Below, in pieces: positions 1 through 64,000 of a stretch of 64,000 nucleotides of DNA. Position 1 is the first letter of the stretch. The number at the start of each line of letters is the position of its first letter. The notes beneath the pieces were generated by a model. It ran no database searches. It had not been told where the DNA came from and saw only the letters and a list, made by a program, of their open reading frames with translations. Both the position numbers and the translations under genes were made by a program. This stretch comes from Parasporobacterium sp. (GTDB lineage Bacteria > Bacillota > Clostridia > Lachnospirales > Lachnospiraceae), in NCBI GenBank assembly GCA_017459985.1, contig JAFUBX010000004.1:30680-94679 (forward strand), written 5' to 3'.

Positions 1-1251
1 CTTCTGAGCGTCGTGCAGGGACTCGGGACATTAATGACGACGGTGACCGGCGTGGATTATAACATCTGCGTGATCGCTTCTGCCGTGGTGTTTACGTTTA
101 TTTCCGTCTCCTCCGGGAGCAAGGGTGTCCTGATTACTGATACAATGATGGCAGCTCTGTTCACTCTGTCCCTGATCGTGGGGATCGGGTTTATCGCGAA
201 GGGGACCGGAGGATATTTTGAGAGCATCCGGGGGCTTGCTTCGGATCCTTTGACATCCGCGTTTCTGTCCTGGACCGGCAAGCCGGGGGTACTCGGAGCC
301 ACCGTCAATACCACCTTTGATGTGATTCTCTGGGGCGTGGTCTATGGAGTTGTGTGGGGAGCCGTCGGGATGATCAGTCCCTGGCAGGCCAGCCGCTATC
401 AGATGGCCAGATCGGAACATGTCATTATCAAAAGCTCGTTTATTGCCGCCTTCGGACTGTTTGCCCTGGACTTCTTCGCCATGATCGGCGCGCTGCTGGT
501 GCAGCGGGTTTATCCGGACATGGCGGATCCCAGCCGGGTCATGATCTGGGCCAGCATGAATCTGATGCCGAAGATCATTGGCGTCGTTCTGCTGACCGGA
601 ATCCTGTCTGCGGGGATCTCCTCCGCCACCACCTTCCAGTCCCTGATCGGGGCTTCCATCGCAAATGACGTGATGCGGAAGGTCCGGATCGGCCATCCGG
701 AAAAGATCCGGGGGAAGCAGGAGGTGGACCGTCGGAATATCCGCATTGGCCAGGCGGCGATGATCATTGCCGCGGTGATCGTGGTCCTGATCTCCATTAC
801 CAATCCGCCGGCTCTGTTTATTTTCATGTTCATGGGAGGCTCCATGATCGCGGGAACCTGGATGCCGGTGGCGATCGCCAGTGTATTCAGCAAACGGGTG
901 ACGAAGGCGGGAGCGTTCTGCGGAATGCTGGCAGGGTTCCTCGGAACCTTCGTATATAAAGTGGTAACTTATTTTGCGGGATGGGATCCCCCGGTCTATC
1001 TGGATTCGGCCCTGGTGGGGATCGCCTGCAATGTGATTTTCATGGTCATAGGCTCCGCCTTCACCAAAGTCACCGAGGAGGAAAGAAAAGCCCGGGAGAT
1101 GATCCTGACTCTGCCGGAGTCGGAGCGGGATCCGAAGGAACGGAAAAAGACATTGCGTTTTATGAAAGCGGGATGCTTTCTGGGGCTGGCAGTGTTTGCT
1201 GTCCTGCTGATCTTCTGGCTGGTGCCGTATCTGCAGGCGAAAGCCGGATGA
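1..1251 (+). CDS. Sodium:solute symporter (SSS family), 5'-truncated by window edge
   Basis: Integral membrane transporter of the sodium/solute symporter family, which couples Na+ entry to uptake of a small solute; the substrate cannot be read from the sequence. The reading frame is open to base 1, so the N-terminus lies outside the window; the first in-window start-like codon is GTG at 13, but 416 codons are open. About nine hydrophobic helices are visible, including SSGSKGVLITDTMMA, which resembles the conserved SSS helix that ends in TD(T/S), and ILSAGISSATTFQSLIGASI, typical of the family's later sodium-site helix. The C-terminus ends with a final helix and a short tail. It lies 62 bp before the carrier-protein gene on the same strand, so co-transcription is possible although a functional link is not evident. 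Confidence 0.8.
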   Translation, partial: LLSVVQGLGTLMTTVTGVDYNICVIASAVVFTFISVSSGSKGVLITDTMMAALFTLSLIVGIGFIAKGTGGYFESIRGLASDPLTSAFLSWTGKPGVLGATVNTTFDVILWGVVYGVVWGAVGMISPWQASRYQMARSEHVIIKSSFIAAFGLFALDFFAMIGALLVQRVYPDMADPSRVMIWASMNLMPKIIGVVLLTGILSAGISSATTFQSLIGASIANDVMRKVRIGHPEKIRGKQEVDRRNIRIGQAAMIIAAVIVVLISITNPPALFIFMFMGGSMIAGTWMPVAIASVFSKRVTKAGAFCGMLAGFLGTFVYKVVTYFAGWDPPVYLDSALVGIACNVIFMVIGSAFTKVTEEERKAREMILTLPESERDPKERKKTLRFMKAGCFLGLAVFAVLLIFWLVPYLQAKAG

Positions 1252-1313
1252 GCGGGCGAAGCTGCAAGAACGGGCGGAGCTGCAAGAGCGGGCAATATAA
1301 AGGAGAAACGGAA

Positions 1314-1538
1314 ATGGAACAATTTATTGCAAATCTGAAAAAGATCAAAAGAGGAGTTGATTTCGAGAAGGAGACCAGTCTGATCGATGACGGGCTGCTG
1401 AAATCCTTCGACGTAATCCAGATCATCGGGATGATCGACCGGGAATACGGGATCGATGTTCCCCCCTCACAGATCCTGCCGGATAATTTTAACAGCGCCC
1501 GGGCAATGTGGGATATGATGCAGCGGCTGGAGGACTGA
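1314..1538 (+). CDS. Acyl/D-alanyl carrier protein (DltC-like)
   Basis: Small acidic carrier protein of 74 residues, the usual length of a DltC-type acyl carrier. GLLKSFDVIQI matches the four-helix carrier fold, with Ser31 as the expected 4'-phosphopantetheine attachment site (DltC has GLLDS). It would hold an activated acyl or aminoacyl group as a thioester and hand it to the membrane acyltransferase encoded 10 bp downstream. The ATG at 1314 has the ribosome site AAAGGAG at 1300-1306. The larger open frame to the left overlaps the symporter and is not credible. The neighbours (MBOAT, SGNH/DltD-like) support a role in cell-surface acylation. No DltA gene is adjacent; the nearest candidate is at 15698. 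Confidence 0.85.
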   Translation: MEQFIANLKKIKRGVDFEKETSLIDDGLLKSFDVIQIIGMIDREYGIDVPPSQILPDNFNSARAMWDMMQRLED

Positions 1539-1548
1539 TGATCCGGCC

Positions 1549-3186
1549 ATGACACTGACTTCCCTTACTTTTTTCGCCTTTGTTCTGGCGGTACTGATCG
1601 TATATTATCTGATCCCGAAACGGCTGCGCTGGCTGGTGCTTCTTGCCGCCAGCCTGGTTTTTTATGGCCTGCTTGCCTTAAAATCCCTGCCCTTTATCCT
1701 GTTCACCGCCCTAAGCACCTGGGCGGGAGCGCTCTGGCTGGGACAGGTCACCCGGAAACGGACGCAGATCTGGAATGAGCAGAAATCCGGATGGGATCCG
1801 GCTGCCAGAAAAGCCTATAAGAAACAGACCCAGAAGATGAAACGCCGGATCCTGGCCCTGATCCTGGTTCTGAATTTCGGGATCCTGGCAGTGCTGAAAT
1901 ACTATGATTTTGTCGTGGAACAGATCAACCGGAATGCTGGGGGGCATCTTTCCTTTCTCGGGATCCTGCTGCCCCTGGGGATCAGTTTCTATACCTTCCA
2001 GTCCATGGGGTATCTCATTGATATTTACGGAGAGAAAATGCCTCCGGAGTCAAATCCGCTGAGGTATCTGCTGTATGTGACATTTTTCCCCCAGATCATC
2101 CAGGGCCCGATCGCGGATTATCAGAAGCTGGCGCCCCAGCTGTACGAAGGACAGGATCTTCGCTATGAGAATCTGAAATACGGATTTCAGCTGATTTTGT
2201 GGGGCTTGTTCAAGAAAATGGTGATCGCCGACCGGCTGGCAGTATCCCTGCAGTCGCTCCTTCCCGTAAAGGATGAGATCAGCAATGCCTGGCAGCTTCT
2301 GATCCTTCTGATCTACTGCGCACAGCTTTACTGTGATTTCTCGGGAGGCATCGACGTGGTGCGGGGTGTCGGAGGCATGCTGGGGATCGAGATGGCGGTC
2401 AATTTCAAACGTCCCTTCTTTTCCAAAGGACTGGCGGAGTTCTGGCAGAGATGGCACATTTCCCTGTGTGCATGGCTCAGGACCTATCTTCTGTACCCGA
2501 TTGCCGTATCCAAGCCGTTCCTCCGGTTCGGGAACCGGATCATCGAAAAGAGCAGATCAGAGCAGGAACTTCCGGAGGACAGTCTGTGGGGAGGATTTAC
2601 GTTTATCCAGCATCTGGGAAGGGTTCTGCCCGGCGCGATCGCCACGCTGATCACCTTCTTGATCATCGGGATCTGGCATGGCGCAAGCTGGCAGTATGCG
2701 GGTTACGGGGTATGGAACGGCGTGATCCTGTTCTTTTCCATGCTGCTTGCTCCGGTATTTCAATGGCTGATCCGCAGGCTGCATATCCAAACCGAAAGCA
2801 CCGGCTGGAAGGTCTGGCAGATCCTGCGTACCGCTGTGATTGTGGGCCTGTCCTTTACCTTTGATATTGCGGACGGTTTGATGGATGCCCTGCGGATGAT
2901 CGGAAAATGTTTTACGCCGGTGCTGGGTCCGACCACCCACCTCGGTACCGCCGTCGATACCGGACTGGCGGGCGCCGACTGGGGCGTCGTAATCGCGGGC
3001 CTTCTGATCGTATTTGCGGTCAGCCTCTATCAGGAACTGACGGGGAGGAAGGTCCGGGAATCGCTGAATGCCGATTCTGCGTGGGTTTCCTGGGTTCTGA
3101 CCCTGGGATGCCTGATTGCCGTTGTCATCTTCGGGATGTACGGACCGGGAGTTGCTTCCGGCGAGTTTGTTTACATGCAGTTCTGA
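1549..3186 (+). CDS. MBOAT family membrane O-acyltransferase (DltB/AlgI-like)
   Basis: Polytopic membrane-bound O-acyltransferase of 545 residues. The family moves acyl groups from a carrier on the cytoplasmic side to an extracellular glycan or teichoic acid. The MBOAT signature WHGASWQYAGYG is present with the catalytic histidine near residue 377, and PQIIQGPI and LYCDFSGGIDVVRG match conserved family blocks (PQiiqGPI, yfDFSG). About ten or more hydrophobic helices are seen. The length is above classic DltB (about 400 residues) and closer to AlgI/PatA-like MBOATs, so the substrate could be acetate or another acyl group rather than D-alanine. It starts 10 bp after the carrier gene and is followed by a DltD-like gene, forming an operon. 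Confidence 0.9.
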   Translation: MTLTSLTFFAFVLAVLIVYYLIPKRLRWLVLLAASLVFYGLLALKSLPFILFTALSTWAGALWLGQVTRKRTQIWNEQKSGWDPAARKAYKKQTQKMKRRILALILVLNFGILAVLKYYDFVVEQINRNAGGHLSFLGILLPLGISFYTFQSMGYLIDIYGEKMPPESNPLRYLLYVTFFPQIIQGPIADYQKLAPQLYEGQDLRYENLKYGFQLILWGLFKKMVIADRLAVSLQSLLPVKDEISNAWQLLILLIYCAQLYCDFSGGIDVVRGVGGMLGIEMAVNFKRPFFSKGLAEFWQRWHISLCAWLRTYLLYPIAVSKPFLRFGNRIIEKSRSEQELPEDSLWGGFTFIQHLGRVLPGAIATLITFLIIGIWHGASWQYAGYGVWNGVILFFSMLLAPVFQWLIRRLHIQTESTGWKVWQILRTAVIVGLSFTFDIADGLMDALRMIGKCFTPVLGPTTHLGTAVDTGLAGADWGVVIAGLLIVFAVSLYQELTGRKVRESLNADSAWVSWVLTLGCLIAVVIFGMYGPGVASGEFVYMQF

Positions 3187-3317
3187 CCGCGGGAACGCCA
3201 GGACCCGGGCGGAACAGAGTCGTCTTTAGGAGATCTGAGCTTCCGGGGGACGGAGCCTTCAGAGATCTGAGCTTTCGGGGATCTGAGTCTTCTGGGAGAA
3301 CTGATTACAAAAAATCA
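3187..3317 (+). repeat. Short degenerate GATCTGAG repeats between MBOAT and DltD-like genes
   Basis: The 131-bp gap holds three degenerate direct copies of a motif like GATCTGAGCTTCCGGGG (around 3231, 3261 and 3280), each mixing GATCTGAG with a TTC(T)GGG tract. No promoter or terminator is apparent. The repeats may be slippage products; they separate two genes that would otherwise be tightly packed. Confidence 0.5.
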
Positions 3318-4391
3318 ATGAAAAAGAAACATTGGATCAAAATCGCTATATTTGCCGCATTGACCGCGCTGATCCTTCTGTTTGCGTCTTCACTTCTGTG
3401 TGTTGCGAATGAGAAGGATGCGGTGGGTCTGTACGGATTTTTTCTGGAACCGGAGGACAGTATCGATGTGGTACTGATCGGATCCAGTTCCATTTATACC
3501 GGATTTTATTCCCCGCTGGCCTACGAGCAGCAGGGGTTCACCAGTTACGCCCTGTCCACCTCCACGATGACGGCGCCGCTGTACCGGTACGCGGCGGAAC
3601 TGGCCATCGAGAAACAGCATCCGCAGCTGCTGATCTTCGAAACCTGGAGCTTTACCTATGAGGATCAGCAGGATGAGACAAGTCTGCGGAAATTCCTGGA
3701 CGCGCTTCCGGATTCGGAGCTGAAGCAGCGGGCTATCCGGGAGATCGTGCCGGAGGAATTGCAGACTTCCTTCCGCAATCCCTTCGAGAAATACCATTCT
3801 TCCTGGGACCGTTTCGGGGAACTGCTGCAGGTGATGCAGGATAAGCTGCAGATGAAGCGGCAGGGGTATTCCGTCACCAAGAATTTCGGCACCACCCCCT
3901 TCCGCCAGCCCTATCTGCAGCGCACGACGGATTATGAGGTCTCCGAAAGCGGATTTTACTATCTTCAGGTCCTGCTGGACTATCTGAAGGAGGCGGAGAT
4001 TGAGAACGTATTGTTTATCCGCTGTCCGGACATGGTGCAGTACGTCGGGACGGATTCCTACAAGAGAATGATTGAAATGATCCGGGACGCCGGGTTTGAT
4101 TTTGTCAATCTCAGCGCGGCGGTGGAGGATATCGGTGTGGACATCGGCCATGACTATTATAATACGACTCATTTCAATGTCTTCGGGGCAGAGAAATTCA
4201 CCACCTTCCTTGCGGATTATATGATGAAGCGCTACCGGCTCCGGACCGACCATGATCCGGCGGTCCTGGAAGAGTGGGACCAGTGCGCCTCCCGCAACCA
4301 ACAGATCCTCGGATATCTGGAGGAGCTGACGGAACAGGATGCCAATGGATTTCTCTACACCCAGCGGGATTTTCTGGAGCCCGCATTCTGA
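3318..4391 (+). CDS. DltD/SGNH-hydrolase-like membrane-anchored protein
   Basis: Protein of 357 residues with one N-terminal membrane helix (about 7-28) and an extracellular SGNH-like domain. The block-I nucleophile motif appears as VVLIGSSSIYTGF (GSSS at 55-58), and a late NTTHFNVFGAEKF supplies the usual Asn/His block. DltD, AlgX and AlgJ-like proteins of this kind work with an MBOAT protein to place acyl groups on surface polymers. The chosen ATG at 3318 precedes the lysine-rich MKKKHWIK start of the signal anchor; the open frame reaches back to 2907 but that part overlaps the MBOAT gene. It follows the carrier and MBOAT genes on the same strand, which supports one acylation pathway. Confidence 0.82.
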   Translation: MKKKHWIKIAIFAALTALILLFASSLLCVANEKDAVGLYGFFLEPEDSIDVVLIGSSSIYTGFYSPLAYEQQGFTSYALSTSTMTAPLYRYAAELAIEKQHPQLLIFETWSFTYEDQQDETSLRKFLDALPDSELKQRAIREIVPEELQTSFRNPFEKYHSSWDRFGELLQVMQDKLQMKRQGYSVTKNFGTTPFRQPYLQRTTDYEVSESGFYYLQVLLDYLKEAEIENVLFIRCPDMVQYVGTDSYKRMIEMIRDAGFDFVNLSAAVEDIGVDIGHDYYNTTHFNVFGAEKFTTFLADYMMKRYRLRTDHDPAVLEEWDQCASRNQQILGYLEELTEQDANGFLYTQRDFLEPAF

Positions 4392-4867
4392 CCCGGGCCG
4401 CTTGCGGCACTTCTGCAGGTTTTGGCTGTCCGGAGGGCATTCGGCAAAAGTTCTGGCCTCCGGCCCTCCTGCCGCCATCCGGAATCCGTTTTATCCCTCA
4501 ATGTCATGTAAAAACGAGAGTCAATTGGATTTACATGACTATTTTCGGAAAAGAATCATGTATAAATTAAAATCTTCTGATTTTACATGATGAAAAACAG
4601 GAATTTGTCATGTAAAAAAGAACGTTCCCTGATCTTACATGATAATAATAGAGATTATTTCATGTAAAAAAGAGTTTAATTTGAATTTACATGATGAAAA
4701 ATGGAAAACCGTCATGTAATAATAAAAGTTGTGAATATTTACATGATGTTGAGACAGAAATCTTCATGTAAAATGGCACATTTCTGTAATATACATGATT
4801 AAACGGAGAATTAATCCGGAGAGAGAGTGCGATAAAGTCCGGGAGCTGCAGGTTTTCTGCGAAATAA
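4392..4867. other. Intergenic region containing the 26-bp-period array
   Basis: The 476-bp gap between the DltD-like gene and the PAP2-like gene is GC-rich at 4392-4500, where nothing recognisable is seen apart from a CCGGAGG/CCTCCGG inverted repeat, and AT-rich across the alternating array at 4504-4798. Open frames crossing the array on either strand are judged to be chance readings. No typical terminator with a T-run was found after the upstream gene. Confidence 0.7.
4504..4798. repeat. Array of twelve 9-bp sites, alternating orientation, exact 26-bp period
   Basis: TCATGTAAA and its reverse complement TTTACATGA alternate strictly, starting at 4504, 4530, 4556, 4582, 4608, 4634, 4660, 4686, 4712, 4738, 4764 and 4790. 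Every start-to-start distance is 26 bp, so the intervening 17-bp segments differ in sequence but never in length. Seven or eight sites match the 9-mer exactly and the others have one or two changes at the outer AAA end (4556, 4634, 4712, 4790); the CATG core never varies. No further site lies one period to the left (4478) or right (4816). Each neighbouring pair can also form a 9-bp stem with a 17-nt loop. It ends 69 bp before the next gene's upstream start. Function unknown. Confidence 0.95.
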
Positions 4868-5506
4868 TTGAAAACAGCGCTGATCGGTGCTATAAATTGC
4901 CTTATGAAAAAGGGATTGGATGCGGCAGCAAAGGGGATACGGATCATTATGGTTCCGCCGGTCATCGTGACCGTATTTTTACTGCTGCTGTGGGGATCTG
5001 ACCGGGGGATCTTCGGAGATACCGCAAATCTGCTGGTCAGTATCTTAGGGCTCGGCCTCGTTCCGGTGCTGGCGTATCTTTTGTGGGCCATCGTCCCGGG
5101 ACTGCGCAGGAAAGGCCGGAAGACCCAGAGATCCCTGGCGTTTCTTTTCTCCCTGATCGGATATATCGGAACCTTTCTTTACGGCCATATTCATGGCGTC
5201 CCGGAAAAGCTTCTGCTCATCCTGGACAGCTATCTGGCCTCCTTGCTCCTTCTTTCCTTTATCAATTATGTCATCCGGATAAAAGCAAGCGGACACGCCT
5301 GTTCTGTTGCGGGTCCGCTTGTTCTGTTTGTGTATTTTGCAGGATGGGTTTCTCTGATCCCCTGTCTTGCGATCGAAGTCTTAAGCTGCTGGGCGTCCCA
5401 CAGGACGAAACGGCATACACTGTCCCAGCTGCTTCTGGGAACAGCGGCAGCCCTTTGCGCCTTTGGAATCGCTTGGCTGCTGCATCATCTGTTCGGGGAA
5501 CTGTGA
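4868..5506 (+). CDS. PAP2-like integral membrane protein (degenerate active site)
   Basis: Membrane protein of up to 212 residues with about six hydrophobic helices. IKASGHACSVAGP resembles PAP2 motif II (SGH) and SHRTKRHTLSQLLLG resembles motif III (R...H...D), but the aspartate is replaced by Gln and the Arg-His spacing is shorter. This suggests a PAP2-superfamily fold, typical of undecaprenyl- or phosphatidyl-phosphate phosphatases, with doubtful catalysis. TTG at 4868 is the longest start (MKTALIG); ATG at 4904 (MKKGLDAAAKG) is equally plausible, and neither has a strong ribosome site. The gene stands alone directly downstream of the twelve-site array, so the array may belong to its control region. 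Confidence 0.65.
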   Translation: MKTALIGAINCLMKKGLDAAAKGIRIIMVPPVIVTVFLLLLWGSDRGIFGDTANLLVSILGLGLVPVLAYLLWAIVPGLRRKGRKTQRSLAFLFSLIGYIGTFLYGHIHGVPEKLLLILDSYLASLLLLSFINYVIRIKASGHACSVAGPLVLFVYFAGWVSLIPCLAIEVLSCWASHRTKRHTLSQLLLGTAAALCAFGIAWLLHHLFGEL

Positions 5507-5518
5507 AATTATCCCCGG

Positions 5519-5583
5519 CTGTAGCATTTCCGGCGGAAGCTGCTCAGACTCACTGCAGCATTTCCCGGCGCAGGCTGCTCCTA
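5519..5583. repeat. 33-bp degenerate tandem duplication
   Basis: Two adjacent copies of a segment beginning CTGYAGCATTTC and ending GGCTGCTC/AGCTGCTC fill the gap between two convergent genes, just reaching the stop codon of the AGCS symporter. No T-run terminator is present. The AGCATTTC core is distantly reminiscent of the GCAATGCTGC repeats elsewhere in the window, but that link is weak. Confidence 0.5.
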
Positions 5584-7092
5584 TTCCTCTTCGCCTCTGG
5601 CCAGAGCCTCTGCCTGCATTTTCTGGATATCCGGGAAATGGGAGATCATCGGCTCGATCTTTTTGCCGTGGAATTTCCGGTCGGCATAGTTCTTTGTGAT
5701 CTTATAGACCAGCGGGAACAGGGCCAGAACGCCGATCAGGTTCGGGATCGCCATCAGTCCGTTGAAGGTATCGGAAATGTCCCAGGCCAGGGACAGATCC
5801 ATGGTCGCACCTACAAAGATGAATAATACGAAAACGATCTTGTAGACGAAGGATGCCTTCTCGCCGAACAGGAACTCAAAGGATTTGGTTCCGTAGTGGC
5901 TCCATCCCAGTACGGTGGAGAATGCGAAGAATAACAGGGCAATGGCGACAAATCCGGGGCCTGCAGAACCGAACAGGGTACCGAAGGCCTGGCCGACCAG
6001 TGTGGAGGTGGAAGCATCCGCATAAGCGGCTGCCACAGCGCCTGTGCTGAGATCGATCACGCCGGAGGTCAGGACCACCAGAGCCGTCAGAGTACAGACG
6101 ATGATGGTGTCCGCGAAGACTTCAAAGATGCCCCACATACCCTGACGTACAGGCTCCTTGACGTTGGAACTGGAATGAACCATAACGGAGGAACCAAGGC
6201 CGGCTTCATTGGAGAAGACCCCTCGCTTCATGCCGTAGGTCAGGGCCAGCGCCAGACCGCCGCCCACGATACCGCCGCCGGCGGCCTTCAGCCCGAAGGC
6301 ACCCTTGAAAATGGCGGAAAAGGCGGGTCCCAGATTGGCTGCGTTGACACAGATTACAACGATAGCAGCGATGATATAAATGATGGCCATGAAGGGGACG
6401 ATCTTCTCCGTTACGGAGGCGACCCGCTTCAGACCGCCCAGGATGATCAGTGCACCTAATGCCAGCAGGATCAGGCCCACGATCCAGGCGGGAATGTGGA
6501 AGGCTGCGTCCATGTTGGCGGCAATGGAGTTGATCTGGCTGGCATTTCCGATTCCGAAGGAAGCCAGCACGGCGAAACAGGAGAACAGGATCGCCAGGAT
6601 CTTGCCGACCCATTTCATATGCTTGTATCCGCCGAGACCGTCCTGCAGATAGTACATGGCGCCGCCGGACCATTCGTTTTTCTGGTTTTTCCGGCGGAAA
6701 TAGATTCCCAGGATATTCTCGGAATAGTTGGTCATCATTCCGAAGAAGGCAACGATCCACATCCAGAAGATGGCCCCGGGACCTCCGATGGCGATGGCAG
6801 CAGCCACACCGACGATGTTGCCGGTTCCGATGGTGGCGGCCAGTGCCGTACAGAGGGACTGGAACTGGGAGATGGATTTATCATGCTTTTCGGTATGTTT
6901 GGTAATGTGCTTGTTGGTGAAAATGCTTCCCAGAGTATTCTTAAACCAGTGTCCGATGTGGGTGATCTGGAATACTTTGGTAAGAATTGTCATGAAGATG
7001 CCGGTTCCTACCAGGAGAACCAGCATGGGGACGCCCCAAACAAAACTGTTGATGGAGCCATTGAAGCTGGATAGCCATTCTAAAAATGTCAT
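5581..7092 (-). CDS. Alanine/glycine:cation symporter (AGCS family)
   Basis: Sodium-coupled amino acid symporter of 503 residues in the AGCS (AgcS/AlsT) family, located in the cytoplasmic membrane. FQSLCTALAATIGTGNIVGV and the GGPGAIFWMW block are hallmark AGCS sequences, and GVFSNEAGLGSS is the conserved C-terminal-half motif. About eleven helices are visible. The start is ATG at 7092 (MTFLEWLSSF); the open frame continues upstream to 7263 but that part is the riboswitch RNA. A tandem glycine riboswitch and a sigma-A-type promoter lie directly upstream, which strongly suggests glycine (and/or alanine) as substrate and glycine-responsive control. Confidence 0.95.
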   Translation of the reverse strand: MTFLEWLSSFNGSINSFVWGVPMLVLLVGTGIFMTILTKVFQITHIGHWFKNTLGSIFTNKHITKHTEKHDKSISQFQSLCTALAATIGTGNIVGVAAAIAIGGPGAIFWMWIVAFFGMMTNYSENILGIYFRRKNQKNEWSGGAMYYLQDGLGGYKHMKWVGKILAILFSCFAVLASFGIGNASQINSIAANMDAAFHIPAWIVGLILLALGALIILGGLKRVASVTEKIVPFMAIIYIIAAIVVICVNAANLGPAFSAIFKGAFGLKAAGGGIVGGGLALALTYGMKRGVFSNEAGLGSSVMVHSSSNVKEPVRQGMWGIFEVFADTIIVCTLTALVVLTSGVIDLSTGAVAAAYADASTSTLVGQAFGTLFGSAGPGFVAIALLFFAFSTVLGWSHYGTKSFEFLFGEKASFVYKIVFVLFIFVGATMDLSLAWDISDTFNGLMAIPNLIGVLALFPLVYKITKNYADRKFHGKKIEPMISHFPDIQKMQAEALARGEEE

Positions 7093-7099
7093 TGTTGTT

Positions 7100-7300
7100 C
7101 CTTTCTGTCCTTTTGCCTGAGAGATTCGAAACCTTTGCAGATCCCTTGCCCCTTCGGCCCCCGTTGACCCGGGTGTCTCCAGATTGCCATCCAGCTGTAG
7201 TCCTGACCGCGGGCGGTCTCCTGAGAGTATTACTCCTTCGGCAGAATATCCCCGGAGGGACATTCACTTTCCTGCAGCTTTCATCTGGCAGTTCTATTTA
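7100..7300 (-). ncRNA. Tandem glycine riboswitch upstream of the AGCS symporter
   Basis: On the minus strand two glycine-aptamer 3' halves are seen: GCCGAAGGAGTAA followed by CTCTCAGG, and further downstream GGCCGAAGGGGCAA followed by TCTCAGGCAAAAGGACAG. The second aptamer also shows its 5' CTGGAGAC box. These are the conserved core elements of the gcvT-type glycine riboswitch in its two-aptamer form. It ends 8-12 nt before the symporter start codon, where the ribosome site GAAAGGAAC lies, so control could act at translation; a separate T-run terminator is not evident. Its 5' limit is set from the promoter at 7311-7339. Confidence 0.93.
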
Positions 7301-7310
7301 CAATGTAACT

Positions 7311-7339
7311 ACTATAATCCAAACCTCTGTCTGTGGCAA
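7311..7339 (-). promoter_or_regulatory. Sigma-A-type promoter for the glycine riboswitch/AGCS transcript
   Basis: Reading the minus strand, a -35 TTGCCA (7339-7334) is followed after exactly 17 bp by a -10 TATAGT (7316-7311). The expected start of transcription near 7304 lies just upstream of the first aptamer. Confidence 0.75.
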
Positions 7340-7434
7340 GAGATTGTTTTGGAAATAACAGCGGACAGTATTTACAAACCACCGGTTTTTTTCTAAAATA
7401 TCAAACTGTTATAAAAAAATGACGGGAGGATAAT

Positions 7435-8445
7435 ATGAGCAACGTACTGATACCTGAGAACTATAAGGCACCTTTGGATGAATATGACACGCAGCGGGCG
7501 ATCGTCTATATCAAGGATACATTTCAGCAGGAACTTTCGAAGGCCCTGAATCTGAAGAGGGTATCCGCACCGCTGTTTGTGATGGAGGCCTCCGGTCTTA
7601 ACGATAACCTGAACGGCGTGGAGCGGCCGGTGTCCTTTGATATTCCGGCGCTGGGAGGCGCAGAGGCCCAGGTGGTCCATTCCCTGGCAAAATGGAAACG
7701 GTTTGCGCTGAAGAGATATGATTTCCGGGTCGGCAACGGCCTTTATACGGATATGAATGCCATCCGCCGGGACGAGGAACTGGATAATTATCATTCCGTT
7801 TACGTGGATCAGTGGGACTGGGAAAAGGTGATCACCAGGCAGAACCGGAATCCGGAGTTTCTGAAGCTGATCGTAAGGTCCATCGTGGATGCGATCTGCA
7901 ATACCGCTGACCGGGTGAAGGTGCATTATCCCCAGGTGGAGATTGACCTGTCCCGGGAGGTTTCCTTTGTGACGACGCAGGAGCTGGAGGATCTGTATCC
8001 GGAGCTTGACAGCCACGGAAGGGAAAATGCTTATCTGAAAGAGCATCCGACCGCCTGCATCATGCAGATCGGCGGAGCCCTGAAATCCGGAAAGCCCCAT
8101 GACGGGCGGGCTCCGGACTATGACGACTGGAATCTGAACTGTGATATCCTGTTCTGGCACAAGACCCTGTCCAGGGCAATGGAGATCTCCTCCATGGGCA
8201 TCCGTGTGGACCGGGAGTCCCTGGATCGTCAGCTGACCATTGCCGGATGCGACGACCGCAGAAACCTGCCCTTCCATAAGATGCTGTTAAATGACGAACT
8301 GCCGCTCACCATCGGCGGAGGCATCGGGCAGTCCCGCCTGTGCCTGCTGCTTCTGGGCTGCGCGCATATCGGCGAAGTCCAGTCCAGTGTCTGGGACGAG
8401 GAGACCGTAGCTGCCTGCGAGGCCGCCGGCGTCAGACTGCTGTAG
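7435..8445 (+). CDS. asnA: Aspartate--ammonia ligase (asparagine synthetase A)
   Basis: Cytoplasmic enzyme that makes asparagine from aspartate, ammonia and ATP. At 336 residues it has the normal length of AsnA, a class-II aminoacyl-tRNA-synthetase-like fold. Characteristic blocks include RVSAPLFVMEASGLNDNLNG, VERPVSFDIP, HSLAKWKRFAL, YTDMNAIRRDEELDN and the C-terminal GGGIGQSRLCLLLL motif 3. A good ribosome site (GGGAGGAT) precedes ATG 7435. It is a single gene, divergent from the riboswitch-controlled symporter and convergent with the DUF815 ATPase. No T-box was seen upstream. Confidence 0.97.
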   Translation: MSNVLIPENYKAPLDEYDTQRAIVYIKDTFQQELSKALNLKRVSAPLFVMEASGLNDNLNGVERPVSFDIPALGGAEAQVVHSLAKWKRFALKRYDFRVGNGLYTDMNAIRRDEELDNYHSVYVDQWDWEKVITRQNRNPEFLKLIVRSIVDAICNTADRVKVHYPQVEIDLSREVSFVTTQELEDLYPELDSHGRENAYLKEHPTACIMQIGGALKSGKPHDGRAPDYDDWNLNCDILFWHKTLSRAMEISSMGIRVDRESLDRQLTIAGCDDRRNLPFHKMLLNDELPLTIGGGIGQSRLCLLLLGCAHIGEVQSSVWDEETVAACEAAGVRLL

Positions 8446-8470
8446 TTCGGGGCAGCGTATCGTGCCGGCG

Positions 8471-9775
8471 TCAGGACAGCAGGAAATTTACGAACTGCTG
8501 GGCGCTGCGGCCGGACAGCTCTCCGTGGCGGATCGCCCATCGGTCCGCCTGACGGATCAGCTCCTCATCGGGAAGATCGATGGCGCCGGTCCGTTCGGCC
8601 AGGGTCCGCACGATCCGGAAATACTCCTCCCGGGCGGGATTGAAATATCCGATATTGATGCCGAAACGGGCGGCCAGGGACAGACGCTCTGCCATGGTGT
8701 CGTTTCGGTGGACATCCTCTTCGTTGATCTCATTGCGGTCGCTGAAGGTTTCCCGGATGAGATGCCGACGGTTGGAGGTGGCGTAGATCAGGACATTTTC
8801 GGGGCGGACCTCCAGGTCTCCTTCAATGACAGCCTTGAGATATTTGTATTCCGTCTCCGCGCTTTCGAAGGAGAGATCATCCATGTAGATAATGAACCGG
8901 TAATTGCGGCTCTTGATGATGCTGATGATCTCCGGCAGATAGCGGAAATCGTGTTTGTAGACCTCGATGATCCGCAGTCCCTTTTCATAGTACAGATTCA
9001 GAAGCGCCTTGATACTGGTGGATTTGCCCGTGCCGGCATCCCCGTAAAGCAGCACATTGTTGGCAGAGCGGCCCTCAAGGAAGGCTTCTGTGTTTCTCAC
9101 AAGTTCCGCTTTCTGAAGTTCATAGCCCACCAGATCATCCAGCACCACATTGCTGGTGGCGATGATCGGCACCAGGGACATTTCCCCGCTGCCGGAACGT
9201 CCCGCAGCGATGCGGAAGGCTTTGTTCATGCCGAACTGACCGACCCCGAACTGCCGGTAGAAATCCATGATGATATCATACATTTCCTCCGGGGAACCGG
9301 CCTCTTCAATCGCAGCGCTTAACTGCTGCACCCGGCTGCTGACGTTTTTATTGTAGAACTGTTCCTTCTTTTCCACAGAATGATAATTGCAGATCAGAGA
9401 GAAGCAGTTGATATGCAGCATCTCTTCCATCGCCGAGAAATCATAGTGAAACAGATCGTAGAAGATCCGGAAATCATTCCGGGCAAATTCATTTACGGTA
9501 CCATCCACCCGGCCCTTTTTTTCGCAGACCAGGGTAAAGGGATTTTCCGTCATGGCCAGCAGAAAGGCCAGATAATTGTGCCACAGATTCCGGTTAAAAC
9601 CATAGGCGGTGGAAAGATCCAGCAGCCGGTGGATCTCATCCAGGATCCGGCCGGTGAGGACCTCCCGGTCTTCTGATCCGGCTTCAAAATCCCTGCAGAT
9701 ATCCGCCAGCCGGAACAGGATGCTGTCCTTGTCAATGTTTCGGTAGATCACCAGTTTGGAAGTCAGTCGGTACAT
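8471..9775 (-). CDS. DUF815-family AAA+ ATPase
   Basis: Cytoplasmic ATPase of 434 residues. The C-terminal half is a AAA+ domain with Walker [11 protein letters not shown] (about 244-253), Walker B-like [11 protein letters not shown] and the sensor segment [11 protein letters not shown]; this matches the DUF815 family of predicted AAA+ ATPases. The N-terminal 200 residues are helical and unassigned. No partner gene is evident, as its neighbours are convergent asnA and a divergent small redox-like protein. A ribosome site AAAGGAG precedes ATG 9775. Its cellular role is not known. Confidence 0.88.
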
Positions 9776-9929
9776 GCGCTTCTCCTTTATTTTTGCGATT
9801 CGTTTCTGATTTTATATCATCTGCGGAGGGTTTCGAAAAGCGATTTTTAAAAAACAGTATTTCCAATGGGGAAAATAGGGTATAATCCCAATGCATCCAT
9901 GCAACCGGGAATCAGGAAAGGAAATCACT

Positions 9930-10127
9930 ATGAAAATCAGTGTCAATCCGAATAAAGAGATCGCCGACCTTGTCAAGGAAGGGCTGAAGGAGACGGGCGG
10001 ATACTGTCCGTGCCGGAGGGAACAGACGGAAGATACCAAATGCATGTGCAAAGAATTCCGGGATCAGATCGCAGATCCGGAATTTGAAGGCTTCTGTCAC
10101 TGTATGCTGTATTACAAAGAAAAGTAG
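9930..10127 (+). CDS. Ferredoxin-thioredoxin reductase catalytic-subunit-like protein
   Basis: Protein of 65 residues with three Cys-X-Cys pairs: YCPCRRE, KCMCKEF and FCHCMLY. This pattern is that of the ferredoxin:thioredoxin reductase catalytic chain, in which a [4Fe-4S] cluster sits next to a redox disulfide. It is shorter than plant FTR catalytic chains (about 110) but similar to short versions seen in anaerobes. ATG 9930 has the ribosome site AGGAAAGG; the frame opens upstream at 9891 without one. It ends 5 bp before the radical-SAM gene ygiQ, so the two are probably co-transcribed. A partner thioredoxin is not visible nearby, so the electron route is inferred only. Confidence 0.82.
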   Translation: MKISVNPNKEIADLVKEGLKETGGYCPCRREQTEDTKCMCKEFRDQIADPEFEGFCHCMLYYKEK

Positions 10128-10132
10128 GATCC

Positions 10133-12136
10133 ATGGACAGGGAATTTCTTCCGATCAGTGTTGAGGATATGAAACGGCGGGGCTGGAACCGGCCGGATTT
10201 TGTGTACGTGATCGGAGACGCTTATGTGGATCATTCCTCCTTCGGGCCGGCAATCATCAGCCGGGTGCTGGAGAGCCGGGGCTATAAAGTCGCGATCATT
10301 TCCCAGCCGGATTACCGGGATGAGAACAGCATTGCTGTATTGGGAGAGCCGCGGCTGGGATTTCTGGTAAGTGCCGGAAATATGGATTCCATGGTCAACC
10401 ATTACACCGTGAACAAGAAGCCCCGTTCCAACGACGCCTATACGCCGGGAGGACAGAGCGGCCGGCGGCCGGACTACGCCACCATTGTCTACTGCAATCT
10501 GATCAACCGGAAATTCAAGAATACCCCGGTCATTATCGGCGGAATCGAAGCGAGCCTTCGAAGGCTTGCCCATTATGATTACTGGTCGGATAAACTGAAA
10601 CGGTCAATTCTTCTGGATTCCGGAGCGGATCTGCTGATCTACGGAATGGGGGAATTGTCGGTGGTCGAGATCGCGGACGCATTGGATTCCGGGATCGACA
10701 TCCGGGATATCACCTATGTTCCCGGTACGGTGTATAAGACAAGGGATGTGTCCGGCGTCCGGGACGGCATTGTGCTTCCGGACTATTCCTCCCTGCAGGC
10801 GGACCGGCTGAAATATGCGGAGAGTTTCTATATTCAGTATTGCAATGCGGATTTTGCTTCCGGGCGGCCACTGATCGAGCAGTATGCCGAGCACCGCTAT
10901 GTGGTGGCAAATCCGCCCCAGAGACCGTTGAAGACGCAGGAGCTGGACGATATTTATGAACTTCCCTATATGAATACCTATCATCCGTCCTATGAAGCCC
11001 GGGGCGGCGTGCCGGCAATCTCGGAGATCCGGTTTTCCCTGACCAGCAGCAGGGGATGCTTCGGAGGATGCAGCTTCTGTGCCCTGACCTTTCATCAGGG
11101 GAGGATCGTACAGGCAAGAAGCCACGAGTCTCTGATCCGGGAGGCGCAGCAGATGACAAAAGAGCCGGATTTCAAGGGAAATATTCACGATGTGGGAGGG
11201 CCGACGGCGAATTTCCGTGCGCCTGCCTGCGGGAAACAGACGGAACGGGGAGCCTGCCCGAAAAAACAGTGTTTGTTTCCGGCTCCCTGCAAACAGCTGC
11301 GGGCGTCCCATAAGGATTATGTGGAGCTTCTGAGAAAATTGCGGAATGTGAAGGGGGTCCGGAAGGTCTTTATCCGGTCCGGGATCCGGTATGACTATGT
11401 GCTGGCGGATCCGGACGATACATTTCTGGAGGAGCTCTGCAGGCATCATATCAGCGGACAGCTGCGGGTGGCGCCGGAGCATGTGAGCGATCATGTTCTC
11501 GCGCTGATGGGGAAGCCCTCCAATCAGGTGTATCAGGCGTTCTGCAGGAGATTTGAGCGGATCAATGCCCGTTCCGGCCGGCAGCAGTATATCGTGCCGT
11601 ATCTGATCTCCTCCCATCCGGGATCTACGCTGAAGGACGCGATCCAACTGGCGGAGGCGGTCCGGGACATGGGCTATATGCCGGAGCAGGTACAGGATTT
11701 CTATCCGACGCCGTCCACGATCTCCACCGTCATGTATTATACCGGCGTTGATCCCCGGTCGATGCAGCCGGTCTATATCCCCTCGGATCCCCGGGAGAAG
11801 GCCATGCAGAGGGCGCTGATCCAGTACCGGAAGCCGGAAAACTATGATCTGGTGAAGGAAGCTCTTCTGCGGGAAGGCCGGCAGGATCTGATCGGATTCG
11901 ACCGGAAGAAGTGCCTGATCCCGCCGCGCAGGCCCAAGGCTACGGGGGCGGCGAAAGGTTCGGGCAGGACGAAACCGTCCGGGACGGCAAAAGGTTCTGG
12001 TGGGGGAAAGGGTTCCGGCGGGACAAAACCGTCCGGAACTGCCAAAGGTCAGGGCGGGACAAAGCCTTCCGGCAGCTCCCGCGCCGGTAAGGGCCTGCGT
12101 CAGCGTTCGCTCAGTTCCAGGGTTTCGAAGATCTGA
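10133..12136 (+). CDS. YgiQ family radical SAM protein
   Basis: Large radical SAM enzyme of 667 residues. The SAM-binding [4Fe-4S] motif is GCFGGCSFC (Cys309, Cys313, Cys316). The N-terminal domain (KRRGWNRPDFVYVIGDAYVDHSSFG), GGIEASLRRLAHYDYWSD and YIVPYLISSHPG are typical of the YgiQ/UPF0313 family, whose reaction is not firmly established. The extra cysteines in CGKQTERGACPKKQCLFPAPC are also a family feature. The last 65 residues form a Gly/Ser/Lys/Thr low-complexity tail (repeats of KPSGTAKGSG), probably disordered. Its 3' end overlaps the convergent Dus gene by 37 bp. It is preceded by an iron-sulfur FTR-like gene, and that pairing is suggestive. Confidence 0.93.
   Translation: MDREFLPISVEDMKRRGWNRPDFVYVIGDAYVDHSSFGPAIISRVLESRGYKVAIISQPDYRDENSIAVLGEPRLGFLVSAGNMDSMVNHYTVNKKPRSNDAYTPGGQSGRRPDYATIVYCNLINRKFKNTPVIIGGIEASLRRLAHYDYWSDKLKRSILLDSGADLLIYGMGELSVVEIADALDSGIDIRDITYVPGTVYKTRDVSGVRDGIVLPDYSSLQADRLKYAESFYIQYCNADFASGRPLIEQYAEHRYVVANPPQRPLKTQELDDIYELPYMNTYHPSYEARGGVPAISEIRFSLTSSRGCFGGCSFCALTFHQGRIVQARSHESLIREAQQMTKEPDFKGNIHDVGGPTANFRAPACGKQTERGACPKKQCLFPAPCKQLRASHKDYVELLRKLRNVKGVRKVFIRSGIRYDYVLADPDDTFLEELCRHHISGQLRVAPEHVSDHVLALMGKPSNQVYQAFCRRFERINARSGRQQYIVPYLISSHPGSTLKDAIQLAEAVRDMGYMPEQVQDFYPTPSTISTVMYYTGVDPRSMQPVYIPSDPREKAMQRALIQYRKPENYDLVKEALLREGRQDLIGFDRKKCLIPPRRPKATGAAKGSGRTKPSGTAKGSGGGKGSGGTKPSGTAKGQGGTKPSGSSRAGKGLRQRSLSSRVSKI
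11930..12090 (+). repeat. In-gene low-complexity repeats coding the YgiQ tail
   Basis: Imperfect direct repeats built on AAACCGTCCGG, GGCAAAAGGT and TCGGGCGGGAC-like words code for repeated KPSGTAKGSGG units in the C-terminal tail of the YgiQ protein. The array stays in frame. Its unit composition suggests slippage expansion. Confidence 0.7.
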
Positions 12137-13113
12137 TCTACGAAGATCCGGTACTCGGATGCGGACTGGCTCTTCATTAGTTTTTTCAGAAGCCGGTCGC
12201 TGCCATGAAAGCTTTTGCCGAGATTTGCCCAGATCTCTTTCATATGCATGAATACATCCTTGTCTCCGGTAAAGGTCTCCAGATATCCATCGTAAATCTC
12301 ATCATGAAAGCGTCGGAGCTTTCCGCGCAGATCCTCCACAGGGATCTGTTTGATTGTGCACGCAAGATCCGGTCTGGCCAGAAGACCGCGGCCGATCATC
12401 ACCGTGCCGGTTTCCGGGAACCGTTTCAGAAGCGTCCGGCAGCAGGCGCTGTCCCAGAGGTCTCCGTTGTAGACAAGAGAAGCCGGAGAAATCCCGGGAG
12501 TTTTCTGATCTGAGCCTGAGTTCTGATTTCTGCTGACTGCCGAAGGCTCCGCAACTGTGTTGCAGCGGTCGTACGCCAGCTGGTATGCCTCCAGGTGGGG
12601 ATATCCGGTATACATTTCCCGCCGGAGCCGCGGGTGGATGATCAGTTCGCTGATGGGATATTTCAGAAAGATTTCCAGAATTTCCGGCCACTCCTCCAGG
12701 GAATCAAACCCGATGCGGGTCTTGACGGAAACCGGCACGTCGGCCTTTTCGTAGATCCCGTAAAGAAATCGGTCCAGAGCCTGCGGGTCTCTTAACAGAC
12801 CGCTGCCCCGGCTTTTGCTGATCACTGTGCCGGAAGGGCAGCCCAGATTCAGATTGATTTCCCCGAATCCCAGATCCTTCAGCTTCCCGATCATGATCAG
12901 GACCTCCTCGGACCGGTTGGAGATCAGCTGCGGGACAAGACGGATCCCCGCATTATTTGCAGGATCAAGGTCCCGGAGGATCTTGCGGCTGAAGCGCTTA
13001 GCCGCAGGAATAAACGGGGTGAAATATTTATCGATCTGTCCGAAATGATGGAAAAATGCATTGCGGACAATGTATCCGGTGATCCCTTCCATCGGGGCGA
13101 GGTAAATCTGCAT
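12100..13113 (-). CDS. tRNA-dihydrouridine synthase family protein
   Basis: FMN-dependent enzyme that reduces uridines in the tRNA D-loop. The 337 residues contain the Dus blocks LAPMEGITGY at the N-terminus, NLNLGCPSG with catalytic Cys92, VSVKTRIG, ELIIHPRLR and VMIGRGLLARPDL. Residues about 184-211 (rich in Ser, Asn, Gln and Pro, from NTVAEPSAVSRNQ) look like an insertion before the VYNGD strand of the barrel. ATG 13113 is the only good start. The last 37 bp overlap the convergent ygiQ gene, an unusually long tail-to-tail overlap. Which uridine is modified (DusA, B or C type) cannot be stated. Confidence 0.93.
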   Translation of the reverse strand: MQIYLAPMEGITGYIVRNAFFHHFGQIDKYFTPFIPAAKRFSRKILRDLDPANNAGIRLVPQLISNRSEEVLIMIGKLKDLGFGEINLNLGCPSGTVISKSRGSGLLRDPQALDRFLYGIYEKADVPVSVKTRIGFDSLEEWPEILEIFLKYPISELIIHPRLRREMYTGYPHLEAYQLAYDRCNTVAEPSAVSRNQNSGSDQKTPGISPASLVYNGDLWDSACCRTLLKRFPETGTVMIGRGLLARPDLACTIKQIPVEDLRGKLRRFHDEIYDGYLETFTGDKDVFMHMKEIWANLGKSFHGSDRLLKKLMKSQSASEYRIFVDQIFETLELSER

Positions 13114-13549
13114 GGCAGGCAGGTCCTTCCTTGGGTTCTTTTATTTCCCGGAGGTTCCGGTTTCCTTCGGCTTGAAGTTTCTTTTGGTTCGAAGACTTCC
13201 CAGGCTCGAGGTCTTCCGGAGGTCGCTGCGGAACTCGCTGTCTGAAAATGTTCCGCATCCTGCGTCCGGTATGTGTGATAATAGTAATCGAAACGCCTGA
13301 AAATTACAATTGTCAGCAGGATGTAAGCTGCAAAGCCTGCAGAATGATAGTTGCAAAGCAGCCTGGTGAGAACTTCCGGTCCTGCGGTTACCGCAATGCT
13401 CGACGTTTTCGACAGGGGCTGCCGAAAAATTGGGTGCTTCTGCACCATGGGTGGGTACCTTCCTGCTGTTGAATGTGCCGTAAAGTCCATGCCGCCGTTG
13501 ACTTCATCCATACTTGCTTTCGTCATACCATTTGGACTATCCTGGAAAT

Positions 13550-13730
13550 AATCGTCATTTACTATCCCTGCCATTTTTGCGAAAACAGGGATAAGATTTA
13601 CCAATAATTTCATATCTAGTCCAGTTTAGACTCTCTCAGGACCTTCGTTTTGGACCATGTTTTGAAAAATCGTCACTTTCTATCCCTGTTTTAAACATCG
13701 AAACGGGGATATGATTTTTCAATAATTTCG
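13550..13730. repeat. Two copies of a 62-bp hairpin element
   Basis: Copies at 13550-13611 and 13668-13730 share AATCGTCA, TATCCCTG, a GGGATA arm and CAATAATTTC. In each, TATCCCTG pairs with CAGGGATA (first copy) or CGGGGATA (second copy, using a G-T pair), with the stem extended by different but complementary bases (TTTT/AAAA; TTT/AAA). The loops differ. Conservation of pairing despite sequence change suggests that the hairpin is what is kept. Confidence 0.7.
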
Positions 13731-13857
13731 CTGATCACCCAAAGACCAACAGATAAGAACAGCTGTCTCCGCAAATTGTCGTTTCCGGAAAATAATGGAT
13801 ACAAAGCCGCCGGCATTTGGCTGAAGTGTACTCACTCAAGGTTCACTTCAGCGGACG

Positions 13858-13985
13858 GCGGAAGGTCGGGTATGGAGTTTACAGACTTTTTTCGAATTTA
13901 CCTTCCGGATTTCCGGTGATTTGCCCGGAAAACGGAAGGTATAGTATGGAATTTATAAGTTTTTTTTGTATTTACCTTCCAAAAT
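13858..13985. repeat. Tandem pair of GGAAGGT...ACCTTCC palindromic elements
   Basis: Two units of about 48 bp, starting GGAAGGTCGGGTATGGA at 13860 and GGAAGGTATAGTATGGA near 13936, each end with TTTACCTTCC. The ends form a 7-8 bp inverted repeat around a T-rich centre. A second pair of the same family is at 38379-38502. Confidence 0.8.
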
Positions 13986-14255
13986 ATATTTCCCTGCTTC
14001 ACCAGACAGCGGCAGTTGCAAACCAGCTTAATCCGAATCTCCGCTGTTACAAAAAACGGTTATTCTGAGGATATCCGGCGGGGTCACATGGCCAAATACA
14101 GACGCGGGGATACATGAGGTTATGACTAGGTTATGACTAAAACAGGATTTGCCTGCAGAATTCAGATTTCATGGCTTCAGTATAGCAGAGTTTTGTGATA
14201 CTATATAAAAAAATATGCCGTTTTAAAATTACACATAAGTCAATTGGTGAGAAAA

Positions 14256-15071
14256 ATGAATTACGAGGAATTATCAGCTGCCCTGAATCGGGTCGGGGAA
14301 AAGGATGGACTGGAATTTTCCACGGATTATGTGGGATTCCAGAAAAATATTGAAAGAGCGCTGCTTTTTCTGCTGGACGCCATGTTTCCCAATTACAGGA
14401 AATATCCGGAACTGTTCTGTACGGATTGTCCGGACCTGAGGGCTGACGCTCTGAAAAAGGCGGATGAATATCTGACCCGGGCGCTGATCAAACGGATGGA
14501 GCAGGAAACGGCGCAGAAGGTTTCCTCGGGGCTGCTCCGGAAACTTCCGGCTGTTTATGAAGTGCTCCGGACCGATGTGATGGCCGGATATGAAGGGGAC
14601 CCGGCGGCCTGCAGTCCGGATGAGATCATACTGGCGTATCCGGCATTTATCGCCATCGGCACCCATCGGATCGCCCACGAGCTGTATCTGATGGACCAGA
14701 AGCTGGCAGCCAGGCTGATGTCCGAATATGCCCACAGAAAAACCGGCATTGACATTCATCCCGGAGCCACCATCGGAAAACATTTTTTCATTGATCACGG
14801 AACGGGAGTTGTCATCGGAGAGACCTGCGTTATCGGGGAGAATGTCAAACTGTACCAGCATGTGACCCTGGGTGCCAAGAGTTTTCCGGTGGCAGAGGAC
14901 GGGACTCTGGTCAAAGGCATCAAGCGGCATCCGAATATCGGGAACAATGTTGTTATCTATGCGGGAGCGACGATTCTGGGCGGAGATGTGCAGATCGGGG
15001 ACGGCTGTGTGATCGGAGGAAACGTCTGGCTGACCCATTCCGTGGAAGCCGGTCAGACCGTGGTACAGTGA
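14256..15071 (+). CDS. cysE: Serine O-acetyltransferase (CysE/EpsC-like)
   Basis: Enzyme of 271 residues that would acetylate serine with acetyl-CoA, the first step of cysteine synthesis. The N-terminal half is helical; the C-terminal half is a left-handed beta-helix of hexapeptide repeats. Diagnostic blocks are [51 protein letters not shown] and [20 protein letters not shown]. It is longer at the N-terminus than the short CysE of many Firmicutes and resembles the EpsC/SAT group. ATG 14256 is preferred because GGTGAG lies 5-10 bp upstream; TTG 14244 and GTG 14247 are less likely. No cysK is adjacent, so sulfur-pathway linkage cannot be confirmed here. Confidence 0.92.
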
Positions 15072-15089
15072 CTGGGAAGCAGACAACAT

Positions 15090-15195
15090 GAATCTGCGGA
15101 CAGGCGGCTGGAACCACCTGCAGATGACATGGACCTGCGGCCGGGACCATCTGCAAATGATATGGATCTGCAAATGGACGGCCGGGACCATCTTT
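15090..15195. repeat. Short direct repeats with GGGACCATCT and CTGCAGATG words
   Basis: The spacer between the acetyltransferase and the following membrane-protein gene repeats GGCCGGGACCATCT twice (about 15136 and 15179) plus a GGCTGGAACCACCT variant (about 15105). These alternate with CTGCARATGAYATGGA-like words. It looks like slippage; no function is evident. Confidence 0.6.
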
Positions 15196-15208
15196 GGAGG
15201 AATTCATC

Positions 15209-15508
15209 ATGCCCGCAAATAAGGCGGCTTATAAAAAGAAGAATATAAGACTGGACGCGGGCAGGGCCGCCGGCAGGGCGACAGCAGCCTTTGTCCTGGG
15301 GATTGCTTCCATTGTTCTGTGCGGGATCCCGCTGATGCTGGCGGCAGCTGTGGTGGGACTTTCCCTGGAGAAAGAGTCGGAGCGCTGGGGCTATCATCAG
15401 CTGCAGTTTCCGGCAAAGGTGCTGTGTATCATCGGAACCATTCTCAGCGCGCTGGCCATTGTGATCATCCTGGTCAGTCTGCTGGTTCTGGGGATCCTTT
15501 CCACCTGA
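15209..15508 (+). CDS. Small membrane protein (DUF4190-like)
   Basis: Protein of 99 residues with a basic N-terminus (KAAYKKKNIR) and two long hydrophobic helices (about 24-50 and 70-97) separated by a charged loop EKESERWGYHQLQFPAK. The GRATAAFVLGIASIVLCGIP start and the two-helix layout resemble the DUF4190 family of small membrane proteins. The start ATG 15209 has a GGAGG ribosome site at 15196-15200; TTG 15194 lies inside that site. Role unknown. Confidence 0.7.
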   Translation: MPANKAAYKKKNIRLDAGRAAGRATAAFVLGIASIVLCGIPLMLAAAVVGLSLEKESERWGYHQLQFPAKVLCIIGTILSALAIVIILVSLLVLGILST

Positions 15509-15697
15509 CGCTGCATAATTCCGGGAACCGGTTCCGAACCGAAATGCGGGCTGCGGAAACCAGTTCCGCGCTGATTAAGGGGTGATCCGGGGATCATCAC
15601 CGCAGAAACGTTTATTATACCGGGGATCATTTGCTATCTCCGGACAGATAGCCTCCATTCACCGGGGCGAATCATTCTACAGAGGGGGATCTATTGT

Positions 15698-17233
15698 ATG
15701 AAGGAGTATTACAAAGTAACAAATGTGCTGGAATATCTGGAGGGATCGGCCAAACGGTTTCCGGATAAGATCGCGTTTGCGGACGAGAAGGAGACGCTGA
15801 CCTTTTCACAGCTGCGGGATGAAGCCATGGGAATCGGAAGCGCCCTGAAGCAGTTTGATCTGCACAAGGATCCGGTCGTAATCCTGATGGACGCCCGTCA
15901 TGTGCCGAATCTGAAGGCTACCATGGGAATCTTATATGCGGGGTGTTTCTATATTCCGCTGGATCCGGCGTCACCGGCAGAACGACTGCAGATCATTTTC
16001 GAAAAACTGGAACCGGCGCTGGTCATCTGTGACGAAAAGGCCCAGGCAGCGAAGGAAGCTCTGGGGGGCACCTACCGGTTTGTTGATTATGAGACGCTGA
16101 CGGACACCGCCATCGATGAAGACTATCTGGAGAGCGTCCGGGCAGAGAGCAATTTCTTTGACCGCCTTTTTATCATGTATACCAGTGGATCCACCGGCGT
16201 TCCGAAGGGCGTGGTCCATACCCACGGACAGATGATCGATTATACCGAATTTACCTACCGGAGATATCCCTTCGATGAGCATACCGTGTTCGGAAACCAG
16301 TCTCCCTTTTTCTACGCCAACTGTCTGCTGGATATTTATCCGCCGCTGGCAGTGGGAGCAACCGTCTATGTGCTGTCCGCTTCTTTGCTGTCCTTCCCGA
16401 AGAAAATGGTGGAAGAGCTTCAGGCAAATAAGATCACGGAACTGTGCATGACTCCGTCCAGCTTCAACGCCATTGCGGAAGCCGGAGTGCTGGAGCCCGG
16501 CTGCCTTCCGGATCTGGAGTTTATCCTGCCCTCCGGAGAAACCATCAACGGCAAGGTTATGAAACAGTGGGAGAGCGCGGCGCCGAAGGCCGGCCGGTTC
16601 TGGAACTTCTACGGAAGCACGGAACTGCTGTCCGCATCCCTGTATAAAGTAGACCGGGATTACGGAGATGATGAAAATGTGCCCTCCGGGATCCCGTACC
16701 GCTGCACCCACATTCTGATCGTGGACGAGGACGGTAAGGAGCTTCCGAGGGGAGAAAAGGGAGAAATGCTGATCCATAATCCCTGGATGTTCTCCGGCTA
16801 TTATAAGGATGACGCCCGTAACGAGGCCTCCTTCGTGGATGATCCGCTGAAACAGGGCTATCACGAGCTGTTCTTCCGTACCGGCGACATGGGGTATCTG
16901 AATGAAAAAGGCGAGCTGGTGGTCGTTGGCCGCAAGGATAACATGATCAAGCACAACGGCTATCGGATGGAACTCGGGGAAGTGGAATTTGCCGCAAAGG
17001 GCATCCGGGGAACCCATGACTGCTGCTGCGTGCATGACAAGGAATCCGGGCGGATCTTCCTGTTCTACACCGGGGAGATCGAAGAGAAGGCCCTGCGGTC
17101 CGAGCTTAAGAGCAAGCTTCCGAAATATGCAATGCCGGAGAAGGTCGTTCATCTGGACAGCATTCCCTACAGTGCCAATGTCAAGGCGGACCGTCTTGCG
17201 CTGGCCCGGATGATTCCGGAACTGGGGGACTGA
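15698..17233 (+). CDS. AMP-binding adenylating enzyme (DltA-like)
   Basis: Adenylate-forming enzyme of 511 residues that activates a carboxylic or amino acid with ATP and would load it on a carrier protein. The P-loop-like core is IMYTSGSTGVPKGVVHTHG (about 160-178), followed by NFYGSTE, FFRTGDMGYLNEKGELVVVGRKDNMIKHNGYRMEL-type blocks and a C-terminal domain with the catalytic lysine probably in NVKADR. The length and layout match DltA (D-alanine--carrier ligase) and free-standing NRPS A domains. It has a GAGGGGG ribosome site before ATG 15698. The carrier, MBOAT and DltD-like genes at 1.3-4.4 kb are its natural partners, although it lies 11 kb away from them. Confidence 0.85.
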   Translation: MKEYYKVTNVLEYLEGSAKRFPDKIAFADEKETLTFSQLRDEAMGIGSALKQFDLHKDPVVILMDARHVPNLKATMGILYAGCFYIPLDPASPAERLQIIFEKLEPALVICDEKAQAAKEALGGTYRFVDYETLTDTAIDEDYLESVRAESNFFDRLFIMYTSGSTGVPKGVVHTHGQMIDYTEFTYRRYPFDEHTVFGNQSPFFYANCLLDIYPPLAVGATVYVLSASLLSFPKKMVEELQANKITELCMTPSSFNAIAEAGVLEPGCLPDLEFILPSGETINGKVMKQWESAAPKAGRFWNFYGSTELLSASLYKVDRDYGDDENVPSGIPYRCTHILIVDEDGKELPRGEKGEMLIHNPWMFSGYYKDDARNEASFVDDPLKQGYHELFFRTGDMGYLNEKGELVVVGRKDNMIKHNGYRMELGEVEFAAKGIRGTHDCCCVHDKESGRIFLFYTGEIEEKALRSELKSKLPKYAMPEKVVHLDSIPYSANVKADRLALARMIPELGD

Positions 17234-17236
17234 CAC

Positions 17237-17255
17237 CCGGCCTTACTGAGGCCGG
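17237..17255. terminator. Hairpin between convergent genes
   Basis: CCGGCCT and AGGCCGG flank a 5-nt loop between the convergent stops of the adenylating enzyme and acyltransferase genes, and the hairpin contains the latter's stop codon. There is no T-run, so a classical intrinsic terminator is not certain. Confidence 0.45.
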
Positions 17256-18409
17256 CGACTCCGGGAGAAGGCGCGTCTGACCAGAGAAATGACGAGGGCA
17301 AGCAGGAGTGAAAATCCGAGACCTGCAAGAAAATAAATCAGGATCATCCGGGGATTGTCCACACAGGCGTAATACAGATACGAATGATACCGTTTGATGC
17401 TGAAGGTACTCAGGAATATGCTGCCGAACCGGGTCTTATACAGGAGACTGAAGATTCCATTCAGAAGAAAGGCACCAAATACATGAAAGGACATGATGTA
17501 TTTGGTGTTTTTTCCTATAAAGACCAGCAGCCGGCTTTTTCCCGGGATGGCGGCGATGAGCCGGCTGATCCTGAGCCACAGGAAGGTGCCGGTCAGGCCT
17601 CCGAGAAAATACGTATATCCGGTATCCCCAAAATCGATCAGGGCGTAAAGGCCGGGGCTCAGAAGGTCATTGCCGGACAGCAGGATCAGCAAAAACTGGA
17701 CTGCGAACAGGATAAGGAAATAAACCGTGCTCGGAAGGGTGTCGATCTGCTCCAGAAATCTGCGGTAGAACAGACCCACCTGCAGGAAAAACAGCATGGC
17801 GGCGGAACGCAGATATACAAGTCCCGTATTGGACACGGATCCGTGGTTATTGATGTAAGATACGGCGATCCCGATCAGAAGCGTGAGCACCAGAAGGACG
17901 ATTTCCCGGGCCAGCTCCTTTTGCAGGATCCGGCAAATCAGGGACCTGAGCAGAACAAAATAAATCTCTGCGATAAACAGGGAGATCAGATACCAGGTCG
18001 GGACGGAGAAGGTGATCAGATACGGCCGGGTCCAGGGGTGCAGGAGCCAGCGCTCCAGGGTAAAGGTCTGGCAGAAAGTGATGCCCCAGTGAACCAGTAC
18101 GGATCCTGCCAGCAAAAAAATCCCATTGATGATATAATAGGGCAGGATCATATTTTTGAGTTTCTTCAGGAAGAACTTTCCGAAGGAGATGAAAAAGCCC
18201 GGCGTTTCCGGAAGATCCCGGTAAAAATAACCGGAGATAAACAGGAAAATAGGCAGATGAAACGAATAATAGGGAAACCATCCGCTGAAGGTGCCGATCT
18301 CCGTGAGATCTGTATATCCGAACCGGATGTGCCCCAGTATTACAAAGGAGATTGCGATCGCGGACAGGATATAAAGTTGATAGCTGGTGTCGGATTTGCT
18401 TTTCGGCAT
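17243..18409 (-). CDS. Acyltransferase-3 family membrane protein
   Basis: Integral membrane protein of 388 residues in the acyltransferase-3 (OafA/NodX/fucose-acetylase) family, which O-acetylates extracellular carbohydrates. It begins with QLYILSAIAISFVILGHI, corresponding to the family's first helix with a conserved histidine, followed by FHLPIFLFISGYFY, a highly diagnostic block, and about nine further helices. ATG 18409 (MPKSKSDT) is chosen: a GGGAGGA ribosome site lies 11-16 bp upstream, while the longer frame to 18445 has no site. It is convergent with the DltA-like gene, and both concern surface modification. Confidence 0.85.
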   Translation of the reverse strand: MPKSKSDTSYQLYILSAIAISFVILGHIRFGYTDLTEIGTFSGWFPYYSFHLPIFLFISGYFYRDLPETPGFFISFGKFFLKKLKNMILPYYIINGIFLLAGSVLVHWGITFCQTFTLERWLLHPWTRPYLITFSVPTWYLISLFIAEIYFVLLRSLICRILQKELAREIVLLVLTLLIGIAVSYINNHGSVSNTGLVYLRSAAMLFFLQVGLFYRRFLEQIDTLPSTVYFLILFAVQFLLILLSGNDLLSPGLYALIDFGDTGYTYFLGGLTGTFLWLRISRLIAAIPGKSRLLVFIGKNTKYIMSFHVFGAFLLNGIFSLLYKTRFGSIFLSTFSIKRYHSYLYYACVDNPRMILIYFLAGLGFSLLLALVISLVRRAFSRSRRPQ

Positions 18410-18557
18410 GATAAGACAGTCCTCCCGGATTGTGCTTGATTCCACAGGATTGTATCATGAGATCCCGGCTGCGTCAAAAACACGGAATCCGTTAGGGAAA
18501 ACCGTAAAAATCCTGTGATGACAGAAAATCTTCTGATGACAGAGACATAAAACATTC

Positions 18558-20441
18558 ATGAAAAAACAAACTACCAAAAAACCCATCGATTATCACAGCA
18601 TTTCCGCCCTGAAGGCCTTTTTTATCCATTATAAAGGCCATCTGGGACTGTTTACTCTGGATATGGTCTGCGCGCTCATCGTGGCGGCCGTGGATCTGCT
18701 GTTTCCGTATGTTTCCAAAAAATGTATGGAGATCTATCTGCCGGAGGGACTGTTCCGGACCTTTTTCCTGGTCATGGCAGTCATCGTGGCGGCCTATATT
18801 CTCCGGTCCGTCCTGTATTATGTAATCACCTACTGGGGACACCGGATGGGCGTTTATATGGAAGCGGACATGCGCAAGGAGGTATTTGACCACATCGAGA
18901 CCCTGAGCTTCAGCTTCTTCGACCAAAACCGCACCGGGCAGCTCATGAGCCGGGTGACCACGGATCTGTTTGAGATCACGGAGCTGGCCCATCACGGGCC
19001 GGAGGATCTGCTGATCTCGGGGATCACCATCATCGGAGCCTTTCTGATCCTGTGTACGGTGGAGTGGAGGCTGGCGGTGATCGTGTTCGCGGCGGTGCCG
19101 GTGTTTGTGATATTTACCGTAATTTTGCGACGGAAAATGGCGGCGGCCAGTGTTAAGGTCAAGGCGAAGACTGCCGAGATCAACACCTCCATCGAATCCG
19201 GATTTTCCGGCATCCGTACCGCCAAGGCATTTGCCATGGAGGCGGAGGAAATCCGCAAATTTGATCATACCAATGAAGAATACGTGGAATCCAAGCGGGG
19301 ATATTACAAAGCCATGGCGGTGTTTCACGGCGGGATGGAATTCGTGCTCAGCATCATGTCGGTCATGGTGATCATGGCCGGGGGATATTTTATCATGAAA
19401 GGATCCCTGGATTATATCGGGCTGGTGACCTTCAGTCTGTACATCTCCACCTTCCTGACGCCGATCCGGAAGCTGGTGGCTTTTGTGGAACAGTATATCG
19501 CCGGCATGGCCGGGTTTAAGCGGTTTCTGGAGATCATGCGGACGGAGCCGGAGATTACGGATGATCCGGACGCGGAAGAGCTGGAACGGGTGGAAGGCCG
19601 GATTGTATTTGACCATGTCAGTTTTTCCTATGATCAGAAAAGGCGGCCGGAATACCAAAGGCACGGGAACGTACCGCCGGGGCAGACAGCCGGCCAGCCG
19701 TCAGAGCATACGGCCGGAGCAGCAGAAGATGCGGTCAGCCAGCCTCCGGTGGAGGTTCTGAAGGAGGTCTCTCTGGACATTCCTGCGGGGAGCTGCTTCG
19801 CCGTGGTGGGTCCCTCCGGCGGCGGCAAGACCACTCTGTGCCATCTGATTCCCCGGTTCTATGATGTGACCGAAGGACGGATCACCATCGACGGCCGGGA
19901 TATCCGTAAAGTCACGCAGCAGTCCCTGAGACGCAACATCGGGATTGTCCAACAGGATGTCTTTATGTTTGCCGGGACGATCTATGAGAATATCGCTTAC
20001 GGAAAACCCGGCGCCACCATGGAGGAGGTCGTGGAGGCTGCCCGGAGGGCGGAGATCCATGAGGAGATCCTTCAGATGCCGGAGGGATATCATTCCTATA
20101 TCGGGGAACGGGGCGTCATGCTTTCCGGCGGCCAGAAACAACGGATCGGGATCGCCAGGGTATTTCTGAAAAATCCGCCTGTGATTATCCTGGATGAGGC
20201 CACCAGCGCCCTGGACAGCGTGACGGAAATGCGGATCCAGAGCGCTTTCAATGAACTGGCGAAGGGCCGGACTTCGGTGATCATTGCCCACCGGCTCAGC
20301 ACCATCCGGGACGCGGACAGGATCGCGGTGATTGATGAGAACCGGATCCTGGAGATGGGCCGGCACGAGGAGCTGATGCAAAAGGATGGGGAATATGCCC
20401 GCATGGTCCGGGCCCAGAGGATCGGAAACGAAGTCAGTTGA
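18558..20441 (+). CDS. ABC transporter, fused permease/ATPase (exporter type)
   Basis: Type-IV half-transporter of 627 residues that would work as a dimer. The N-terminal transmembrane domain has six helices (about 20-340), with SFFDQNRTGQLMSRVTTDL as the conserved coupling segment. The nucleotide-binding domain has Walker A VGPSGGGKTT (about 416-425), signature LSGGQKQR (about 522), Walker B VIILDEATSALD and the switch histidine in IIAHRLSTI. Residues about 365-400 hold an extra Pro/Gln/Ala-rich insertion between the first strands of the NBD, not usual for the family. The next gene, a barnase lipoprotein, starts 33 bp downstream. Substrate unknown. Confidence 0.93.
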   Translation: MKKQTTKKPIDYHSISALKAFFIHYKGHLGLFTLDMVCALIVAAVDLLFPYVSKKCMEIYLPEGLFRTFFLVMAVIVAAYILRSVLYYVITYWGHRMGVYMEADMRKEVFDHIETLSFSFFDQNRTGQLMSRVTTDLFEITELAHHGPEDLLISGITIIGAFLILCTVEWRLAVIVFAAVPVFVIFTVILRRKMAAASVKVKAKTAEINTSIESGFSGIRTAKAFAMEAEEIRKFDHTNEEYVESKRGYYKAMAVFHGGMEFVLSIMSVMVIMAGGYFIMKGSLDYIGLVTFSLYISTFLTPIRKLVAFVEQYIAGMAGFKRFLEIMRTEPEITDDPDAEELERVEGRIVFDHVSFSYDQKRRPEYQRHGNVPPGQTAGQPSEHTAGAAEDAVSQPPVEVLKEVSLDIPAGSCFAVVGPSGGGKTTLCHLIPRFYDVTEGRITIDGRDIRKVTQQSLRRNIGIVQQDVFMFAGTIYENIAYGKPGATMEEVVEAARRAEIHEEILQMPEGYHSYIGERGVMLSGGQKQRIGIARVFLKNPPVIILDEATSALDSVTEMRIQSAFNELAKGRTSVIIAHRLSTIRDADRIAVIDENRILEMGRHEELMQKDGEYARMVRAQRIGNEVS

Positions 20442-20473
20442 AAGAAACCGAAATCAGCAGGAAAGGGAACAAC

Positions 20474-21079
20474 ATGAAACAATACAGAGGATGGAAACGA
20501 ATTGCCGCCGTCATATTACTGGTGGCACTGACCCTGGCAATGGTCAGCGGCTGCTCCGGCGCAGGGAAGAAGCAGAATCCGGCCGCGGCGCAGGAGACCG
20601 CGGTGCAGGAGACCACAGCGCAGGGGACCACAACGACGAAGACGCAGGGAACTGCGGAACGGGAGACCACAACCGCTGCAAAAGCAGGCACTGTGACCGA
20701 AGCGGCCCAGCCGGAGACTTTGAAGATCACGGAGGACGGGGAATATACAGCCGCCCGGGACGTGGCGGAGTATCTGAATCTGTTCGGGCATCTGCCGGAT
20801 AACTATATCACCAAGAATGAAGCGAAGGATCTGGGCTGGGTCAGCAGCAGGGGCAATCTGTGGGATGTGGCTCCGGGAAAATGCATTGGCGGTGATTCCT
20901 TCGGGAACCGGGAAGGCCTTCTGCCGGAAAAGAAGGGACGGAAATATTACGAATGCGATGTCAATTACGAAGGTGGTTACCGGGGAGATGACCGGATCAT
21001 TTTTTCCAATGACGGCATGATCTATTTTACGGGAGATCATTATAACAGCTTCGACCTGCTGTATGGAAAGGAGGACTGA
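20474..21079 (+). CDS. Lipoprotein-anchored barnase-type ribonuclease
   Basis: Protein of 201 residues: a lipoprotein signal peptide with lipobox MVSGC (Cys27), a Thr/Ala/Glu-rich linker (about 28-85), and a barnase domain (about 92-201). LPDNYITKNEA, GWVSSRGNLWDVAPGKCIGG, NREGLLPEKKGRKYYE and GDHYNSFDLLY align residue by residue with Bacillus barnase. The catalytic set is intact: Glu160 (barnase Glu73), Arg170 and Arg174 (Arg83, Arg87) and His189 (His102). ATG 20474 has an AGGAAAGGG ribosome site; the open frame reaches back into the ABC gene. A barstar gene follows after 2 bp. A membrane-tethered rather than freely secreted barnase is unusual. Confidence 0.93.
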   Translation: MKQYRGWKRIAAVILLVALTLAMVSGCSGAGKKQNPAAAQETAVQETTAQGTTTTKTQGTAERETTTAAKAGTVTEAAQPETLKITEDGEYTAARDVAEYLNLFGHLPDNYITKNEAKDLGWVSSRGNLWDVAPGKCIGGDSFGNREGLLPEKKGRKYYECDVNYEGGYRGDDRIIFSNDGMIYFTGDHYNSFDLLYGKED

Positions 21080-21081
21080 AA

Positions 21082-21342
21082 ATGCATGTGATCCTGAATG
21101 CCGGGAAACTGGGGGAGCGGGAAAGCGCCCACGAATATCTGAAGAGCGTTTTTGGCTTTCCGGATTATTATGGAGCCAATCTGGATGCTCTGTACGACTG
21201 TCTGTCTGAAATGGAAGAACTCCATATCCACTTGCTTCATACCAAAGAGGCGGGGCCTTATTTTGAAAAAATCCGTTCTGTGCTGGAGGATCTGGATAAC
21301 GTGATAATTTACGAAATAACGGCACAAACACCTGAAAAATAA
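21082..21342 (+). CDS. Barstar-family ribonuclease inhibitor
   Basis: Protein of 86 residues, close to barstar (89). FPDYYGANLDALYDCLSEM matches the barstar helix-2 region that plugs the barnase active site, where barstar has YYGENLDALWDCLTG; Asp25 in DALYD corresponds roughly to barstar Asp35/Asp39 positions. It has no signal peptide, so it stays in the cytoplasm and would protect the producer from its own barnase before export. The ribosome site GGAGG lies inside the end of the barnase gene and the start is 2 bp after its stop, indicating translational coupling. Confidence 0.93.
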   Translation: MHVILNAGKLGERESAHEYLKSVFGFPDYYGANLDALYDCLSEMEELHIHLLHTKEAGPYFEKIRSVLEDLDNVIIYEITAQTPEK

Positions 21343-21500
21343 ACAAAAATTGTTAACCAAATATAAATTAGGAATCGGCAAACTTGATGCTGGCATTTGA
21401 ATTTGTTAGTATTAAGTTGAGTTATTAGAATCTGACGGTAAACATGCGGCATGAAATCAATGCGGCATGGATTTTGCGTTCTTACGGAAAGAGATCCTAT

Positions 21501-22379
21501 ATGGAAGAGATCCGCCTCAGGGCATGCGGAAAAGTAAATCTGGGACTGGATGTGACGGGCAGAAGACCGGATGGATATCATCTGGTAAGGATGATCATGC
21601 AGACCGTACCGGTCTGGGACGAGATCACGGTCCGGAGGCTTTCTGAAGGGGATGGGCGGATTTTGCTTTCCTGTGATCTTCCGGAGATCCCTTCGGATGA
21701 GCGCAATCTTGCCTGGCGGGCAGCGGATCTGTTCCGGAAAGAGCAGAATGTCACAGCCGGGGTTCAGATCATGATCCGGAAACAGATCCCGGCCGCCGCC
21801 GGAATGGCCGGAGGCTCTGCGGATGCGGCCGGCGTCCTGGAGGCAATGCGGCAGTTGTTTGTTCCGGAGATCCCGGCGGAGGAGATGGACCGGATGGCGC
21901 TGCGTCTTGGTGCGGATGTCCCGTTTTGTCTGCGCAGAGGAACCTATCTGGCGGAGGGGATCGGAGAGAAGCTGACGAAGGTCGGCGATCTTCCGCATTG
22001 CTTTATGGTGATCGTAAAGCCGGACTTCGGAGTGTCCACTCCCTGGGCATATCAGGCGCTGGATGAATACCTGGAACAGTACGGCGCAGATCCGGAAGGA
22101 CTGCATCCTGATATTGACGGGATCATTCAGGCACTTCAGAAAGGGGATCTTCCGGAAACGGCGGCCCATATGGAGAACATCCTGGAACTGCCGGTAGCGC
22201 GGGAGTATCCGGTGATCTCTGAAATTGAAATACACCTGATGGAGGCCGGGGCTCTCAAGGCAGTCATGAGCGGTTCCGGACCGACTGTATTTGGTATCTT
22301 TACGGACGAAAAAAAAGCGAATAAGGCTTTGGAACAAATAGGGGGAGAACGGTATGGCAAATTTAAAGTTGAGTTTTGA
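21501..22379 (+). CDS. ispE: 4-diphosphocytidyl-2-C-methyl-D-erythritol kinase
   Basis: GHMP kinase of 292 residues in the non-mevalonate isoprenoid pathway; it phosphorylates CDP-methylerythritol with ATP. The ATP-binding GHMP motif is IPAAAGMAGGSADAAGVL, preceded by CGKVNLGLDVTGRRPDGYH and followed by LGADVPFCL and MSGSGPTVFGIF. ATG 21501 (MEEIRLRACGKVN) aligns with known starts; the 5' extension to 21444 lacks support. The last 26 bp overlap the GntR-type regulator gene, so they are translated from one transcript, as is common for ispE and a GntR gene in clostridia. Confidence 0.95.
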   Translation: MEEIRLRACGKVNLGLDVTGRRPDGYHLVRMIMQTVPVWDEITVRRLSEGDGRILLSCDLPEIPSDERNLAWRAADLFRKEQNVTAGVQIMIRKQIPAAAGMAGGSADAAGVLEAMRQLFVPEIPAEEMDRMALRLGADVPFCLRRGTYLAEGIGEKLTKVGDLPHCFMVIVKPDFGVSTPWAYQALDEYLEQYGADPEGLHPDIDGIIQALQKGDLPETAAHMENILELPVAREYPVISEIEIHLMEAGALKAVMSGSGPTVFGIFTDEKKANKALEQIGGERYGKFKVEF

Positions 22380-23019
22380 CGAGTATATCCCCTTGAGAGA
22401 TATTGTGTTCAAAACGTTGAGAGAAGCAATTGTTACCGGCGAACTCAAGCCTGGCGAGCGGCTGATGGAAATCAAGCTTGCCAATGAGATGGGAGTCTCC
22501 AGAACGCCTGTCAGAGAGGCGATCCGTAAACTGGAACAGGAGGGCCTGGTTTATCTCACGGCACGAAAGGGTGCGGAGGTGGCTCCGATCAATGCCAAGG
22601 ATCTGAAGGAGGTCCTGGAGATCCGGAAGGCGCTGGAAGGACTGGCCTGCCAGATGGCCTGCCAGAATGCGAAGGAGGAGGATATCCGGACCCTGCAGTC
22701 GATCAATGAGGAGATCGGAAAAGCGATCGAGCTGGGAGACATCGAGCAGATTGCCAGGCTGGACGCCAAATTTCATGATCAGATCTGCATCTGTTCCTCC
22801 AACAGCCAGCTGATCCGGATCCTGAGCCGGCTGAAAGAACATATTTACCGATACAGGCTGGAATATATTGCGGATATTAAAAACAAAAATACCATTATCG
22901 AGGATCACGAGCGGATCATTCAGGACATTGTTAAAAAGAATGAAAAAGCAGTGAAGAAAGACATCGAGCATCATATTGAGATCCAGGAAAAATACATTCT
23001 GAATTCCCTGGGGGCATAG
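22354..23019 (+). CDS. GntR family (FCD-type) transcriptional regulator
   Basis: DNA-binding repressor or activator of 221 residues. The winged helix-turn-helix is at about 18-75 (LREAIVTGELKPGERLMEIKLA...SRTPVREAIRKLEQEGL), the classic GntR signature. An all-helical FCD effector domain follows (about 85-215) with the metal-binding pattern D...H (ARLDAKFHDQI) and later HH residues (DIEHHIEIQ). The ligand is unknown. The ribosome site GGGGGAGAA and ATG 22354 lie inside the end of ispE, so the two are translationally coupled. Confidence 0.95.
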   Translation: MANLKLSFDEYIPLRDIVFKTLREAIVTGELKPGERLMEIKLANEMGVSRTPVREAIRKLEQEGLVYLTARKGAEVAPINAKDLKEVLEIRKALEGLACQMACQNAKEEDIRTLQSINEEIGKAIELGDIEQIARLDAKFHDQICICSSNSQLIRILSRLKEHIYRYRLEYIADIKNKNTIIEDHERIIQDIVKKNEKAVKKDIEHHIEIQEKYILNSLGA

Positions 23020-23094
23020 GGCAATATTCTTCCTTGCATGTTAATTCTTTAAATGATAGAATAACCTGGTGATTTTCGGAAAGGAAGTAGAACA

Positions 23095-23550
23095 ATGCCT
23101 GTTTGGTCGATTATATTATTAATTGTACTGGTACTTTTGATTGCTGCATTTATCGTGCTCATGATCCTGGGCAGGAAGAGGCAGAAGAAACAGGAAGAGC
23201 AGACAGAAGAAATGGCCAAAACGGCCCAGACCCTGTCCCTGTTTATCATTGATATGAAGAAGCTCCGCATGAAGGATTCCGGCCTTCCCAAGGTTGTATT
23301 TGAATCTACCGGCCGGATGGCCAAGCTTGCGAAGATGCCGGTTCTTAAGGTCAAGGCAGGCAATCGTGTCATGAGCCTGATCTGCGACCCGGAGGTGTAC
23401 AAGACACTCCTTCCGAAGCAGGAGATCAAAGCAAAAGTGTCCGGCGTTTATGTGCTCTCCGCCAAGTACGTCCGGGGACCGAAGATCGAAGGCGGCAAGG
23501 ACGCGAACAAACAGAAAAAGGTGGACAAGTTCCTGGACCGGCTCCGCTGA
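23095..23550 (+). CDS. Membrane-anchored hypothetical protein
   Basis: Protein of 151 residues with one N-terminal membrane helix (about 4-25, PVWSIILLIVLVLLIAAFIVLMIL) and a basic, hydrophilic cytoplasmic domain. The domain has a KKLRMKDSGLPKVV and KMPVLKVKAGNRVMSLICDPEVYKTLLPKQEIKAKVSGVYVLSAKYVRG layout that could be a small beta-barrel. A clear AGGAAG ribosome site precedes ATG 23095. I do not recognise a named family with confidence. It lies after the GntR gene on the same strand with 75 bp between. Confidence 0.75.
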   Translation: MPVWSIILLIVLVLLIAAFIVLMILGRKRQKKQEEQTEEMAKTAQTLSLFIIDMKKLRMKDSGLPKVVFESTGRMAKLAKMPVLKVKAGNRVMSLICDPEVYKTLLPKQEIKAKVSGVYVLSAKYVRGPKIEGGKDANKQKKVDKFLDRLR

Positions 23551-24020
23551 CGGAAGGCCGGCACGGCAGGACGGATGGGGACCGCGAAGCCCTGAACGGG
23601 TATTGCCGGGCAGTTTGTGGATATAGAGAAGAGGTTGTGAAAATGAGATTTTTCACAGCCTTTTTTGATGTGACGGGCATGCCGATGGCCTGTGATGAAA
23701 GACCGTTGAGGGCCAGCAGGCTGAAATGTGAAGGGCTGATTAGTCAGTTGAAGGGCATTTCAGATAGATTTACCGCAATGCTGCAATTTTTCGTCAGCCC
23801 TTGTCGAAAAACTCACGCATTGCTGCAACTTTTCGTCAACGAGTCGCTCCGAGAGGCGTTTCTGCCGAAAATCTCACGCATTGCTGCATTTTTTCGGCAA
23901 AATCCGTGCTGAAGAGAGGGCTCTGCCGAAAATCCCACGCAATGCTGCAATTTTTCGTCAGCCCTTGTCAAAAACTTCAAGCATTGCGGAGTATTCCCAT
24001 CCCGCATGACATTCAGAATT
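23551..24020. other. Non-coding region with GCAATGCTGC repeat cluster
   Basis: After the hypothetical membrane protein there is a 470-bp stretch with no credible gene. Bases 23770-23992 are a cluster of GCAATGCTGC-type repeats; 23551-23760 shows nothing recognisable apart from a GGTTGTGAAAATGAG segment. The open frames 23637-23912 and 23801-24043 run through the repeats and are rejected as genes. Confidence 0.75.
23770..23992. repeat. GCAATGCTGCAATTTTTCG repeat cluster (copy 1)
   Basis: Four units, each with (C)GCAWTGCTGCAA followed by TTTTTCG(T/G)CA, start near 23773, 23815, 23876 and 23936; the last three are about 60 bp apart. Units are linked by TGCCGAAAATC or TTGTCGAAAAAC arms that can pair with the following TTTTTCGGCA, giving hairpins with the GCAATGC word in the loop. 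The cluster ends with CAAGCATTGCGGA, the inverted core. A close relative is at 38545-38795. Confidence 0.85.
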
Positions 24021-24974
24021 TCAGTCCAGGATTTTCAGACTGACTTTATCGATCTGAAGCCCCAGGATCCGGGAAGCAAAGGAACGGAAACTGTCCGGAC
24101 TGTCAGAAGAGTAGAATTGATGATCAGAGGGTGCTGCAGGAATGTCAGTTGCCATGCCGCGCTCGGCCAGCAGCCGCGCCAGCTCCATGGCGGTCGTATA
24201 GGCAGGGTTGACCAGCTGGATTTTTCCGGCCCCGGTGCCTGCAGCAGCCTTGCCGCCCCCGTTCGGGTCCCTGCTTCCGTCTCCATCCGCGTCTGCGTCC
24301 CTGCTTTCGTTTCTGTCTCCATCCACGTCCGCATCCAGGTCGCTCACCGGATAATCCGCGTAGGTTCCGCCGATCTCCCGGGCAATGACGCTGCGAAGCA
24401 GCGGATAATGGGTGCATCCCAGAATCAGTGTGTCGATCCGGTCGGACTCGATCATATCATCCAGATAACGGTGGATCATCTCAACCGTGACGCTGTCATC
24501 GATCATTCCTTCCTCCACCAGATGGACAAATAAAGGACAGGCTTTGCTGAATACCCGGGCATCCGGCAGCAGATCCCGGATGCATTTCTCATACAGGCCG
24601 CTGGTGACGGTTGCCGAAGTTCCGATGATGCCGATCCGTCCGGAGGCGGTGGCGCTGACTGCAGCGCGGGCTCCGGGTTCGATTACCCCGATCACCGGGA
24701 GATCCGTCATTTCCTTGACCGCATCGATGGCGAGAGACGTGGCGGTATTACAGGCGATTACAATAGCCTTGACATTCTTTGACAAAAGAAACTGGGTGAT
24801 CTGGCGGGAATACCGGATGATAGTCTCCCGGGATTTATTGCCGTAGGGGACCCGGGCGGTATCGCCGTAATAGATGATCTTTTCATTTGGAAGGTTCCGG
24901 AAAATCTCCCGTGCTACCGTAAGGCCGCCGACACCGGAATCAAACACACCAATGGGAAGGTTTCTGAGATCCAT
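24021..24974 (-). CDS. murI: Glutamate racemase
   Basis: Cytoplasmic enzyme that makes D-glutamate for peptidoglycan. The 317 residues contain FDSGVGGLTVAREIFRNLP, YYGDTARVPYG, IACNTATS with catalytic Cys75 and LILGCTHYPLL with catalytic Cys187. The family is normally about 265-275 residues; the excess is an insertion at about 211-250 dominated by Asp, Gly, Arg and Ala (DADVDGDRNESRDADADGDG), placed in the C-terminal lobe before the strand IQLVNPA. Both catalytic cysteines are intact so activity is expected. It lies 1 bp after the plsC-like gene, so the two form an operon. Confidence 0.95.
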   Translation of the reverse strand: MDLRNLPIGVFDSGVGGLTVAREIFRNLPNEKIIYYGDTARVPYGNKSRETIIRYSRQITQFLLSKNVKAIVIACNTATSLAIDAVKEMTDLPVIGVIEPGARAAVSATASGRIGIIGTSATVTSGLYEKCIRDLLPDARVFSKACPLFVHLVEEGMIDDSVTVEMIHRYLDDMIESDRIDTLILGCTHYPLLRSVIAREIGGTYADYPVSDLDADVDGDRNESRDADADGDGSRDPNGGGKAAAGTGAGKIQLVNPAYTTAMELARLLAERGMATDIPAAPSDHQFYSSDSPDSFRSFASRILGLQIDKVSLKILD

Positions 24975-24975
24975 C

Positions 24976-25725
24976 TCACATTACCTCCGGAGTATTGATA
25001 TTCAGGCATTCCTGGATCCGGTCCCGGACAATGTTGTGAATCTCGTTCAGTTCATCCTGGGACAGGCCGGCTGTATTCACCGGGGGAAGGAATTCCACGA
25101 TGGCTTTGCGGGCTTTGATATAGGGCCGGTGATCGTCAAAGATATCTCCGGTTCCGCTGACGGCAACCGGTACGATCCGGACTCCCGGTTTGGTGGCGAT
25201 CTTGAAGGTTCCCTTATGGAACATCAGCAGCTCGCCTTCCACATGACTGCGGGTTCCCTCCGGATAAGCCAGGATGGAGATGCCGCTATTGATCAGCCGG
25301 ATGCATTCCAGGACACACTCCATGCCCTGCCGGCGGTCCTTCCGGTCAAGAAGCACTCCGTAAATGGAGCGGATCCACCATCCGATGATGGGATAGGACT
25401 TCAGTTCCTTCTTGGATAAATTGCCCGTCAGGCCTTTGAAGGCCCGGTAGGTCAGGATTGCATCAAACAGACTGCGGTGGTTGGAGGCGAAAAGGACCGC
25501 GTCTCCGTCCTCCGGGAGATTCTCCAGCCCTTTGTAGGTGACCTTGACGCCGCAGAACCATATGAACATCGCAAATCCCCGCTGCACAAAATGAAGGGCG
25601 AACCAGTCACCCTTTTTCTGATCGCATTTCCGGATGATCCGGTACAGCGGATAACAGACAATTGTAGCAATGGCGATCAGGAGCGCGCTGACCGCAAACA
25701 GAATTAACCTGAACATAGGATACAT
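24976..25725 (-). CDS. plsC: 1-acyl-sn-glycerol-3-phosphate acyltransferase (PlsC-like)
   Basis: Membrane-associated acyltransferase of 249 residues that would make phosphatidic acid from lysophosphatidic acid. The HX4D motif is NHRSLFD, followed by the block YPEGTRSHVEGEL (motif III) and RIVPVAVSGTG (motif IV). An N-terminal hydrophobic segment (FRLILFAVSALLIAIATIVCY) anchors it. ATG 25725 (MYPMFRL) is preferred to the upstream TTG 25752; neither has a strong ribosome site. Its stop lies 1 bp from the murI start, indicating co-transcription. Confidence 0.93.
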   Translation of the reverse strand: MYPMFRLILFAVSALLIAIATIVCYPLYRIIRKCDQKKGDWFALHFVQRGFAMFIWFCGVKVTYKGLENLPEDGDAVLFASNHRSLFDAILTYRAFKGLTGNLSKKELKSYPIIGWWIRSIYGVLLDRKDRRQGMECVLECIRLINSGISILAYPEGTRSHVEGELLMFHKGTFKIATKPGVRIVPVAVSGTGDIFDDHRPYIKARKAIVEFLPPVNTAGLSQDELNEIHNIVRDRIQECLNINTPEVM

Positions 25726-25866
25726 TTTATCATCTGCAGGAAAGATGTGCAAGGCGGAAAGGATTTGGTTGCGGCAGAACAGAAAGATGTGTTAAAATAA
25801 TCCTTACGCGTATATCAATATTATCACTCCATGGTGACGAGAAAGCCATGGGGAGAGGAGGACATT

Positions 25867-28800
25867 TTGTACGAGAAAGTATTTACGGATCTGAATTTCA
25901 CGGAAAGAGAAAAAAAGATCGAGCAGTTCTGGAAAGACAAGGAGATCTTCGAGAAGAGCATGAAGGAGCGGGCCGGCGGACCCCAGTATATGTTCTATGA
26001 CGGACCTCCGACAGCCAACGGCAAGCCCCATATCGGACATGTGCTGACCCGGGTGATCAAGGACCTGGTTCCGAGGTTCTGGACTATGAAGGGGTACGAA
26101 GTGCCGAGAAAGGCCGGATGGGATACCCACGGTCTGCCTGTGGAGATCGAAGTGGAGAAGCTCCTGGGCCTTGACGGCAAAGAGCAGATCGAGCAGTACG
26201 GGCTGGCTCCGTTTATCCAGAAATGCAAAGAGAGCGTCTGGAAATATAAAGGCATGTGGGAAGACTTCAGCAGCACCGTCGGATTCTGGGCGGATATGGA
26301 GCACCCCTATGTCACCTATGAAAATGATTATATTGAATCCGTCTGGTGGTCATTGAAGCAGATCTGGGAGAAGGGCCTCTTATATAAAGGATATAAGATC
26401 GTTCCCTACTGCCCGCGCTGCGGAACCCCGCTGTCCAGCCACGAGGTGGCGCAGGGATATAAGGATATCAAGGAACGGACCGCCATCGCCAAGTTCAAGG
26501 CCTCCGGGGAAAACGCCTATTTCCTGGCATGGACCACCACACCCTGGACCCTTCCGTCCAATACCGCCCTGTGCGTCAATCCGGAAGAGACCTATGTGAA
26601 GGTGCAGCAGGGAGAAGAGTTCTATTACATGGCTGAAGCCCTGCTGGAGAAGGTGCTGGGAGAAGACTATGTGATCATCAAACGGTACAAGGGAAAAGAA
26701 CTGGAGTACAAGGAATACCATCCCCTGTTTGATGATGTGGATTATTCCAATGTGAAGGAAAAATGCCATTACGTGGTCTGCGACGACTATGTCACCATGG
26801 ACGACGGTACCGGTATCGTTCATATCGCGCCGGCCTTCGGTGAGGACGACTCCCGGGTCGGCCGCAAATACGGCCTGCCCTTTATTCAGTACGTGGACGC
26901 CAAGGGCTGCATGACCAAAGAGACTCCCTGGGAGGGCGTTTTCGTCAAGAAAGCGGATGGAATGATCCTGGATGCCCTGAAGGAGAGCGGCCGGCTGTTT
27001 TCCGCCCCGATGGCGGAGCACAGCTATCCCTTCTGCTGGAGATGCGACACCCCGCTGATCTACTATGCCCGTGAGAGCTGGTTCATCAAAATGACCGCCG
27101 TCAGGGAAGACCTGATCCGCAACAACAACACGGTCAACTGGATCCCGGAGAGCATCGGCAAGGGCCGTTTCGGCGACTGGCTGGAGAATGTGCAGGACTG
27201 GGGCCTGAGCCGGAACCGTTACTGGGGCACTCCTCTTAATATCTGGGAATGCGAATGCGGCTGCCAGCACAGCATCGGCAGCATTGAAGAACTGAAGAGT
27301 ATGTCGGACAACTGCCCGGAGGATATTGAACTTCATCGCCCGTACATCGATGAAGTGACAATCCGATGCCCGGAATGCGGCAGACAGATGCACCGGGTGC
27401 CGGAGGTGATTGACTGCTGGTATGACTCCGGTTCCATGCCCTTTGCCCAGTATCATTATCCGTTTGAGAATCAGGAACTGTTTGAATCCCATTTTCCGGC
27501 GGACTTTATCTCAGAGGCAGTGGACCAGACCAGAGGATGGTTCTATTCCCTGATGGCCATCTCTACTCTGGTATTTAATAAAGCACCCTACAAAAACGTC
27601 ATCGTCATGGGCCATGTCCAGGACAAGGACGGCCAGAAGATGAGCAAGTCCAAGGGAAATGCCGTGGATCCCTTCGACGCCCTGAACCAGTTCGGCGCCG
27701 ACGCTATCCGGTGGTATTTCTACACCAACTCCGCACCGTGGCTGCCTTCCCGGTTCCACGGGGACGCGGTGATGGAAGGACAGCGCAAATTCATGGGAAC
27801 CCTGTGGAATACCTACGCGTTCTATGTCCTTTATGCCAATATCGACGGATTCAGTCCGGCCGGATATCAGCTGGAGCCGGAGAAACTCAGCGTCATGGAC
27901 CGCTGGATCCTGTCCAAACTGAACACCCTGGTGAAGACCGTGGACGAATGTATGACCAATTACAAGATTCCGGAGTCCGGAAGGGCACTGCAGGAGTTTG
28001 TGGATGATCTGAGCAACTGGTATGTGCGCCGCAGCCGGGAGCGTTTCTGGGCCAAGGGCATGGAGCAGGATAAGATCAATGCCTATATGACTCTGTACAC
28101 CTGCCTGGTCACCCTGTGCAAGACCGCGGCTCCTTTCATTCCGTTCATGACAGAGGACATTTACCAGAATCTGGTGGTAAGGGATTTCCCGGAGGAGCCG
28201 GAAAGCATTCATCTGTGCCTGTTCCCGACGGTCAATGAAGCCCTGATCGATAAGGAACTGGAAGAAAACATGGATCATGTGCTCCAGGTGGTCGTCATGG
28301 GACGTGCCTGCCGCAATGCCTCCAATATCAAGAACCGTCAGCCGCTGCCCTGCATGTACATCAAGGCGCCATGGGAAATGAACGAGTTTTACACCGCGAT
28401 TGTGGCAGATGAGCTGAATGTGAAGAAGGTGGAAATGCGCAGCGACGTCAGAGACTTCTCCTCCTATTCCTTCAAACCGCAGCTGAAGACCGTGGGGCCG
28501 AAGTTCGGCAAGCAGGTTGGCGCGATCCGCGGAGCGCTCCAGACCATTGACGGCAATCAGGCCATGGACGAGATCAACGCCACCGGAAAGCTGCATCTGG
28601 ATCTGGACGGCGGAGCCGTGGATCTGGATAAGGAGGATCTGCTGATCGAGACGGCCCAGGTCGAGGGATATGAGTCAATGAGCGATTACGGCATTACGGT
28701 TGTGCTGGATCTGCATCTGACGAAGGAGCTGATTGAGGAAGGATTTATCCGGGAGATCGTCTCCAAGATCCAGACCATGCGTAAGGAAGCCGGATTCGAA

Positions 28801-28986
28801 GTGATGGATCTGATCACCATTTATCTGAACGGCAATGACAGGTTGGAGCAGCTGGCCTCCGAGAAGAAGCAGATGCTGCTCACCGACGTGATGGCCACGG
28901 ATGTTGTGACCGGACAGATGGACGGCCATTCCAGGGAATGGGATATCAACGGCGAAACCGTCACCATCGGCGTGAAGAAGAACTGA
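25867..28986 (+). CDS. ileS: Isoleucine--tRNA ligase (long, type 2)
   Basis: Class-I aminoacyl-tRNA synthetase of 1039 residues that charges tRNA-Ile. It has the HIGH motif in NGKPHIGHVLTR, KMSKSKGNAVDP, zinc-type cysteine pairs (CPRCG near 195 and CPECG near 510) and an editing domain with the TTPWTLPSN block. The length and the lack of a C-terminal four-cysteine zinc finger fit the IleS2 type, often naturally mupirocin-tolerant. The start is judged to be TTG 25867: the ribosome site GGGGAGAGGAGG lies just before it, while ATG 25831 in the same frame has none and would put that site inside the gene. No T-box was seen. A strong terminator follows. Confidence 0.96.
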   Translation: MYEKVFTDLNFTEREKKIEQFWKDKEIFEKSMKERAGGPQYMFYDGPPTANGKPHIGHVLTRVIKDLVPRFWTMKGYEVPRKAGWDTHGLPVEIEVEKLLGLDGKEQIEQYGLAPFIQKCKESVWKYKGMWEDFSSTVGFWADMEHPYVTYENDYIESVWWSLKQIWEKGLLYKGYKIVPYCPRCGTPLSSHEVAQGYKDIKERTAIAKFKASGENAYFLAWTTTPWTLPSNTALCVNPEETYVKVQQGEEFYYMAEALLEKVLGEDYVIIKRYKGKELEYKEYHPLFDDVDYSNVKEKCHYVVCDDYVTMDDGTGIVHIAPAFGEDDSRVGRKYGLPFIQYVDAKGCMTKETPWEGVFVKKADGMILDALKESGRLFSAPMAEHSYPFCWRCDTPLIYYARESWFIKMTAVREDLIRNNNTVNWIPESIGKGRFGDWLENVQDWGLSRNRYWGTPLNIWECECGCQHSIGSIEELKSMSDNCPEDIELHRPYIDEVTIRCPECGRQMHRVPEVIDCWYDSGSMPFAQYHYPFENQELFESHFPADFISEAVDQTRGWFYSLMAISTLVFNKAPYKNVIVMGHVQDKDGQKMSKSKGNAVDPFDALNQFGADAIRWYFYTNSAPWLPSRFHGDAVMEGQRKFMGTLWNTYAFYVLYANIDGFSPAGYQLEPEKLSVMDRWILSKLNTLVKTVDECMTNYKIPESGRALQEFVDDLSNWYVRRSRERFWAKGMEQDKINAYMTLYTCLVTLCKTAAPFIPFMTEDIYQNLVVRDFPEEPESIHLCLFPTVNEALIDKELEENMDHVLQVVVMGRACRNASNIKNRQPLPCMYIKAPWEMNEFYTAIVADELNVKKVEMRSDVRDFSSYSFKPQLKTVGPKFGKQVGAIRGALQTIDGNQAMDEINATGKLHLDLDGGAVDLDKEDLLIETAQVEGYESMSDYGITVVLDLHLTKELIEEGFIREIVSKIQTMRKEAGFEVMDLITIYLNGNDRLEQLASEKKQMLLTDVMATDVVTGQMDGHSREWDINGETVTIGVKKN

Positions 28987-29009
28987 CCATTCGGACGATC
29001 AAAATGACA

Positions 29010-29046
29010 GCAGGGGAAACCGCAGACCGCGGTCCCCTGCTTTTTT
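29010..29046 (+). terminator. Intrinsic terminator after ileS
   Basis: A GC-rich stem (GCAGGGGA.CCGC with GCGG.TCCCCTGC) followed by TTTTTT at 29041-29046, 23 bp after the ileS stop. Confidence 0.92.
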
Positions 29047-29144
29047 GTGTCAAACTATGGGTTCTCCTGCATTTATGCGAAATGAATAAACAGCCGCCTG
29101 TGAATCCGTCAGAATGAATAATGCTCTGACTGCTCTATATGATA

Positions 29145-29172
29145 TATAATGGATATAACAAATATATTTGTT
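29145..29172 (+). promoter_or_regulatory. Putative -10 and 16-bp palindrome before the LytTR gene
   Basis: A TATAAT at 29145-29150 is followed at 29157-29172 by the perfect palindrome AACAAATATATTTGTT. The position around the expected transcription start would suit a repressor operator. No good -35 is seen, so the promoter call is weak. Confidence 0.4.
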
Positions 29173-29243
29173 GTAACTGACAATTGAATACTGATCAGGA
29201 AACGGCAGCCGTTGACTTACAGTGACAGGAAAGAGAGGCTGTA

Positions 29244-29735
29244 ATGTTAAACATTGTACTGGGGTTTGAAAAGGGTAATTTAAATCCGGTCCTGGATTCC
29301 TTGGATTTTCGTTTACCAACCTGTATCCTGCATGCAGATCGTACGCCGGCGTTGGTCAACAGGCTTTTGATGGAAGTATCGCACATCCCGGAAGGCAGCT
29401 GTTCAAAGGTCATTACCGTCTCGAGATGCGGGGAGACCCGGTTCTTCCCGACGGGAGAAATCTATTATCTGGAATCAATGAGAAATCTCATCTGTGTGTT
29501 CGGAGAAAGGGGGAGTTTCGAATTCTACGGAGTGTTATACAAGGTCGAGAGGCAGATCCGGAGTCTCGGTTTTTTCAGAATCAGTAATTCCTATATTATT
29601 TCCATGATCCATGTCCGGGGCGTCCGGTCCGGATATGTGGAACTGGATAACGGAAAAAAGATCAGCATCGGGCGCAAGTATCGTTCTGATTTCAAGGCCG
29701 CCCTGCGGGAAAGCGGCATTTTGGATCTGAAGTGA
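29244..29735 (+). CDS. LytTR-domain DNA-binding protein without receiver
   Basis: Protein of 163 residues. The C-terminal half (about 55-158) is a LytTR DNA-binding domain: VSRCGETRFFPTGEIYYLESMRNLICVFG, FFRISNSYIISMIHV and the closing ISIGRKYRSDFKAAL, matching the family's IPVSRRYxxxxK end. The N-terminal 50 residues do not form a response-regulator receiver, so control would be by ligand, level or partner. It has an AAAGAGAGG ribosome site before ATG 29244. The following peptide-transport operon is a possible target, but that is inference. Confidence 0.88.
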   Translation: MLNIVLGFEKGNLNPVLDSLDFRLPTCILHADRTPALVNRLLMEVSHIPEGSCSKVITVSRCGETRFFPTGEIYYLESMRNLICVFGERGSFEFYGVLYKVERQIRSLGFFRISNSYIISMIHVRGVRSGYVELDNGKKISIGRKYRSDFKAALRESGILDLK

Positions 29736-29761
29736 TCCGGCCGATCTGAAGTGATCCGGCC
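29724..29761. repeat. 19-bp tandem duplication across the LytTR gene stop
   Basis: GATCTGAAGTGATCCGGCC occurs twice head to tail (29724-29742, 29743-29761). The first copy contains the gene's last codons and stop codon, the second is downstream. Confidence 0.9.
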
Positions 29762-29861
29762 GGAAAGGGCCGAAAGAGCCGGAATAGCCGGATCGGCGCA
29801 GGAAGGCACAGCCCTTCTGCGGGGTGGGAGGAAGGGAATTTGTAGAAACATTAACAGGATG

Positions 29862-29890
29862 TTGTATTTTGTGTACATTTGTTTTATAAT
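29862..29890 (+). promoter_or_regulatory. Sigma-A-type promoter for the peptide ABC operon
   Basis: A -35 TTGTAT (29862-29867) and a -10 TATAAT (29885-29890) are separated by exactly 17 bp and lie 47 bp before the start codon of the substrate-binding protein gene. Confidence 0.78.
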
Positions 29891-29936
29891 TCGCCCGTCA
29901 ACTAAATATATGCTGCAGGCAGAAAGAAGGTTTACT

Positions 29937-31436
29937 ATGAAAAAATTTGTAACTTTTTGGCTGGTAATTGCAATCGTCACAGCAGCTGCACTCCCGGTAT
30001 TCGGAGGCACGAGCACAGACGGTGAAGCTTCGAACTCTGTTGTTGTAGGCATATCACAGGATATCGACAGTCTTGACCCGCAGAATGCGGATTATGCAGG
30101 AACCCGAGAAGTCTTGTTCAATCTGTTCGAAGGCCTTGTCAAGGCAACTTCAGACGGAAATATCGAGCCCGCAGTGGCCGAAAGCTATGAAGTGGCAGAA
30201 GATGCATCGTCTATATCTTTCCGGATAAGAGAAGGCATCACGTTCCACGATGGCACGCCGGTAACCGCGGAAGATATTAAATACTCTCTCGAACGGAATG
30301 CTCAGATTCAGGGCGCCGATTCTGCATTCGGAGATTTCAGCGAACTGGAAATCGTGGATGAGCAGACTGTCAGAGTAATCCTCAGTGAGCCCAACTCAGA
30401 ATTCATTTATGAATTAACCTGTGCGATCTTACCGCAGGCAAATGAAGAGAATGTCAATTCCGATCCGATCGGTACCGGACCGTTCAAATTCGCATCCTTC
30501 AAGCCGGGAGAAAGCCTGGTGATCGAAAAATACGACGGCTACTGGAAAGAGGGATTCCCGTATCTGGATTCCGTTACATTCAAGGTCGTGACGGACGTGG
30601 ATTCCGCCATCAATCAGCTGAATGCCGGTACGCTGGATATTTACCAGTACCTGACCGCCGACCAGGCAGCCACCCTGAATGAGAATTTCAATATCCTGGA
30701 AGGCAGCGTCAACTATGTGCAGGGAATGTTCCTGAACAATGCGGTAAAACCCTTTGACGACGTCCGGGTAAGACAGGCCGTGTATTACGCAGTTGACAGG
30801 GATCTGATCAATGAGTTCCTGTTCAGCGGCAAATCCCATATCATCGGCACCAACATGATCCCGGCAGCAGAGTTTTATTATAATGAAGCCACCGAGACGA
30901 CCTACAGCCATGATGTGCAGAAAGCAAAGGAACTGCTGGAGGAAGCCGGATATCCGAATGGATTCGAGTTCACCATCACGGTTCCGAATAACTACGCGCC
31001 CCACGAAGGAACGGCCCAGATCATCGCGGAGTCCCTGGCAGAGGTGGGCATCACCGCCAAGCTCAATCTGGTCGAGTTTAACACCTGGTATTCCGAAGCC
31101 TATGTGGACCGCAATTATGAAGCAACGGTCGTTGCTGTTGATGGCAAGATCGCTCCGAATTCCTGGTTCAGCAAGAATGTGTCGGATGCGTCCAACAACT
31201 TCACGAACTATGCTAATCCGGAGTATGATGAGGTCTATGCAAAGGCACTGGCAGAGATCGATCTGAATCAGAAGGCGGAGTATTACAAACAGCTGCAGCA
31301 GATCCTGGCGGATGACGCCGCATCGATCTATGTGCAGGATCCGGCTAATCTGGTCGCGGTCAACGCACAGCTGGAGGGATATGTATTCTATCCGATCTCC
31401 GCACAGGATATGTCCGTCGTAAAATTCATCGACTGA
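29937..31436 (+). CDS. Peptide/nickel-type ABC transporter substrate-binding protein
   Basis: Extracellular solute-binding protein family 5 (OppA/DppA/NikA type) of 499 residues. SVVVGISQDIDSLDPQNADY is the usual start of the mature domain and FRIREGITFHDGTPVTAEDIKYSLER is the family signature. A signal peptide (MKKFVTFWLVIAIVTAAALPVFG) is present, but no lipobox cysteine follows, so the protein appears not to be a lipoprotein, which is unusual for a Gram-positive binding protein. ATG 29937 has an AGAAAGAAGG ribosome site; the open frame extends upstream without support. It is the first gene of a binding protein-permease-permease-ATPase operon. Ligand unknown. Confidence 0.93.
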   Translation: MKKFVTFWLVIAIVTAAALPVFGGTSTDGEASNSVVVGISQDIDSLDPQNADYAGTREVLFNLFEGLVKATSDGNIEPAVAESYEVAEDASSISFRIREGITFHDGTPVTAEDIKYSLERNAQIQGADSAFGDFSELEIVDEQTVRVILSEPNSEFIYELTCAILPQANEENVNSDPIGTGPFKFASFKPGESLVIEKYDGYWKEGFPYLDSVTFKVVTDVDSAINQLNAGTLDIYQYLTADQAATLNENFNILEGSVNYVQGMFLNNAVKPFDDVRVRQAVYYAVDRDLINEFLFSGKSHIIGTNMIPAAEFYYNEATETTYSHDVQKAKELLEEAGYPNGFEFTITVPNNYAPHEGTAQIIAESLAEVGITAKLNLVEFNTWYSEAYVDRNYEATVVAVDGKIAPNSWFSKNVSDASNNFTNYANPEYDEVYAKALAEIDLNQKAEYYKQLQQILADDAASIYVQDPANLVAVNAQLEGYVFYPISAQDMSVVKFID

Positions 31437-31450
31437 TCCGAATGAACCCG

Positions 31451-31536
31451 CCGGGCAGGCACGGAAGGTGCCTGCCCGGATGTGATGTGCAGGGACGGAC
31501 TATGTATTACGAAAAACCGAAGACATCGCCTTCGGT
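31451..31536 (+). other. Two hairpins between binding-protein and permease genes
   Basis: A 12-bp perfect stem CCGGGCAGGCAC/GTGCCTGCCCGG with a 5-nt loop (31451-31479) and a 7-bp stem ACCGAAG/CTTCGGT (31516-31536) fill the 112-bp gap. The first lacks a T-run. Such hairpins often stabilise the upstream message so that the binding protein is made in excess; that is inference. Confidence 0.65.
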
Positions 31537-31548
31537 CCGATTCTAATC

Positions 31549-32490
31549 TTGAGATATATACTGAAGAAACTGTTAACACTGATCGTTGCACTGCTTCTGA
31601 TCTCCATCGTGGTCTTTCTGGCCTTTTCGGTTCTCCCGGCGGATGCTTCTATTGCCAAGCTGGGGCAGAACGCAACGCCGGAACGGATCGCGGCGCTCAG
31701 GGCGGAAATGGGACTGGACCAGCCTGTGCTGGTGCAGTATTTCCGCTGGATCTCCGGCGCGGTGCGGGGAGATTTCGGAACCTCATATCAGTACACCGGA
31801 ACCCGGGTCGTGGATCTGGTGGGAGGCCGGATCGGCACCAGTGCCGTTCTGTCCCTGATCTCCCTTGTCATGGTGGTGGTGATCTCCATTCCGGTCGGAA
31901 TCTTCGCCGCCAAGCGGCGGTCCGCCCCGGGAAGAGCCGCCATGACAACGGTTATCCATATTACCATGGGCGTTCCCTCTTTTTTCCTGGGCCTTCTGAT
32001 CACCTATCTGTTTTCCCTGGTGCTCAGGTGGTTTACTATCGGGAAATACAGTTCCCCGGCGGAGGATCTCGCCGCCAGTATTTCGTATCTGGTATTTCCT
32101 GCCATTGCGATCTCCCTCCCGAAGATCGCAATGACGGTCAAGTTCCTGGTATCTTCCATCCGAAGCGAACTCCATAAGGATTATGTAAGAACGGCCTATG
32201 CGAAGGGCTGCAGCCGCAACCGGGTCTTCTATGGCCATGTGCTGAAGAATTCGCTGGTGCCGGTCATCACCTTCATGGGGATCATCATTGCGGAGATCGT
32301 GGCGGGAAGCATTGTGGTGGAGAAGGTGTTCTCCGTTCCGGGCATTGGCATGCTGCTGGTAACGGCGATCACCAACCGGGATTATCCCGTGGTGGAAGCG
32401 GTGGTGCTGCTGATCGCCGTGGTGGTGATCGTGATCAATTTCCTGGTGGATGTGATCTATCAGATCATCGATCCGCGGGTGAGATTATAA
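31549..32490 (+). CDS. ABC transporter permease (DppB/OppB-like)
   Basis: Membrane permease of 313 residues with six helices. The N-terminal MRYILKKLLTLIVALLLISIVVF and the EAA-loop region LVSSIRSELHKDYVRTAYAKGCSRNRVFYGHVLKN are typical of the DppB/OppB family, and VFSVPGIGMLLVTAITNRDYPVV is the conserved C-terminal block. The start is a TTG at 31549 with a weak ribosome site located just after a small hairpin; low translation is possible. It follows the binding-protein gene by 112 bp and precedes the second permease by 25 bp. Confidence 0.93.
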   Translation: MRYILKKLLTLIVALLLISIVVFLAFSVLPADASIAKLGQNATPERIAALRAEMGLDQPVLVQYFRWISGAVRGDFGTSYQYTGTRVVDLVGGRIGTSAVLSLISLVMVVVISIPVGIFAAKRRSAPGRAAMTTVIHITMGVPSFFLGLLITYLFSLVLRWFTIGKYSSPAEDLAASISYLVFPAIAISLPKIAMTVKFLVSSIRSELHKDYVRTAYAKGCSRNRVFYGHVLKNSLVPVITFMGIIIAEIVAGSIVVEKVFSVPGIGMLLVTAITNRDYPVVEAVVLLIAVVVIVINFLVDVIYQIIDPRVRL

Positions 32491-32515
32491 AGACAGAGTC
32501 CGTAATCGTTTTTAC

Positions 32516-33313
32516 ATGAAGAAAGTCAGAAACTACAGCTTAATCATCGGATGTGTCATTACGGGAGTCATGCTCCTGCTGGCATTGACGGCGCTTTTCT
32601 GGACGCCTTATTCCACCACGGGAATGAGTCTGTCCCTGAAGTTTGCAGCGCCGTCCTGGGCGCATCCCTTTGGCTGTGATAATTACGGACGGGATATTCT
32701 GAGCCGTGTCATGCAGGGGATCGGAACCACATTTCTGGTGGCGGCCAGCACCGTTATTTTCGGCATGATCGTGGGAAGTGTCATCGGGTTTTTCGCCGGC
32801 TATATCGGCGGCTGGTTTGACGAGATCGTCATGAGGATCAACGATGTTCTGAACGCTTTCCCCTCCATTTTGCTGGCGCTGGTATTTGTCAGCTTTCTGG
32901 GATCCGGACTGATGAATATCATTCTGGCGCTGGGGATCTTGTTCATTCCGAGCTTTGCCAGGATCGCCCGGTCCGAGATGCTGCGCCTGAAGGGGCTGCA
33001 GTTTGTGCAGAGCGCGAAGCTGCAGAAGGCGGGGACCTGCCGGATTATTTTCGCCCATATCATGCCCAACGCCTATATCAATATTCTGGCGTCCGCGGCG
33101 GTGGGATTTAATAACGCGGTGATCGCCGAGGCCGGCCTGAGCTTTCTGGGACTGGGGGTGCAGCCGCCGAATGCTTCCCTCGGACGGATGATCGACGAGG
33201 CGGGAAGTTTCCTGATGCAGGCGCCCTGGTATGCGGTTTTCCCCGGCGTCACCATCATTATTCTGGTGCTGGGAGTGGCGCTGATCAGCGACGGCATCAG
33301 CCGGATCGAGTGA
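32516..33313 (+). CDS. ABC transporter permease (DppC/OppC-like)
   Basis: Membrane permease of 265 residues, with SWAHPFGCDNYGRDILSRVMQGIGTTFLVA, the hallmark N-terminal block of DppC-like permeases, and the EAA loop FVQSAKLQKAGTCRIIFAHIMPNAYINI. It pairs with the preceding DppB-like protein to form the membrane channel. It is somewhat short because it lacks the longer N-terminal extension often found in this family. It lies third in the operon. Confidence 0.93.
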   Translation: MKKVRNYSLIIGCVITGVMLLLALTALFWTPYSTTGMSLSLKFAAPSWAHPFGCDNYGRDILSRVMQGIGTTFLVAASTVIFGMIVGSVIGFFAGYIGGWFDEIVMRINDVLNAFPSILLALVFVSFLGSGLMNIILALGILFIPSFARIARSEMLRLKGLQFVQSAKLQKAGTCRIIFAHIMPNAYINILASAAVGFNNAVIAEAGLSFLGLGVQPPNASLGRMIDEAGSFLMQAPWYAVFPGVTIIILVLGVALISDGISRIE

Positions 33314-33389
33314 TCATATGTGGAGGTCATGCAAAAGTCCTTCGGAAGGGGAGCCTTCCGGAAACGCATGACTGCAGGTGAGAGAAAAG

Positions 33390-34934
33390 ATGTTACTGCA
33401 GGTAAATGATCTGAAAGTGGAATATCATACCAAGACCAAGATCTCCTATGCGGTCAAAGGGGTTTCCTTCCGCATGGAAAAAGGGGATATCCTGGGGATC
33501 GTCGGGGAGTCCGGGTCCGGCAAGAGCACCATGGGACTGGCGCTGATGATGCAGCTGCCCCAGACGGCCCGGTTTACCGGCAGTGTGCTGTTCAAGGACC
33601 GGGATCTGGTTCCGATGACCTTTGAGGAACTGCGGAAGATCAAAGGCCGGGAGATCTCCACCGTATTTCAGGAACCCATGACATCCCTGAATCCGCTGGT
33701 CAGAGTCGGGAAACAGGTGGAGGAGATCCTGAAGATCCATGACCGTTCCCTGACCAGGGAAGTCCGCAAAGACAAGGTGCTCCGGATGTTCCGGAATGTG
33801 GAGCTGCAGAATCCGGAGGAGGTTTACGGCAAATATCCCCATGAGCTGTCCGGCGGAATGCAGCAGCGGGTCATGATCGCCATGGCGCTGATGAACCATC
33901 CGGATCTTCTGATCGCAGATGAGCCGACGACTGCGCTGGATGCGGATGTGCAGACCCAGATCCTGGACCTGCTGAAGAGCATCAATGAGAGATATGGCAC
34001 CAGCATTATCCTGATTTCCCACGATCTCCGGGTGGTCAGACAGCTCTGCAGAAAGACCCTGGTCATGTATCAGGGCATGATCGTGGAGCAGGGGGATGTG
34101 GAACAGATCTTTGAGCATCCACAGCATGAATACACCAAAGGCCTGATCAGCGCTCTGACCAAAGGGGAGAAGGAATCCGAAGACTATGAGACGGACGCCA
34201 TGCTCCAGGTGAAGGATCTGACGCTGTACTACAATATCAAACCGGAGAAGCTGGGACAGCATAGGACCAGAAAATATATCTGCCGGGATATGAATTTCAC
34301 GGTGCATACCGGCGAGATCGTCGGACTGGTGGGACCCAGCGGATCCGGGAAAAGTTCCATTTCCCGGGCGATCCTGGGACTTCACCGGGATTACACCGGG
34401 CAGATCCTGCTGAAGGAGCCCAATCCGCAGATGATTTTTCAGGACAGCGCGTCCTCCCTCAATCCGGGCCGGAAAATCGGATGGATCCTGGAGGAACCCC
34501 TGAAGAATCTGAAGGACCGGGAGCAGATCGCCCATGTCAGAAAGCTGAGCCGGGTCGCGGAACTGCTGGGAACAGATCCTGCGAAGGAAATGCCGCCGGA
34601 CCGTCTCACGGCCAGAGAACGAAAAGCGATCGTCCGGGATATGCTGACCCGTGTGGAGCTTCCCGGGGAATTTATCTCCCGGTATCCCGACGAGCTGTCG
34701 GGAGGCCAGAAGCAGCGGGTCAATATTGCGCTGGCACTGATCGCAGGCTCCGGATTTGTCATTGCGGACGAACCGGTGAGCGCGCTGGATGTCACGATCC
34801 AGGGTCAGATCCTGGAACTTTTGCTGCATCTTCAGAAGGAACTGAATCTGTCCATGCTGTTTATTTCCCATGATAAAGCTGTGGTGGACCGGATGTGCGA
34901 CAAGGTGGTGCAGCTGATTCCCGCCGGGGACTGA
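33390..34934 (+). CDS. Fused tandem-ATPase peptide ABC transporter protein (DppD-DppF fusion)
   Basis: Cytoplasmic ATPase of 514 residues with two complete nucleotide-binding domains. The first (about 1-265) has GESGSGKST, LSGGMQQR and LLIADEPTTALD; the second (about 270-514) has GPSGSGKSS, LSGGQKQR and VIADEPVSALD. In most operons these are two genes (dppD, dppF), so this is a natural fusion. The second domain has a shortened Q-loop region and lacks the usual C-terminal oligopeptide-binding-protein extension. ATG 33390 is chosen because AGGTGAGAG lies 5 bp upstream; GTG 33378 overlaps that site. It is the last gene of the operon, and a terminator follows at 34979-35004. Confidence 0.92.
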   Translation: MLLQVNDLKVEYHTKTKISYAVKGVSFRMEKGDILGIVGESGSGKSTMGLALMMQLPQTARFTGSVLFKDRDLVPMTFEELRKIKGREISTVFQEPMTSLNPLVRVGKQVEEILKIHDRSLTREVRKDKVLRMFRNVELQNPEEVYGKYPHELSGGMQQRVMIAMALMNHPDLLIADEPTTALDADVQTQILDLLKSINERYGTSIILISHDLRVVRQLCRKTLVMYQGMIVEQGDVEQIFEHPQHEYTKGLISALTKGEKESEDYETDAMLQVKDLTLYYNIKPEKLGQHRTRKYICRDMNFTVHTGEIVGLVGPSGSGKSSISRAILGLHRDYTGQILLKEPNPQMIFQDSASSLNPGRKIGWILEEPLKNLKDREQIAHVRKLSRVAELLGTDPAKEMPPDRLTARERKAIVRDMLTRVELPGEFISRYPDELSGGQKQRVNIALALIAGSGFVIADEPVSALDVTIQGQILELLLHLQKELNLSMLFISHDKAVVDRMCDKVVQLIPAGD

Positions 34935-34956
34935 GATGACAGGATCCGCCGGAAGC

Positions 34957-36336
34957 TTAACTGATTACAGACGCCTGAACGAAGCCCTCGCGGCTTCGTT
35001 TTTTGTAATAGATAAGAAGAGCGATGTCCGTGACGATCCAGGAAGCCGGGTAGCAGAAACACAGCATCAGCAGGGTCGGGGAGATCCGGAAGGCGGTCAG
35101 CATCCAGAGGATCCGGAAGGCGCAGACCCCCAGAGCCGTGATAATCGTGGGTTTTACCGCATCCCCCACACCCCGGAGGATCCCGGAAAAGGTTTCCACG
35201 ATGGTCCAAAGCACATAGGCCGGGATAAAGCAGACCATGATGATCCAGGTGGTATCGATGACGCTCTGGTCTGTGGTAAACAGATGAAGAAGCGGATGGG
35301 CCAGGCCCAGCAGAAGAAGGCTGATTGCCACCGTACCTGCCAGGAACAGCAGAAATCCGGTTTTCGCGCAGGCGCGGATCCGGTCCATTCTGCCGGCGCC
35401 GTAATTCTGGGCAACGAAATTCATAATGGCCGTGCCGAAGGCAGTGGCGACCGCCCAGTATACGCCGTCCAGCTTGCCGGACATGGACCAGGAGGCAACC
35501 ACGACCGTGCCGAGGGAATTGACCCCGACCTGCAGGATGATATTGGAGATTCCGAACATGGCGGACTGCAGGCCGGAGGGAATGCCGATGCCCAGCATTT
35601 TCTTCAGAATGATCCGGTTGATTTTCAGGGAAGAAAGATCCAGGCGGTAATATTCCCGGGTCCTTAAAAGCTTGATCAATACCAGTACGAAGCTGACCAG
35701 CTGGGCAATGGTTGTAGCCCAGGCAACGCCGGCGACGCCCCAGTGGAATCCCACAACGAATAAAAGGTCCAGCACGATGTTGGTCAGGCAGCTGACGACC
35801 AGATAAAGGAAGGGCCGCCGGGAATCGCCAATAGCCCGCAGGATTCCGGAACCCATATTAAAGCCGAGAAGGAAAATGCTTCCGGCAAAATAGATCCGCA
35901 TATAGATACAGGCATCCGTCAGGGTGTCGGCGGGCGTCTGCAGCAGCAGAAGGATCGGATTGGAACAGAAAAACATGATCACCGTCAACGCGGCACCGAT
36001 CAGAACGCAGAGGATCATGGAGGTCCGTACGGCGATGCTGATCTTCTCCTGCTCCCGGGAGCCGAAATACTGGGCGATCACCACGGAAGCGCCGGAGGAC
36101 AGTGCCACAAAGAAACCGATGATTAGCTGGGTCAGCGTGGCGGGGCTCCCGCCGACAGCGGCCAGCGCCTGGGTACCCACAAATCGGCTGACGATAACCG
36201 CATCCACCGCATTATACAGCTGCTGGAACAAGGTGCCCGCCGCGATGGGCAGGAAATAAAGCAGCAGCTTTTTCCAGATAACCCCTTCCGTGAGGTCAGA
36301 ATTATTCAGTTGTTTCTTTGCCGCTGCACCTTTCAT
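34957..36336 (-). CDS. MATE family efflux protein
   Basis: Multidrug and toxic-compound extrusion transporter of 459 residues with twelve hydrophobic helices. LLLYFLPIAAGTLFQQLYNAVDAVIVSRFVG is the typical N-terminal MATE block, and GSGILRAIGDSRRPF with GIPSGLQSAMFGISN are conserved features. It would export a cationic compound in exchange for Na+ or H+; the substrate is unknown. ATG 36336 has a GGAGAGGAG ribosome site. It is convergent with the peptide transporter and its 3' end contains that operon's terminator. Confidence 0.95.
   Translation of the reverse strand: MKGAAAKKQLNNSDLTEGVIWKKLLLYFLPIAAGTLFQQLYNAVDAVIVSRFVGTQALAAVGGSPATLTQLIIGFFVALSSGASVVIAQYFGSREQEKISIAVRTSMILCVLIGAALTVIMFFCSNPILLLLQTPADTLTDACIYMRIYFAGSIFLLGFNMGSGILRAIGDSRRPFLYLVVSCLTNIVLDLLFVVGFHWGVAGVAWATTIAQLVSFVLVLIKLLRTREYYRLDLSSLKINRIILKKMLGIGIPSGLQSAMFGISNIILQVGVNSLGTVVVASWSMSGKLDGVYWAVATAFGTAIMNFVAQNYGAGRMDRIRACAKTGFLLFLAGTVAISLLLLGLAHPLLHLFTTDQSVIDTTWIIMVCFIPAYVLWTIVETFSGILRGVGDAVKPTIITALGVCAFRILWMLTAFRISPTLLMLCFCYPASWIVTDIALLIYYKKRSREGFVQASVIS
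34979..35004 (+). terminator. Intrinsic terminator of the peptide ABC operon, inside the convergent MATE gene
   Basis: ACGAAGCC and GGCTTCGT pair around a 5-nt loop, followed by a run of T ending at 35004. It serves the plus-strand operon but lies within the last codons of the minus-strand MATE gene, whose C-terminal residues (KKRSREGFVQ) it encodes. Confidence 0.85.
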
Positions 36337-36475
36337 GGTTCTCTCCTCTCCATTTGCCTAACAGACTTTAGCACAAAAATAAAAAAGGTCAATAGAGGAT
36401 GCGGGGGTTGCAGCTCAAATCAGAAAAGTCCCGCAGAAGCTGCATCTGCACATAGAAAATCCAGGCGTCATCAGA

Positions 36476-36481
36476 TATAAT
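36476..36481 (+). promoter_or_regulatory. -10-like TATAAT 8 bp before the polymerase start codon
   Basis: TATAAT at 36476-36481 stands only 8 bp before ATG 36489, and no ribosome site is present, which would fit a leaderless or nearly leaderless message. The -35 candidate TAGAAA at 36453-36458 is poor, so this is tentative. No GAAC...GTTC LexA box was found. Confidence 0.3.
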
Positions 36482-36488
36482 TTACAAG

Positions 36489-38150
36489 ATGACATCGAAA
36501 ACAGATTCTGACAAAACCTATATTGCGATCGACCTGAAATCATTCTACGCGTCGGTGGAGTGTGTGGAGCGGAAACTGGATCCGCTGACCACCAATCTGG
36601 TCGTGGCGGATGCATCCAGGACCGATAAAACGATCTGTCTGGCCGTGTCCCCATCCCTGAAGGCCTATGGGATCTCCGGCCGGGCCAGGCTGTTTGAAGT
36701 GGTGCGGAGGGTAAAGCAGGTGAACCGGGAACGGCAGTATGCAGCACCGGGTCACAGGCTGACCGGAGCTTCAGTGGACGATACGCAGGTACGGGCCGAT
36801 CCGGCCCTGGCTGTGGATTACCTCGTGGCAGTTCCCCGGATGGCCTATTACATCGAATACAGCACCCGGATCTACCGGATCTATCTGCGGTATATCGCGC
36901 CGGAGGATATTCATGTGTATTCCATCGACGAGGTTTTCATTGATGCCACTTCATATCTGCGGACTTATCACATGACAGGACACGAGCTGGCGATGCAGAT
37001 GATCCGTGAGGTCCTGAAGGAGACCGGGATTACGGCCACTGCAGGCATCGGGACCAACCTGTATCTCAGTAAGATCGCGATGGATATTGTGGCAAAGCAC
37101 ATTCCGGCGGATGAGGATGGCGTCCGGATCGCGCAGCTGGATGAGATGGGGTACCGCCGGCAGCTGTGGAGTCATCGCCCGCTGACGGATTTCTGGCGGG
37201 TGGGACGGGGCTATGCCCGGAAGCTGGAAGCAGCAGGATTATTTACCATGGGAGACATTGCCCGATGCTCCGAGGAGAATGAGGAACTGCTGTACAAGCT
37301 GTTCGGGATCAATGCGGAGCTTCTGATCGACCATGCCTGGGGCTGGGAGCCCTGCACCATTGCAGCGATCAAAGCGTACCGGCCGGAGAACCGTTCCTTC
37401 AGCTCCGGGCAGGTACTGATGTGTCCCTATGACTTTTCAAAAGCCCGCGTAGTTGCCCGGGAAATGGCGGAAGCCTGTGCGCTGGATCTGTTGGAAAAGA
37501 AGCTGGTGACCGACCAGGTGATCCTGACGGTGGGTTATGACCGGGAAAGCCTGACAGGAAACGGCGCTTCCGATTTCTCCTATGAAGGGGAGGTCACGGT
37601 GGATTATTATGGCCGCCCGGTACCGAAGCATGCCCATGGCACCGGCAATCTGCCCTGCCATACCTCCTCGTCCCGGCTGATTGAGGCAGCGGTCATGGAA
37701 CTGTTTGATCAGCTGGTGGATCCGGGACTTCTGGTGCGGCGGATCACCATCGATGTGAATCATGTAATCACCGAGCAGGAAGCGGAAGAGAAAAACGCGG
37801 AGCCGTCTTTTGAGCAACTGAGCTTTTTTGTAGATCCGCCCTATGGCAGGAAGGGGGATGCGGCCGGATATGCAGCCGGGAGTGTGGCGGGAAGTGCTTC
37901 GGGGGATGCGGCCGGATATGCAGCAGGAAACACTCTCGGACGCGAAGCCGGAAACACTTTCGGATACGAAGCCGGAAATGCGGGAATGCCCCTGGATAAC
38001 AGGCTGCTGGACCGGGAACGAAGGGCCAATGAAGCGATGCTGGAGATCCGGAGAAAATACGGCAGGAACGCGGTATTGAAAGGAACGAACTTCGAAGAAG
38101 GAGCGACCGGCCGGGAGCGCAATCAGCAGATCGGAGGACATAAGGCATGA
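36489..38150 (+). CDS. Y-family DNA polymerase (UvrX/UmuC/DinB-like)
   Basis: Translesion DNA polymerase of 553 residues. The palm motifs are IAIDLKSFYASVECVER (first catalytic Asp) and VYSIDEVFIDAT (catalytic Asp-Glu), followed by ATAGIGTNLYLSKIAMDIVAKH and a helix-hairpin-helix thumb; a little-finger domain follows (about 330-430). The group with a downstream YolD-like gene corresponds to Bacillus UvrX. Residues about 455-498 form an unusual Gly/Ala-rich repeat (GDAAGYAAG, GNTFGYEAG) inside the C-terminal tail. The stop overlaps the YolD-like start (ATGA), so the two are translationally coupled. Confidence 0.93.
   Translation: MTSKTDSDKTYIAIDLKSFYASVECVERKLDPLTTNLVVADASRTDKTICLAVSPSLKAYGISGRARLFEVVRRVKQVNRERQYAAPGHRLTGASVDDTQVRADPALAVDYLVAVPRMAYYIEYSTRIYRIYLRYIAPEDIHVYSIDEVFIDATSYLRTYHMTGHELAMQMIREVLKETGITATAGIGTNLYLSKIAMDIVAKHIPADEDGVRIAQLDEMGYRRQLWSHRPLTDFWRVGRGYARKLEAAGLFTMGDIARCSEENEELLYKLFGINAELLIDHAWGWEPCTIAAIKAYRPENRSFSSGQVLMCPYDFSKARVVAREMAEACALDLLEKKLVTDQVILTVGYDRESLTGNGASDFSYEGEVTVDYYGRPVPKHAHGTGNLPCHTSSSRLIEAAVMELFDQLVDPGLLVRRITIDVNHVITEQEAEEKNAEPSFEQLSFFVDPPYGRKGDAAGYAAGSVAGSASGDAAGYAAGNTLGREAGNTFGYEAGNAGMPLDNRLLDRERRANEAMLEIRRKYGRNAVLKGTNFEEGATGRERNQQIGGHKA
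37852..37985 (+). repeat. In-gene direct repeats coding a Gly/Ala-rich tract
   Basis: Direct copies of GGGGATGCGGCCGGATATGC (about 37854 and 37908) and of CGAAGCCGGAAA words (about 37940 and 37968) code for the repeated GDAAGYAAG and EAGN units of the polymerase tail. They remain in frame and look like slippage-driven growth. Confidence 0.85.
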
Positions 38151-38359
38151 GTTATGAAGATATTATAAATCATCCGCACCATAGTTCTTCCAGACATCCA
38201 AGGATGTCCATGTCCCAGCGCGCGACACAGTTTGCTCCGTTTGCCGCTCTGACAGGACATTCCGCGGCGGTGGAGGAAACTGCCCGGAAGACCCGGGAGG
38301 AAATGAATCGAGATATTGAGCATATTCCGGTGAGCCGGGATCCGGATTCTGAGTGCTGA
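38147..38359 (+). CDS. YolD-like protein
   Basis: Small protein of 70 residues. HPRMSMSQRATQFAPFAALTGH is the signature of the YolD-like family (RMxxxxRAxxFxPFAAL). These proteins accompany Y-family polymerases in Firmicutes and may modulate UmuC-like polymerase activity. It is shorter than most YolD proteins. The start overlaps the polymerase stop by 4 bp. The region just downstream is non-coding and rich in repeats. Confidence 0.88.
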   Translation: MSYEDIINHPHHSSSRHPRMSMSQRATQFAPFAALTGHSAAVEETARKTREEMNRDIEHIPVSRDPDSEC

Positions 38360-38378
38360 CTGCCGGCTGTCGATTATG

Positions 38379-38502
38379 CGGAAGGTGGGCTATGGAAAAC
38401 TAAGGCTTTTCCGGCGCCAACCTTCCGTTTTTCTGTGTCATTTCGAAAAATGCGGAAGGTCGGGTATGGAAAATACAGGCTTTTTTGCAGCCAACCTTCC
38501 GG
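38379..38502. repeat. Tandem pair of GGAAGGT...ACCTTCC elements (second locus)
   Basis: Two units begin GCGGAAGGTGGGCTATGGA (38379) and GCGGAAGGTCGGGTATGGA (38450) and end AACCTTCCG. They are of the same family as the pair at 13858-13985: inverted ends of 7-9 bp around a purine-rich TATGGAAAA word and a GCTTTT tract. Confidence 0.85.
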
Positions 38503-38544
38503 CCTCTTCTCTGATTCCGGGGATCGCTGCAAACCAGGCAGATT

Positions 38545-38795
38545 TATCGCAATACTGCAATGTTTCGGCAATTCTACCGCAATGCTCGCAGTTTTCGACA
38601 ACCTCTGTCAAAAATCTCACGCAATGCTGCAATTTTTCGTCAATCCAGCTCCGAGAGGGCTGTTTCTGCCGAAAATCTCACGCAATGCTGCAATTTTTCG
38701 GCAAAATTCGGGCCTGAGGAGGCCGTCTGCCGAAAATCTCACGCATTGCTGCAATTTTTCGGCAAGCCCTGTCAAAAATGTCGAGCATTGCGGAA
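38545..38795. repeat. GCAATGCTGCAATTTTTCG repeat cluster (copy 2)
   Basis: Five units start at about 38547, 38577, 38618, 38679 and 38740; the last three are 61 bp apart. Units carry (AC)GCAATGCTGCAATTTTTCG and are joined by CTGCCGAAAATCTC, which pairs with the following TTTTTCGGCA. It ends TCGAGCATTGCGGA, matching the end of the cluster at 23770-23992. A short degenerate relative is at about 13385. Confidence 0.88.
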
Positions 38796-38863
38796 GTTCC
38801 CTGTCTGACGGAGGTTCCCTGTCTGCCGGAGGTTCTCTGCCTGACGGAAGTTCCCCGTCTGAC
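38796..38863. repeat. 18-bp tandem repeat, 3.8 units
   Basis: GTTCCCTGTCTGACGGAG and close variants follow each other without gaps (38796, 38814, 38832, 38850), the last truncated after 14 bp. Confidence 0.9.
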
Positions 38864-38990
38864 ATCAGTGTTTTCCGGCAAATGCCCACGACCAACGGCC
38901 GCCCGGATCCTGGGAGACAGCCCTGCCGGCAAGTCACTGCCGGTAGGTCATAATGGGGCCGCCCTGACACACAGCCTGCAGACAAGCAGG

Positions 38991-39023
38991 TTGACAGCCT
39001 ATATACATCGTGATACGATGTAT
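38991..39023 (+). promoter_or_regulatory. Promoter and PadR-type operator
   Basis: A -35 TTGACA (38991-38996) and -10 TACGAT (39014-39019) are 17 bp apart. A perfect 9-bp inverted repeat, ATACATCGT-GAT-ACGATGTAT (39003-39023), covers the -10. This fits the ATAC...GTAT type of palindrome used by PadR-family repressors and predicts autoregulation of the following operon. Confidence 0.82.
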
Positions 39024-39043
39024 TCCATAAAAGGAGGTATCGG

Positions 39044-39364
39044 ATGGATATTCAGCTGAAACGCGGGCTGCTGGACGTGTGTGTCCTTGCGGCGATAAAA
39101 AATGAAGATTCCTATGGATATCAGATCATAAAGGATATGAAGCCTTATCTGGAGTTATCCGAGTCCACCCTGTATACCATCCTGAAGCGTCTCGAGACAG
39201 CGGATATGCTGACCGTCCGAAGCGCGGAACATGGCGGACGGCTCCGGAAATATTATCATATTACCGGAAAAGGTCTTGCCCGCATTGAGGAATTCCGGGA
39301 CGACTGGAAAGAGATTCTTCCCATATATCAGTTTATCACCAGAGAGGAGGCTGAGCATGAGTAA
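39044..39364 (+). CDS. PadR family transcriptional regulator
   Basis: DNA-binding repressor of 106 residues with the winged-helix PadR layout: LLDVCVLAAIKNEDSYGYQIIKDM, SESTLYTILKRLETADML and the wing EHGGRLRKYYHITGKG. The C-terminal helix is short, as in the small PadR-s2 group that controls DUF1700 operons. AAGGAGG precedes ATG 39044. The gene overlaps the DUF1700 gene by 8 bp and its promoter carries a perfect palindrome over the -10, so it very likely represses its own operon. Confidence 0.95.
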   Translation: MDIQLKRGLLDVCVLAAIKNEDSYGYQIIKDMKPYLELSESTLYTILKRLETADMLTVRSAEHGGRLRKYYHITGKGLARIEEFRDDWKEILPIYQFITREEAEHE

Positions 39365-39962
39365 AGAGACCTTTCTGAAAACGCTCAGGGAGAAATTATC
39401 TTTCCTTCCGCAGGAGGACCTGGAAGAACGGCTGGCATTTTATGGGGAGATGATTGATGACCGGATCGAAGAGGGGATGACAGAGGAGGAGGCAGCGGCA
39501 GCGATCGGGACGGCAGAGGAGATCGCGGAACAGGTTATGTCGGAGATTCCGCTGTCAAAGCTTGTCATAAAGAAAATGAAGCCGAAGAGAAAGCTGAGGA
39601 CCTGGGAAATCGTTCTTTTGGCACTGGGATCTCCCGTATGGATCCCGCTGCTTGCGGCAGCCGCCGTTGTGCTGATCTGCGTTTATGCCGTGATATGGAC
39701 GATCGTGATCTGCATTTATGCCGTGACGGTTTCCTTCGCGGGGGGAGCCGTGCTGTCTGTGCCGGGGGCGGTGCAGTATATCAGCCGTGGAAATCTTCCG
39801 GGAGCGGTTTTCGTACTGGGGGCGGGGATCTTTCTTGCGGGACTTTCCATTCTGATGATCTTCGTCAGCATATGGATTACAAAAAAGGCCGCGAAGATTA
39901 CCAGCCGGTTGCTGTTATGGATAAAATCATTGTTCATCAGGAAGGAGAATAAAGAGTCATGA
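39357..39962 (+). CDS. DUF1700 (HAAS-domain) membrane protein
   Basis: Membrane protein of 201 residues. The N-terminal cytoplasmic part (about 1-60) has the DUF1700/HAAS signature LREKLSFLPQEDLEERLAFYGEMIDDRIEEGMTEEEAAAAIG. Four hydrophobic segments follow in the C-terminal half (about 80-185). These proteins commonly occur between a PadR regulator and a DUF4097 protein, exactly as here, and are thought to take part in envelope-stress sensing. The start overlaps the PadR stop. Confidence 0.92.
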   Translation: MSKETFLKTLREKLSFLPQEDLEERLAFYGEMIDDRIEEGMTEEEAAAAIGTAEEIAEQVMSEIPLSKLVIKKMKPKRKLRTWEIVLLALGSPVWIPLLAAAAVVLICVYAVIWTIVICIYAVTVSFAGGAVLSVPGAVQYISRGNLPGAVFVLGAGIFLAGLSILMIFVSIWITKKAAKITSRLLLWIKSLFIRKENKES

Positions 39963-40912
39963 GAAAACACAGAAAATTATTGATCACAGCAATTGTGCTT
40001 CTGATCGCGGGGGCAGTCATCTGCGGGGCCTCCTTCGCCGGCCTCGGGTTCAGCGTGAAGGCCCTGGCCAGCGGAAATTATGTGACGAACAGCTATGAGA
40101 TCACGGAGGAGTTCCGCAGCATTTCTGTTCAGGGCGATACGGAGGAGATCGTATTTGCCCCGTCGGAGGATGGCACATGCAAAGTGGTCTGCTTTGAAGA
40201 TGAGCAGGAACCGCATCAGGTCAGGGTGGAAAAGGAAACGCTGCTCATTGACAGACAGAACTCCCGGAAATGGAAGATCAACTTCTTCTCCGAACCGGAG
40301 ACGATCACCGTGTATCTTCCGGAGACAGTATACGGCGATCTCGTTGTGGATGCGGACACGGGAAATGTGACCGTTCCCGATGATTTTACCTTTGACAGCA
40401 TTCAGGTGAAACTGGATACCGGAAACATTGATCTGTCTGCTTCTGCAAAGGGGGCAGCTGTACTGGACAACGATACGGGCAGGATCGAAATTCATGAAAT
40501 GTCGGCAGGCAGCATCACCCTGTCCAATGATACCGGATACATCGGTGCGAAACAGGTGACCTGCGCAGAAACGTTTGAAACGTCTTCGACCACCGGAAAG
40601 ACGGAGCTGTCGGATGTCACCGCGGCGGATCTGTATTCCGATGGCGACACCGGCAGTCTGGTTCTGAGCAATGTGATCGCCACCGGAGAATTCCATATTG
40701 AAAGAGAGACGGGCAGCGTCCGGTTTGAAGGATGCGACGCGGAAGCCATTTATGTGGAAACGGATACCGGAAGCGTGACGGGAACCTTGCTGTCTGACAA
40801 GGTGTTTTTCGCAGAAAGCGATACCGGAAGTGTGAATGTTCCAAAGACCATCACAGGAGGAAGATGCGAAATCACGACCGATACCGGAAGCATCAATATC
40901 AGCATTGAATGA
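39959..40912 (+). CDS. DUF4097 family beta-repeat surface protein
   Basis: Protein of 317 residues with an N-terminal membrane anchor (about 6-30) and an extracellular domain. The domain has about seven short beta repeats, each containing DTG (NDTGRIEI, NDTGYIGA, GDTGSLVL, TDTGSVTG, SDTGSVNV, TDTGSINI); this is the DUF4097/adhesin-like right-handed beta-helix pattern. The start overlaps the DUF1700 stop by 4 bp (ATGA), so the three genes are one operon. A structural or sensing role at the envelope is likely, but not shown. Confidence 0.93.
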   Translation: MRKHRKLLITAIVLLIAGAVICGASFAGLGFSVKALASGNYVTNSYEITEEFRSISVQGDTEEIVFAPSEDGTCKVVCFEDEQEPHQVRVEKETLLIDRQNSRKWKINFFSEPETITVYLPETVYGDLVVDADTGNVTVPDDFTFDSIQVKLDTGNIDLSASAKGAAVLDNDTGRIEIHEMSAGSITLSNDTGYIGAKQVTCAETFETSSTTGKTELSDVTAADLYSDGDTGSLVLSNVIATGEFHIERETGSVRFEGCDAEAIYVETDTGSVTGTLLSDKVFFAESDTGSVNVPKTITGGRCEITTDTGSINISIE

Positions 40913-41057
40913 CCATACGGTCAGAAAAACAGGAACCGGGGATAAGGTCCGGCCTTCACTGCGGAAGATGCTTTGAAGAATGTCCGGCTTCGGCGATCCG
41001 GAAAAGAGCATGAATCATTGATTTCCATGCCGGAGGATCCCCCGGAAAGGAGTATAT

Positions 41058-41837
41058 ATGACGATAGAAACCATATTCGGAATCCTGATTCCGTTTGTTG
41101 GCACCAGCCTGGGCGCGGCCATGGTATTTGTCCTGCGCAGGACGATTTCAGACAATCTGAACAAGATACTGACAGGATTTGCGGCGGGCGTCATGGTGGC
41201 GGCGTCTTTCTGGAGCCTTCTGCAGCCGGCGCTGGAGAGCAGCGAGGGGATGGGAGCCTGGTCATTTCTGCCCGCGGCAGCCGGTTTCCTGATCGGCGTC
41301 GGCTTTTTGCTGCTCCTGGACGTCGTGATTCCGCATCTGCATTTTAATGATCAGGAAGAAGGCCCCCGGTCCGGCCTGAAGAGAACCACCAAGCTGATCC
41401 TGGCGGTTACGCTCCATAATATTCCGGAGGGAATGGCGGTCGGCGTTGTGTATGCCGGTTTTCTGACCGGAAATGTCGGGATCAATTCTGCCGGCGCGCT
41501 GGCCCTCGCTCTGGGAATCGCTATTCAGAACTTTCCGGAAGGGGCGATCGTTTCCATGCCTCTTCGGGCGGAGGGCATGGCAAAGGGAAAGACCTTTCTC
41601 TATGGGGTTCTTTCCGGAGTCGTAGAACCGGTTGCGGCCCTGATCACGATCCTGGCGGCCAATGCGGTGGTACCGGTCATGCCTTATCTTCTGGCATTTG
41701 CTGCCGGCGCCATGATGTATGTGGTGGTGGAAGAGCTGATTCCGGAAATGTCGGAAGGCAGACATTCCAACTGGAGCACCATCGCCTTTTCTCTGGGATT
41801 TGTTCTGATGATGATCCTGGATGTTACACTGGGGTGA
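41058..41837 (+). CDS. ZIP family metal transporter
   Basis: Membrane metal-ion importer of 259 residues with eight helices. The intramembrane metal sites are HNIPEGMAVGVVYAG and IQNFPEGAIVSMPL, the classic ZIP helix IV and V motifs (ZupT/GufA group), and a histidine pair HLHFND sits in the variable loop. GufA-like ZIP proteins carry zinc and related divalent metals. AAAGGAG precedes ATG 41058. It stands alone; a 50-bp palindromic repeat lies just after it. Confidence 0.94.
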   Translation: MTIETIFGILIPFVGTSLGAAMVFVLRRTISDNLNKILTGFAAGVMVAASFWSLLQPALESSEGMGAWSFLPAAAGFLIGVGFLLLLDVVIPHLHFNDQEEGPRSGLKRTTKLILAVTLHNIPEGMAVGVVYAGFLTGNVGINSAGALALALGIAIQNFPEGAIVSMPLRAEGMAKGKTFLYGVLSGVVEPVAALITILAANAVVPVMPYLLAFAAGAMMYVVVEELIPEMSEGRHSNWSTIAFSLGFVLMMILDVTLG

Positions 41838-41850
41838 GAGCAACAAATAT

Positions 41851-41900
41851 TGGCGGGTAAACTTGCAAAAATGTTGATTTTACAATGATTCACCCGCCAG
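41851..41900. repeat. 50-bp GGCGGGTAAA palindromic repeat, unit 1
   Basis: Begins TGGCGGGTAAAC and ends TTCACCCGCCAGG, so the outer GGCGGGT and ACCCGCC pair. It lies between convergent genes (ZIP transporter and lipocalin-like protein). Related units are at 53631-53680, 55370-55420 and 56587-56636. Confidence 0.9.
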
Positions 41901-41933
41901 GAGTCTGTTTTCCTGGATAGAAACCGGTTTGTA

Positions 41934-42824
41934 TTATTCCGCTTTCTCAAAGAGAATGTATGCATCCGTGCTCATGCCTCCGGGAGAAGAACCATCGGAG
42001 GTCCCTTCGTCCCCTGCATCAACGCTGTCTGCAGATTCCGCCTCTTCGGCTTCCCCATTCTCGCTTTCTGCAGACATGGATGCCAGCAGTTCCATGGTCT
42101 CTGTCAGTTCCGGGATTTCCCCGCTGAGTTTTCCATCCTCGTGAAGGGTCAGATAGATACCCGTCGGGCCGGAAAGGATATTATTCATGACAGATTCGCC
42201 ATCGAAATCGACATACAGGGTTCCGTCAGGCTGAAACTCTGCGGCGAATTCCTTCTCAATGGCGCTTTCCACTTCATCGGGGGCGTTCAGATCGAAGGTG
42301 GACTCTGTGTAGAGCACAGCGCCGTCTTTGATTTCCATGCTGATTACTTCTCCCATCATACTGATCGGCATAGGAATGCCAAATTCCATGCAGGTCGTCG
42401 CGCTCCACACACCCTCAAAATCTTCCGGTGCAGGATCTTCGACAACCGGCGCCAGAGAGAAGGTCGTATCGGGTTTTTCATGGCTGAAGACCATTTTGGC
42501 TCCGCCGTTTTCAATTTCCAGAAGGCCGTCTGTAATCACCAGCGGAATCTCCTGGTCATCTTTATAGAATACGCCGTCAGCAAAGGTGCCTTCGATTTCC
42601 TGCCCTGCCATGCTGATGATCCCGGTTCCATCCTCGTTGAACTGGGCGGTGATCTCCATTCCCATAGATGCCATGACAGATGCATCCATCGTCTGGCCGT
42701 CCTGCTCCATTCTCAGAACATACCAGGTGCCGATCAGGTCATCGTCTTCCGCTGCCGTTGCAAAGCCTGCAACAGACAGCATGCACAATGTAAATGCTGC
42801 CAAAAAAGCTGTTAATCTTTTCAT
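41934..42824 (-). CDS. Secreted lipocalin-like hypothetical protein
   Basis: Protein of 296 residues with a cleavable signal peptide (MKRLTAFLAAFTLCMLSVAGFATAAE, no lipobox). The mature part has two lipocalin-like repeats that start DLIGTWYVLRM (about 29) and DFEGVWSATTC (about 139), each with alternating strands such as AQFNEDGTGIISMAG and AEFQPDGTLYVDFDG. The C-terminal 45 residues are acidic and Ser/Glu rich. An AAAGGAGGAG ribosome site precedes ATG 42824. The function is not known; lipocalin-like domains often bind small hydrophobic ligands. Confidence 0.78.
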   Translation of the reverse strand: MKRLTAFLAAFTLCMLSVAGFATAAEDDDLIGTWYVLRMEQDGQTMDASVMASMGMEITAQFNEDGTGIISMAGQEIEGTFADGVFYKDDQEIPLVITDGLLEIENGGAKMVFSHEKPDTTFSLAPVVEDPAPEDFEGVWSATTCMEFGIPMPISMMGEVISMEIKDGAVLYTESTFDLNAPDEVESAIEKEFAAEFQPDGTLYVDFDGESVMNNILSGPTGIYLTLHEDGKLSGEIPELTETMELLASMSAESENGEAEEAESADSVDAGDEGTSDGSSPGGMSTDAYILFEKAE

Positions 42825-43153
42825 CCGAATCTCCTCCTTTTGTGCATAAGTTCATAATCTAATCCAGGATAATTGTCTGACTATGTTACTATAACATATC
42901 TTTGCTGCTGTGGATATAGATATAAAAATTACAGAAATAATATTGAAACAGCCTGGAAATTGAGAGAAAATAAATTATAGAGGGAGCGATTAAATGGGGA
43001 TTTTTTCCCGGAGAACGAGGAACAGAAAGATATTGTGTACCGCGACATTTGGCTTTTGTGGCAGATTTGTGGTATTGCGCTGGTATATTTGTATATTAAC
43101 ACTGTAAATCATAGAAACAAAAACAGTTTTCACGGACCGGAGGATGGAGATCT
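42825..43153. other. Divergent intergenic region, AT-rich
   Basis: It separates the lipocalin-like gene (minus) from the histidine kinase gene (plus). It is AT-rich from 42840 to 42990, probably holding both promoters, although no clear -35/-10 pair could be set. A possible short gene lies at 42994-43107. Confidence 0.6.
42994..43107 (+). CDS. Possible 37-residue peptide or frameshifted remnant before the kinase gene
   Basis: ATG 42994 has a good AGAGGGAG ribosome site and opens a 37-codon frame, giving a basic then hydrophobic peptide (MGIFSRRTRNRK..., ending CILTL). In the next frame the same DNA reads DFFPENEEQKDIVYRD followed by a membrane-like IWLLWQICGIALVYLYINTV, which looks more protein-like but has no start; a one-base change in the GGGGATTTTTTCCC homopolymers would join the ATG to it. 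It may be a small peptide, a short membrane protein with a frameshift, or chance. It stands directly before a histidine kinase. Confidence 0.3.
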   Translation: MGIFSRRTRNRKILCTATFGFCGRFVVLRWYICILTL

Positions 43154-44470
43154 TTGCGTGCTGTTCTCGAATATTTTAAAAATATGTATCCTGCGCTTAT
43201 GATCCTTGCAGCGGTTATCGTCATGATAACTGCTGCCGGACATCGTGAGAAACATGATAAACGGATTCATAAGGCAGGATATATTATTATTATGGTGGGG
43301 CTCACCTTTCTGGTGTCGATTCTGGAGTACGCGGAAATCTGGATTGATGAGCAGGGCCTGGATTATCATCTGCTGTATTATAAAGCAATGCTGATCTACT
43401 GGATCTATCCGGCCATTGCGCTGATCCTTCTGTATATGATCTGCGATATTAAACACAAGTTCCTGTTTGCCATTCCTCTGTTCATCAATATGATCATCAC
43501 CGCCGTTGATCTGACAGGATCTTGCATAGTGTATTATTATGGCGCGGATCATAGATACAATGGCGGGATTTTGGCCCGATTCCCTTTCGCTGTCGAAGTG
43601 TTCTATATCATTCTGATCGGGATCTATTCTATTAGTCTGCTCAGCAAAAAAAACAAGTCCAAAGGAAGCGTTGTCGCATTTATGGTGGGATCCATCCTGC
43701 TGGCACAGCTGCTCGAGATAATAGAAATGCCCAGCATCTATATGCCAACCATTGTTGCAGCCAATATATTTATCTATAACTTTTATCTGGAAGCCATCAA
43801 TTATTTTGAAATTCAGGAAAAACTGTATGAAAGCCAGCTGGCGTTGGAACAAAACCGCAGCAATCTGCTGCTGGCGCAGATCCGGCCGCATTTCATCAAC
43901 AGCAACCTGGCGGTGATCCGGAGCCTGTGCTATGAGGATCCGAAGAAAGCAATTGAAATGATTGATCATTTTTCGGAATATCTGCAGGAAAATATCGGAC
44001 AGATCGACGATATGAGACTGGTGCCTTTTGAAAAAGAGATGGAATCAGTGGACAATTATCTGTATCTGGAAATGCAGCGGTTTCCGGGCAGGATCGAAGT
44101 GGTAAAGGAGCTTTCCGTCACAGATTTTTCTGTTCCGCCCCTGAGTATTCAGACCATTGTGGAAAATGCGGTCCGCCATGGCATCAGCATGAAGGGCGAA
44201 AAAGGAACCATCCGGATCTCTACGCAGAAAAAGGAATTCCATATCATTATACAGATCGAGGATGATGGAAAAGGGTTTGACGTGACAAAGGCAAATCTTG
44301 ACGGGTCGGTTCATGTGGGAATCAAGAATGTGAAGGACCGGTTCCGGGCAATTCTGAACGGACAGGTAACGATTGAAAGTTCACTGGGCGTGGGAACCAG
44401 AGTGATGATTGATATTCCGTTTCCGTCTGCAGGATGCGAAACACCGGTACAGGAGGCCGGAAATCTATGA
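43154..44470 (+). CDS. Sensor histidine kinase (LytS/His_kinase PF06580 type)
   Basis: Membrane sensor kinase of 438 residues. The N-terminal half (about 1-205) has seven or eight hydrophobic helices. LLAQIRPHFINSNLAVIRSL is the phospho-acceptor block with His246 (pattern QxxPHFxxN), and the HATPase domain has VENAVRHGISMKGEKG (N-box), IEDDGKGFD (G1) and VGIKNVKDRFRAILNG (G2). The start is a TTG at 43154 with the ribosome site GGAGG about 10 bp upstream. The stop overlaps the start of the response regulator (ATGA), so the two are coupled. The signal is unknown. Confidence 0.93.
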   Translation: MRAVLEYFKNMYPALMILAAVIVMITAAGHREKHDKRIHKAGYIIIMVGLTFLVSILEYAEIWIDEQGLDYHLLYYKAMLIYWIYPAIALILLYMICDIKHKFLFAIPLFINMIITAVDLTGSCIVYYYGADHRYNGGILARFPFAVEVFYIILIGIYSISLLSKKNKSKGSVVAFMVGSILLAQLLEIIEMPSIYMPTIVAANIFIYNFYLEAINYFEIQEKLYESQLALEQNRSNLLLAQIRPHFINSNLAVIRSLCYEDPKKAIEMIDHFSEYLQENIGQIDDMRLVPFEKEMESVDNYLYLEMQRFPGRIEVVKELSVTDFSVPPLSIQTIVENAVRHGISMKGEKGTIRISTQKKEFHIIIQIEDDGKGFDVTKANLDGSVHVGIKNVKDRFRAILNGQVTIESSLGVGTRVMIDIPFPSAGCETPVQEAGNL

Positions 44471-45237
44471 ACTGTCTGATCGCGGATGATGAACCGCTTA
44501 TTTTAAAGGACATTCACCGGACAGCGAAGAGCGTGCTGGGCGAAGACACGGAGTTTTTTCTTGCGGCAGATTCCAGGGAAGCGCTTCATATCATTGAGGA
44601 GCAGAACGCTTCCGGAAAAGGGATTCAGATTGCATTCCTGGATATCGAAATGCCATATCTCAGCGGGATGGAAGCGGCGAAGAAGATACAGGCCGTTGCT
44701 CCGCATACGAATATTATTTTTGTGACCGGGTACGGAAAATATGCGCTGGATGTTCTGGATCTGTATGTCAGCGGGTTTATCCTGAAGCCAGTCAACGAAA
44801 AGAATATGCGTAAGGCGATCGAAAACCTGCGGTATCCCATTCCGGAACTGACAGTACAGTGCTTTGGCCGTTTTGAGGTTTTTTATGGGGGTACGCCCGT
44901 GAATTTCAAACGGTCACAGTGCAAAGAGATATTTGCATATCTCATTGACAAACGGGGAACGCTGGTTTCGGAAGATGAACTCCGGTATCTTTTGTGGACC
45001 GAGGAAGAAGACACCGAAAAGAAAAGGCGGTATGTACGGAACATCATCAGCGATATCCGGGTTACGCTGAAAGGATTTGGCGTTGATGATGTGATCGTCA
45101 ATAACGGGAAAGGTTATTACGGCATCAATAAAGAAAAAATCAGCTGCGACCTGTATGATTATCTTGACCGGAAAGGAAAGCCGGACAGAAAGGAAACCGG
45201 TTCTTATATGGAACAATATCCCTGGGCGGAGCTGTAA
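44467..45237 (+). CDS. Response regulator with winged-helix (OmpR/SARP-like) output
   Basis: Two-domain regulator of 256 residues. The receiver (about 1-122) has the acidic pair ADDEP, phospho-acceptor Asp59 in IAFLDIEMP and the KPV lysine in ILKPVNEKN. The output domain (about 128-240) begins LTVQCFGRFEVFYGGTPVNFKRSQCKEIFAYLI and includes RRYVRNIISDIRVTLKGFGVDDVIVNNGKGYYGI, typical of transcriptional-regulatory C-terminal winged helices, rather than the LytTR domain usually paired with a LytS-type kinase. It is coupled to the kinase gene by a 4-bp overlap. Confidence 0.92.
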   Translation: MNCLIADDEPLILKDIHRTAKSVLGEDTEFFLAADSREALHIIEEQNASGKGIQIAFLDIEMPYLSGMEAAKKIQAVAPHTNIIFVTGYGKYALDVLDLYVSGFILKPVNEKNMRKAIENLRYPIPELTVQCFGRFEVFYGGTPVNFKRSQCKEIFAYLIDKRGTLVSEDELRYLLWTEEEDTEKKRRYVRNIISDIRVTLKGFGVDDVIVNNGKGYYGINKEKISCDLYDYLDRKGKPDRKETGSYMEQYPWAEL

Positions 45238-45273
45238 AAAATAGAAGAAAAGATTAAAATGAGGGGGACTAAC

Positions 45274-46839
45274 ATGAATTCATCTTTCGTCATTCCTTTG
45301 GAAGGCCGGATCGATTCCAATAATGCTTCCGAAGTTGAAAAAAATATTGACCAGCTGCGGAAGGGTAAAGAATCCCTGCCTTTGATCCTGGACGCATCCG
45401 GGCTGGAGTACATCTCCAGCGCGGGCCTGCGGGTGCTGCTGCATTTGAAAAAAACCGCGCCGGATATGACCATCACGGAGGTCAGTTCCGAGGTATACGA
45501 TATCCTGGATATGACGGGTTTTACAGAAATGATGAAGGTCGAGAAGGCGTTCCGTCAGATATCGATTGATGGCTGCGAAGAGATCGGAAGAGGCGCCAAC
45601 GGAAGTGTTTACCGGATCGATCAGGATAATATCGTAAAGGTTTACCGGGATTCTGACGCGCTGGAGGAAATCCGCCATGAAAGAGAAGTGGCAAGGCTTG
45701 CCCTGATCCTTGGAATTCCGACGGCGATTTCCTACGATGTTGTCCGGGTAGGAGACAGCTATGGCTCTGTCTTTGAACTGTTAAATGCCACTTCCTTTTC
45801 GAAAATTCTGGCACGCGAACCGGACAGAATGGACTGGGTGGTAAAAGAATATATTGAACTTTTGAGGACTATTCACGGAACCATCGTTCCGGAAGGAAAA
45901 CTGCCGGATATGAAAGAAACCGTCAGGTCCTGGGTCCTGTTTCTGAAAGACTATCTGCCGGAGGATTCATGGCAAAAGCTGTTGTCTCTGGTGGAAGCGG
46001 TACCGGAAGATCATCATATGATCCATGGGGATTATCATACGAAAAATGTGATGGTACAAAATGAGGAGGTACTTCTGATTGACATGGATACCCTGGCTGC
46101 CGGGCATCCCATCTTTGAGCTGGCATCCATGTATAATGCGTTTATTGGCTTCAGCGAGCTGGATCCTGGTGTGATCGTGGAATTCCAGGGATTTGACTTT
46201 GCAACCAGCCGTTTATTCTGGGACCGCGTATTGGCGGAATATCTCGGAACTGCATGGGAAAAGAGGATCCGCGACGTGGAAGATAAAGCGCGTATCATCG
46301 GCTATACCCGAATGATCCGCCGTCTGATCCGCAGGAACGGGTTGCATACGGAACAGGGGCAGAAAGAAATTGCTTATTATAAGAAAGAGCTGGTGAAGCT
46401 CCTTGAAACGACAGATACGCTGCTGTTTGCCGGCGCTGAATTTAAAACAGAAGCCAAAAAAGAGCACCTTCCCCTGGTTCTGGCGTTTATCGACCAGTAT
46501 CTGGAAGGGACAGATGCTTCTTCCAAAACCAGAAATCAGATGCACCTGATCGCGGAAGAGATTTTTGTCAATATTACAGAGTACGCTTACAGGGAGAAGC
46601 CAGGGGATGTGATCCTCAAAATGGAACTGTCAGAGGATGGAATGAAAGCCCGCCTTACGTTTATGGATCAGGGAATTGCATATAATCCGCTGGAAAAGGA
46701 GGATCCGGATCTTACCCTCGGAGCCGAAGAGCGGCCCATTGGCGGGCTGGGCATTTATCTGACCAGAAAGCAGGCAGACGAGCTCTCCTATGAATATAAA
46801 AACGGATCCAACGTACTATCGGTTATAAAGCATTTATAG
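45274..46839 (+). CDS. Three-domain fusion: STAS - APH/kinase-like - HATPase (RsbW-like)
   Basis: Protein of 521 residues joining three modules. Residues 1-95 are a STAS anti-anti-sigma domain (LILDASGLEYISSAGLRVL, phospho-site equivalent Ser49). Residues about 100-365 are a protein/aminoglycoside-kinase fold: GRGANGSVYRI loop, Lys122 in IVKVYR, catalytic MIHGDYHTKNVMV (His251 region) and LLIDMDTLAAG metal site. Residues about 375-521 are an RsbW-type HATPase (EEIFVNITEYAYR, FMDQGIAYNPL, GGLGIYLTRKQ). It could therefore hold both the anti-sigma-like kinase and its antagonist substrate in one chain. ATG 45274 follows GAGGGGG; ATG 45259 lies before that site. It is followed by PHP, phosphatase and STAS genes. 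Confidence 0.9.
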   Translation: MNSSFVIPLEGRIDSNNASEVEKNIDQLRKGKESLPLILDASGLEYISSAGLRVLLHLKKTAPDMTITEVSSEVYDILDMTGFTEMMKVEKAFRQISIDGCEEIGRGANGSVYRIDQDNIVKVYRDSDALEEIRHEREVARLALILGIPTAISYDVVRVGDSYGSVFELLNATSFSKILAREPDRMDWVVKEYIELLRTIHGTIVPEGKLPDMKETVRSWVLFLKDYLPEDSWQKLLSLVEAVPEDHHMIHGDYHTKNVMVQNEEVLLIDMDTLAAGHPIFELASMYNAFIGFSELDPGVIVEFQGFDFATSRLFWDRVLAEYLGTAWEKRIRDVEDKARIIGYTRMIRRLIRRNGLHTEQGQKEIAYYKKELVKLLETTDTLLFAGAEFKTEAKKEHLPLVLAFIDQYLEGTDASSKTRNQMHLIAEEIFVNITEYAYREKPGDVILKMELSEDGMKARLTFMDQGIAYNPLEKEDPDLTLGAEERPIGGLGIYLTRKQADELSYEYKNGSNVLSVIKHL

Positions 46840-46851
46840 GAGTATTTTATC

Positions 46852-47724
46852 ATGGCGCCTGAGCTGAAGAATATAGATCTGCATATGCATTCGAATGTCT
46901 CTGACGGAACAGACAGCCCTAAAGAGCTGCTCGCCCTGGTGAAAGAGAAAAAGATATCGCTGTTTTCCCTGACGGATCATGATGCATTGAACGGTGCAAT
47001 GGAAATTCAGAACCATCTGGACCAATTCCCGGAACCCCTGCTGTTTTTAAGGGGCGTTGAATTATCCTGCCAGGATGCCCGCGGGAAATATCATATCCTT
47101 GGTTATCAATATGATCGAAAGGGTGGCCCTTTGCATCAGATGGTACAGAAAGCCCATGATATCCGTCTGGAAAAGGTTACCGCCAGGTTGGATTTTCTGA
47201 AGAGGGAATTTGGTTTCTCCTTCCGGGAAGAAGACGTCAGGGCCTTGTTTCAGAATCACAATCCCGGGAAGCCGCATATTGCAAAAATGATGGTAACCTA
47301 TGGGTATGCAGAATCGGTTTCTGATGCCATGAAACGGTTCTTAAATAAAAAGAAGTTTCCCAATGTCGCACTTCCTCCGGAAAAAGCGATTGGCAGTATT
47401 ATTGACAGCGGCGGAACAGCAATCCTTGCCCATCCTGCCTATGGAGACGGGGATCAGCTGATTCTGGGAGAGGATATGGATCAGAGAATCCGTTATCTGA
47501 TGGATTTTGGACTGCAGGGAATGGAATGCTATTACTCCTCGTTTACGCCGAGGATTATCGAAGAAATGCTGGATCTTGCCGGAAAATATCAGCTGTTTGT
47601 CACAGCCGGGAGCGATTATCATGGATCCAACAAGCTGGTGTGTCTGGGGGATACGAATCTTCCGGCTCCGCAGGACCGTGCCCCTGGCTTTCATGCCTTC
47701 TTAAAGGCGGTTCAGGTAATATGA
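46852..47724 (+). CDS. PHP-domain phosphoesterase
   Basis: Metal-dependent hydrolase of 290 residues in the PHP superfamily, like the 3',5'-nucleotide phosphatase/RNase AM group (YciV). Motifs are IDLHMHSNVSDGTDSP, LTDHDALNG, FLRGVELSCQ, AILAHPAYGDG and VTAGSDYHGSN, which supply the trinuclear metal-site His/Asp/Glu residues. It starts 12 bp after the fusion gene, inside the same operon. Its place in a signalling cluster suggests it acts on a nucleotide or phosphorylated signal, but the substrate is unproven. Confidence 0.9.
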   Translation: MAPELKNIDLHMHSNVSDGTDSPKELLALVKEKKISLFSLTDHDALNGAMEIQNHLDQFPEPLLFLRGVELSCQDARGKYHILGYQYDRKGGPLHQMVQKAHDIRLEKVTARLDFLKREFGFSFREEDVRALFQNHNPGKPHIAKMMVTYGYAESVSDAMKRFLNKKKFPNVALPPEKAIGSIIDSGGTAILAHPAYGDGDQLILGEDMDQRIRYLMDFGLQGMECYYSSFTPRIIEEMLDLAGKYQLFVTAGSDYHGSNKLVCLGDTNLPAPQDRAPGFHAFLKAVQVI

Positions 47725-47754
47725 AAGGAACAGATCATTACAACAGATTCTGAC

Positions 47755-49401
47755 ATGAAAAAAATATTTTCGGGCTTAAAGAAAAAACTGAACAGAATTA
47801 CGGTCAAAAGCCTGGTGGGAACGGTGGCCCTGCTGGTGCTGTTTACTGCGATTGTAAGCATTGCAGGCTATCGCAGTTTTACCAATGCCCTGATGCAGCA
47901 GTACGCAGAAGATGCGTTCAAAACCGCAGATGTTGCGGCTGCGATGGTGGATGCCGATGATATTCCTGCGTATCTGTTCTCCGGCAATACGGATCTGGAG
48001 TACCGGCTTACCAGGCAGCAGTTGAGGCAGGTCTGTGACAATTCAGGCGCTTTTTTCCTTTATGTCATCTGTCCCGACGTAACGGATTACTGGCATATTA
48101 CATTTGTATATTCTACGGTGAGCAGTCAGTCCGGCTATACCGAATTTGAATTTGGTTATGTGCGGGAAACAACGAATGAAGATTACAGAACCAAATATCA
48201 GATGCTTTATGAAGGCCAGTCCGGACAGGAACTGGTGGTCCGGGACCGGGGTTACATACCAAGTGATAAACATATCACGGCCATGGTGCCTCTGAAGGGC
48301 TCGGATGGGGCGACCAGGGCGATCCTGTGTGTACAGTATCAGATGTCGGAACTGGATTCTGTACGTATGGGCTTTATTTATAAAGTCTTATTGATTCTGA
48401 TCATTGTACTGATTCTCGTGATTTTGATACAGGTGTTCTATCTGCATCGACTTTTGCTGAAGCCGATCCATACCATCACACAGGAAGCCAGCCGATTTGC
48501 CGCGGAAAATGAAAAGGCCGGCGAACCCCTGACGCATTCCATACGGAATCAGGACGAGATCGGTATTCTGGCCGGATCGGTGGACCGGATGGAAGAACAG
48601 GTGGAACAGTATATTGAAAATCTGACGATCGCAACTGCAGAGAAAGAACGCATCCAGACGGAACTGAATCTGGCGACAAGTATTCAGTCCAGTATGCTTC
48701 CGGATCAGTTTCCGGCATTTCCCGGCCGGGAAGAATTTGACCTGTATGCGGCTATGGATCCTGCCAGGGAAGTAGGAGGAGATTTTTATGACTATTTCCT
48801 GATCGATGAGGATCATCTGTGCATGCTGATTGCAGATGTGTCCGGCAAGGGGATTCCGGCAGCGCTGTTTATGATGGGATCCATGATCATCCTGAAAAAT
48901 ATGGCTGGTACCGGAAAATCGCCGGCGCAGATTCTTTTCGATGCCAATCACGCCATCTGTGAGAACAATAAAAACGATATGTTCGTTTCGGTATGGCTGG
49001 GGATTCTGGAGATTTCGACCGGGACACTGACCGCAGCAAATGCAGGACATGAATATCCGGCGGTTTGCCATGCCGGAGGATCTTTTGAAATTTTCCGGGA
49101 TAAACACGGACTCGTACTGGGAGCCATGCCCGGCGTCAAGTTTAAAGATTATGAAATAACGCTTGCCCCGGGCAGCAGAATCTTTGTTTATACAGACGGG
49201 GTACCGGAAGCAACCGACAATGAGAAGTCCATGTTCGGGCTGGACAGACTGATCGAAGCGCTGAATCAGCAGCTAAATGCTTCTCCGGAACAGATCCTGA
49301 CTCATGTCAGATCCGCTGTAGACCGGTTTGTGAAGGAAGCGGAGCAATTCGACGACCTTACCATGCTTTGTCTGGAATATAAAGGAAAAACAAAAGTCTG
49401 A
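47755..49401 (+). CDS. Membrane HAMP-PP2C phosphatase (RsbU/SpoIIE type)
   Basis: Membrane serine phosphatase of 548 residues. There are two helices (about 20-40 and 205-228) that enclose an extracellular sensor domain of about 165 residues, a HAMP domain (about 229-285), a coiled coil (about 285-320) and a SpoIIE-like PP2C domain with AREVGGDFYDYF, IADVSGKGIPAALFM, FVYTDGVPEA and FDDLTMLCLEY, the metal-binding aspartates. Such proteins dephosphorylate STAS anti-anti-sigma factors; the stand-alone STAS gene 15 bp downstream and the STAS domain of the fusion protein are the obvious targets. Confidence 0.93.
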   Translation: MKKIFSGLKKKLNRITVKSLVGTVALLVLFTAIVSIAGYRSFTNALMQQYAEDAFKTADVAAAMVDADDIPAYLFSGNTDLEYRLTRQQLRQVCDNSGAFFLYVICPDVTDYWHITFVYSTVSSQSGYTEFEFGYVRETTNEDYRTKYQMLYEGQSGQELVVRDRGYIPSDKHITAMVPLKGSDGATRAILCVQYQMSELDSVRMGFIYKVLLILIIVLILVILIQVFYLHRLLLKPIHTITQEASRFAAENEKAGEPLTHSIRNQDEIGILAGSVDRMEEQVEQYIENLTIATAEKERIQTELNLATSIQSSMLPDQFPAFPGREEFDLYAAMDPAREVGGDFYDYFLIDEDHLCMLIADVSGKGIPAALFMMGSMIILKNMAGTGKSPAQILFDANHAICENNKNDMFVSVWLGILEISTGTLTAANAGHEYPAVCHAGGSFEIFRDKHGLVLGAMPGVKFKDYEITLAPGSRIFVYTDGVPEATDNEKSMFGLDRLIEALNQQLNASPEQILTHVRSAVDRFVKEAEQFDDLTMLCLEYKGKTKV

Positions 49402-49416
49402 AACAGGAGGTTTTTT

Positions 49417-49716
49417 ATGACCATTCAAACACAGAAACAGGAAAAACAATTAATCGTATTTCTTGAAGGAAGACTGGATACCAATTCTTCTCCGGAACTG
49501 GAAGAATATCTGAAAAGCCGGATCGATGAAATCCGGGAACTGGTTTTTGATTTTGAACATCTGGAGTATATCTCTTCTGCGGGACTGCGTGTACTGCTGG
49601 CAGCGCAGAAGCAGATGAACCGTCAGGGGTCCATGATCGTCCGGAATGTATCGGAACCGATCCGGGAAATCTTTGATGTAACCGGATTTTGTGACATCTT
49701 AACGATTGAAGCATAG
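49417..49716 (+). CDS. STAS-domain anti-sigma factor antagonist (RsbV/SpoIIAA-like)
   Basis: Single-domain STAS protein of 99 residues, the usual size of RsbV. VFLEGRLDTNSSPELEEYL, LVFDFEHLEYISSAGLRVLLAAQKQM carries the phosphorylatable serine (second Ser of ISSAGL), and the C-terminal VSEPIREIFDVTGFCDILTIE matches the family. It would bind an RsbW-type kinase when unphosphorylated. A GGAGG ribosome site precedes ATG 49417. It ends the signalling operon; no sigma-factor gene is next to it. Confidence 0.95.
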   Translation: MTIQTQKQEKQLIVFLEGRLDTNSSPELEEYLKSRIDEIRELVFDFEHLEYISSAGLRVLLAAQKQMNRQGSMIVRNVSEPIREIFDVTGFCDILTIEA

Positions 49717-49770
49717 TTACTGTAAAGAAGAACCGGAAGGAGAATAAGTAAAACCGAAAGAGATACGATT

Positions 49771-50253
49771 TTATACAGCAGCATTATCTTTCAGCTGCCT
49801 GTGGAATATCCGCCGGAACAGCATCCGGACAAAAGGTCCGATGAAAAATACCTGAAGGCACAAGGCCGCCGGAAAACAATAAAAGGCCAGGGAGATCCAT
49901 TGTGTAAACCAGTCCGCGGTGAACCCATTATGAAAAAATGTTGCAAACAATGTAATGGGAGGGACAATCAGGCAGACCGTACAGCATTGGATTGATAACG
50001 TGATAAATATCGGATTATCTTTGCCTGGCCGGAAGATCCGGAACGTAAGCTTCTGTGCCGCCCTGGTAATGATAAAAAAGACCAACAGGAACACAACCAC
50101 ATATTCGATCCACATTTCTTTGATTGCCATTAAAAAGACGGAATATGTCAATCCTCCCATCTTACCGGCGATCGTGTAGCAGGTCATTGCATATACCATG
50201 CAGAAGACCATTAATAATGTAAAAATAAAACTCTGAAATTTCGTTTTTGGCAT
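49771..50253 (-). CDS. DUF2798-like membrane protein
   Basis: Membrane protein of 160 residues with four helices arranged as two similar halves, starting MPKTKFQSFIFTLLMVFCMVYAMTCYTIA and containing FRIFRPGKDNPI between the halves. This matches the DUF2798 family of small membrane proteins. ATG 50253 has the ribosome site GAAAGGAG. It is convergent with the STAS gene. A truncated relative lies at 53258. Role unknown. Confidence 0.75.
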   Translation of the reverse strand: MPKTKFQSFIFTLLMVFCMVYAMTCYTIAGKMGGLTYSVFLMAIKEMWIEYVVVFLLVFFIITRAAQKLTFRIFRPGKDNPIFITLSIQCCTVCLIVPPITLFATFFHNGFTADWFTQWISLAFYCFPAALCLQVFFIGPFVRMLFRRIFHRQLKDNAAV

Positions 50254-50280
50254 ATCGGATTCTCCTTTCTCTTCAAACAA

Positions 50281-50340
50281 AAACGACATCAAATACTGCA
50301 AACCCACCAGACATAAGGTTCGCGATATTTAATGTCGTTT
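50281..50340. promoter_or_regulatory. 9-bp inverted repeat AAACGACAT...ATGTCGTTT
   Basis: Perfect 9-bp arms at 50281-50289 and 50332-50340 lie 42 bp apart upstream of the DUF2798-like gene (divergent from the methyltransferase). They could be an operator pair or an RNA stem; unassigned. Confidence 0.4.
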
Positions 50341-50524
50341 AATATCCATATGCAATTGAAATCATTGTAGAACCTCCGGAGGAAAAATGCAATCAAAAAT
50401 TTGCTGCGGAGAAGCATCCTTATATCTATTGTATTTTCGGAATATAAGATTTATTATTAGTAAGCAAAGGCTAACTGCGAATTAATCGATCGTTTGGTTC
50501 AATAAGTATAAGGGGAAATCAATC

Positions 50525-51148
50525 ATGACTTTAATGAAAAAATTCTTTGCGCAGACGAAGAAGCCGGAAGGTATGCTAGGGAAAATGATGCTGGGTACGA
50601 TGAACTCCGGGCATGCGAAAATGGCGGACTGGGGAATGTCCCACCTTCCGGGAACCGGAATTGCCAAAGCAGCGGACCTGGGCTGCGGGGGAGGCCGGAA
50701 TGCGGGGGAACTGTTGAAAAGATATCCGGATGCGCATGTAACTGCAGTGGATTACTCTCATTTGTCTGTTGAAAAAGCCAGGGATTATAACAAAGAGATG
50801 ATCACAGAAGGAAGGTGCAGAGTGCTGCAGGGAGACGTCTCAGAGCTTGATTTACCGGAAGAAACATTTGATCTGGCGACGGCATTTGAAACTATCTATT
50901 TCTGGCCCGGACTGGAGCGGTGTTTTGCCCAGGTTTATAAGATTTTAAAACCGGGCGGTCTCTTTATGATCTGTAATGAGTCCGACGGAACAGATGCCAC
51001 AAGCCTTCGGTTTGAAAAGATCATTGAAGGGATGAAGAATTATACGACGGAGGAGATCGGGGCAGCATTGAAGCAGGCAGGTTTTTCAAAGATCCAGTCT
51101 TATCATCATCCGTCAAATCCCTGGATTACAGTTTTGGCGGAAAAATAA
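50525..51148 (+). CDS. Class I SAM-dependent methyltransferase
   Basis: Rossmann-fold methyltransferase of 207 residues with motif I AADLGCGGGRNAGELLKRYP, acidic motif II VTAVDYSHLS, motif III VLQGDVSELDLPEETFDLATAFETIYFW and VYKILKPGGLFMICNESDG. It is typical of small-molecule methyltransferases (Methyltransf_11/25). The product and substrate cannot be read. A weak AAGGGGAA ribosome site precedes ATG 50525. The GC-rich repeat and the MBL hydrolase gene follow immediately. Confidence 0.9.
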   Translation: MTLMKKFFAQTKKPEGMLGKMMLGTMNSGHAKMADWGMSHLPGTGIAKAADLGCGGGRNAGELLKRYPDAHVTAVDYSHLSVEKARDYNKEMITEGRCRVLQGDVSELDLPEETFDLATAFETIYFWPGLERCFAQVYKILKPGGLFMICNESDGTDATSLRFEKIIEGMKNYTTEEIGAALKQAGFSKIQSYHHPSNPWITVLAEK

Positions 51149-51153
51149 AGTGC

Positions 51154-51202
51154 CGCGCACCGCGAGGCGCAAGCGCCACACGCACCGCGCACGGAAATGG
51201 AG
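51154..51202 (+). repeat. GC-rich 49-bp repeat, copy 1, providing the ribosome site of the next gene
   Basis: A segment from CGCGCACCGCGAGGCGC to CACGGAAATGGAG contains the small hairpin GGCGCAAGCGCC. It occupies exactly the gap between the methyltransferase stop (51148) and the MBL start (51210), and its final GGAAATGGAG forms the Shine-Dalgarno region together with AAAGG. It matches the tandem copies at 53145-53252. Confidence 0.9.
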
Positions 51203-51209
51203 AAAGGCA

Positions 51210-52079
51210 ATGTCAAGGAAGGCTTCTAATTTTCAGAAGAAAGTGATGTCCCTCGGCTACCGGGGAAAAGAAATCTTTAAACCGTTGAATACCGGAAGGA
51301 TTGACGACCATGTCGCCTGTGTGCGGGAATGGATTGCCAATATTTTCTTTTATACAAAAAATGGAACGACCATCATGATTGACGCCGGGTATAATTATGA
51401 ACGGCTGAAAGAAAAGATGGAGTGGCTGGAAATCGACCCGGAGAGCATCCAACACATCCTGATCACCCATCAGGATACAGATCATGTCGGCGCCGTCGAG
51501 CGGGATTCGGATGGTCTTTTTAAGAATGCTGCCATCTACCTGAGTGAAATCGAAAACCGGTATCTGACAGGGGAAGTACGTCGGAAGGTGATTTTCGGCC
51601 TGTATAAGCTGCCAATGGTGGTAACCGATAATAAAAAGGTGCTTCTCACGGACGGGCAGATTCTGAATATTGACGGGATCAGAATCGAAGCCATCCTGGT
51701 GCCGGGGCATACCTGGGGACATATGGTCTACCTGATTGACGACACGTATCTTTTTACCGGTGATACCATCTGGTTCGGGGCAGACGGAGGCTTTAGTTTC
51801 ATTAACTCTCTGGCAGAGGACAATGACCTGGCCAGAAAGTCGCTGGCGAAGCTGGAACAAAACCTTCGCGGCCGGAACCGGCCGATCAAGGTCATTACCG
51901 GGCATACCGGATGGGCAGACAGCCTGGATTTTGTCTTTGCCCATAAGGACAAGGTTTGCAACAGTTTTAAGAAGCAAAAACCACATGACCCGACAGCACC
52001 ATATGACGGGTACGATGAGAGTGATGATACCTGCGAAAATGCCCGGAAAGTTCTGCTGTTAAAACAGAATCGGACGTAA
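51210..52079 (+). CDS. Metallo-beta-lactamase-fold hydrolase
   Basis: Hydrolase of 289 residues with the MBL metal motif ITHQDTDHVGAVE (HxDxDH with Gln in place of His at the first position), ILVPGHTWGHMVYLI and FTGDTIWFG, ending GHTGWAD. The first His of the usual HxHxDH is retained, but the second is Asp-preceded Gln (THQDTDH), which occurs in some dinuclear enzymes. The start is ATG 51210 (MSRKASNF); the longer frame to 51150 would translate the GC-rich repeat. The substrate is unknown. Confidence 0.85.
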   Translation: MSRKASNFQKKVMSLGYRGKEIFKPLNTGRIDDHVACVREWIANIFFYTKNGTTIMIDAGYNYERLKEKMEWLEIDPESIQHILITHQDTDHVGAVERDSDGLFKNAAIYLSEIENRYLTGEVRRKVIFGLYKLPMVVTDNKKVLLTDGQILNIDGIRIEAILVPGHTWGHMVYLIDDTYLFTGDTIWFGADGGFSFINSLAEDNDLARKSLAKLEQNLRGRNRPIKVITGHTGWADSLDFVFAHKDKVCNSFKKQKPHDPTAPYDGYDESDDTCENARKVLLLKQNRT

Positions 52080-52157
52080 ATCCATGATTACTGCATTTCT
52101 GAAATAAAACTGTTGGAAGGATATCGGAAAAAAAGATTTGTATAGGATAATAGTAAG

Positions 52158-52949
52158 ATGAGCACAGTATTACAGTTTGAAACACTGCATAATACCCGTG
52201 ATCTGGGTGGCATGGCTGCCGGGGATGGGAGAATCATAAAACCGGGAAAACTGATCCGCAGCGGGCGGCTTTCCGATATCAGTCAGAATGATATGGGGCA
52301 GCTGTCTTCTCTGATTGATGTTGTGGTAGATTTCCGGGATGTGCCGGAACGGTTGGAAAAACCGGATCGAACGATTCCCGGAGTTACGTGTTTCCACATT
52401 CCAATTCTGGAGAAACTGGCTCCCGGAGTCACGCAGGAAACCAGATCCGAGAAGGAAATGTTTGCCGGGATTGCACAGGATCCGAAAAGAGCAAAACAGA
52501 TGATCTGCGGAATTTACCGAAGATTTGCCCTGGATGATTTCTCTGTATCACAATACCGGAAGTTTTTGCGAATCCTTCTGGAAGAACATGAAAAGGCGGT
52601 TCTGTGGCACTGTTCCGCAGGAAAGGACCGGGCAGGAATGGCCAGTGTGATCATTGAGGAAATCCTTGGGATTTCCAGAGAAGATATTATCGCAGATTAT
52701 TTGCAGACGAATGACTGCCTGGCGGATGACATTGTGATCATGACCAGGCATGCAAAAGAAATGCTGCAGATCCAGAGCCCGGAAGCAGACCAGGCATTCA
52801 GATGTCTTTTTGGCGCGGATCCGGACTATATCCGGGTTTTCTATGAAGCAGCGGAAGAAAAGTATGGGGATTTCCGGACATTTATCCATGATGGAATGCA
52901 GCTGACAGACCAGGAGATTCTGCGTTTGCAGGAAATGTACTTATGGTAA
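52158..52949 (+). CDS. Tyrosine/dual-specificity protein phosphatase (Y_phosphatase3 type)
   Basis: Phosphatase of 263 residues with the P-loop HCSAGKDRAGMAS (catalytic Cys near 151, Arg near 157) and the N-terminal block NTRDLGGMAAGDGRIIKPGKLIRSG, diagnostic for the bacterial Tyr_phosphatase_3/LipA-like family, active on phosphotyrosine or phosphoinositides. No signal peptide is seen. The ribosome site is weak (GGATAATAG). It stands alone between the MBL hydrolase and the DUF2798 fragment. Confidence 0.93.
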   Translation: MSTVLQFETLHNTRDLGGMAAGDGRIIKPGKLIRSGRLSDISQNDMGQLSSLIDVVVDFRDVPERLEKPDRTIPGVTCFHIPILEKLAPGVTQETRSEKEMFAGIAQDPKRAKQMICGIYRRFALDDFSVSQYRKFLRILLEEHEKAVLWHCSAGKDRAGMASVIIEEILGISREDIIADYLQTNDCLADDIVIMTRHAKEMLQIQSPEADQAFRCLFGADPDYIRVFYEAAEEKYGDFRTFIHDGMQLTDQEILRLQEMYLW

Positions 52950-53257
52950 TGCCATCCCTGCTTGACGTTTCGGCAGATGTAAAGGTAAAATAAAACTCGC
53001 TGAAAACAGAATAGATAGAATTGAACGACACATGTAGTGCATGCGCACATAAATCTGATCACGGTAACCAATTATCAGAACAGCGCATCCACGGCATGTG
53101 TTTTTTGCTGAAGAAGAACCGCGCACCGCGCACGGACATGGAGTCGCGCGCGCACCGCGAGGCGCAAGCGCCACACGCACCGCGCACGGAAATGGAGTCG
53201 CGCGCGCACCGCGAGGCGCAAGCGCCACACGCACCGCGCACGGAAATGGAGGAGCTT
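52950..53257. other. Intergenic region, plain then GC-rich repeats
   Basis: Bases 52950-53117 are AT-rich with nothing recognised. Bases 53119-53252 are GC-rich tandem repeats that run up to the next start codon. The open frames through the repeats (53021 upstream portion, 53098-53469, minus-strand frames) are rejected as genes. Confidence 0.75.
53119..53252 (+). repeat. GC-rich 54-bp tandem repeat, two full copies plus a partial one
   Basis: Full units at 53145-53198 and 53199-53252 are identical except for the last base; a 26-bp partial unit (53119-53144, ending CACGGACATGGAGT) precedes them. Each ends with GGAAATGGAG(T/G). The last copy supplies GGAAATGGAGGAG 5 bp before ATG 53258. A single copy lies at 51154-51202, likewise just before a start codon. 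Composition is about 75% GC, well above the surroundings. Confidence 0.93.
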
Positions 53258-53578
53258 ATGCCAAGGACACAATTTCAAAGAATGATTTTCGCACTGCTGA
53301 CAGTGATCATTACAGTACACGGATATGTCTTTTACAGCCTGTACGTGGTGAACGGAAACACACTGATGGAGATAACAGGGGAAAGCAGCGTCCTCCGGGC
53401 GATCCACGCCCAGGGCGGCGTGTATATGTTTGGATCCATGCTACCGATCTGGGCAGTTGTACTGATTGAATTCTGCCTGGCATATTCGCTGGAGTGCCTG
53501 CTGGGAAGTCCGATGTCATTAAAACTGGTGTTCCGGATCTTTGATCCACAGAAGATCGATAATCCAATTGTCTCATAA
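53258..53578 (+). CDS. DUF2798-like membrane protein, truncated to the first half
   Basis: Protein of 106 residues starting MPRTQFQRMIFALLTVIITVHGYVFYSLYVV, related to the protein at 49771-50253. It stops at FRIFDPQKIDNPIVS, just where the longer relative continues from FRIFRPGKDNPI into its second half. Thus only two helices of the family's four remain. It may be a natural half-size form or a truncated duplicate. The ribosome site is supplied by the last GC-rich repeat. Confidence 0.7.
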   Translation: MPRTQFQRMIFALLTVIITVHGYVFYSLYVVNGNTLMEITGESSVLRAIHAQGGVYMFGSMLPIWAVVLIEFCLAYSLECLLGSPMSLKLVFRIFDPQKIDNPIVS

Positions 53579-53936
53579 GTCAGAACACTTTGATCTGTTT
53601 TCGGTTATTTTTTCATCCTGGCTCCGGCAGTGGCGGGTAAAATCTTGGAAATGTTAATTTTACAACAGTTCACCCGCCAGGTGGTCGGTTTATAAAGCCG
53701 GAAATTCTGTAAGACCGTTCGAGGTGTTTTGGTATGATGATTTCGCTGGATTAGAAGATGTTGAAGCAGAATAAGAGATGTTAAGCCAGGATTTGATGAC
53801 ATATATTCGAAAAACACCAAATAAAATAATCGAAAAATAAAAAACAAAATACTCGAAAAACACCAAATAAAAGTTGCCGGACAAAGAATCGTCTGATATA
53901 ATCCGCATATAAAATGGCCCTAAGGAGACTTTATGT
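53579..53936. other. Intergenic region with two repeat types
   Basis: It contains a 50-bp GGCGGGTAAA unit (53631-53680) and an A-rich segment with two direct copies of CGAAAAACACCAAATAAAA (53808-53826, 53854-53872). The remainder shows no gene. An AAGGAGAC ribosome site closes the region. Confidence 0.8.
53631..53680. repeat. 50-bp GGCGGGTAAA palindromic repeat, unit 2
   Basis: It runs from TGGCGGGTAAAAT to TTCACCCGCCAGG. Besides the outer GGCGGGT/ACCCGCC stem, inner GTAAAAT and ATTTTAC can pair, offering an alternative fold. The sequence following it (TGGTCGGTT) is also repeated after unit 3 at 55421. Confidence 0.9.
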
Positions 53937-55244
53937 ATGCGATATATTCAAAGAACTCTTGATCAGGTGATCGACCAGCGGATCAAGGCATTTAATGCCA
54001 TTTGTATAGTTGGACCAAAAGGATGCGGAAAGACAAGAACCGCAAAAGAAAGGTGCAAAACGGTAATTGAATTCCAGGATGAGGAAAAAAGAGATGGATA
54101 TCTGGCCGTTGCAGAAACAGCGCCGGGGCTTCTGCTGAAAAACTACAAGCCCATTTTGTTTGATGAATGGCAGGATGCACCGAAAATATGGGGAGCTATT
54201 CGAAAAGCCTGTGACGATTCACCGGAAGAAACCGGATCATATTATCTTACCGGCTCTACCAGCAGAAGGGGTGATACGCCACATACCGGAACCGGGAGGA
54301 TCTCCGAAATGACATTGTATCCCATGACTCTCTGGGAAACCGGAGAATCCAATGGGAGTATTTCACTTTATGAGACGGTAGCAGATCCGGATTATACAAT
54401 TGATGGCATAATGACACAACTCACATTGAGTGATCTGTTCTTTGCTGCATGCAGAGGAGGATGGCCGCGGTGTATGGCACTGAAAGAAAAAGAAGCCCAG
54501 CTTGAAATTGCAAAAGATTACTATAGACAAATCTATCAGCATGATATAAGTGCGTTGGACAACGTGAGAAGGAACCCTGAATGGGCGAGGGCATTATTAT
54601 GGTCATATGCAAGAAATATGGCAACAACTGCAAAGAAAACCAGCATTTACGCAGATGTAAAAGCGACTGCCAGTGTTACAGATAATACCCTTGCTTCCTA
54701 TATTGATGCGCTCGAAAAACTGTTTGTGATAAAAGATATTGATGCATGGACGCCTCAGATCAGATCAAAAACGGCGATCCGATCGGCAAAAAAGCATATT
54801 TTTGTAGATCCGTCGATTGGGTTGGCTGCGCTTGGAATACAACCGGATTATTTTAATAATGATCTGGATCTTTTCGGGCATGTGTTCGAAAATCTGATAT
54901 TACGCGATCTTCAGGTTTCTGCATTTACTCATGATGCGAGACTATTCCATTATGCGGATGATATGGGGCTGGAGGCAGACGCTGTATATCAGCTTTCGGA
55001 TGGACGATACGCATTAATTGAAATAAAAGTGGGAACGAATCGAATACCTGATGGAGAGAGATCATTGCTGAAATTCAAAAAACTGATACAAAATTATAAT
55101 AAAGCTGCTCTATCAAATGCAGACCATCCCCGCGCCGTTTACAGAGAGCCTGATGCACTCATCATTATTTGTGCAAATGCAACGATGGCTTATACAACAA
55201 AGTCCGGAGTCAAAGTTGTTCCGGCAGGATGCTTAAGGGATTAA
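53937..55244 (+). CDS. AAA ATPase with DUF4143 domain
   Basis: Protein of 435 residues of the AAA_14/DUF4143 group. The ATPase part (about 1-180) has Walker A VGPKGCGKTR (25-34), Walker B ILFDEWQDAP and the arginine-finger-like YYLTGSTSRR; the C-terminal part (about 220-430) has the DUF4143 restriction-endonuclease-like fold with LFGHVFENLILRDL and YALIEIKVGTNRIPDGE (D/E-x-K nuclease-like). The function is not established; such genes are common and mobile in gut anaerobes. ATG 53937 follows AAGGAGAC. Its lower GC content and flanking repeats suggest acquisition. Confidence 0.9.
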   Translation: MRYIQRTLDQVIDQRIKAFNAICIVGPKGCGKTRTAKERCKTVIEFQDEEKRDGYLAVAETAPGLLLKNYKPILFDEWQDAPKIWGAIRKACDDSPEETGSYYLTGSTSRRGDTPHTGTGRISEMTLYPMTLWETGESNGSISLYETVADPDYTIDGIMTQLTLSDLFFAACRGGWPRCMALKEKEAQLEIAKDYYRQIYQHDISALDNVRRNPEWARALLWSYARNMATTAKKTSIYADVKATASVTDNTLASYIDALEKLFVIKDIDAWTPQIRSKTAIRSAKKHIFVDPSIGLAALGIQPDYFNNDLDLFGHVFENLILRDLQVSAFTHDARLFHYADDMGLEADAVYQLSDGRYALIEIKVGTNRIPDGERSLLKFKKLIQNYNKAALSNADHPRAVYREPDALIIICANATMAYTTKSGVKVVPAGCLRD

Positions 55245-55787
55245 AAACGTCGCGGAAATAAAGGATTCCCGGCAATTTACCCTCCACAGGCTGCAGACAT
55301 CGTGGACGGTAAACCGGTAAAAACATTGAATTCCCTATAGCCTTACCCCCCCACGGAGCAGGTTTCGGGTGGCGGGTAAAATCTTTGAAATGTTGATTTT
55401 ACAACAGTTCACCCGCCAGGTGGTCGGTTATGCTTGAAAATATATGAAACGATAATCAACGGGCGGCCTGTTATTCATTCTCTGAAAATCCCGCACAGCT
55501 GTTCGAGACGTTTTTTTGGGACATTTTTTCGGATAATACGGACACATTCCCCTGGCAGGACGTCTTCCTATCAAAGCATCTGTCTGTACACCGAGTGCAG
55601 GGAAGGGCACAGGAATTGAAAAAGCGCCGGACTGCTCCCTTGAGGAGAGCCGGTAAAGAATCTGAAAATTAAAAAAGTGTTATGTTTACAGGATCGCAGC
55701 AGATTCCTGCGGGGAATGTGATATGATAACCCAAATCTCTGTTACGGGATATGTTGCGGCATCAGGAGGAGAACGGAGGGATCATCC
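55245..55787. other. Intergenic region with composite palindromic repeat
   Basis: Bases 55249-55420 are a composite repeat of three hairpin-like units. Bases 55430-55780 hold nothing recognised; the 61-codon frame at 55434-55619 has no ribosome site and no family resemblance and is not called. The next gene is preceded by AGGAGG at 55767-55772. Confidence 0.75.
55249..55420. repeat. Composite ~170-bp palindromic repeat, copy A
   Basis: Nearly identical in order to 56466-56636: a unit with AATAAAGGATTCCC, a second with GGTAAACCGG...CCTTACCCCCC and a third 50-bp unit (55370-55420) with GGCGGGTAAA and CACCCGCC. Differences between copies often keep the pairing of the arms. Confidence 0.9.
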
Positions 55788-56315
55788 ATGAAAAAATTCC
55801 ACGACAATTTTGATTACGAAAATGCAGAAGCCGATATCTGGGATGCAGGAGGCGACCCGAATGCCCTGGATTACAGGAACCCTGCAAAGCGGGATAAATA
55901 CCTGAAGGACGTGGGCCTGAACCCCAAGGACTACGGAAGCAAATGGGGCGATTTCAGCAGCCTGGATCAAACCGGCGGCTCCGGAAGCGGCCAGTCCGGG
56001 TGTTACCTGACTTCCGCCTGCATCAGGGCCGCCCATCTTCCGGATGACTGTGAGGAACTGACGGTCCTTCGGTGGTTCCGGGATCATTATCTGAAGAATC
56101 TCCCGGGCGGGGAAGAGGACATCCGGGAGTATTATCGGATCGCCCCGGGGATTGCGGATGCCATCAATCGGAGGGAAGATGCGGAAAACATCTGGAACCG
56201 CATCTATCATGACCTGATCCTGAAATGTGTGAGCCTGATCAGGGACGGAGATTATCAAGCGACTTACCGGATGTATAAGGAGTACACCCTGAATCTGCAG
56301 GAGTCATATCTGTAA
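55788..56315 (+). CDS. Hypothetical protein with CFI-box-like cysteine motif
   Basis: Soluble protein of 175 residues without signal peptide or membrane helix. The N-terminal part is acidic and aromatic (HDNFDYENAEADIWD); a Gly/Ser hinge (TGGSGSGQSG) leads to GCYLTSACIRAAHLPDDCEELTVLRWFRDHYL, resembling the CFI-box (CxLTxAC ... DxCEELxxLRxFRD) seen in several clostridial proteins of unknown role. The rest is helical. AGGAGGAGAACGGAGG precedes ATG 55788. It is the nearest gene upstream of the cas operon, but 527 bp of repeat-rich DNA separates them, so a CRISPR link is not supported. Confidence 0.7.
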   Translation: MKKFHDNFDYENAEADIWDAGGDPNALDYRNPAKRDKYLKDVGLNPKDYGSKWGDFSSLDQTGGSGSGQSGCYLTSACIRAAHLPDDCEELTVLRWFRDHYLKNLPGGEEDIREYYRIAPGIADAINRREDAENIWNRIYHDLILKCVSLIRDGDYQATYRMYKEYTLNLQESYL

Positions 56316-56842
56316 ATTCGGGAAGTCCTTCAACAACAATGAAAAGCAATAGAGAGAACGCTGTTTCATAGAGCAGTCCGGCAGTGGCGGGCAATGCCGC
56401 GGGAATGATCAGCCAGCGGTAGTAGGTAGCCCCACCGGAATAGTCAATCCGGCAATGGCGGGTGACGCTGCGGGAATAAAGGATTCCCCGCGATTTACCC
56501 GCCATAGACTGCAGACATCGTGGGCGGTAAACCGGCAAAAATGTTGAATTCCCTAGAGCCTTACCCCCCACGGAGCAGGTTCCGGGTGGCGGGTAAAAAC
56601 TTAGAAATGTTGATTTTACAACAGTTTACCCGCCAGGGGATCTGAAATTTATTAAAAAAGTTAATTTTCTGATCAATAGAAAGATATAATTATTACTCAG
56701 ATTAGTGAATCATCAATTTATGTGAAACAGGTGGCATAGTATATATTGGATATGTTACATTATTTATAATTAAAAACCATATAAATTAGAGTGTTTTATC
56801 AGAGAACAATCAATTAGAACATATTATGGGGATCAGCTGAAT
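56316..56842. other. Region before the cas operon: repeats, then AT-rich leader
   Basis: Bases 56366-56636 contain palindromic GGCGGGT-type repeats in about four units. From 56640 to 56842 the sequence turns AT-rich, as expected for the cas promoter and leader; TATAAT words at 56695-56700 and 56765-56770 are candidate -10 boxes without good -35 partners. Confidence 0.75.
56466..56636. repeat. Composite ~170-bp palindromic repeat, copy B
   Basis: Second copy of the element at 55249-55420, with three units: GGCGGGT...ACCCGCC (56458-56503), GGGCGGTAA...TTACCCCCC and GGCGGGTAA...TTTACCCGCC (56587-56636). The last is a perfect 10-bp inverted repeat at its ends. A further related unit (CAGTGGCGGGCAATGCC) precedes it at about 56383. 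Confidence 0.9.
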
Positions 56843-57622
56843 ATGAACAATGAGATACTGACTACATTAACTATGAAGCTTAAATGCGACAGCGAAGAAA
56901 AGCTCGGCTTTTATAAATCCTCGCTATTACAAGGTGTCATTATGGAAAACATTGATCCGTCTTATGCAGAAAAGCTGCATGAAGATGGAAGGAAGCCTTA
57001 TAGTCAGAGCATTATAATAAGGGGAGAAGAAAATATCTGGACGATAAATACACTGACCAGGGATGCTCGGGAAGGGGTCATAGATCCATTACTGAAAGAA
57101 CAGTTTTTGCGGTTTAAAATAGAACACAATGATATGCCCGTTTCAATTGTAAGCAAGGAATTGAAGGAACAGGCTTACTCGGATCTTTTCAATGCATTCT
57201 ATACACAGGAAGCAAAGAATACCTTTATCATTGACTTTCAATCCCCGACAGCATTCAAAAAGGATGGACATTATGTCTTTTATCCGGACTTATACTTGAT
57301 CTATCACAGCCTTATGAGGAAACTGGATTCTGTTTCTGACAGGGAATCAATGTATAGCTATGAAACCCTGGAACAGCTTGTGAATTGCTCAGAAATCATT
57401 GCTTACAGTATTTACAGTGTCAGGCATAGTATTGAGGGAGTAAAGATCCCTGCATTCATGGGAAAGATTACAGTCAGAGTACGAGGAACCCAAACAATGT
57501 CCAATTTTGCAAATCTGCTGTTCGAATTCGGCAATTATTCCGGGATCGGAATTAAAACTGCAATTGGTATGGGACGTGTAGAGATTGGACCAAAAGGAAA
57601 AAAGGTGAACCGCAATGAATGA
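56843..57622 (+). CDS. cas6: CRISPR-associated endoribonuclease Cas6
   Basis: RNA endonuclease of 259 residues that cuts the CRISPR transcript at the base of each repeat hairpin. The C-terminal glycine-rich loop YSGIGIKTAIGMGRV is the Cas6 signature, and the N-terminal EKLHEDGRKPYSQS supplies the usual His (His46) proposed to be catalytic. It is the first gene of the cas operon; its stop overlaps the cas10 start by 8 bp. The predicted cleavage product would carry the 8-nt tag ACGGAAAT taken from the repeat's 3' end. Confidence 0.93.
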   Translation: MNNEILTTLTMKLKCDSEEKLGFYKSSLLQGVIMENIDPSYAEKLHEDGRKPYSQSIIIRGEENIWTINTLTRDAREGVIDPLLKEQFLRFKIEHNDMPVSIVSKELKEQAYSDLFNAFYTQEAKNTFIIDFQSPTAFKKDGHYVFYPDLYLIYHSLMRKLDSVSDRESMYSYETLEQLVNCSEIIAYSIYSVRHSIEGVKIPAFMGKITVRVRGTQTMSNFANLLFEFGNYSGIGIKTAIGMGRVEIGPKGKKVNRNE

Positions 57623-59939
57623 AACAGATGTAAAAGTGATCATCGGTGGATTGCTCCACGACATCGGGAAAGTTGTATACCGGACCGGGGACAAGCAGAA
57701 TCATTCTGCCAGCGGAGCAAAATTTATCAGGGAAGAGTTGGGGATTGAAGACCAGGAAATAATTGATTCTGTTCTGTATCATCACAAATCTGCTTTGGTA
57801 AATGCTGATATACGTGAGGATTCTACAGCGTATATCACATATATTGCTGATAATATTGCATCAGCTACAGACAGGAGAAAAAAGGAGACAGAAGATTACG
57901 GCTTTGAGATGTCGCTCCCTCTGCAGCCGGTTTTCAATATCCTGAACGGAAACCATGAAGAGATGTATTATCATCCGGATATGGTAACCAGGGAGATCAA
58001 CTTCCCAATGAAAGAAAAAATCCCATTTACCAGCGGGTTTTACCAGAACGTAATGCGTATATTAGGGGATGCGCTTAAAGCTGTGGAATGGAATGAGGCA
58101 TATGTGAATTCCATTCTTTCCGCATTTGAACAGACCTGCAGTTATGTGCCATCTTCTACATCGAAGGGGGAAGTTGCAGATATCTCTCTATACGATCATA
58201 TTAAACTCACAGGGGCATTTAACAGTTGTATTTATCAGTATCTGAAGGAGCACGGAATCACAGATTATCGGAAGGAATTGCTGGAAAATGAGGCTGAATT
58301 CTTTGCAAAGCCCGTAGCATTGTTATATGAGATAGATCTTTCCGGAATTCAGGATTTTATCTATACGATCCATACAAAAGATGCACTGAAAATGCTTCGG
58401 GCCAGGTCCTTTTACCTGGAAATTCTGATGGAGCATGTGGAGGATATGCTGCTGGAGCGGCTGTCCCTGTCCCGTGCGAATATCATGTATTCAGGCGGAG
58501 GACATTCCTATATGTTCCTGCCAAATACGGGAGACGTTAAACAAGTTCTTGATCAATTCGGCCATGAAATAAATGATTGGCTCAGAGAAACTTTTGATGT
58601 TTCTCTGTATATGGCATATGGATACACGGAAGCATCTCCGGACGCATTGAGAAACAATCCGGAAGGCTCTTATAAAGAATTGTTCCGAAATGTTGGTAAA
58701 GAGATCAGTAAAAGGAAAGAAAACAGATATACCGCAGAGGAGATCATTCATTTGAATACGGTATCTGCAAGTTCGTATGAGCATGAATGCAAAGTTTGCA
58801 AAAAGCTTTCTTCTGTGGATGAAGATGATTTATGCCCGATATGCAGTGCGTTAAAAGCAAGCTCGAAAGATATCCTGTATCAGCCTTTTTTTACGATTAT
58901 GAAGAATGCGGCAGCCGGCCTTCCCCTTCCCGGAGGATATTCCCTGGTTGCGGAATCAGAAGAATCTCTCAGGAAGCGGATGGGGGAAGACAGTTCTTTT
59001 GTCAGGGCATACGCGAAGAACAATTATTATACAGGGCTGAATGTAGCGTCCAAATTATGGGTCGCTAATTATACAACCGGACAGACGTTTGAGGAACTTT
59101 CGGAAAGAGCGGAAGGGATCCATCGGCTTGCAGTCCTCCGTGCGGATGTCGACAATCTGGGAAAAACATTTGTACAGGGATTCGAGGAACAATACAGTAC
59201 GGTATCCAGAACAGCAACACTTTCCAGGCATCTGTCCCTGTTCTTCAAGTATTATATCAACGGGATACTGGAAAAAGGGAATATGAGCCTGTCAGAACCA
59301 AAAGGGAACGGGAGGAATGTTTCAATCGTGTACTCCGGAGGGGATGACCTGTTCCTTGTGGGGGCATGGAATGAAGTGATCGAAGCAGCTTTGGATATCC
59401 GAAATGCGTTCCATAAATACACACAGGGAACTCTGACGATTTCGTCCGGAATTGGCATTTTTCAATCGGGATATCCGATCAGCCAGATGGCGTTGGATTC
59501 CGGGATACTGGAAGATGATTCCAAGGATTACCCCGGGAAAAATGCCGTTACTCTGTTTCCGGACGGCGGCTATTATAAACGGGATGGCAAAACACTTAAT
59601 GATTCCACCTATCCCTGGGATGAATTTGAACAGAAGGTAGTCGAGGAGAAATACCGGTTGTTGAGATCTTACTTTATGGCGTCCGGGGAGCGGGGAAATT
59701 CATTCCTCTACCATTTGTTGGAATTGATCCGTAACTGCGATAATAAGATCAATTTTGCGCGGTATGTATATCTGCTTTCCCGTATGGAACCGGATCAGAA
59801 AGCAGATCCGGATGAAAAGAAGCTCTTTCGGGAATTCTCAAAAAATATGTATGACTGGATTCAGAATGAGACTGACCGGAGAGAATTAAAAACTGCTATT
59901 TATATTTATGCATACATTAACAGGGAGGAGACATTATGA
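57615..59939 (+). CDS. csm1: Cas10/Csm1, type III-A large subunit
   Basis: Signature subunit of the type III-A effector complex, 774 residues. The N-terminal HD nuclease motif is LLHDIGK (His15-Asp16), a zinc-binding CKVCKK...CPICS segment lies near 392-415, and the palm domain has YSGGDDLFLVG, with the cyclase GGDD at 575-578. Intact HD and GGDD sites predict both single-strand DNA cleavage and cyclic oligoadenylate synthesis on target RNA binding. It overlaps cas6 by 8 bp and csm2 by 4 bp. No Csm6/CARF effector that would use the cyclic oligoadenylate is visible in the window. Confidence 0.97.
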   Translation: MNETDVKVIIGGLLHDIGKVVYRTGDKQNHSASGAKFIREELGIEDQEIIDSVLYHHKSALVNADIREDSTAYITYIADNIASATDRRKKETEDYGFEMSLPLQPVFNILNGNHEEMYYHPDMVTREINFPMKEKIPFTSGFYQNVMRILGDALKAVEWNEAYVNSILSAFEQTCSYVPSSTSKGEVADISLYDHIKLTGAFNSCIYQYLKEHGITDYRKELLENEAEFFAKPVALLYEIDLSGIQDFIYTIHTKDALKMLRARSFYLEILMEHVEDMLLERLSLSRANIMYSGGGHSYMFLPNTGDVKQVLDQFGHEINDWLRETFDVSLYMAYGYTEASPDALRNNPEGSYKELFRNVGKEISKRKENRYTAEEIIHLNTVSASSYEHECKVCKKLSSVDEDDLCPICSALKASSKDILYQPFFTIMKNAAAGLPLPGGYSLVAESEESLRKRMGEDSSFVRAYAKNNYYTGLNVASKLWVANYTTGQTFEELSERAEGIHRLAVLRADVDNLGKTFVQGFEEQYSTVSRTATLSRHLSLFFKYYINGILEKGNMSLSEPKGNGRNVSIVYSGGDDLFLVGAWNEVIEAALDIRNAFHKYTQGTLTISSGIGIFQSGYPISQMALDSGILEDDSKDYPGKNAVTLFPDGGYYKRDGKTLNDSTYPWDEFEQKVVEEKYRLLRSYFMASGERGNSFLYHLLELIRNCDNKINFARYVYLLSRMEPDQKADPDEKKLFREFSKNMYDWIQNETDRRELKTAIYIYAYINREETL

Positions 59940-60337
59940 TACTTGATGAATCAACATATGTGGGAACCGCCGAACAGTCGATTTTAAAACTGCGGGACAC
60001 AAGTACAAAACCAAAACCAAATGGAAAAACTTCTGTGGATTGGATCACGACATCCCAGATCAGGAATCTTCTTGCAATGTCTGCAGACATCTATAACGAG
60101 ATCCTGGGGAAAGAAGAAAAACTGAGTCCGGAAATCAATGCCCGGATCGATTACCTTCGTGTCCGCTGCGTTTATGCCGCAGGAAGAGATCCGAAAGTCA
60201 AGAGATTTATTGATTCAACGCATATCCTGGATGCCCTGAAGGAGGTTAATGGGAGCCGGAAGCGGTTTATCGTCTTTAATCATTATATGGAAGCATTAGT
60301 AGCATTTCATAAATTTTATGGTGGAAAAGAACAGTAG
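59936..60337 (+). CDS. csm2: Csm2, type III-A small subunit
   Basis: Helical protein of 133 residues that forms the inner filament of the Csm complex. The central part (WITTSQIRNLLAMSADIYNEILGKEEKLSPEINARIDYLRVRCVYAAGRDPKVKRFIDST) fits Csm2, whose conserved feature is a helix with R.K.F. Its start overlaps the cas10 stop by 4 bp (ATGA), and csm3 follows after 12 bp. Confidence 0.92.
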   Translation: MILDESTYVGTAEQSILKLRDTSTKPKPNGKTSVDWITTSQIRNLLAMSADIYNEILGKEEKLSPEINARIDYLRVRCVYAAGRDPKVKRFIDSTHILDALKEVNGSRKRFIVFNHYMEALVAFHKFYGGKEQ

Positions 60338-60349
60338 GGGGACAGAAGA

Positions 60350-61006
60350 ATGTTTGCTAAAATTCAGATTACAGGTCGTATAGAAGTATTAACAGGAATG
60401 CATATCGGGGGAAATGGCGCATTTGCCGCGATCGGTGCGGTAGATTCCCCTGTTATTAAGGACAGCATTAGCAATCTTCCGCTGCTTCCGGGAAGTTCCC
60501 TGAAAGGAAAAATGAGGACGCTTTTGGCAAAAGCCTATAATGAGAAGCCGGTTGCTCCTGATCAGGATGATGAGCGCCTGCTAAGGTTATTTGGAAGCGC
60601 AAATAAAAACCATGTGCATGCCGGTAGACTGCAGTTCTCCGATATGGTTCTTTCCAATGCAGAGCAGCTTCATAAACGAGATGTTGAAAGTATGACGGAA
60701 ATCAAATTCGAAAACTCTATAAACCGTCAGACAGCTGTCGCAACCCCAAGACAGATCGAACGGGTGATCCGTGGTGCGGAATTTGAACTGAATCTTATCT
60801 ATGAATGTACCGATAAAGAAGAATTCGTTACTGATATGAAGATCCTTTCGGAGGGAATGAAACTGCTTGAACTGGATTATATTGGAGGCAGTGGATCAAG
60901 AGGATACGGAAAGGTTAAGTTCCATGATATAGAAGCAGTCCCTGTATTTGGAGATGTTGAAGACAGTATTATGGAGCAGATGAACGGAATATTTGCTGAA
61001 ATCTGA
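60350..61006 (+). CDS. csm3: Csm3, type III-A backbone subunit (target RNA nuclease)
   Basis: RAMP protein of 218 residues forming the Csm complex backbone on the crRNA. IQITGRIEVLTGMHIGG is the RAMP start; the conserved Asp32 in AVDSPVIKD is the residue that cuts target RNA at 6-nt intervals, and PLLPGSSLKGKMRTLL and GSGSRGYGKVKF are the glycine-rich RAMP blocks. AGGGGGAC precedes ATG 60350. Confidence 0.96.
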   Translation: MFAKIQITGRIEVLTGMHIGGNGAFAAIGAVDSPVIKDSISNLPLLPGSSLKGKMRTLLAKAYNEKPVAPDQDDERLLRLFGSANKNHVHAGRLQFSDMVLSNAEQLHKRDVESMTEIKFENSINRQTAVATPRQIERVIRGAEFELNLIYECTDKEEFVTDMKILSEGMKLLELDYIGGSGSRGYGKVKFHDIEAVPVFGDVEDSIMEQMNGIFAEI

Positions 61007-61016
61007 GGGAGACGGT

Positions 61017-61946
61017 ATGAAATATCAATTATTCAGGCTCAGTTTTACAACCGGTGTTCATTTTGGAACAACGTCATTGGAAGAGAGCGGTTTTCTGTTT
61101 GCAGCTGACACGCTGTTCTCGGCATTATGTATCGAAGCACTGAAACAGGGGGATCGTTATTTTGAACTTTTTTACAGTTCGGTAAAAGAGGGGAAGCTCC
61201 TGTTCTCTGATGGACTTCCATATATCAATGACAGTTTCTATATTCCAAGGCCGCATCTGTATATCGAAAGACAGGCATCCGGCGACTCCGGACAGAAAAA
61301 AGCAGTCAGGAAACTGACCCATCTTCCGGTTGATTCTCTAAAGGATTACCTGGCGGGTAATATGGATTTTGAAAAGGAAGGCAACATCTTCCGGAATATC
61401 GGGAAATACAGTTCAAGAACCAGTGCTGCTGTACGAGGAAGAGAAGATTCCCTGCCATACAGGATCGGGATTTTTAATTTCATGGAAAACGCAGGGATTT
61501 ACATCCTTGTCGTGGCCGCTGATGACAAGCTGCTAAAGGAAACAGAGGAGTTGCTTATAGCACTCTCTTTTACCGGGATCGGCGGACGGAGATCTCAGGG
61601 ACTGGGAAAATATGATTTGTTTCTCGAAAAAAAGCTCCCGGAAAGTCTGCATGCTGGATTAGAAGCAGGATGCCGCCATTATATGACATTGTCTATATCC
61701 ATGCCGCAGAAGGAGGAACTGGAAAACGTGATTCCGGAGGCCGGATATAAGCTGGTCAAGAGGAGCGGATTTGTTTTTTCTGATTCCTATGCGGAAAGCT
61801 TTCAAAGAAAAAAGGATTTTTATCTGTTTTCTTCCGGGTCCTGTTTTACAACACGTTTTAACGGGGATGTCTATGATGTTTCAGGATTTGGAAGTCATCC
61901 TGTCTATCGATACGCAAAACCAATTTTTATCGGGGTGGATCAATGA
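61017..61946 (+). CDS. csm4: Csm4, type III-A crRNA tag-binding subunit
   Basis: RAMP protein of 309 residues that holds the 5' tag of the crRNA next to Cas10. FLFAADTLFSALCIEAL and FTGIGGRRSQGLGKYDL (glycine-rich loop) are typical. ATG 61017 (MKYQLFRLSF) follows GAGGGAGACGG; the upstream frame extension has no support. The C-terminus ends GVDQ, and the stop overlaps the csm5 start (ATGA). Confidence 0.94.
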   Translation: MKYQLFRLSFTTGVHFGTTSLEESGFLFAADTLFSALCIEALKQGDRYFELFYSSVKEGKLLFSDGLPYINDSFYIPRPHLYIERQASGDSGQKKAVRKLTHLPVDSLKDYLAGNMDFEKEGNIFRNIGKYSSRTSAAVRGREDSLPYRIGIFNFMENAGIYILVVAADDKLLKETEELLIALSFTGIGGRRSQGLGKYDLFLEKKLPESLHAGLEAGCRHYMTLSISMPQKEELENVIPEAGYKLVKRSGFVFSDSYAESFQRKKDFYLFSSGSCFTTRFNGDVYDVSGFGSHPVYRYAKPIFIGVDQ

Positions 61947-63049
61947 AAGAATATCTGAAAAAATACGAAATAGTCCTTACCGCCAGAGGTCCTGTATTTA
62001 TCGGGAGCGGAAAGGACATTATGAAAAAAGAATATATCCTCATCCCTGGGTCTGATAAGATCATAGTACCGGATATTGGAAAAATGTACTCTGACTTATC
62101 AATAATGGGGAAAGATCGGAAATTTGAGCAGTTTCTTCTGTCAAAAACGAATGAAGGACTTGGAAACTGGCTCAGGGCTGAGCGTATCACAGATTCACAG
62201 ATCCTGAAATGGAAAAAATATGAACTGGATATGGGAGATACGATTCAGGAGAAGGGAAGGCCTTTGCAGATCCTGGCATTTATCAAGGATCCTTATGGAA
62301 ATCCTTATATTCCCGGAAGTTCCTTAAAAGGAATGTTGAGGACGATCCTGCTTTATTGGGAGATCAGCAATAATCCGCAGAGGTTTCAGGGGATAAAAAC
62401 GGATATCAGGAGAGAACTAAACGGAAATGATCGGATAAAACGCAATACGTTCTTGTCAAAGGAAGAAAAGAAGATTGAAGCGGAGGTGTTTAACATTCTG
62501 GATCGGTCAAATAAAAAAACAGATATGGTCAATGATCATCTCTCAGGTCTGATTGTCAGTGACAGTCTTCCGTTGTCGGTGGAAGATCTCGCTTTATGCC
62601 AGAAAGTTGAATATCATGTCGATGCGAAAATGAGTTCTTTAAATATTCTGAGGGAATGTCTTAAACCGGGGACTCAGATCCGGTTTACTTTGTCCATCGA
62701 TACTACAAAATGCAAATACAGCGCAAATGATATTGTGAAAGCGGTTGCATTATTTGCTGAAGACTATTACCGCCTTTTTATAAACAAATTCCGTTTTGCG
62801 GAAAAACCGGGGAAGGATTCTGTATGGTTAGGCGGCGGTACAGGTTTCTTTACAAAAACGGTCATGTATTCCCTTTTTAAAGAAAATGCAGTATCCGCAG
62901 TACAGAATATGTTTGAAAAAACAGTTAACCAGAAATCGCATGGACACCGGTTTGATTATAAATCAGGAGTTTCTCCTCATATACTGAAGATGACGAAGTA
63001 TAAAGGAGAGTTCTATCATTTCGGAGAGTGTGGTATTCAGATTAATTAA
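61943..63049 (+). CDS. csm5: Csm5, type III-A crRNA 3'-end subunit
   Basis: RAMP protein of 368 residues that caps the 3' end of the crRNA and helps mature it. The start YEIVLTARGPVFIGSGKDIMKKEYIL is the Csm5 RAMP block, PYIPGSSLKGMLRTILL the conserved loop, and WLGGGTGFFTKT is typical of the C-terminal domain. It is the last cas gene, 138 bp before the first repeat. The gene order cas6-cas10-csm2-csm3-csm4-csm5 is complete for interference without Csm6. Confidence 0.95.
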   Translation: MKEYLKKYEIVLTARGPVFIGSGKDIMKKEYILIPGSDKIIVPDIGKMYSDLSIMGKDRKFEQFLLSKTNEGLGNWLRAERITDSQILKWKKYELDMGDTIQEKGRPLQILAFIKDPYGNPYIPGSSLKGMLRTILLYWEISNNPQRFQGIKTDIRRELNGNDRIKRNTFLSKEEKKIEAEVFNILDRSNKKTDMVNDHLSGLIVSDSLPLSVEDLALCQKVEYHVDAKMSSLNILRECLKPGTQIRFTLSIDTTKCKYSANDIVKAVALFAEDYYRLFINKFRFAEKPGKDSVWLGGGTGFFTKTVMYSLFKENAVSAVQNMFEKTVNQKSHGHRFDYKSGVSPHILKMTKYKGEFYHFGECGIQIN

Positions 63050-63187
63050 TCTTTTGCGCCGATATGCTAAAAATCAACCTTTTTGAATCATTCCACCCAA
63101 TAAACAAGAACAGAATTTCAGGATCATCTGTTTCAGCCGCAAAGTATATCCTGGAAAAGCGTAAATACTGCTTTGTTTTTGGGTAGG
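63050..63187 (+). promoter_or_regulatory. CRISPR leader region
   Basis: A 138-bp AT-rich, gene-free segment between csm5 and the first repeat. The proximity of the variant-bearing repeats and the repeat orientation (tag-like ACGGAAAT at the right end) both support this as the leader. No confident -10/-35 was assigned; the GTTTTTGGG stretch lies just before the first repeat. Confidence 0.75.
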
Positions 63188-64000
63188 ATTGAGATATAGA
63201 TTCCCCGTGGAGGGGACGGAAATATACTGGATGTATCTATCAGCGGATTTTGCAGTATTGAGATATAGATTCCCCGTGGAGGGGACGGAAATCCGATACG
63301 GGAAGTGCATCATCCGCAACGCTGAATTGAGATATAGATTCCCCGTGGAGGGGACGGAAATAGGTGTACCACTTCCCGGTTGTAAGATCCTCGGTGAATT
63401 GAGATATAGATTCCCCGTGGAGGGGACGGAAATGATACATCTTGTGTAGCCATGATCAGATGAATTCTATTGAGATATAGATTCCCCGTGAAGGGGACGG
63501 AAATCACGAGGTCAAAATCGCCCTTGTCGATCTGAAAAGAATTGAGATATAGATTCCCCGTGAAGGGGACGGAAATATGGTTTCTGCTGTCGGTTTCAAA
63601 CTGTTTTTTTATTGAGATATAGATTCCCCGTGAAGGGGACGGAAATTGATTTAGCCTAATGTAACGCTCGTACAAAGAGATTGAGATATAGATTCCCCGT
63701 GAAGGGGACGGAAATGCAAGACTTCGGATATCATGCTTTTCTGACAATTATTGAGATATAGATTCCCCGTGAAGGGGACGGAAATGATGTATCCATGCTC
63801 AATCTTGTCCCGCACTTCATTGAGATATAGATTCCCCGTGAAGGGGACGGAAATATTCTGCAACCAGTGTTTTTACTGCCATTCCATTTTATTGAGATAT
63901 AGATTCCCCGTGAAGGGGACGGAAATTCCTTGTAAGGTGCTTGTTGTTCTCTTTACATTATTGAGATATAGATTCCCCGTGAAGGGGACGGAAATTCATC
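63188..64000 (+). CRISPR. CRISPR array, 12 repeats of 36 bp and 11 complete spacers, continues past the window
   Basis: Repeats start at 63188, 63257, 63326, 63398, 63469, 63541, 63611, 63680, 63750, 63819, 63891 and 63960. Spacers are 33-36 bp (33, 33, 36, 35, 36, 34, 33, 34, 33, 36, 33). Each repeat begins ATTGAGATATAGATT, holds a CCCC-GTGAA-GGGG hairpin and ends ACGGAAAT, the expected 8-nt crRNA tag for type III. Position 23 is G in the first four repeats and A in the other eight. Transcription toward increasing coordinates is predicted from the tag position. The last five bases start a twelfth spacer. No spacer matched other DNA in this window by eye. Confidence 0.98.

Follow-up and report, generated by a model that had tools for sequence, protein, structure and literature searches.

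An intergenic array of twelve short, alternating sites was analysed in a stretch of 64,000 nucleotides from Parasporobacterium sp., the whole of which is called the window below. The array is probably a solo (gene-less), REP-like copy of a cis-element of a nuclease-like gene family of Lachnospiraceae, an overall reading to which we assign a probability of about 0.6. Arrays of this kind share their geometry, are dispersed, keep their sites fixed with drifting spacers, are linked to the upstream side of family genes, have gene-specific cores and show periods near whole helical turns.

Geometry and surroundings of the window array

In the initial annotation the array had been described as twelve strictly alternating 9-bp sites on a 26-bp grid, and a recount confirmed the number of sites, their alternation and the absence of any spacing deviation (Table 1). 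The site length and the evenness of the grid had to be revised. The 7-mer core TCATGTA is exact at 12/12 sites, whereas the full 9-mer is exact at only 8/12, the remaining 4 showing one mismatch within the last two letters. Start-to-start distances of the 7-mers are 28 and 24 bp and the CATG centres lie 29 and 23 bp apart; the even grid resulted partly from taking the site as 9 bp. The period is exactly 52 bp with zero deviation over the 12 sites, and dyad axes recur every 26 bp however the site length is chosen. Period and axis spacing together are the invariant of the array.

Table 1. Positions of the array, its parts and the neighbouring genes in the window
Feature	Position	Strand	Remarks
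Array, 12 alternating TCATGTA / TACATGA sites (6 inward-facing pairs)	4504..4798	.	period 52 bp
Odd repeating unit (first of six), TCATGYR-N21-YRCATGA	4504..4538	.	35 bp
Even linker (first of five)	4539..4555	.	17 bp, separates back-to-back sites
Left neighbour gene, presumably DltD-like	3318..4391	+	ends 112 bp before the array; outside the element
Right neighbour ORF	4904..5506	+	200 aa (212 aa from an earlier TTG); outside the element

A chance origin of the array is excluded. Its 9-mer count was reached by 0 of 100 dinucleotide shuffles of the window, and a scan of 700-bp tiles for alternating lattices with periods of 44-69 bp gave a lattice score of 5 for this array and two elements of 61-bp period only. 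The 17-bp segments between the sites, which had been noted to differ, are diverged, yet not wholly unrelated: mean identity is 0.44 among the six odd segments (500 shuffles: mean 0.298, highest 0.376) and 0.40 among the five even ones (shuffled mean 0.316, highest 0.441), the latter not clearly above chance. Compared unit by unit, spacers are 0.47 identical and the core 1.0. The array is AT-rich, with a GC content of 0.264 between flanks of 0.593 and 0.510, and Tandem Repeats Finder reports only positions 4577-4701 of it.

The left neighbour is a presumed dltD gene, and the right neighbour ORF has no match in Pfam or NCBIfam. Searches of the window with two proteins of the nuclease-like family (tblastn, E 1e-4) detected no family gene. 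Rfam at gathering thresholds gave nothing at the array; its sole match in the window is a glycine riboswitch (7095-7192, minus strand), upstream of a predicted ORF that we take to be an alanine/sodium symporter-like gene. Four of the five promoter-like matches from a promoter scan of the window are TTTACA sequences lying on array sites, and a terminator scan found none. By eye we also noticed a TTGAAA/TATAAA pair at 4868-4896, which is absent from the promoter scan list. At the dlt locus of relatives (four loci: G006, G013 and two of G007) no array was present within 1 kb, and synteny there is broken, so that these loci provide no clean empty site.

Two 220-bp elements elsewhere in the window (23771-23990 and 38575-38794) agree at 185 of 216 aligned letters, with 8 further gap positions. 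Their ends are inverted ACCGCAATGC/GCATTGCGG sequences, and inside them TTCGGCA and TGCCGAA alternate in a lattice with a period of 61 bp, near six turns. They are probably a sibling family of arrays, and no cognate gene was identified for them among the family loci checked in the genome of the window.

Copies of the array, their anatomy and their evolution

A genome search for the pattern, as proposed with the first description, revealed further arrays in the genome of the window (G000, 131 contigs), a sister class with the core TCATGCG and arrays in two Parasporobacterium MAGs. G000 contains 66 matches to TCATGTA-N21-TACATGA at up to one mismatch (reversed control: 0). Its TA class comprises, with the window array, at least 13 arrays that count 11 to 15 lattice sites each, and one degenerate array; 12 lattice sites are present in 8 of the 13 listed, three of these 8 including two CG-type end sites. 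The sister CG class amounts to 46 pairs, at 12 loci with at least 3 sites and as solitary pairs. The four-site CG arrays of two contigs (C12 and C37, loci L054 and L058) have the same pairs and resemble each other in their surroundings, which may reflect a duplication or a redundancy of the assembly.

Among the 13 other genomes of the genus, a search for the CATG geometry at up to one mismatch gave 44 matches in G006 and 28 in G012 (reversed control: 1, in G006), a single one-mismatch match in G005 and none in the other 10. Exact TCATG arrays were found in G000 alone and in none of the other 396 of 397 sampled family genomes, a sample with only two genomes from the genus. A collection of named genomes, described as covering 84,980 species, yielded 25 stretches in four genomes: the two Parasporobacterium MAGs (sheep and goat jejunum), an uncultured bacterium with TCATGGG and Bacillus dakarensis, whose match is false, being an ordinary tandem repeat with TCATC. 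The uncultured bacterium (SRR11489758_bin.113) has TCATGGG arrays with steps of 22-23 and 30-31 bp (L042, 82-432; L045, 483-591). The many copies do not support the idea of a single centromere-like locus.

The sites of these arrays consist of TCATG followed mostly by a pyrimidine-purine step (TA, CG, TG or CA). Both end sites face inward in 27 of 33 arrays counted manually (13 G000 TA arrays, 20 from G006/G012), so most arrays are whole numbers of inward pairs. On visual inspection most array ends have the form GTCATG..CATGAC or TTTTCATG..CATGAAAA, and no target-site duplication was seen in this way. Comparison of site number and spacing in relatives, which had been suggested as a check, showed the same geometry with mostly 10 sites (10 lattice positions in 14 of the 20 G006/G012 arrays, read manually); in several arrays one step is 1 bp short or long, and indels are few. 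Outside the CG class, identity between the units of an array is 90-100% for the 5-letter cores (28 arrays), whereas for the spacers it is 37-47% in 17 of these arrays and 49-76% in 11. For the CG class six arrays were compared; their units agree to 78-95%, and their copy number varies. The degenerate array L018 was dropped from the statistics, the near-duplicates L019 and L025 from the unit statistics, and L036, L030 and L044 were left out as second copies of the same loci; the orthologues L050, L040, L041 or L047 were omitted from single runs of the covariation and GC phasing analyses. As a separate observation, in 18 of the 19 G006/G012 arrays compared (L026-L052) the ratio of A to T is higher in the right half than in the left, which gives these arrays an overall symmetry.

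G006 and G012 have four array loci in common. At one of them the two arrays (L050/L049) show 2 differences in 243 bp, at another (L046/L047) the register is kept and the sequence has drifted, and the orthologous arrays L038 and L041 have 10 and 12 sites, one whole 52-bp unit apart. These last two lie beside gyrase genes (L038, 259-501; L041, 648-942), L041 directly after the gyrB C-terminal end (Pfam) and before an 868-aa ORF. At the locus of L027/L043 one of the two species has TA at all 10 sites and the other has CG; the nearby flanks are 95-97% alike, whereas further left they are 76% alike or the DNA is missing, which makes local recombination likely at this locus. Five G000 arrays from unrelated loci are 83-96% similar to one another and differ in their left flanks, and in three pairs the likeness extends past the right end, which indicates copying of arrays or of large parts of them. 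The alike CG units, the one-unit difference between L038 and L041 and the 1-bp step changes make an origin by tandem duplication probable, after which arrays are probably held in shape. The initial annotation had named tandem duplication or variable spacing as what would speak against its proposal of selection on geometry; the same CG units, L038/L041 and 1-bp steps go some way in this direction, and the segments of the window array are diverged.

Arrays upstream of a nuclease-like gene family

At three loci (G006 C187, G000 C111 and G000 C85) an array lies directly upstream, by 23-53 bp, of a gene of one family. All 14 genomes of the genus contain the family, with at most 8 matches per genome, and so do 17 of 40 Lachnospiraceae genomes, a sample with one genome per genus. 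In G006, 10 of 13 fetched arrays are outside the TA class, yet the array at its sole close family member is of the TA class. In G012, with seven loci of TCATG arrays, no close family member was found (best identity 32%; MAG 79% complete). One G000 family gene behind a CG array (L087) has an unrelated C-terminus after the conserved EHFGMMD and looks frameshifted near this end.

The protein of ~270 residues is predicted to consist of a helix, a beta-beta-beta-alpha segment, further helices and a C-terminal PD-(D/E)XK nuclease-like domain. E163, D194 and E209 are invariant in 22/22 family sequences, and the predicted model displays the core order alpha-beta-beta-beta-alpha-beta at a pLDDT of about 58-79; the modelled domain matches the structures of TnsA, XisH, Bax1, Can2, BamHI and Vsr. 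Core order and acidic residues place the protein in the PD-(D/E)XK nuclease superfamily, with a putative activity; the canonical ExK lysine was not seen. The model was built from a shallow, two-sequence input and is weak N-terminally (pLDDT 34-48 up to residue 110), where the beta-beta-beta-alpha segment is predicted with low confidence at residues 35-74. Sequence searches recognised no DNA-binding domain in the N-terminal half, and the best PDB match by sequence had an E of 0.24. An origin from phages or plasmids was considered and rejected: viral contigs contained no exact array and, in a pattern-based search, no relatives of the protein; plasmid matches were limited to the C-terminal domain of three AAA ATPases; and among phage records two short unannotated fecal contigs match the protein, the fuller of which has no lattice upstream.

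A scan of the family genes detected lattices with a score of at least 5 in 25/52 upstream regions versus 0/56 downstream regions, and 27/52 members have no upstream lattice of this score. Four of the 56 loci had less than 250 bp upstream, and L123 and L127, fragments of one broken gene, were dropped. The distance from array end to the start of the family match is 15-330 bp in the 25 loci. Two of the 25 arrays are TCATG arrays and most have other cores; genomes without TCATG arrays also possess arrays of the same layout upstream of family members. In G008 and G001, gene-less arrays of two other cores occur alongside gene-linked ones.

The periods of the 25 upstream arrays are 41 (1), 51 (1), 52 (5), 53 (7), 54 (2), 58 (1), 61 (1), 62 (1), 63 (2), 64 (3) and 73 bp (1), that is 51-54 bp in 15/25 and 61-64 bp in 7/25. 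All but one are near 4, 5, 6 or 7 helical turns, with a resultant of 0.79 at 10.5 bp (phase 0.05) and similar values from 10 to 11 bp, related loci being non-independent. Ten further, more distant members (12 loci, L148 and L155 repeating L091 and L082) provided three lattices of 41, 42 and 61 bp and none in 7/10. Lattices of period 41-42 bp, near four turns, thus lie upstream of the nuclease-like gene at L094, L146 and L154. The proposed selection on geometry is borne out in two ways: the same period is kept at dozens of loci and in other species with drifting spacers, and unrelated cores in other genera hold near-whole-turn periods.

Core similarity follows protein identity weakly, above chance (Mantel r 0.217, fraction 0.009, n=25 with three TCATG genes included). 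Both L106 and L107 (66% identical, two genera) have ACGGTT and both L073 and L075 (48% identical, two species) have TCATGTA; the cores of L105 and L109 (56% identical) differ.

Possible mechanism, alternatives and related systems

About half of the examined family members possess an upstream array of ~7-bp alternating sites whose sequence is particular to the gene lineage, and we propose that the family protein, probably via its N-terminal part, would bind these sites as an oligomer. A whole-turn period would bring same-facing sites to one face of the DNA, and a regular filament or wrap might form. We infer such binding on one DNA face from the geometry, the upstream position and the agreement between cores and proteins; of the options in the initial annotation, a nucleation track for an oligomeric DNA-binding protein appears to fit best. 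Binding to the array would control its gene. At solo copies the nuclease-like domain may help to copy or convert arrays between intergenic sites, comparable to REP elements and their transposases. What counts against this reading is that a clear array is missing at more than half of the family members, that no close family gene was found in G012 and that the protein model is shallow. More tentatively, and with the odds somewhat against it, a small TnsA-like PD-(D/E)XK protein with its own alternating 7-bp array (4, 5, 6 or 7 turns) might constitute a new mobile or selfish class that copies gene-less arrays and exists across Lachnospiraceae in many parallel versions, each specific for its own sites, with co-evolution of site sequence and protein.

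The array could instead be an autoregulatory operator only, solo arrays being lost-gene remnants, extra operators or decoys, and the enzyme taking no part in spread. The short distance to the family match agrees with this, as do several solo arrays that lie, by eye, before promoter-like sequences or after terminator-like hairpins. We nevertheless consider it rather unlikely, since much alike arrays occupy unrelated loci, tblastn detected no gene remnant at the loci examined and 12/13 G000 TA-class arrays have no adjoining family gene. The genes beside arrays are also diverse, include many housekeeping genes and are arranged in tandem, convergently or divergently. A regulon of neighbouring genes was rejected for the variety of families (30 neighbours scanned), and an integrase gene as partner because it stands beside the array at one locus only, L022.

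It is unlikely that a nucleoid protein, the nuclease-like one or another, uses the arrays for anchoring or wrapping. Many intergenic arrays of fixed size, the loci common to G006 and G012, and a 10.4-bp component in spacer GC (column permutation 0.0086 for G000 TA, 0.0016 for G006/G012) would suit a role in chromosome architecture. This GC phasing is suggestive only, neighbouring columns being non-independent; in G000 TA spacers a 7.4-bp component (0.365) exceeds the 10.4-bp one (0.221), and in the CG class the latter is not significant (0.18). The restriction of exact TCATG arrays to 1/397 family genomes, with 10/14 genus genomes lacking matches, would be odd for a core role.

It is very unlikely that the arrays act as a comb of stem-loops in RNA or single-stranded DNA (as terminators, or like attC or REP hairpins), the other option of the initial annotation. 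Predicted folding of the window array is strong (z -5.0 as RNA, -5.9 as DNA), which is inevitable for inverted repeats. In non-TA arrays of G006/G012, however, the pyrimidine-purine steps of stem partners match at chance level (odd pairs 32/66 versus 31.1 expected; even pairs 28/54 versus 24.9, fraction 0.16). No covariation was thus seen, the G000 classes agree, and in-register pairing of spacers does not exceed that of shuffled sequences (z -2.2, 0.1, -3.5, -2.4). REPs, in contrast, are reported in the available part of PMC2817692 to maintain their palindromes through complementary changes. Fixed sites with drifting spacers and independently varying partners fit protein binding better than hairpins, and judged from the sequences the partner variation speaks for DNA half-sites and against stems. 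A functionless minisatellite formed by neutral tandem duplication of a 52-bp palindromic unit is hardly tenable: the alike, variable units of the CG class and the one-unit step of L038/L041 would suit it, but non-CG arrays hold their cores with diverged spacers and few indels, the window array lacks the whole-length likeness of the CG class, and other cores with the same kinds of period precede one gene family in other genera.

The arrays and the linked gene were compared with known systems. CRISPR arrays have same-orientation repeats of at least 20 bp and unrelated spacers, whereas here 7-bp sites alternate and spacers share a weak consensus. MITEs have terminal inverted repeats with target-site duplications and are mobilised in trans; here the array ends are inverted, entire arrays reappear at unrelated loci, and target-site duplications, as said, were not seen by eye. 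Integrase arm-type sites and other operator arrays are short sites in fixed helical phase near the gene of their binder. The arrays resemble them in their short, phased sites near the gene of a presumed binder and in the predicted beta-beta-beta-alpha segment, but the family protein has no integrase catalytic domain and no match to Pfam arm-binding families. The likeness to TnsA, the Tn7 endonuclease, concerns the fold of one domain, whereas a Tn7-like system comprises TnsA with TnsB/TnsC and transposon ends. The candidate defence proteins PDC-S68 and HEAT_CxxC_PDDEXK of PADLOC have the C-terminal nuclease-like domain in common with the family (L073: E 4e-25 and 8e-7), and in the PDC-S68 models of ~1,200 positions the family match covers the C-terminal end only.

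If the proposed reading is true, an unnamed multi-copy gene family of major gut bacteria is linked to a readable DNA address code, with many family genes standing beside the sites that their products should bind. Protein-DNA specificity, its evolution and the whole-turn spacing rule would then be testable across many natural versions, and a second, unrelated enzyme type would join the REP/BIME puzzle of how intergenic repeats originate and persist.

The initial annotation knew of no described element with this layout, and our literature search found no published description of such an array. Regularly spaced REPs in alternating orientation are nevertheless described for BIMEs in the available part of PMC2817692, from which the units here differ. 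BIMEs and our arrays are alike, as far as that text goes, in being dispersed, intergenic, multi-copy, regularly spaced and alternating, with lineage-specific sequence. In contrast to REP/BIME elements, the site is ~7 bp and no palindromic hairpin, the period is near whole helical turns, array ends inspected by eye show no GTAG or CGTC tag, and the linked gene is of a different family from the Y1 (RAYT) genes. PF01797 occurs in G000 and G006, also in G008, G013 and G001 without TCATG arrays, and is absent from the TCATG-bearing G012 (79% complete); a RAYT/Y1 transposase was rejected as partner because Y1_Tnp does not track TCATG arrays. As with the arrays here, REP/RAYT systems have dispersed copies as well as a cognate gene with the repeat on its flanks (PMC2817692, available part), and RAYT with REP/BIME (PMC2817692, PMC3733652, PMC12306157) is the closest precedent for a possible spread of these arrays by the enzyme.
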